Positions 1 to 14,309 of a DNA stretch of 14,309 bases are shown piece after piece. The first letter of the stretch is position 1, and every line of letters starts with the position of its first letter. The notes beneath the pieces are model-generated. The model had not been told where the DNA came from, ran no database searches, and worked only from the letters and a program-made list of their open reading frames with translations. Position numbers and translations under genes: made by a program. The stretch is from Akkermansiaceae bacterium (lineage in GTDB: Bacteria > Verrucomicrobiota > Verrucomicrobiia > Verrucomicrobiales > Akkermansiaceae), in NCBI GenBank assembly GCA_028293225.1, contig JAQGPE010000488.1:1-14309 (forward strand). The letters are read 5' to 3'.

Positions 1-121
1 GAAGGTTTGGTTATAATCTCTAGCCTGGTTCGTGATGGGGGCTGCCTTGAGAGCTTCTGGCATCTTGCCGTTCCGACCAGGTTTACCCGCTGAGCAGGGG
101 GACAGAGTGTCCCCCCTCCGG
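1..121. repeat. Partial copy A of a ~155-bp palindrome-ended repeat
   Basis: The right-hand part of an interspersed repeat, cut off by the window's left edge. It ends with the palindrome GGGGGACA-GAG-TGTCCCCC (97-115) followed by CTCCGG, the same right end as the copies at 3799-3954 and 12552-12705. The interior blocks near 1-11 (GAAGGTTTGGT) and 74-96 (GACCAG..., CGCTGAGCAG) also match those copies, though the middle is clearly more diverged. No transposase is encoded. It resembles a REP/BIME-type or MITE-type non-autonomous element; family identity is inference. Confidence 0.7.
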
Positions 122-207
122 TCCACTCCCCAAGAACCCGCAGCAAGCTCCCAAGACGCCCCCTTACTCTCGACAACCCCAGCCGAATTCCCGGAATCCC
201 CCTTCCA

Positions 208-366
208 ATGACTCCCTCCATCGAGCGTTTCCTAGCCCTGATCACCGGCACTTCGCGCCCGGGTTACCCGCGACGCCCCTGCGCGCCATGGCCGAAGAGG
301 CCGTCCGCCGCGCCGACAAGCACGCCGCGTGAGGAGCAAGAGCCTCTGATTTCGCAAAGCAGCTGA
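208..366 (+). pseudogene. Broken 5' remnant of a paralogue of the 1810-3798 membrane gene
   Basis: The reading frame from the ATG at 208 starts MTPSIERFLALITGTSRPG, almost the same as the first 19 residues of the intact protein beginning at 1810 (MNPHIERFLALVTGTPRPG). The DNA is also very similar over about 65 bp. After the GCCCGGG at 257-263 there is one extra base relative to the intact gene, which shifts the frame, and similarity then stops. The remaining open frame (52 codons, ending at 366) looks random. In another frame the stretch up to the stop at 330-332 reads like a natural C-terminal helix (AMAEEAVRRADKHAA), so this may be the junction of a large internal deletion joining a 5' end to a foreign or distant 3' end. 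That last point is inference. Confidence 0.6.
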
Positions 367-422
367 TGCCTTCCGGTGTCAGCCGCTTTCTTTTTAGGGG
401 AGTCGGGAATCGGATGAGCGCT

Positions 423-1631
423 TCACTCCGCTTTCTCCCCGGTCCTCAGGATCTGCAGCGCCGCCGCGACCTTCTCGAAGCCCTCCAGCAGCACCTTGGC
501 CTGCTCCGGCTTGCTCGCCCTCCCGATCCGGCCGCGATAGACCTCCGTTGCCCGCTTCAGCAGTTCCATCCCGGTCTCGCTGCCCTCGCGTGAAATCCGG
601 GCCGAGCGGATGCTCTGGTCATACGACCAGTCGTTGCCCTCGCTGAAGTAGACCTCCGTGAGCTCTCCCTTCGCATCAAAATTCACCGTCGCCGCTCCGG
701 GCAAACCCGACATCCCTTCCGGACCGGTCCGCCACTCGATCGTTCCGGCCTTGTCGATCACCACCGGCTTGGTCACGACGACTCTGCCGCTCCCGGTTTC
801 GATCCGCGCAAGCGGCTGCCGGTCGATCTGCCGGGTTTTCCAGTCCGCCGGATAGGGAATCTCAAAAGCGGCTCCCAGCTTTTCCGGCAGCCCGGCCATC
901 GCCCGCGCCGTCAGCTTTTGCGTTGCCTCCGGCTCGCGCGGCTTCACATATTTTTCCGCCGCTACCACCGGTGGATTTTCAGGGTGGAGTGCCGCTGCCT
1001 TCTCGCCCTCTTCCTGTCGTAGCGCCCGGATCGCCAGCGACATCTTCTCCAGCCCCTCCAGCAGCCGCGCGGTGTCGGCAGGCTCGTCCGATTTCTCTGC
1101 CCGCTCACGATAGGTCTTCATGGCACGCTGGAAAAAAGCCTCACCGGTTTCGGCGTCATCATCGTTCCGGCCCAGCTGGCTCACGCCCCGCTCGTCGTCC
1201 TCCCATTTGAGCCCCCGGGCCCGGTGAATGACGATCGCTTCGAATTCGCCTGCTTCATCCAGGGTGAGATTCACCTCCAGGGACTCCAAGGCCAGATTTC
1301 GCGGCTGATGTGCGATCGTCCAGATCACCGTTCCGCGCCCGTCCCAAGGATTCACAAAGGGCAGGGTGGCGCAGATTTTCCCGCCCTCCACCGGAATCAC
1401 GGCGATCGGACGCCTGAGCCAATCGTCCCCTCCCCAGTCAGCCGGCGCGGGGATATTGAACTCCACTCCAAGCTTGGAGGGCAGCCGCTCGATCCCCTTC
1501 CTCGTCAGTTGATGGCAGGCGGGGAAGTCCTCCGCTTCTTCGTTGGCTCCGACAGCCCCCGGCCATGGCAAGGCAACGACCAGCAGCGACAGAAACCACA
1601 GACGAAAGCGATAAAGACATTGGTCCAGCAT
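423..1631 (-). CDS. Exported protein with an internally duplicated ~165-residue module, function unknown
   Basis: No known family recognised. The start chosen is the ATG at 1631 (MLDQCLYRFRLWF...), which gives a normal signal peptide: short basic n-region, hydrophobic LWFLSLLVVALPW core and a V-G-A cleavage site before NEEAEDF. An ATG at 1673 would add 14 residues and make the n-region unusually long; neither start has a clear ribosome binding site. The mature protein is a tandem duplication (numbering from the longer start). Residues ~55-226 and ~251-416 share LP.KLG..F.IP.PADW, a GT.xW segment mid-module, then an ETG...YR.R...P..A..LLEG.EK helical tail ending in GEKA. The modules are joined by a charged, proline-rich linker. 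It is divergent from the membrane gene at 1810 with a 178-bp spacer. Likely periplasmic or envelope-associated; role unknown. Confidence 0.8.
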   Translation of the reverse strand: MLDQCLYRFRLWFLSLLVVALPWPGAVGANEEAEDFPACHQLTRKGIERLPSKLGVEFNIPAPADWGGDDWLRRPIAVIPVEGGKICATLPFVNPWDGRGTVIWTIAHQPRNLALESLEVNLTLDEAGEFEAIVIHRARGLKWEDDERGVSQLGRNDDDAETGEAFFQRAMKTYRERAEKSDEPADTARLLEGLEKMSLAIRALRQEEGEKAAALHPENPPVVAAEKYVKPREPEATQKLTARAMAGLPEKLGAAFEIPYPADWKTRQIDRQPLARIETGSGRVVVTKPVVIDKAGTIEWRTGPEGMSGLPGAATVNFDAKGELTEVYFSEGNDWSYDQSIRSARISREGSETGMELLKRATEVYRGRIGRASKPEQAKVLLEGFEKVAAALQILRTGEKAE

Positions 1632-1809
1632 GGCGGAATCCGGAGAGTAGCGGAAAGGAGACCCGGGAAACATATCTTATCAGAGAATGCGCAGGAATGC
1701 ATTAAGTTCCGGACTCGCCGCCACCGGGAAGAATTTCCTGTCTCTTTACGGCGATATTACGCAGAGGATGCGACATTAGTCCGCAAGAACCCCTCACCCG
1801 CTTTTTGCC

Positions 1810-3798
1810 ATGAACCCCCACATCGAGCGCTTCCTCGCCCTGGTCACCGGCACCCCTCGCCCGGGAACCCGCGATGAGGAGCGCCAGGCCGCCGTCCGAG
1901 CCGATCTGATGGAGCGTCTCCAGGACCACCGTCCCGGCCCGGGCGCGCTGACGCTGGAGGAAGCCACAGCCCGTCTGGAAAGCCGCCCTGCCACCTTCTG
2001 GCTGGGCTTGAGAGCGCTGCTGGTCGTGCTGGCGCCCCTGGCCGTGCTACTATATGCAGCGTATGTCGAACTCCCGAACTACTACGTCGCGGACGGCGCA
2101 CCGGAGTGGCTGCCGGGATTCCTGCGCCAGCGGGTGGAGCAGCGCCAGGCCTCCCTGGCCACCCGCCCGCTGCCGGAGCCTCTGTCCACCTCTCTCACCA
2201 GCCACTTCCCCACCCTCCCCCAGGAGCCGCCGCGCCCGGCCGATCTGAGTGACCCGGAGTCGCTGCAGGCCGAGAACCAGGCAAAGACCGCCCGCGATGG
2301 CGTGGTGCCGCCCGATCTCATCGCCGCATGGCAAAAGGTGGATCCTGACAACGCCTGGCTGCTGCTCCACCAGGCCAGTTTCCTGGGCGGAAAGGCCATC
2401 GAATATGTCTACGGCAAGGGCAAGACCATCACGGACCCCAACGCCGCCCGGCAGGCGATGGAACTGTGCGAGCAGGCTGCTCGGCTCCCCAAATACACCA
2501 CTTACCTCCGCCGCCGCTACGGCCGCCAGCGCGACGCCGTGCGCCGCCCGGAAACGCTGAACGAAGCGGCGGCCATCTTCAGCTTGATGCCCCGCCAGGA
2601 GCCCGACTCCTCCTCCTCCGATCATCTCGGGGATTTCTTCCAGATCCAAGCCGAGGAGCTGGTGGCGAAGGGCGACCTCCCGGCCCTCGTTCCGGTCATC
2701 AATCTCGCCCGCCGCCTCTCGATCCTGCGTTCGCTGCAACCCGGCGCCTCGGCGGAGGAATACATTGCCCTGCCCGGCTGCATCTCCCGGTCGATGGAAA
2801 AGATCCTGACTCCCGCCGCTCCCTGCGAAGCCCTGGACATCGTGCGGGATTTCTACGGCCGCCAGCGGAGCGTTTCCACCCGGGCGGCCAAGTCGATGAT
2901 GAATTCTCAGCGACAGAGCCGCGACGGACTGAAGGCCGGATTCTACCCGGTGGTTCCCTTTCAGGACGTTTCCTATCACGCCGTCCGGCAGGTCGAACGG
3001 GCCGACGCCGGGCGGGCCATCGCCTTCTGCGTCGCGCTCGGAAGCAGTGTCGTCGTGCTGCTGTTCGTGGTCCCCTTCGCGCTGGCCCAGCGTCAGCGGG
3101 GAGTCGCCCGCGCGGCGCGAAACCTGGCCCGCCTGTATGACTGGACCGCCTGTGGCCGCATCTTTCTCTTCGGTTTCGCCTTGCCGCTGCTGGGGTGGTG
3201 GCTGCTGATCTGGCACACCCGTCTCGGCGGCCGGGATCTGCCGCTCGAGCTCTTTCGCACCGATGCGCTCCACCAGTTTTCATGGCTGGGTCAGATGCTG
3301 GCCGCGCCGCTGCTGGTCTGGACCGCGGCGCTGCAGTGGGCCCGGGTGGAACGCGCCCGCCACTTCGCCTTTCTGGGTCTGAGGCCGGCCTTCCTGCGCA
3401 CCGGCTGGCTGGCGGTGGCGCTGGCTGCCCTGATCGCGCCGCTGTATGGAGCGGTGAGGTGGTTTCCGGCTACTGAGCAGGCGGGCCCGTATCTCCAGAT
3501 CGTCGCCGCGGTGCAGGGCGGCCTGATCCTCTGGTTGCTGTGGCGGCTGATCGCGGGCGGCTTCACACCGCGCTCGGGCATGCTGGGTTCGATCCTCAGC
3601 GCCTGGCTGGTGCTGCCGGTGCTGAGCGCGCTCGCGCTGGCCGCCGGTTTGTGCGTTTTCGTTTGTCAGGCAAGCGAACGCCAGGGGATGGCCAGGCTAC
3701 CGTACCTCATCCGGGCTGAAGGACCGGGATCCTACGAGACCTACCGTAGTTCCTACCGCGACCTCATGCGCGCCGAGTTCGCCGACGAGCTGAAATGA
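1810..3798 (+). CDS. Seven-TM membrane protein with a large extracytoplasmic loop, function unknown
   Basis: 662 residues, no catalytic motif recognised. The N-terminus (~65 residues) is soluble and charged and begins with MNPHIERFLALVTGTPRPG, a segment repeated in the remnant at 208, which supports this start despite no Shine-Dalgarno. TM1 is at about residues 69-86. A ~315-residue hydrophilic, helix-rich region follows, presumably periplasmic if the N-terminus is cytoplasmic. Six more hydrophobic segments come at about 404-425, 451-472, 490-512, 531-552, 561-580 and 592-620, with a polar tail of ~40 residues. The arrangement recalls a soluble sensor or binding domain tethered to a polytopic membrane core, but no permease or kinase signature is visible. 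The stop codon abuts repeat copy B directly. The neighbouring paralogue remnant suggests a family that duplicates locally. Function is not assignable from sequence. Confidence 0.85.
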   Translation: MNPHIERFLALVTGTPRPGTRDEERQAAVRADLMERLQDHRPGPGALTLEEATARLESRPATFWLGLRALLVVLAPLAVLLYAAYVELPNYYVADGAPEWLPGFLRQRVEQRQASLATRPLPEPLSTSLTSHFPTLPQEPPRPADLSDPESLQAENQAKTARDGVVPPDLIAAWQKVDPDNAWLLLHQASFLGGKAIEYVYGKGKTITDPNAARQAMELCEQAARLPKYTTYLRRRYGRQRDAVRRPETLNEAAAIFSLMPRQEPDSSSSDHLGDFFQIQAEELVAKGDLPALVPVINLARRLSILRSLQPGASAEEYIALPGCISRSMEKILTPAAPCEALDIVRDFYGRQRSVSTRAAKSMMNSQRQSRDGLKAGFYPVVPFQDVSYHAVRQVERADAGRAIAFCVALGSSVVVLLFVVPFALAQRQRGVARAARNLARLYDWTACGRIFLFGFALPLLGWWLLIWHTRLGGRDLPLELFRTDALHQFSWLGQMLAAPLLVWTAALQWARVERARHFAFLGLRPAFLRTGWLAVALAALIAPLYGAVRWFPATEQAGPYLQIVAAVQGGLILWLLWRLIAGGFTPRSGMLGSILSAWLVLPVLSALALAAGLCVFVCQASERQGMARLPYLIRAEGPGSYETYRSSYRDLMRAEFADELK

Positions 3799-3954
3799 CC
3801 GGAGGGGGGACACTCTTGTCCCCCTTGCGGAGTTCGGGAGCTTGGTTTTGAGAGAAGACGGCTGAGTTCTCCGGGCGGATGACAGATCTTTGAAGGCGCT
3901 GTTTTTCGACCAGGTCAACTCGCTGAGCAGGGGTACAAGAGTGTCCCCCCTCCG
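3799..3954. repeat. Complete copy B of the palindrome-ended repeat, filling a convergent spacer
   Basis: A 156-bp element with ~28-bp imperfect terminal inverted repeats: CCGGAGGGGGGACACTC... at the left and its reverse complement at the right. Each end is itself a hairpin: GGGGGACA-CTCT-TGTCCCCC (3805-3824) and GGGGTACA-AGAG-TGTCCCCC (3930-3949, one mismatch). The interior aligns with copy C over its whole length with scattered substitutions. It begins at the base after the stop codon of the upstream gene and ends four bases before the exoA stop codon, so it could serve as a bidirectional transcript end, though neither hairpin is followed by a T-run. Confidence 0.85.
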
Positions 3955-3958
3955 TTCC

Positions 3959-4720
3959 TCACTTCAGCGTCAGGACCACCGGGCAGTGGTCGGATCCTGT
4001 CACCTCGGAAAGAATCTCCGCGCCTGCGATCCGGTCCTTCAGGCCATCGGAGACGCCGAAGTAGTCGATGCGCCAGCCGATGTTCTTGCCGCGCGCATTC
4101 ATGCGGAAGCTCCACCAGGAATACGCGTCCTTCTTGTCCGGGTAGAGGTGGCGGAAGCTGTCGATGAAGCCGCTGTCCAGGAGCTTGGTGAAGCCCGCGC
4201 GCTCTTCATCGCTGAAGCCGGCGTTCTTGCGGTTCTCCTTGGGCCGGGCGATGTCGATCTCCTGGTGGGCGACGTTGAGGTCGCCGCAGAAAATCACCGG
4301 CTTGCCCTGGTTGACGAAGGACAGCAGGTGCAGGCGGAAGGCCTCATCCCACTCCATGCGGTAGGGCAGGCGCTTCAGCTCGTTCTGCGAGTTCGGCGTG
4401 TAGACGTTGACGAGGTAGAAGTCGGGATACTCCAGGGTCAGCACGCGGCCTTCCTTGTCGTGGTCCTCGGCGTTCATGCCGTGGTGGACGGAGAGCGGTT
4501 CCTCGCGGCTGAAGATGGCCACGCCGGAGTAGCCGGCCTTGTCCGCGGAGTTCCAGTAGCTGCGGTAGCCGCCGAATTCCAGCGGCAGCTCGACCTGCTC
4601 CTCACGGGCCTTGATTTCCTGCAGGCAGAGGATGTCCGGCCGGTGACCGGTCATGAACTCCGGCAGCCCTTTTCCCAGGGTCGCGCGGATGCCGTTGACG
4701 TTCCAGGAAACGAGCTTCAT
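3959..4720 (-). CDS. xth: Exodeoxyribonuclease III / AP endonuclease (ExoA-Xth family)
   Basis: Cleaves DNA 5' of abasic sites in base-excision repair, with 3'-phosphodiesterase and 3'-5' exonuclease activities known for the family; acts in the cytoplasm and needs a divalent metal. At 253 residues it has the normal family length and every hallmark: MKLVSWNVNGIRA (metal-binding N7), LQEIKA with E35, the VYTPN tyrosine Y107, the GDLN motif (D147, N149), RIDY with D219, and the closing SDHCPV with D244-H245. The ATG at 4720 places the first beta-strand at the N-terminus as in ExoA/Xth proteins. It lies 37 bp downstream of rsfS on the same strand and is probably co-transcribed. No Shine-Dalgarno is evident. 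The symbol could equally be exoA; the family assignment is secure. Confidence 0.97.
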   Translation of the reverse strand: MKLVSWNVNGIRATLGKGLPEFMTGHRPDILCLQEIKAREEQVELPLEFGGYRSYWNSADKAGYSGVAIFSREEPLSVHHGMNAEDHDKEGRVLTLEYPDFYLVNVYTPNSQNELKRLPYRMEWDEAFRLHLLSFVNQGKPVIFCGDLNVAHQEIDIARPKENRKNAGFSDEERAGFTKLLDSGFIDSFRHLYPDKKDAYSWWSFRMNARGKNIGWRIDYFGVSDGLKDRIAGAEILSEVTGSDHCPVVLTLK

Positions 4721-4757
4721 GGCAGCAGGGCAGTCGGGTCGGGAAAGCGGTTGCGGA

Positions 4758-5120
4758 TCAGGCGGTGGCCCACTCGATTTCCTTGGCGTCCTTCCAGAGT
4801 TCTTCCAGGCCGTAGTATTCCCGCAGTTCGGTGTCCATCACGTGGACCATGACGTCGATGAAATCCAGCACCACCCAGCGGGTGTCGGCCTTGCCCTCGG
4901 AGTTGGCCGCCTTGGAGCCGTATTCCTGGTCCAGCTTCGACTGCACTTCCCGCAGGACGGCGCGCAGATGCGGCTGGGAGGAGCCGGAGCAGACCACCAT
5001 GTAGTCGGTCAGGTTCGAGAGCCCGCGAAGGTCCCAGACGCGGATTTGCTCCGCTTTCATCTCGTCCGCTGCCTTTGCGCACGCCTTCGCCAGTTCGATC
5101 CCTTCGATTGCCATGACCAT
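4758..5120 (-). CDS. rsfS: Ribosomal silencing factor RsfS (Iojap/DUF143)
   Basis: Binds ribosomal protein uL14 on the 50S subunit and blocks subunit joining when nutrients are scarce (known for the family). The 120-residue product carries the two signature stretches: LTDYMVVCSGSSQPHLRAV at residues 37-55, and WVVLDFIDVMVHVM with REYYGLEELW at about 82-109. The frame stays open to an ATG at 5306, but those extra 62 residues are low-complexity, proline/arginine-rich and unlike the family. The ATG at 5120 has an AAGGGGA site five bases upstream (5126-5132) and gives the family length; a second ATG at 5114 is also possible. In many bacteria rsfS follows nadD; here it begins a short minus-strand unit with exoA. 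Confidence 0.96.
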   Translation of the reverse strand: MVMAIEGIELAKACAKAADEMKAEQIRVWDLRGLSNLTDYMVVCSGSSQPHLRAVLREVQSKLDQEYGSKAANSEGKADTRWVVLDFIDVMVHVMDTELREYYGLEELWKDAKEIEWATA

Positions 5121-5125
5121 GTGTG

Positions 5126-5132
5126 TCCCCTT
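5126..5132 (-). promoter_or_regulatory. Ribosome binding site of rsfS
   Basis: Minus-strand AAGGGGA, five bases before the ATG at 5120. It decides between that start and the much longer open frame beginning at 5306. It is one of the few recognisable Shine-Dalgarno sites in the window. Confidence 0.6.
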
Positions 5133-5208
5133 ACGGGCTGGCGATCTTACCCTGAGTTTCCCGCTTGGCCATCTTAAATGCGCGCGGGCGTTTTCCGCAC
5201 CCCGGCCG

Positions 5209-5229
5209 GTGTCCGGCTCGCACCCGGAC
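5209..5229. repeat. Short palindrome, copy 1 (GTCCGG...CCGGAC)
   Basis: GTCCGGCTCGCACCCGGAC at 5211-5229, preceded by GT, matches the sequence at 5482-5500 at 17 of 19 positions. It can form a 7-bp stem (5210-5216 with 5224-5230) around a 7-base loop. Together with copy 2 it looks like a second, smaller interspersed palindrome family, unrelated to the GGGGGACA repeat. Confidence 0.55.
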
Positions 5230-5479
5230 AGGACAGCGGCGCATGCTCCGGGCGATGGCGGAGCCGGGGCGAAAAGGCGGCACCGAACCGGCAAGGGCAG
5301 GCGCACGGTCCAGCGGAAAAGGCGGCGCGGGGTCCGGGAAGGCGGACATTTTCCGGCTGGCGGGGTCTCTCCCCGCGGGCGGCGGCTTTCAGCGGGCTCG
5401 GCGGAGAGGCAGGCTTCTCACTGAGGATCAGCGCCTTGCCGGAACCCGCCACTCTCCCTGCGTTTCCCGAGGCGGCAGC

Positions 5480-5500
5480 GTGTCCGGTTCGCAACCGGAC
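5480..5500. repeat. Short palindrome, copy 2 (GTCCGGTT-CGC-AACCGGAC)
   Basis: A perfect 8-bp stem (5482-5489 with 5493-5500) and a 3-base loop, preceded by GT as in copy 1. The two bases that differ from copy 1 sit opposite each other: a T-A pair here and a C-C mismatch in copy 1. It superficially resembles a tRNA T-arm, but no tRNA body surrounds it. Confidence 0.55.
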
Positions 5501-5512
5501 CAAAGCCGGAAC

Positions 5513-5540
5513 AGAGAAGAGAAGAGAAGAGAAGAGAAGA
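5513..5540. repeat. Pentanucleotide microsatellite (AGAGA)5
   Basis: Five perfect AGAGA units at 5513-5537 followed by a partial unit, about 210 bp upstream of the giant gene's ATG. Such tracts are prone to slipped-strand length change. It is purine-only on the plus strand and runs straight into the hairpin at 5541. Confidence 0.8.
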
Positions 5541-5560
5541 ACACTCTCTCAAGAGAGTGT
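5541..5560. repeat. Perfect 8-bp hairpin ACACTCTC-TCAA-GAGAGTGT
   Basis: Arms 5541-5548 and 5553-5560 around a TCAA tetraloop, directly after the microsatellite. A further small GTGAG/CTCAC inverted repeat follows at about 5562-5575 and a TTTTT run at about 5580. It could be a terminator-like or leader structure for the rightward gene; there is no direct evidence for either. Confidence 0.5.
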
Positions 5561-5749
5561 GTGTGAGCACTCTCACTCGCTTTTTGGAAAAGGCCTTCAG
5601 AACCGGAAAGGCCGCTACACCTGCCGGGAAAAGCGCACGTAGTTGTGTGCCCCACAATGGCGCTCTTCCGGAAAAGCCGTTAGGGTGCCGCCCTGACCGT
5701 CGAGTTCGTCCCGCTTTTTCTCCTTCAAAATCCCGACCGACCCAAACCC

Positions 5750-8700
5750 ATGCGCCTCGCCCTCATCGCCCTGCTTGCCGCCGCCCCGCTCCTGGCCGCG
5801 GACCTGGAGTTCAAGGAAGCCTTCGCCGACCCGGCCCGCCGCGCCGCCGCCGTGGAGACGCTGGTGCCTGGCTCCCGCGACTGGTTCTTCTACCGGGCGC
5901 TCCAGCAGCAGCTCGCCGGAGACGCCGCGGGGTTCCAGAAGACCATGACGGAGTGGAAAGCCGCCGCCGCCGATCCGAAGCGGGCCATTTCCCGGGAAGG
6001 CTGGGAGGTGCTGGACAACCGCCGCGTCCTGCTGGGCTATGGGACCGACCCGCAGGCCAGCGTTCAGGAGCTGATCCGCAAGCTCGACCTGCACTTCGAC
6101 GACGCCCGCCCGGAAACCGATGCCGCCGCCAGCCTGCCCGACCGGCTGGACCCGGCGCTGATCTCCGCGGAGGCCTTCCGCGCCGAGGCGGCCAGGACCC
6201 ACCCCAACGCCCCGTGGGAAATCTACGGGCAGGCCGCCCTGCTGGCCGAACTGGAGCACCTGGACGATCTGAGCGAGGAAGAGGTGGAGTGGCTTTACCA
6301 CCATCTCGAAAGCGCGAGCAGCCCGCACGCTGTCGCCCTATTCAAGCGGGTCTACACCACGGAGAATCCACCCGAGTTCGGCGACGTCTCCCTGGAAAAG
6401 CATCTGACCCATGATCAGCTGGAAGAGCTCACCAAGGAGGTGCCCGCCCTGAAGGCCTCCGAAGCGATGGCCACGGCCTGGATGGCGACCCTGCCGACGC
6501 GGGAAAAGGCCGGCCCTCTCGACCCGGCCGCCCTGACCGCCCATCTGGCCGCCTGCGCCGCGTATCTGAAGGACACCCCGGAAACGCTGAATTCCCTGAA
6601 GGCAAATGTCTTCTACCACCACCTGCGGATGCAGCGGGAGGCCGGGAATTTCCCGCAGGACGTCTTCCTGGCCTACCTGCGGCTGCCGCGCGAAGGCCAC
6701 CCGCTGTTGCTGGACTCGAAGGACACGGAGAACCGGATCGATCTGGAAGGAGAGTTCAGCTCCGCCACCGGCTGCCCGGCGGTGGAGGATGACGAGCAAC
6801 TGGTCGGCGCGCTGCTGGAGCATTTCCTGGCCGCCAGCGAGACCACCGCCGCCTTCAAGGACCTCATCGAGCCCGGCAGGCTGACCCGCCTGGCCGCCCG
6901 CGCTCATCTGCTGGCAGGGGCCGATGCCGCGAAGTGGAGCAAGCCGCTGCCACCCGCCGAGGTGCAGGATTTGCAGAAGGAGACGCGCGTCGGCTTCGCC
7001 CCCGGCCGCCCGGTGGTGCTGGGCGCTGACGCGGCGGTGAAGCTGACCCTGGATCTAAAGAACACCCCGGCCCTGCTGGTGCGGGTGTTCGAGATCGACC
7101 TGGCGGACCTGGCGAAGCGGGACGAGCTCGAAAGGCTGGCGGTCGACCTGGATGTGGATGGCCTGACGCCGCATCTGGAAAAGCGCTACACCTACGCAAA
7201 TCCGGCGCTGGTGGTGCACCGGGAGAGCATCGAGATGCCGGAGCTGGGCGGTCCGGGCGCGTGGCTGGTGGAGTGCGTCTCGGGCAATGCGACCTGCCGG
7301 GCCCTGGTCCGGAAAGGCTCGCTCTACCCCAGCCTGGAGCCGACCGCGGAGGGCATGAGCCTCCGCGTCTTTAACGAGGCTGGCGTGCTCCAGAAGGACG
7401 CCGTGGCGGTCTGCGGGCCCACCACCCTCCGCGCCGATCCGGAGGGCGTCATCCGCCTCCTGGACGGCGCGGTGGAGAGCAGGGTTGGCTATGTGCAGGC
7501 GGGCAGGCTGGCCGCCACGCTGGCCCTCTACGGCTACGGCGTTTCCTTCAAACCGGAGCCGGAGCTGCGCGGCGAAATGCACGTGGACCGCGAGCAGCTG
7601 ATCCCGAACCACCCGGCCACCCTGCTGCTGAAACCGGTGCTGACCAATCACAAGGAGCCGGTGCCGCCGGACCGCCTCCAGCAGGCGCGCGTGGTGCTGA
7701 GCGCCACCCTGCAGGGCGGGACCAAAGTCGAGCGGACGCTGCTGCAGGACGTGAAGCTGCAAGCGGCGCAGGAGGTCGCCTTTCAGATCCCGGAAGGCAC
7801 GCTGAGCATGAGCGTCACGCTGACCGGCCGCTACGCCGCCTCTGAAAAGGACCGCGCCAGCACCCTGACCCTGACCAAATCCTGGACGCTGGGCCGCGAT
7901 GCGACGAATCGGTTCACGGCCGCCCCGGTCGACGCCTTCATCGCCGCCGCGCGCTTCAGCCGGGACAGCCAAGGCATCTACCTGGAGCTGCGGGGCAAGA
8001 ACGGCGAGCCATGCCCGTCGAAGGCCGTGACGCTGACTTTCCGCCATGCGGACTACCAGCCGCCGCTGAAGGCCGCCCTGCGCACGGACGCCCGTGGACG
8101 CATTTCGCTCGGCGCGCTGCGGGGCATCGGGAGCGTCGTCGCGAACGGGCCGGATTTTATGGAGAACTCCTTCATGACGGAGGAAGCGGACGACGAGATC
8201 ACGCTGCCGGGGGAAATGCGGATTTCCACCGGGGAGGAAACGCGACTGCCGCTGCCGGCGCACCTGTCCCTGCCGAACCCGGCCGTGAAGCTGATCCGCC
8301 AGACCATCACCGATCCCCGGATCGCGGCGGATCTGAGCGCGCAGTTGAAGCAGGAAGGCAACACGCTGATCGTTCCGCCCCTGCCGGAGGGTCTGTGGAG
8401 ACTCTCCCTGGCGGACAGCGAGGTGGAACTCTACGTGATGAATACCAGTGTGTCCGGTGGCATGCTGGCGGCCCCCACCGTCGTGACGGAGCACTACCAC
8501 CCGGCGCTGCCGGTCATCGGTTCCGCCACCGTGACGGGGGACGCCCTGCAGATCAGGCTGGCGCAGTCCTCCCCACTCACCCGGGTCGCGGTCATTTCCC
8601 GCCGCTACCTGATGGATCGCCACTGGGCTGGCCAAGTGGAGCCCGGCCGCGCGTCCGCCCCCTACTTCGAGTTCTTCCAGCCCGCCAAGTGCGAATATCT

Positions 8701-11700
8701 GCTGGACCGCCGCCTGAGCGATGAGAGCCGCTACATCCTGGACCGCCGCAACGCGCCACGCTTCCCCGGCGCCATGCTGCCGCGCCCCGGCCTGCTGGTG
8801 AACCGCTGGAGCCAGGAGGAGGCCAAACAGGAGAAACACACCGGCGCGGGCGGAACGCTGGGCACGCGCGAGGACAGCGCCAAGGTCAGTTCCGGAACCG
8901 CCAGCGCCGACCCCTTCGGCTCGGTCGAGGACTCGGGCTATGTGCGGTCCGGCGACATCGGCAACGTCGACTTCCTGGCCCGGGGCTCGACCGTTTTCTA
9001 TGAGCTGCAACCGGCCGCCGACGGGACCCTGAGCGTGCCGATGAAGAGCCTGCCGGGCGGACAGTTCATCGAGGTGATCGCCGCCAGCCCGGACGGAGAA
9101 CACCGCGTGATCGTGCCGCTGCCCGCCTCCGAACCGGAGCTTCAGGACCGCCGCCTGACCCACCCTCTGGACACGACCAAGCACTACGCCGGAGTCCGTA
9201 CGGCGACGGTGCTGCCGGCCGGGAAAGAACTGACCGTGGAGGGCGTGCTGGATTCCGACTGGCGCTCGTTTTCCTCCCTGCGCGAGGTCTACCAACTGCT
9301 GGGCGCGGCGACCCCGGATCCGCTGCTGGCGCTGTTCACCCCGCTGCTGGATTGGGAGCATCTGGATGAAAAGGCCAAGCTCGCCTTCCTGGCCGAGCGC
9401 GGCTGCAACGAGGTGCATCTTTTCCTGGCCAGGAAGGACCGGCCGTTCTTCGAGAAATACGTGAAGCCGCGGCTGCTGGAAAAGCGCGAGCCGACGGTGA
9501 TCGACGACCTGCTGCTGGGCCGAGATCTGTCCGGCTACTTCAAGCCGGTGGCGTGGGCCCGCCTGAATGCGGCGGAAAAGGCCCTGCTGTCCCAGACCAG
9601 CCCGCAGGCCCGCGCCCGCGTCGCGCAGGATCTGTCGCTGCGCTGGGAAGTGGAAGCGCCCGCCCCGGAGCAGGAGGCCGCGACCTTTGCCAGCACTCTG
9701 CTGGGCAAGCCGGAAGCCCGCTCGACGGAGCTTTCCGCAGCGCAAGGATTGGGAAGCCCCAGCCTGCTCGGCAAGCTGCAACAGATCGTGATCCCGGTGA
9801 TCGAGTTCGATGACACGACGCTGGAAGAAGCCCTGGATTTCCTGCGTTTGCGCGGCAGGGAGCTGGATGTCAGCGAGCAGGATCCGTCCCGCAAGGGCGT
9901 GAACATCCAGATCGTCAAGCCGGGCGGAAGCGATCCGGGAGAGCTGCATATCAACACGCTCCGGCTGCGAAACGTGCCATTCCTGGAGGCCCTGCGCTAC
10001 ATTTGCGACCTCACCCGGACACGCTTCAAGATCACGGACGACGGGCTGGAGGTGTCGCCCGCCATGGAGTCGGCTGGAGATCTGGTCACCCGGATCTTCA
10101 CGCTGCATGGCGAGGCGCTGAGCGACCTGAGTGACTTCGCCAGCTCGCCGGCGCGGCTGAAGAAATACCTGCAGGACCAGGGCATCCCCTTCCCTGACGA
10201 AGCCACCGTGTCCCTCCGTCCGCCCGCACTGGTGGTGAAGAGCACTCCTTCGGCGCTGGATTTGCTTGAGCAACTGGTCAGCGGTGAGGCCACCGGAGCG
10301 GACGAGCCTGTTGCGAGCCCGGACATCCCCGGCTTGCCGCCACTGACCGCTTCCGCTGCCAGCAACATCGTCACCGGCGGGCTGCGATCGGGCTACGGGG
10401 TGATTTCCCGCAACAACATCGATGCGGTGCTCAACCAGCCGGCTCCGAGAAATTCGGGCGAACTGCTCCGCCTGCAGGGCCGGCCCGACTGGGAGGCGGA
10501 CCGCGACAAGACCCGGGTGTGGAAGGAGCAGAACTACTACCGGTATCGTGGCGAGGGCGGGGAGTCCTTCATTCCGCTGAACGGCTTCTGGCTGGACCTG
10601 GCGAAGTGGAATGGCGAGGGGGCCTTCCTGTCGCCGCATTTCAACGAGTGCACGTACAACCTGAGCGAGGCGCTGCTGGCGCTGGCCGTGCTGGATCTGC
10701 CTGCCGACGCTCCCGCCCCGGAGACGCGGGTGGAAGGCAATACCCTGCGGATCAAGCCCGCGACCCCGATGCTGCTGTTCGCCCGGGAAACGCGTGAAAC
10801 CGGCAACCCCGAGGCCGATGCCTCCGTGCTGGTGCGGCAGACCTTCTACCGGCTGGACGACCATTTCCGCCAGGAGGGCAGCCGCCGGGTGGAGAATACG
10901 GTGAGCGGCGACTTCGTGGCGGGCGTGCCCTATGGCATGACGCTGGTGGTGACCAATCCGTCCGGCTCCAGCCGCCGGCTGGACCTGCTGGCCCAGATCC
11001 CGGCCGGGGCGATCCCGCTGCGGAACCGGCCGGCCACCCTGTCGGCCAGCCGCGAACTGGACGACTATGGGGTGCTGAACGAGGAGCTGGCCTTCTACTT
11101 CCCGCTGGCCGGAACCTACCCGGTCTATCCGCTGCACGTGGCGGACGGAGAGAAGCTGCTGGCGGTGACCCCCGTCCGCGCCCTGACCGTGGCGGCGAAT
11201 CCCGCGGCGGCCGATGCGAAGAGCTGGCCGGAACTGGCCCGTGAAGGTACGGCAGACGCCGTACTGGAGCGTCTGCGCAGCGTGAATCTCCACCGTCTGG
11301 ACCTGCGCCCGATCCTGTGGCGCCTGCACGACCGGAGCTTTTTCAACCGAGTGATGGAAATCTTCCGCGACCGGATGTTCTCCGACTCCCAGGTGGCCAG
11401 CTACGCGCTGCTGCACGGAGAGGCGGCGGAAATCCGCACCGCCCTGGAGAACACCGGCCTGGTCAAAAACGTCGGCGGCTGGCTGGACAGTCCGCTGCTG
11501 GAAGTGCACCGCGACGAACGCCCGGAGGCACGCATCACCGACTTCGACCCGCTGGTGAATCCCCGCGCGCATGCCTTCGGCGAGTATCCGCGCCTCAGCC
11601 ACCCGGCCGCTCTCGCCGCCTATGAGGCACTGCTCGACCAACTGGCCTGGAAGCCCGCGCTGAGCGATGACGACCGGCTGGCGCTGTGCCTTTCCCTGCT

Positions 11701-12538
11701 GAGCCAGGACCGGGTGGAAGAGGCGCTGAAAGACTTCGACGGGATCGATACGGCGAAGCTGACGACGCACCTGCAGTATGACTACGCGCACGCCGTGGTG
11801 CTGTTCTTCCGCAAGCAGCCGGAGCAGGCGCGGGAAATCGCGGCCAAGCATCTGGACGGCCCGCAGGAACTCTGGGTAAAGCGTTTCAGGACCGTGGTGG
11901 AGCAGGCGGACGAGATCGCCAGGCTGGCCAAGGGAGGGGTCAAGGAAGATGCGGAGGACCAGGCCGGGACCGAGCCCTCCCTGGAGCTGACCATGACGGC
12001 GGAACACCAGTTGCAGATCGAGTCGGCGCGGCTGAAGGACACCGAGCTGCGCTTCTATCAGATCGATCTGGAGATGCTGTTCTCGAAGAACCCCTTCCTC
12101 TCCACCGACGGTGGCGACCTGCCGCAGATCCTGCCGAACGAGGTGCAGAAGGTGGCGCTGGATCCTTCCGGCAAGACACTGGTGACGATCCCGGACGGCT
12201 TCAGCGCCGGCAACGTGCTGATTTCGGCCAGCTCCGGCGAGGCGCAGGCGCTGCGGATCCTGGACAGCCCGGCGCTGACCGTCACGCGCCAGACCGCCCA
12301 GCGGACTCTGCAGGTGACCGATACGGCGACGCACCTGCCGCTGCCGGAGACGTATGTGAAGGTCTACGCGATGGGTGACGATGGAGAGCCGGTCTTCCAC
12401 AAGGACGGCTACACCGACCTGCGCGGGAAATTCGACTACCTGACCCACACCGGCGTGGAGGTCTCAAATATCCGGAAGCTGGCGATCCTGACCGTGCACC
12501 CGGAGAAGGGCGCGCGGGTCGAGATCATCGACCTGTGA
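5750..12538 (+). CDS. Giant exported multidomain protein of a PVC-type conserved family with an embedded secretin-N/STN-like segment
   Basis: 2262 residues, function unknown. The ATG at 5750 begins a signal peptide (MRLALIALLAAAPLLAA, then DLEFKEAF); no lipobox, no later TM segment, so probably periplasmic or secreted. About 20-400 is helical. About 420-1000 is beta-rich, resembling macroglobulin-type repeats, and includes a PELGGPGAWLVE...ALVRKGSLYPS stretch. A polar low-complexity linker follows (~1015-1070). About 1168-1282 is helical with GCNEVHLFLARKD (C1219) and LNAAEKALL. About 1343-1450 resembles a secretin N0/STN domain (IPVIEFDDTTLEEALDFL, LRLRNVPFLEALRYI), with a second N-type unit to ~1515. 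About 1610-1650 has NGFWLDLAKW and LALAVLDLP. About 1935-2035 is TPR-like (VNPRAHAFGE, LQYDYAHAV). The C-terminus has FYQIDLEMLFSKNPFL and HKDGYTDLRGKFDY (~2215-2230). From memory, several blocks recur in large hypothetical proteins of Planctomycetes; unverified. No CGEQ thioester is present. Confidence 0.9.
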   Translation: MRLALIALLAAAPLLAADLEFKEAFADPARRAAAVETLVPGSRDWFFYRALQQQLAGDAAGFQKTMTEWKAAAADPKRAISREGWEVLDNRRVLLGYGTDPQASVQELIRKLDLHFDDARPETDAAASLPDRLDPALISAEAFRAEAARTHPNAPWEIYGQAALLAELEHLDDLSEEEVEWLYHHLESASSPHAVALFKRVYTTENPPEFGDVSLEKHLTHDQLEELTKEVPALKASEAMATAWMATLPTREKAGPLDPAALTAHLAACAAYLKDTPETLNSLKANVFYHHLRMQREAGNFPQDVFLAYLRLPREGHPLLLDSKDTENRIDLEGEFSSATGCPAVEDDEQLVGALLEHFLAASETTAAFKDLIEPGRLTRLAARAHLLAGADAAKWSKPLPPAEVQDLQKETRVGFAPGRPVVLGADAAVKLTLDLKNTPALLVRVFEIDLADLAKRDELERLAVDLDVDGLTPHLEKRYTYANPALVVHRESIEMPELGGPGAWLVECVSGNATCRALVRKGSLYPSLEPTAEGMSLRVFNEAGVLQKDAVAVCGPTTLRADPEGVIRLLDGAVESRVGYVQAGRLAATLALYGYGVSFKPEPELRGEMHVDREQLIPNHPATLLLKPVLTNHKEPVPPDRLQQARVVLSATLQGGTKVERTLLQDVKLQAAQEVAFQIPEGTLSMSVTLTGRYAASEKDRASTLTLTKSWTLGRDATNRFTAAPVDAFIAAARFSRDSQGIYLELRGKNGEPCPSKAVTLTFRHADYQPPLKAALRTDARGRISLGALRGIGSVVANGPDFMENSFMTEEADDEITLPGEMRISTGEETRLPLPAHLSLPNPAVKLIRQTITDPRIAADLSAQLKQEGNTLIVPPLPEGLWRLSLADSEVELYVMNTSVSGGMLAAPTVVTEHYHPALPVIGSATVTGDALQIRLAQSSPLTRVAVISRRYLMDRHWAGQVEPGRASAPYFEFFQPAKCEYLLDRRLSDESRYILDRRNAPRFPGAMLPRPGLLVNRWSQEEAKQEKHTGAGGTLGTREDSAKVSSGTASADPFGSVEDSGYVRSGDIGNVDFLARGSTVFYELQPAADGTLSVPMKSLPGGQFIEVIAASPDGEHRVIVPLPASEPELQDRRLTHPLDTTKHYAGVRTATVLPAGKELTVEGVLDSDWRSFSSLREVYQLLGAATPDPLLALFTPLLDWEHLDEKAKLAFLAERGCNEVHLFLARKDRPFFEKYVKPRLLEKREPTVIDDLLLGRDLSGYFKPVAWARLNAAEKALLSQTSPQARARVAQDLSLRWEVEAPAPEQEAATFASTLLGKPEARSTELSAAQGLGSPSLLGKLQQIVIPVIEFDDTTLEEALDFLRLRGRELDVSEQDPSRKGVNIQIVKPGGSDPGELHINTLRLRNVPFLEALRYICDLTRTRFKITDDGLEVSPAMESAGDLVTRIFTLHGEALSDLSDFASSPARLKKYLQDQGIPFPDEATVSLRPPALVVKSTPSALDLLEQLVSGEATGADEPVASPDIPGLPPLTASAASNIVTGGLRSGYGVISRNNIDAVLNQPAPRNSGELLRLQGRPDWEADRDKTRVWKEQNYYRYRGEGGESFIPLNGFWLDLAKWNGEGAFLSPHFNECTYNLSEALLALAVLDLPADAPAPETRVEGNTLRIKPATPMLLFARETRETGNPEADASVLVRQTFYRLDDHFRQEGSRRVENTVSGDFVAGVPYGMTLVVTNPSGSSRRLDLLAQIPAGAIPLRNRPATLSASRELDDYGVLNEELAFYFPLAGTYPVYPLHVADGEKLLAVTPVRALTVAANPAAADAKSWPELAREGTADAVLERLRSVNLHRLDLRPILWRLHDRSFFNRVMEIFRDRMFSDSQVASYALLHGEAAEIRTALENTGLVKNVGGWLDSPLLEVHRDERPEARITDFDPLVNPRAHAFGEYPRLSHPAALAAYEALLDQLAWKPALSDDDRLALCLSLLSQDRVEEALKDFDGIDTAKLTTHLQYDYAHAVVLFFRKQPEQAREIAAKHLDGPQELWVKRFRTVVEQADEIARLAKGGVKEDAEDQAGTEPSLELTMTAEHQLQIESARLKDTELRFYQIDLEMLFSKNPFLSTDGGDLPQILPNEVQKVALDPSGKTLVTIPDGFSAGNVLISASSGEAQALRILDSPALTVTRQTAQRTLQVTDTATHLPLPETYVKVYAMGDDGEPVFHKDGYTDLRGKFDYLTHTGVEVSNIRKLAILTVHPEKGARVEIIDL

Positions 12539-12551
12539 GCGGGCGGGCCGA

Positions 12552-12705
12552 CCGGAGGGGGGACACTTGTCCCCCTGCTGAGTTCGAAAGTTTGGTATTG
12601 AGGGGAGACCGCTGAGTTATCGGGGTGGATGGATAAGCATCGGAGACGCTCGCTTTTGACCAAGCCTTCCCGCTCAGCAGGGGGACAAGAGTGTCCCCCC
12701 TCCGG
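12552..12705. repeat. Complete copy C of the palindrome-ended repeat
   Basis: A 154-bp element, 13 bp after the giant gene's stop codon and ending 45 bp before the next start. Terminal inverted repeats of ~30 bp run CCGGAGGGGGGACAC...CTGCTGAG at the left, and the complement at the right. End hairpins are GGGGGACA-CT-TGTCCCCC (12558-12575) and GGGGGACA-AGAG-TGTCCCCC (12680-12699). The interior aligns with copy B end to end, so the whole unit, not just the hairpins, is the repeated element. Confidence 0.85.
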
Positions 12706-12749
12706 TGGCCGCCTTGGCAGTTAGCTTTCCATCTGATATGCTCCCCGCG

Positions 12750-13295
12750 ATGATCCCAAAACGCGTGATCCTGATGGTGCTGTATTTCGCCGTGCTGGGC
12801 GGTTCGGCGCTGTCGACGATGTGGCAAAGTCTGAATGGGGGGCACTTCTTCTTCGACCTGTCCATCCTGATGCTGCCGGTCGCCTATGGTCTGCTGAGGG
12901 GCAGGCCCAACTCCCGGATCGAGGCGCAGGTCTGGTTCGCGCTGACCTACGTGGTGGCCGGGATCGGGATCTGGAAAATCCTAGAGCACCATGAGATCCC
13001 CGCTCCCGGAAGTTGGGTCGGCAAGTCCACCGGCTCGATTTCGACCGAGTGGATGTTGATCGCCATCGCGGCGGGCATCCTGGTGCTGAACGTGGTCTTT
13101 CACATCCTGATCCGGACGAAGAGGGCGCGGGACTTTTTCAAGCTGAACGAAGCTGCAACTCGATTACTGGTGAAGGAAGACGTTGGTCCGCAGACTCCGG
13201 CTTCTGCAGCGACTACAGCCGCCGGGCCTGAGGTTCGGGAAGCTGAGATCATCGAGATCACGGAGAAGGAGCCAGCGAAGGCGGATCTGCCGTGA
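12750..13295 (+). CDS. Four-TM membrane protein with a charged C-terminal tail, function unknown
   Basis: 181 residues from the ATG at 12750 (MIPKRVILMVLYF...). The frame is open to 12705, inside the repeat, and there is another ATG at 12738. 12750 is preferred because a short basic n-region then precedes TM1 directly; no Shine-Dalgarno settles it. Four hydrophobic segments are visible: VILMVLYFAVLGGSA, FFFDLSILMLPVAYGLL, VWFALTYVVAGIGIW and WMLIAIAAGILVLNVVFHIL. A cytoplasmic-looking tail of ~55 residues begins RTKRARDFF and is rich in E, K, A and P. No family recognised and no catalytic motif seen. It is same-strand with the giant gene but separated from it by repeat C, so co-transcription is uncertain. 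Confidence 0.75.
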   Translation: MIPKRVILMVLYFAVLGGSALSTMWQSLNGGHFFFDLSILMLPVAYGLLRGRPNSRIEAQVWFALTYVVAGIGIWKILEHHEIPAPGSWVGKSTGSISTEWMLIAIAAGILVLNVVFHILIRTKRARDFFKLNEAATRLLVKEDVGPQTPASAATTAAGPEVREAEIIEITEKEPAKADLP

Positions 13296-13325
13296 TGGGT
13301 GAGTGGAGTGAAACCGGCGACACAA

Positions 13326-13350
13326 CGGAGGGGGACATTCCTGTCCCCCG
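13326..13350. repeat. Single half-repeat (copy D): one palindrome of the GGGGGACA family
   Basis: CGGAGGGGGACA-TTCC-TGTCCCCCG, with an 8-bp stem (13330-13337 with 13342-13349) and a TTCC loop. It matches one terminus of copies A-C, but no partner terminus follows within the next 150 bp. It lies 30 bp past the stop codon of the four-TM gene and about 95 bp before the convergent gene's stop. Confidence 0.7.
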
Positions 13351-13444
13351 GCTGGGCAGCTTGTGCTGGGTGAAACGGGATGTACCCGGAGCCTCTGTGG
13401 CCACCTTTTTCGAAGTTGCCGGGTGAGCTGCGACATTTGGTGAC

Positions 13445-13747
13445 CTACTCCAGCGTGGCGAAGAAGTTGCCGTCACGGTCGCGGTGATACTTCACGCTGG
13501 GCCAGCCCTCGACGGGGTCCGGAAGGGTGAACTCCGCCGCCTCCCCGTGGAGCAGGATTTCCTCCAGCACGCCCTCGTCGAAGGCGAGATCGCCTCTCAG
13601 CGAGCGGCCCTGGATTTCAAAGCGGAACTCCAGGAGGAAGGAATCGCCCGCCTGCTCGATGGCTGCGGCCGCCTGCGGATACTGGAGCAGATCCAGCGTT
13701 TCGGCGATGCTGCTGCCCTTGCGGGGAATCTGGGATGAGGAAGGCAT
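13445..13747 (-). CDS. Small acidic protein of unknown function, divergent from tetR
   Basis: 100 residues from the ATG at 13747 (MPSSSQIPRKGSSIAETLDLL...); an ATG at 13783 would add 12 residues of less protein-like character. No signal peptide or TM segment is present, so probably cytoplasmic. The sequence has a helical AAAIEQAG region, then beta-like alternation (FLLEFRFEIQGRSLRGDLAF), and an acidic middle (FDEGVLEEILLHGEAAEF). It ends in GWPSVKYHRDRDGNFFATLE. No family recognised. It is transcribed away from the TetR-type gene, and the ~175-bp spacer between their starts carries two tet-operator-like palindromes, so it is a candidate target of that repressor. No clear Shine-Dalgarno. Coding status rests on frame openness, sensible composition and position. 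Confidence 0.6.
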   Translation of the reverse strand: MPSSSQIPRKGSSIAETLDLLQYPQAAAAIEQAGDSFLLEFRFEIQGRSLRGDLAFDEGVLEEILLHGEAAEFTLPDPVEGWPSVKYHRDRDGNFFATLE

Positions 13748-13868
13748 GGTCGCTTTAAGAAAGGATGATCGCGAGGGTCGCAACAGGGGCTTTTCTCAGG
13801 CAGCACGCCGGACTTGGGAAGGACTTTTGCGCCGGGAACGGACTTCATCTGCGGCCTCTGGAGGCCTG

Positions 13869-13885
13869 ATTTATCAGTGATAAAT
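13869..13885. promoter_or_regulatory. tet-operator-like palindrome 1
   Basis: ATTTATCAGTGATAAAT, a perfect 17-bp palindrome about a central G (13877). Its core TATCA-N-TGATA is identical to that of the classical Tn10 tet operators (known), and the central G is the one in the TATCAGTGATA variant. It lies 38 bp upstream of a TetR-type gene. It is also part of a 12-bp inverted repeat, GCCTGATTTATC (13864-13875) with GATAAATCAGGC (13909-13920). Confidence 0.8.
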
Positions 13886-13900
13886 AAATCGACAAATTCC

Positions 13901-13913
13901 TTATCGTCGATAA
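13901..13913. promoter_or_regulatory. tet-operator-like palindrome 2
   Basis: TTATCG-T-CGATAA, a 13-bp perfect palindrome centred on 13907, exactly 30 bp from the centre of palindrome 1 (13877). It shares the TTATC half-site but has G/C in place of A/T next to the centre. Its last three bases (TAA, 13911-13913) are an in-frame stop that fixes the tetR start just downstream. The site probably overlaps the tetR promoter or transcription start. Confidence 0.65.
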
Positions 13914-13922
13914 ATCAGGCGG

Positions 13923-14309
13923 GTGGCCCGTCGAGAAAATGCCCCGAAGCTGGATCGAGCGAGCGTGGTTGCCGCGGCTCTGGAGCTCCTGAACGAGACC
14001 GGTCTGGATGAAATGACCACCCGCAAGCTGGCCGGGCGGCTGGGGGTCCAGCAACCCGCCCTCTACTGGCATTTCCCCAACAAGCGCGCCCTGCTGGATG
14101 CTCTGGCGGAGGAAATGCTTACCCGAGGCCATACCCGCTCCCGGCCGCGAGCGGGTGAGAACTGGCGATCGTTCCTGCTGGAAAACGCCCGCAGCTTTCG
14201 CAGGGCCTTGCTGGCCTACCGCGATGGGGCGCGCATCCATGCGGGAACCAGCCCTTCCGCGCCGCAGTTCGGAGACATCGAAGCCCAGTTGCAGTTGCTC
14301 TGCGGCGCC
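13923..14309 (+). CDS. tetR: TetR family repressor of the tetracycline-repressor class (partial, runs off the window)
   Basis: Transcriptional repressor; the family releases its operator when bound by Mg-tetracycline or a related ligand. 129 codons from GTG at 13923, open to the window edge. The start is fixed by an in-frame TAA at 13911-13913 with no other usual start codon between. Residues 10-60 form the helix-turn-helix domain ([43 protein letters not shown]), very close to Tn10 TetR. The start of the ligand domain keeps the counterparts of TetR His64, Asn82, Phe86, His100, Thr103 and Gln116 (here H70, N88, F92, H106, T109, Q122), while Arg104 is Ser110. Two operator-like palindromes lie just upstream, so autoregulation is likely. 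The divergent gene is not an efflux pump. The ligand may be tetracycline or a similar polyketide; the C-terminal half is not visible. Confidence 0.9.

Follow-up and report, generated by a model that had tools for sequence, protein, structure and literature searches.

A predicted tetracycline-responsive tetR–flavin monooxygenase operon in an Akkermansiaceae draft genome

The stretch of DNA analyzed here (the window) is the entire contig C158, 14,309 nt, of the draft assembly of an Akkermansiaceae bacterium. It ends within a tetR gene preceded by two palindromes, which raises the question of whether this is a genuine tetracycline switch and, if so, which gene it would control. The initial annotation of the window had proposed a Tn10-like arrangement; this observation holds, and it is stronger than first stated. 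The features on which the analysis is built are given in Table 1.

Table 1. Positions of the control region, the genes and the contig overlap (window coordinates unless a locus is named)
Feature	Position	Strand	Description
Operator 1, TTTATCAGTGATAAA	13870..13884, centre 13877	.	7/7 arm pairs; matches one tetR(A) operator of plasmid record L145
Operator 2, TTATCGTCGATAA	13901..13913, centre 13907	.	6/6 arm pairs; 30 bp from operator 1
Inverted repeat, 57 bp, around both operators	13864..13920	.	Perfect 12-base outer arms, 13864-13875 and 13909-13920
tetR, first 129 codons	13923..14309	+	GTG start; cut by contig end; TetR_N and first part of TetR_C_1
Contig-end overlap	14284..14309	+	26 bases, equal to the first 26 of contig C227 (L003)
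tetR continuation on C227	up to L003:287	+	In frame over the 26-base overlap
Flavin (FAD) monooxygenase, 518 aa	L003:284-1840 (C227)	+	Start inside tetR stop; ATGA overlap
Divergent TetR-monooxygenase loci	L053, L075, L084, L097, L100, L104, L106, L107; about 2860-3010 each	divergent	Streptomyces/Kitasatospora

Paired operators and the Tet-class repressor

The two palindromes noted upstream of tetR proved to be real, with complete arm pairing and the spacing first described. As yardsticks, we used five plasmid tet regions carrying tetR of classes A, B, C, D and G. Operator 1 is identical at 15/15 bases to one of the two plasmid tetR(A) operators. The distance between operator centres, measured for classes A, B and D since the class C record gave one site and the class G record none at the script cut-off, is 32 bp for tetR(A), 30 bp for tetR(B) and 28 bp for tetR(D), against 30 bp in the window; the Tn10 spacing cited in the annotation agrees with that measured on the plasmid tetR(B) record. 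When the region 13784-13922 was subjected to 2000 dinucleotide shuffles, TTATCNNNGATAA appeared in none of them, at least one perfect 13-bp odd palindrome in 66, and two or more in a single one. Five further perfect 13-bp odd palindromes are present in the window, with sequences unlike the operators. A search of the organism's own assembly (4.5 Mb, 62% complete) for TTTATCRNYGATAAA with up to one mismatch returned only the two operator sites. The 11-base core TATCRNYGATA occurs there in five places, two of which are the operators, and the other three each overlap a run of more than 100 stop-free codons on one or both strands. A consensus scan for promoters found none. Divergent from tetR lies an ORF of 112 aa (13445-13783, minus strand) without a Pfam match; with some 87 bp between its start and operator 1, its promoter might be within reach of the operators as well.

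The 129 residues encoded in the window match Pfam TetR_N (E = 1.4e-15) and TetR_C_1 (E = 1.9e-12, profile positions 2-57), and the half encoded on contig C227 matches TetR_C_1 (E = 3.6e-15, positions 51-145). Against the NCBIfam TetR model PRK13756, whose equivalog cut-off of 265 bits applies to a whole protein, the halves scored apart gave 204.7 and 66.8 bits. The closest solved relatives of the window half are TetR of classes G and A. This half is 75% identical to a Bosea repressor, 70% to TetR(A) and 58% to TetR(B), and the range for known tetracycline repressors is 70-77%.

With the halves aligned as separate fragments, all eight pocket positions that were checked are kept: H64, N82, F86, H100, T103, P105, Q116 and E147, in the TetR(B) numbering, positions that contact tetracycline-Mg. 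The six ligand residues first recognized are all present, with P105 in addition, and position 104 is S rather than R. The annotation had left its reading to depend on the missing C-terminal half; TetR_C_1 is present on C227, and E147 is retained there. The same eight residues are found in 98 of 105 full-length homologues (those of at least 195 aa among 119 listed, from the top 120 of 727 matches). At position 104, R occupies 101 of these 105 and S none, and R104S is a real departure from the tetracycline pocket. The 70% identity of the N-terminal half to TetR(A), the exact class A operator, the intact pocket positions and the contrast with the eight Streptomyces and Kitasatospora repressors described below together support the proposal that this is a genuine Tet-class tetracycline switch, as predicted from its sequence, and not a generic TetR-family regulator.

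The contig junction and the gene behind tetR

The overlap between the end of the window and the start of contig C227 is exact, end to end, and the tetR frame is kept across it. C227 is also the sole other match to 710 window bases in the assembly, which comprises 4.5 Mb in 820 contigs and is 61.8% complete and 0.98% contaminated. The identity to TetR(A) falls from 70% in the N-terminal half to 41% in the C-terminal half; between the real classes A and G it falls from 75 to 31%, and given this resemblance the join looks natural. In G019, a single-contig genome of the same genus, the genes flanking the two contig ends are not neighbours, since they lie at 555 kb and 5582 kb. From the overlap and the reading frame, we infer that C158 and C227 join.

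The Verrucomicrobiota origin suggested for the window agrees with the gene content of both contigs. For OpcA, whose gene is on C227, the nearest named relatives are proteins of Luteolibacter and Haloferula, at 68% identity, and orthologues are present in 16 of 18 genomes of the genus. A 2262-aa protein of the window (5750-12538, plus strand) has orthologues in 14 of the 18, with the organism's own genome included in both counts. These distributions led us to discard the idea that the contigs are foreign DNA binned in error. The 2262-aa protein has no Pfam match and is 39-49% identical over most of its length to proteins of many genus genomes.

A flavin monooxygenase gene follows tetR on C227 with an ATGA overlap. 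Overlaps of this kind are the usual sign of a single transcript and of coupled translation. Its 3' end and that of opcA, a gene pointing towards it and preceded by zwf, are 5 bp apart. Its product carries the Pfam domains FAD_binding_3 and Rng_hyd_C and passes NCBIfam PRK06184, a model named 'hypothetical protein' (521 bits, cut-off 476), and it does not reach the equivalog cut-off of the rifampin monooxygenase NF033145 (239.2 of 800 bits). The tet_destruct model (cut-off 550 bits) is absent from the best 25 of its 68 NCBIfam matches, the 25th of which scores 61 bits. With a 15-sequence profile, the top PDB match was the rifampin monooxygenase Rox (5kow, E = 1.3e-67, profile positions 4-357, the FAD domain only), and the best match over the full length was OxyS (4k2x, E = 7.8e-66, positions 4-517). 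An AlphaFold2 model of the enzyme (pLDDT 84.6) also gave 4k2x, titled OxyS anhydrotetracycline hydroxylase, as the first Foldseek match. VIA-align 2 lists many simple aromatic hydroxylases ahead of OxyS, which takes rank 43 among the 50 rows shown; these rows include no destructase of the Tet(X) or Tet(50) type. This suggests that the fold is generic to the monooxygenase class, and it does not settle the substrate.

As for a pump, the paired operators of the Tn10-like geometry stood, but its divergent tetA did not: no tetA is adjacent to tetR, and the next ORF to the left is the 112-aa frame described above. A TetA-like MFS protein, 42% identical to plasmid TetA(A), is encoded elsewhere in the genome on contig C661 (L153:1883-3157, minus strand). 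No tetO core was found on this contig, where about 140 bp of sequence precede the gene; a hidden tetA regulon was set aside on this result, from a search that is not exhaustive in an assembly 62% complete. In all likelihood, the predicted target of the switch is the monooxygenase and not a pump.

Relatives and known systems

Both genes are rare in the phylum. Among 387 sampled genomes, TetR (E up to 1e-15) and the monooxygenase (E up to 1e-90) were each found in a single one, the organism's own, in searches that scored up to 11 or up to 3 candidates per genome; this coincidence suggests a joint arrival. Within the family, TetR was found in 1 of 195 genomes.

Eighty relatives of the enzyme were fetched with their DNA from public genomes. 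Eight of these loci, all from Streptomyces or Kitasatospora, have a strong divergent TetR-class match (Table 1), and a further 11 have weak TetR-family matches (E = 2e-7 to 5e-3). The eight resemble the window in that a TetR-class repressor with paired palindromes lies by a related monooxygenase; they differ from it in their divergent genes, in their TTAACNNNGTTAA operators and in having lost tetracycline-pocket positions. TTAACNNNGTTAA palindromes lie between the genes in all eight, two per locus at 35-37 bp in six of them and one perfect plus two imperfect in the other two. H64, N82, F86 and H100 are missing from every one of the eight repressors. No TetR-class neighbour was found for the nearest fetched relatives of the enzyme (L029-L032 and L061, 50-56% identical).

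A sample of 401 genomes from the family of Nocardia brasiliensis (GTDB Mycobacteriaceae) yielded 30 fetched TetR loci. A monooxygenase 32-36% identical to the window enzyme is present in nine of them, and a distant one (24%) in one more. The full pocket set was found in none of the 25 TetR ORFs that could be extracted from the 29 actinobacterial loci L116-L144, the four left out being L117, L121, L124 and L131. The window pair is thus alone, among the TetR-monooxygenase pairs examined, in having the full tetracycline pocket. In an enzyme tree, for which 104 sequences were intended, 97 extracted and 96 used (the TetR-linked L075 is absent), the window enzyme groups in a 19-row set (SH-aLRT 99), and the TetR-linked enzymes from Streptomyces and from the Nocardia family fall elsewhere. 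This was a quick tree with long branches flagged, and its label-shuffle test is without power. From these distributions, pairings of TetR-type repressors with monooxygenases seem to have arisen on more than one occasion. A primer-pattern search for MAB_1496c in the 401 genomes matched six at two mismatches, and none of these has a related gene by tblastn.

One of the actinobacterial loci (genome G804, L116:1465-3377) carries divergent genes for a 418-aa monooxygenase and for a TetR in which six of the eight pocket residues are kept. The best PDB matches of this enzyme are 8twg, Tet(56), 8twf, Tet(55), Tet(51) and Tet(50) (E = 1.4e-54 to 3.8e-49), and the tetO-type cores TATCAGCGATA and TATCACTGATA lie between the genes with centres 31 bp apart. 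8TWG and 8TWF are given as the destructases Tet(56-2) and Tet(56-3) in a destructase survey (PMC10944477). The enzyme scores 209 bits against tet_destruct, where the cut-off is 550, which makes it a homologue of Tet(50)-Tet(56) and not a proven destructase.

The kind of system proposed here is known from a mycobacterium. One report describes MabTetRx of Mycobacterium abscessus as the repressor of the tandem MAB_1497c-MAB_1496c operon; it acts at a 35-bp tetO, its repression is relieved by tetracycline and by doxycycline, and purified MabTetX hydroxylates both drugs (PMC6143652). Expression of MabTetX in M. smegmatis or E. coli conferred no resistance (PMC9430549). The destructase survey likewise describes no resistance in E. 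coli, and it states that the low identity of MabTetX would warrant a 'type 3' destructase class (PMC10944477). A tandem tetR and FAD monooxygenase behind tetO, of the MabTetRx-MabTetX type, can be traced from the window across the 26-base contig overlap. The two systems share a TetR-type repressor upstream, in one operon (here an apparent one) with an FAD monooxygenase, and tetO in front, a likeness of operon layout as published rather than of compared sequences; they differ in phylum, and the window has a class A type operator pair. What is new here is a true class A operator together with a pocket that is almost intact and an enzyme that the known destructase profile does not cover.

With the Tn10/RP1-type tetR/tetA systems (classes A, B, C, D and G), the window shares the repressor class, the pocket, the operator core and a spacing of 28-32 bp where measured. 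In those systems tetA is divergent; here the gene that appears to be the target is codirectional with tetR and lies behind it. The Tet(X) and Tet(47)-Tet(56) destructases are FAD monooxygenases with the chemistry proposed for the window enzyme, but the latter is longer, carries Rng_hyd_C, falls below the tet_destruct profile, and is nearer to OxyS and Rox. No TetR-controlled destructase is named in the sections consulted of three articles (PMC5988894, PMC7229144, PMC7725328). In titles and abstract openings, a literature search found no tetR-monooxygenase operon in Verrucomicrobiota, and a search for OxyS with TetR gave nothing relevant.

Proposed regulation and alternative readings

Read from the DNA itself are the operator pair, a Tet-class protein that keeps its pocket positions, the 26-base overlap, the continuing frame and the ATGA overlap; they suggest, with a confidence somewhat above even, an autorepressed, tetracycline-inducible tetR-monooxygenase operon whose enzyme probably hydroxylates and inactivates tetracyclines. 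By binding both operators (13870-13913), the repressor would likely shut off its own gene together with that of the flavin monooxygenase, and it would likely let go upon binding tetracycline-Mg. The monooxygenase would then probably hydroxylate, and so inactivate, tetracyclines. The outcome would be an inducible resistance by enzyme, not by efflux: the gene that appears to come after tetR encodes a flavin monooxygenase where a drug pump might be expected, and the arrival of the drug would likely lead the pair to start an enzymatic attack on tetracyclines. The predicted control of the operon by the repressor is well supported by sequence, judging from operator identity, spacing, site uniqueness, the pocket, the in-frame TetR_C_1 and the ATGA overlap. 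The proposed attack on tetracyclines, at which the OxyS match, the MabTetRx precedent and the G804 parallel hint, is the weakest step. Weighing against the proposal are R104S, the shortness of the join together with the gene positions in G019, the place of the enzyme outside tet_destruct and its passing no subfamily model but the 'hypothetical protein' one, the low rank of OxyS, the lack of a promoter in the scan, the close enzyme relatives without a TetR-class neighbour, and the MabTetX precedent of no resistance (PMC9430549).

The strongest competing reading, which we hold to be less likely, is that the switch is real but the enzyme oxidizes another aromatic or polyketide compound, with the repressor sensing that compound or a tetracycline-like natural product. 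A serine at position 104, seen in no homologue, the fold common to many aromatic hydroxylases and the rifampin monooxygenase as top PDB sequence match all suit it, as do the TetR-class repressors found beside other monooxygenases, which have lost the tetracycline positions, so that such pairs can serve other ligands. Unlike in those pairs, all eight pocket positions are kept here, and the operator is class A to the letter. A misjoin of the contigs, in which C227 does not lie next to C158 and the rest of tetR and its target, perhaps a tetA pump, are elsewhere, is improbable: an overlap of just 26 bases, flanking genes that are not neighbours in G019 and an assembly 62% complete leave room for it, but the two contig ends coincide base for base and keep the reading frame, what C227 supplies is the C-terminal half that the window lacks, with TetR_C_1 positions 51-145 where the window has 2-57, and no other contig matches the 710 window bases. 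We give hardly any credence to a generic TetR-family regulator accompanied by chance palindromes; such regulators are common and the window holds five other perfect palindromes of 13 bp, but the N-terminal half is 70-77% identical to known tetracycline repressors, and this identity, the pocket residues and the operator led us to reject the generic regulator. Chance palindromes are rejected in turn by the absence of TTATCNNNGATAA from the shuffles and by the identity of operator 1 to a tetR(A) operator.

Beyond the operon itself, a wider reading has, in our estimate, a chance just short of even: that the enzyme represents a new tetracycline-inactivating monooxygenase, of an OxyS/Rox-like clade that belongs to neither type 1 nor type 2 of the destructases, whose substrate is betrayed by a true tetracycline repressor, and that flavin monooxygenases have come under Tet-type repressors on several occasions, in one case at a locus with tetO cores and a destructase homologue. 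If so, repeated recruitment would make 'true tetR + monooxygenase' a genome-mining signature for further tetracycline destructases. Destructase searches depend on resemblance to Tet(X) and Tet(47)-(56); they would probably pass over the window enzyme, which lies below the tet_destruct profile. The intact pocket and the literal class A operator are a pointer to the substrate that does not depend on the sequence of the enzyme. Should the enzyme work as proposed, it would represent a further case of enzymatic tetracycline resistance, in an environmental phylum little studied for resistance.

A scan of viral contigs with the enzyme alignment gave 22 pattern matches and no relative. At another locus (genome G825, L115:220-2124), a TetR with the full pocket set and TTTATCGACGATAAA upstream is divergent from a TetA-type MFS protein.
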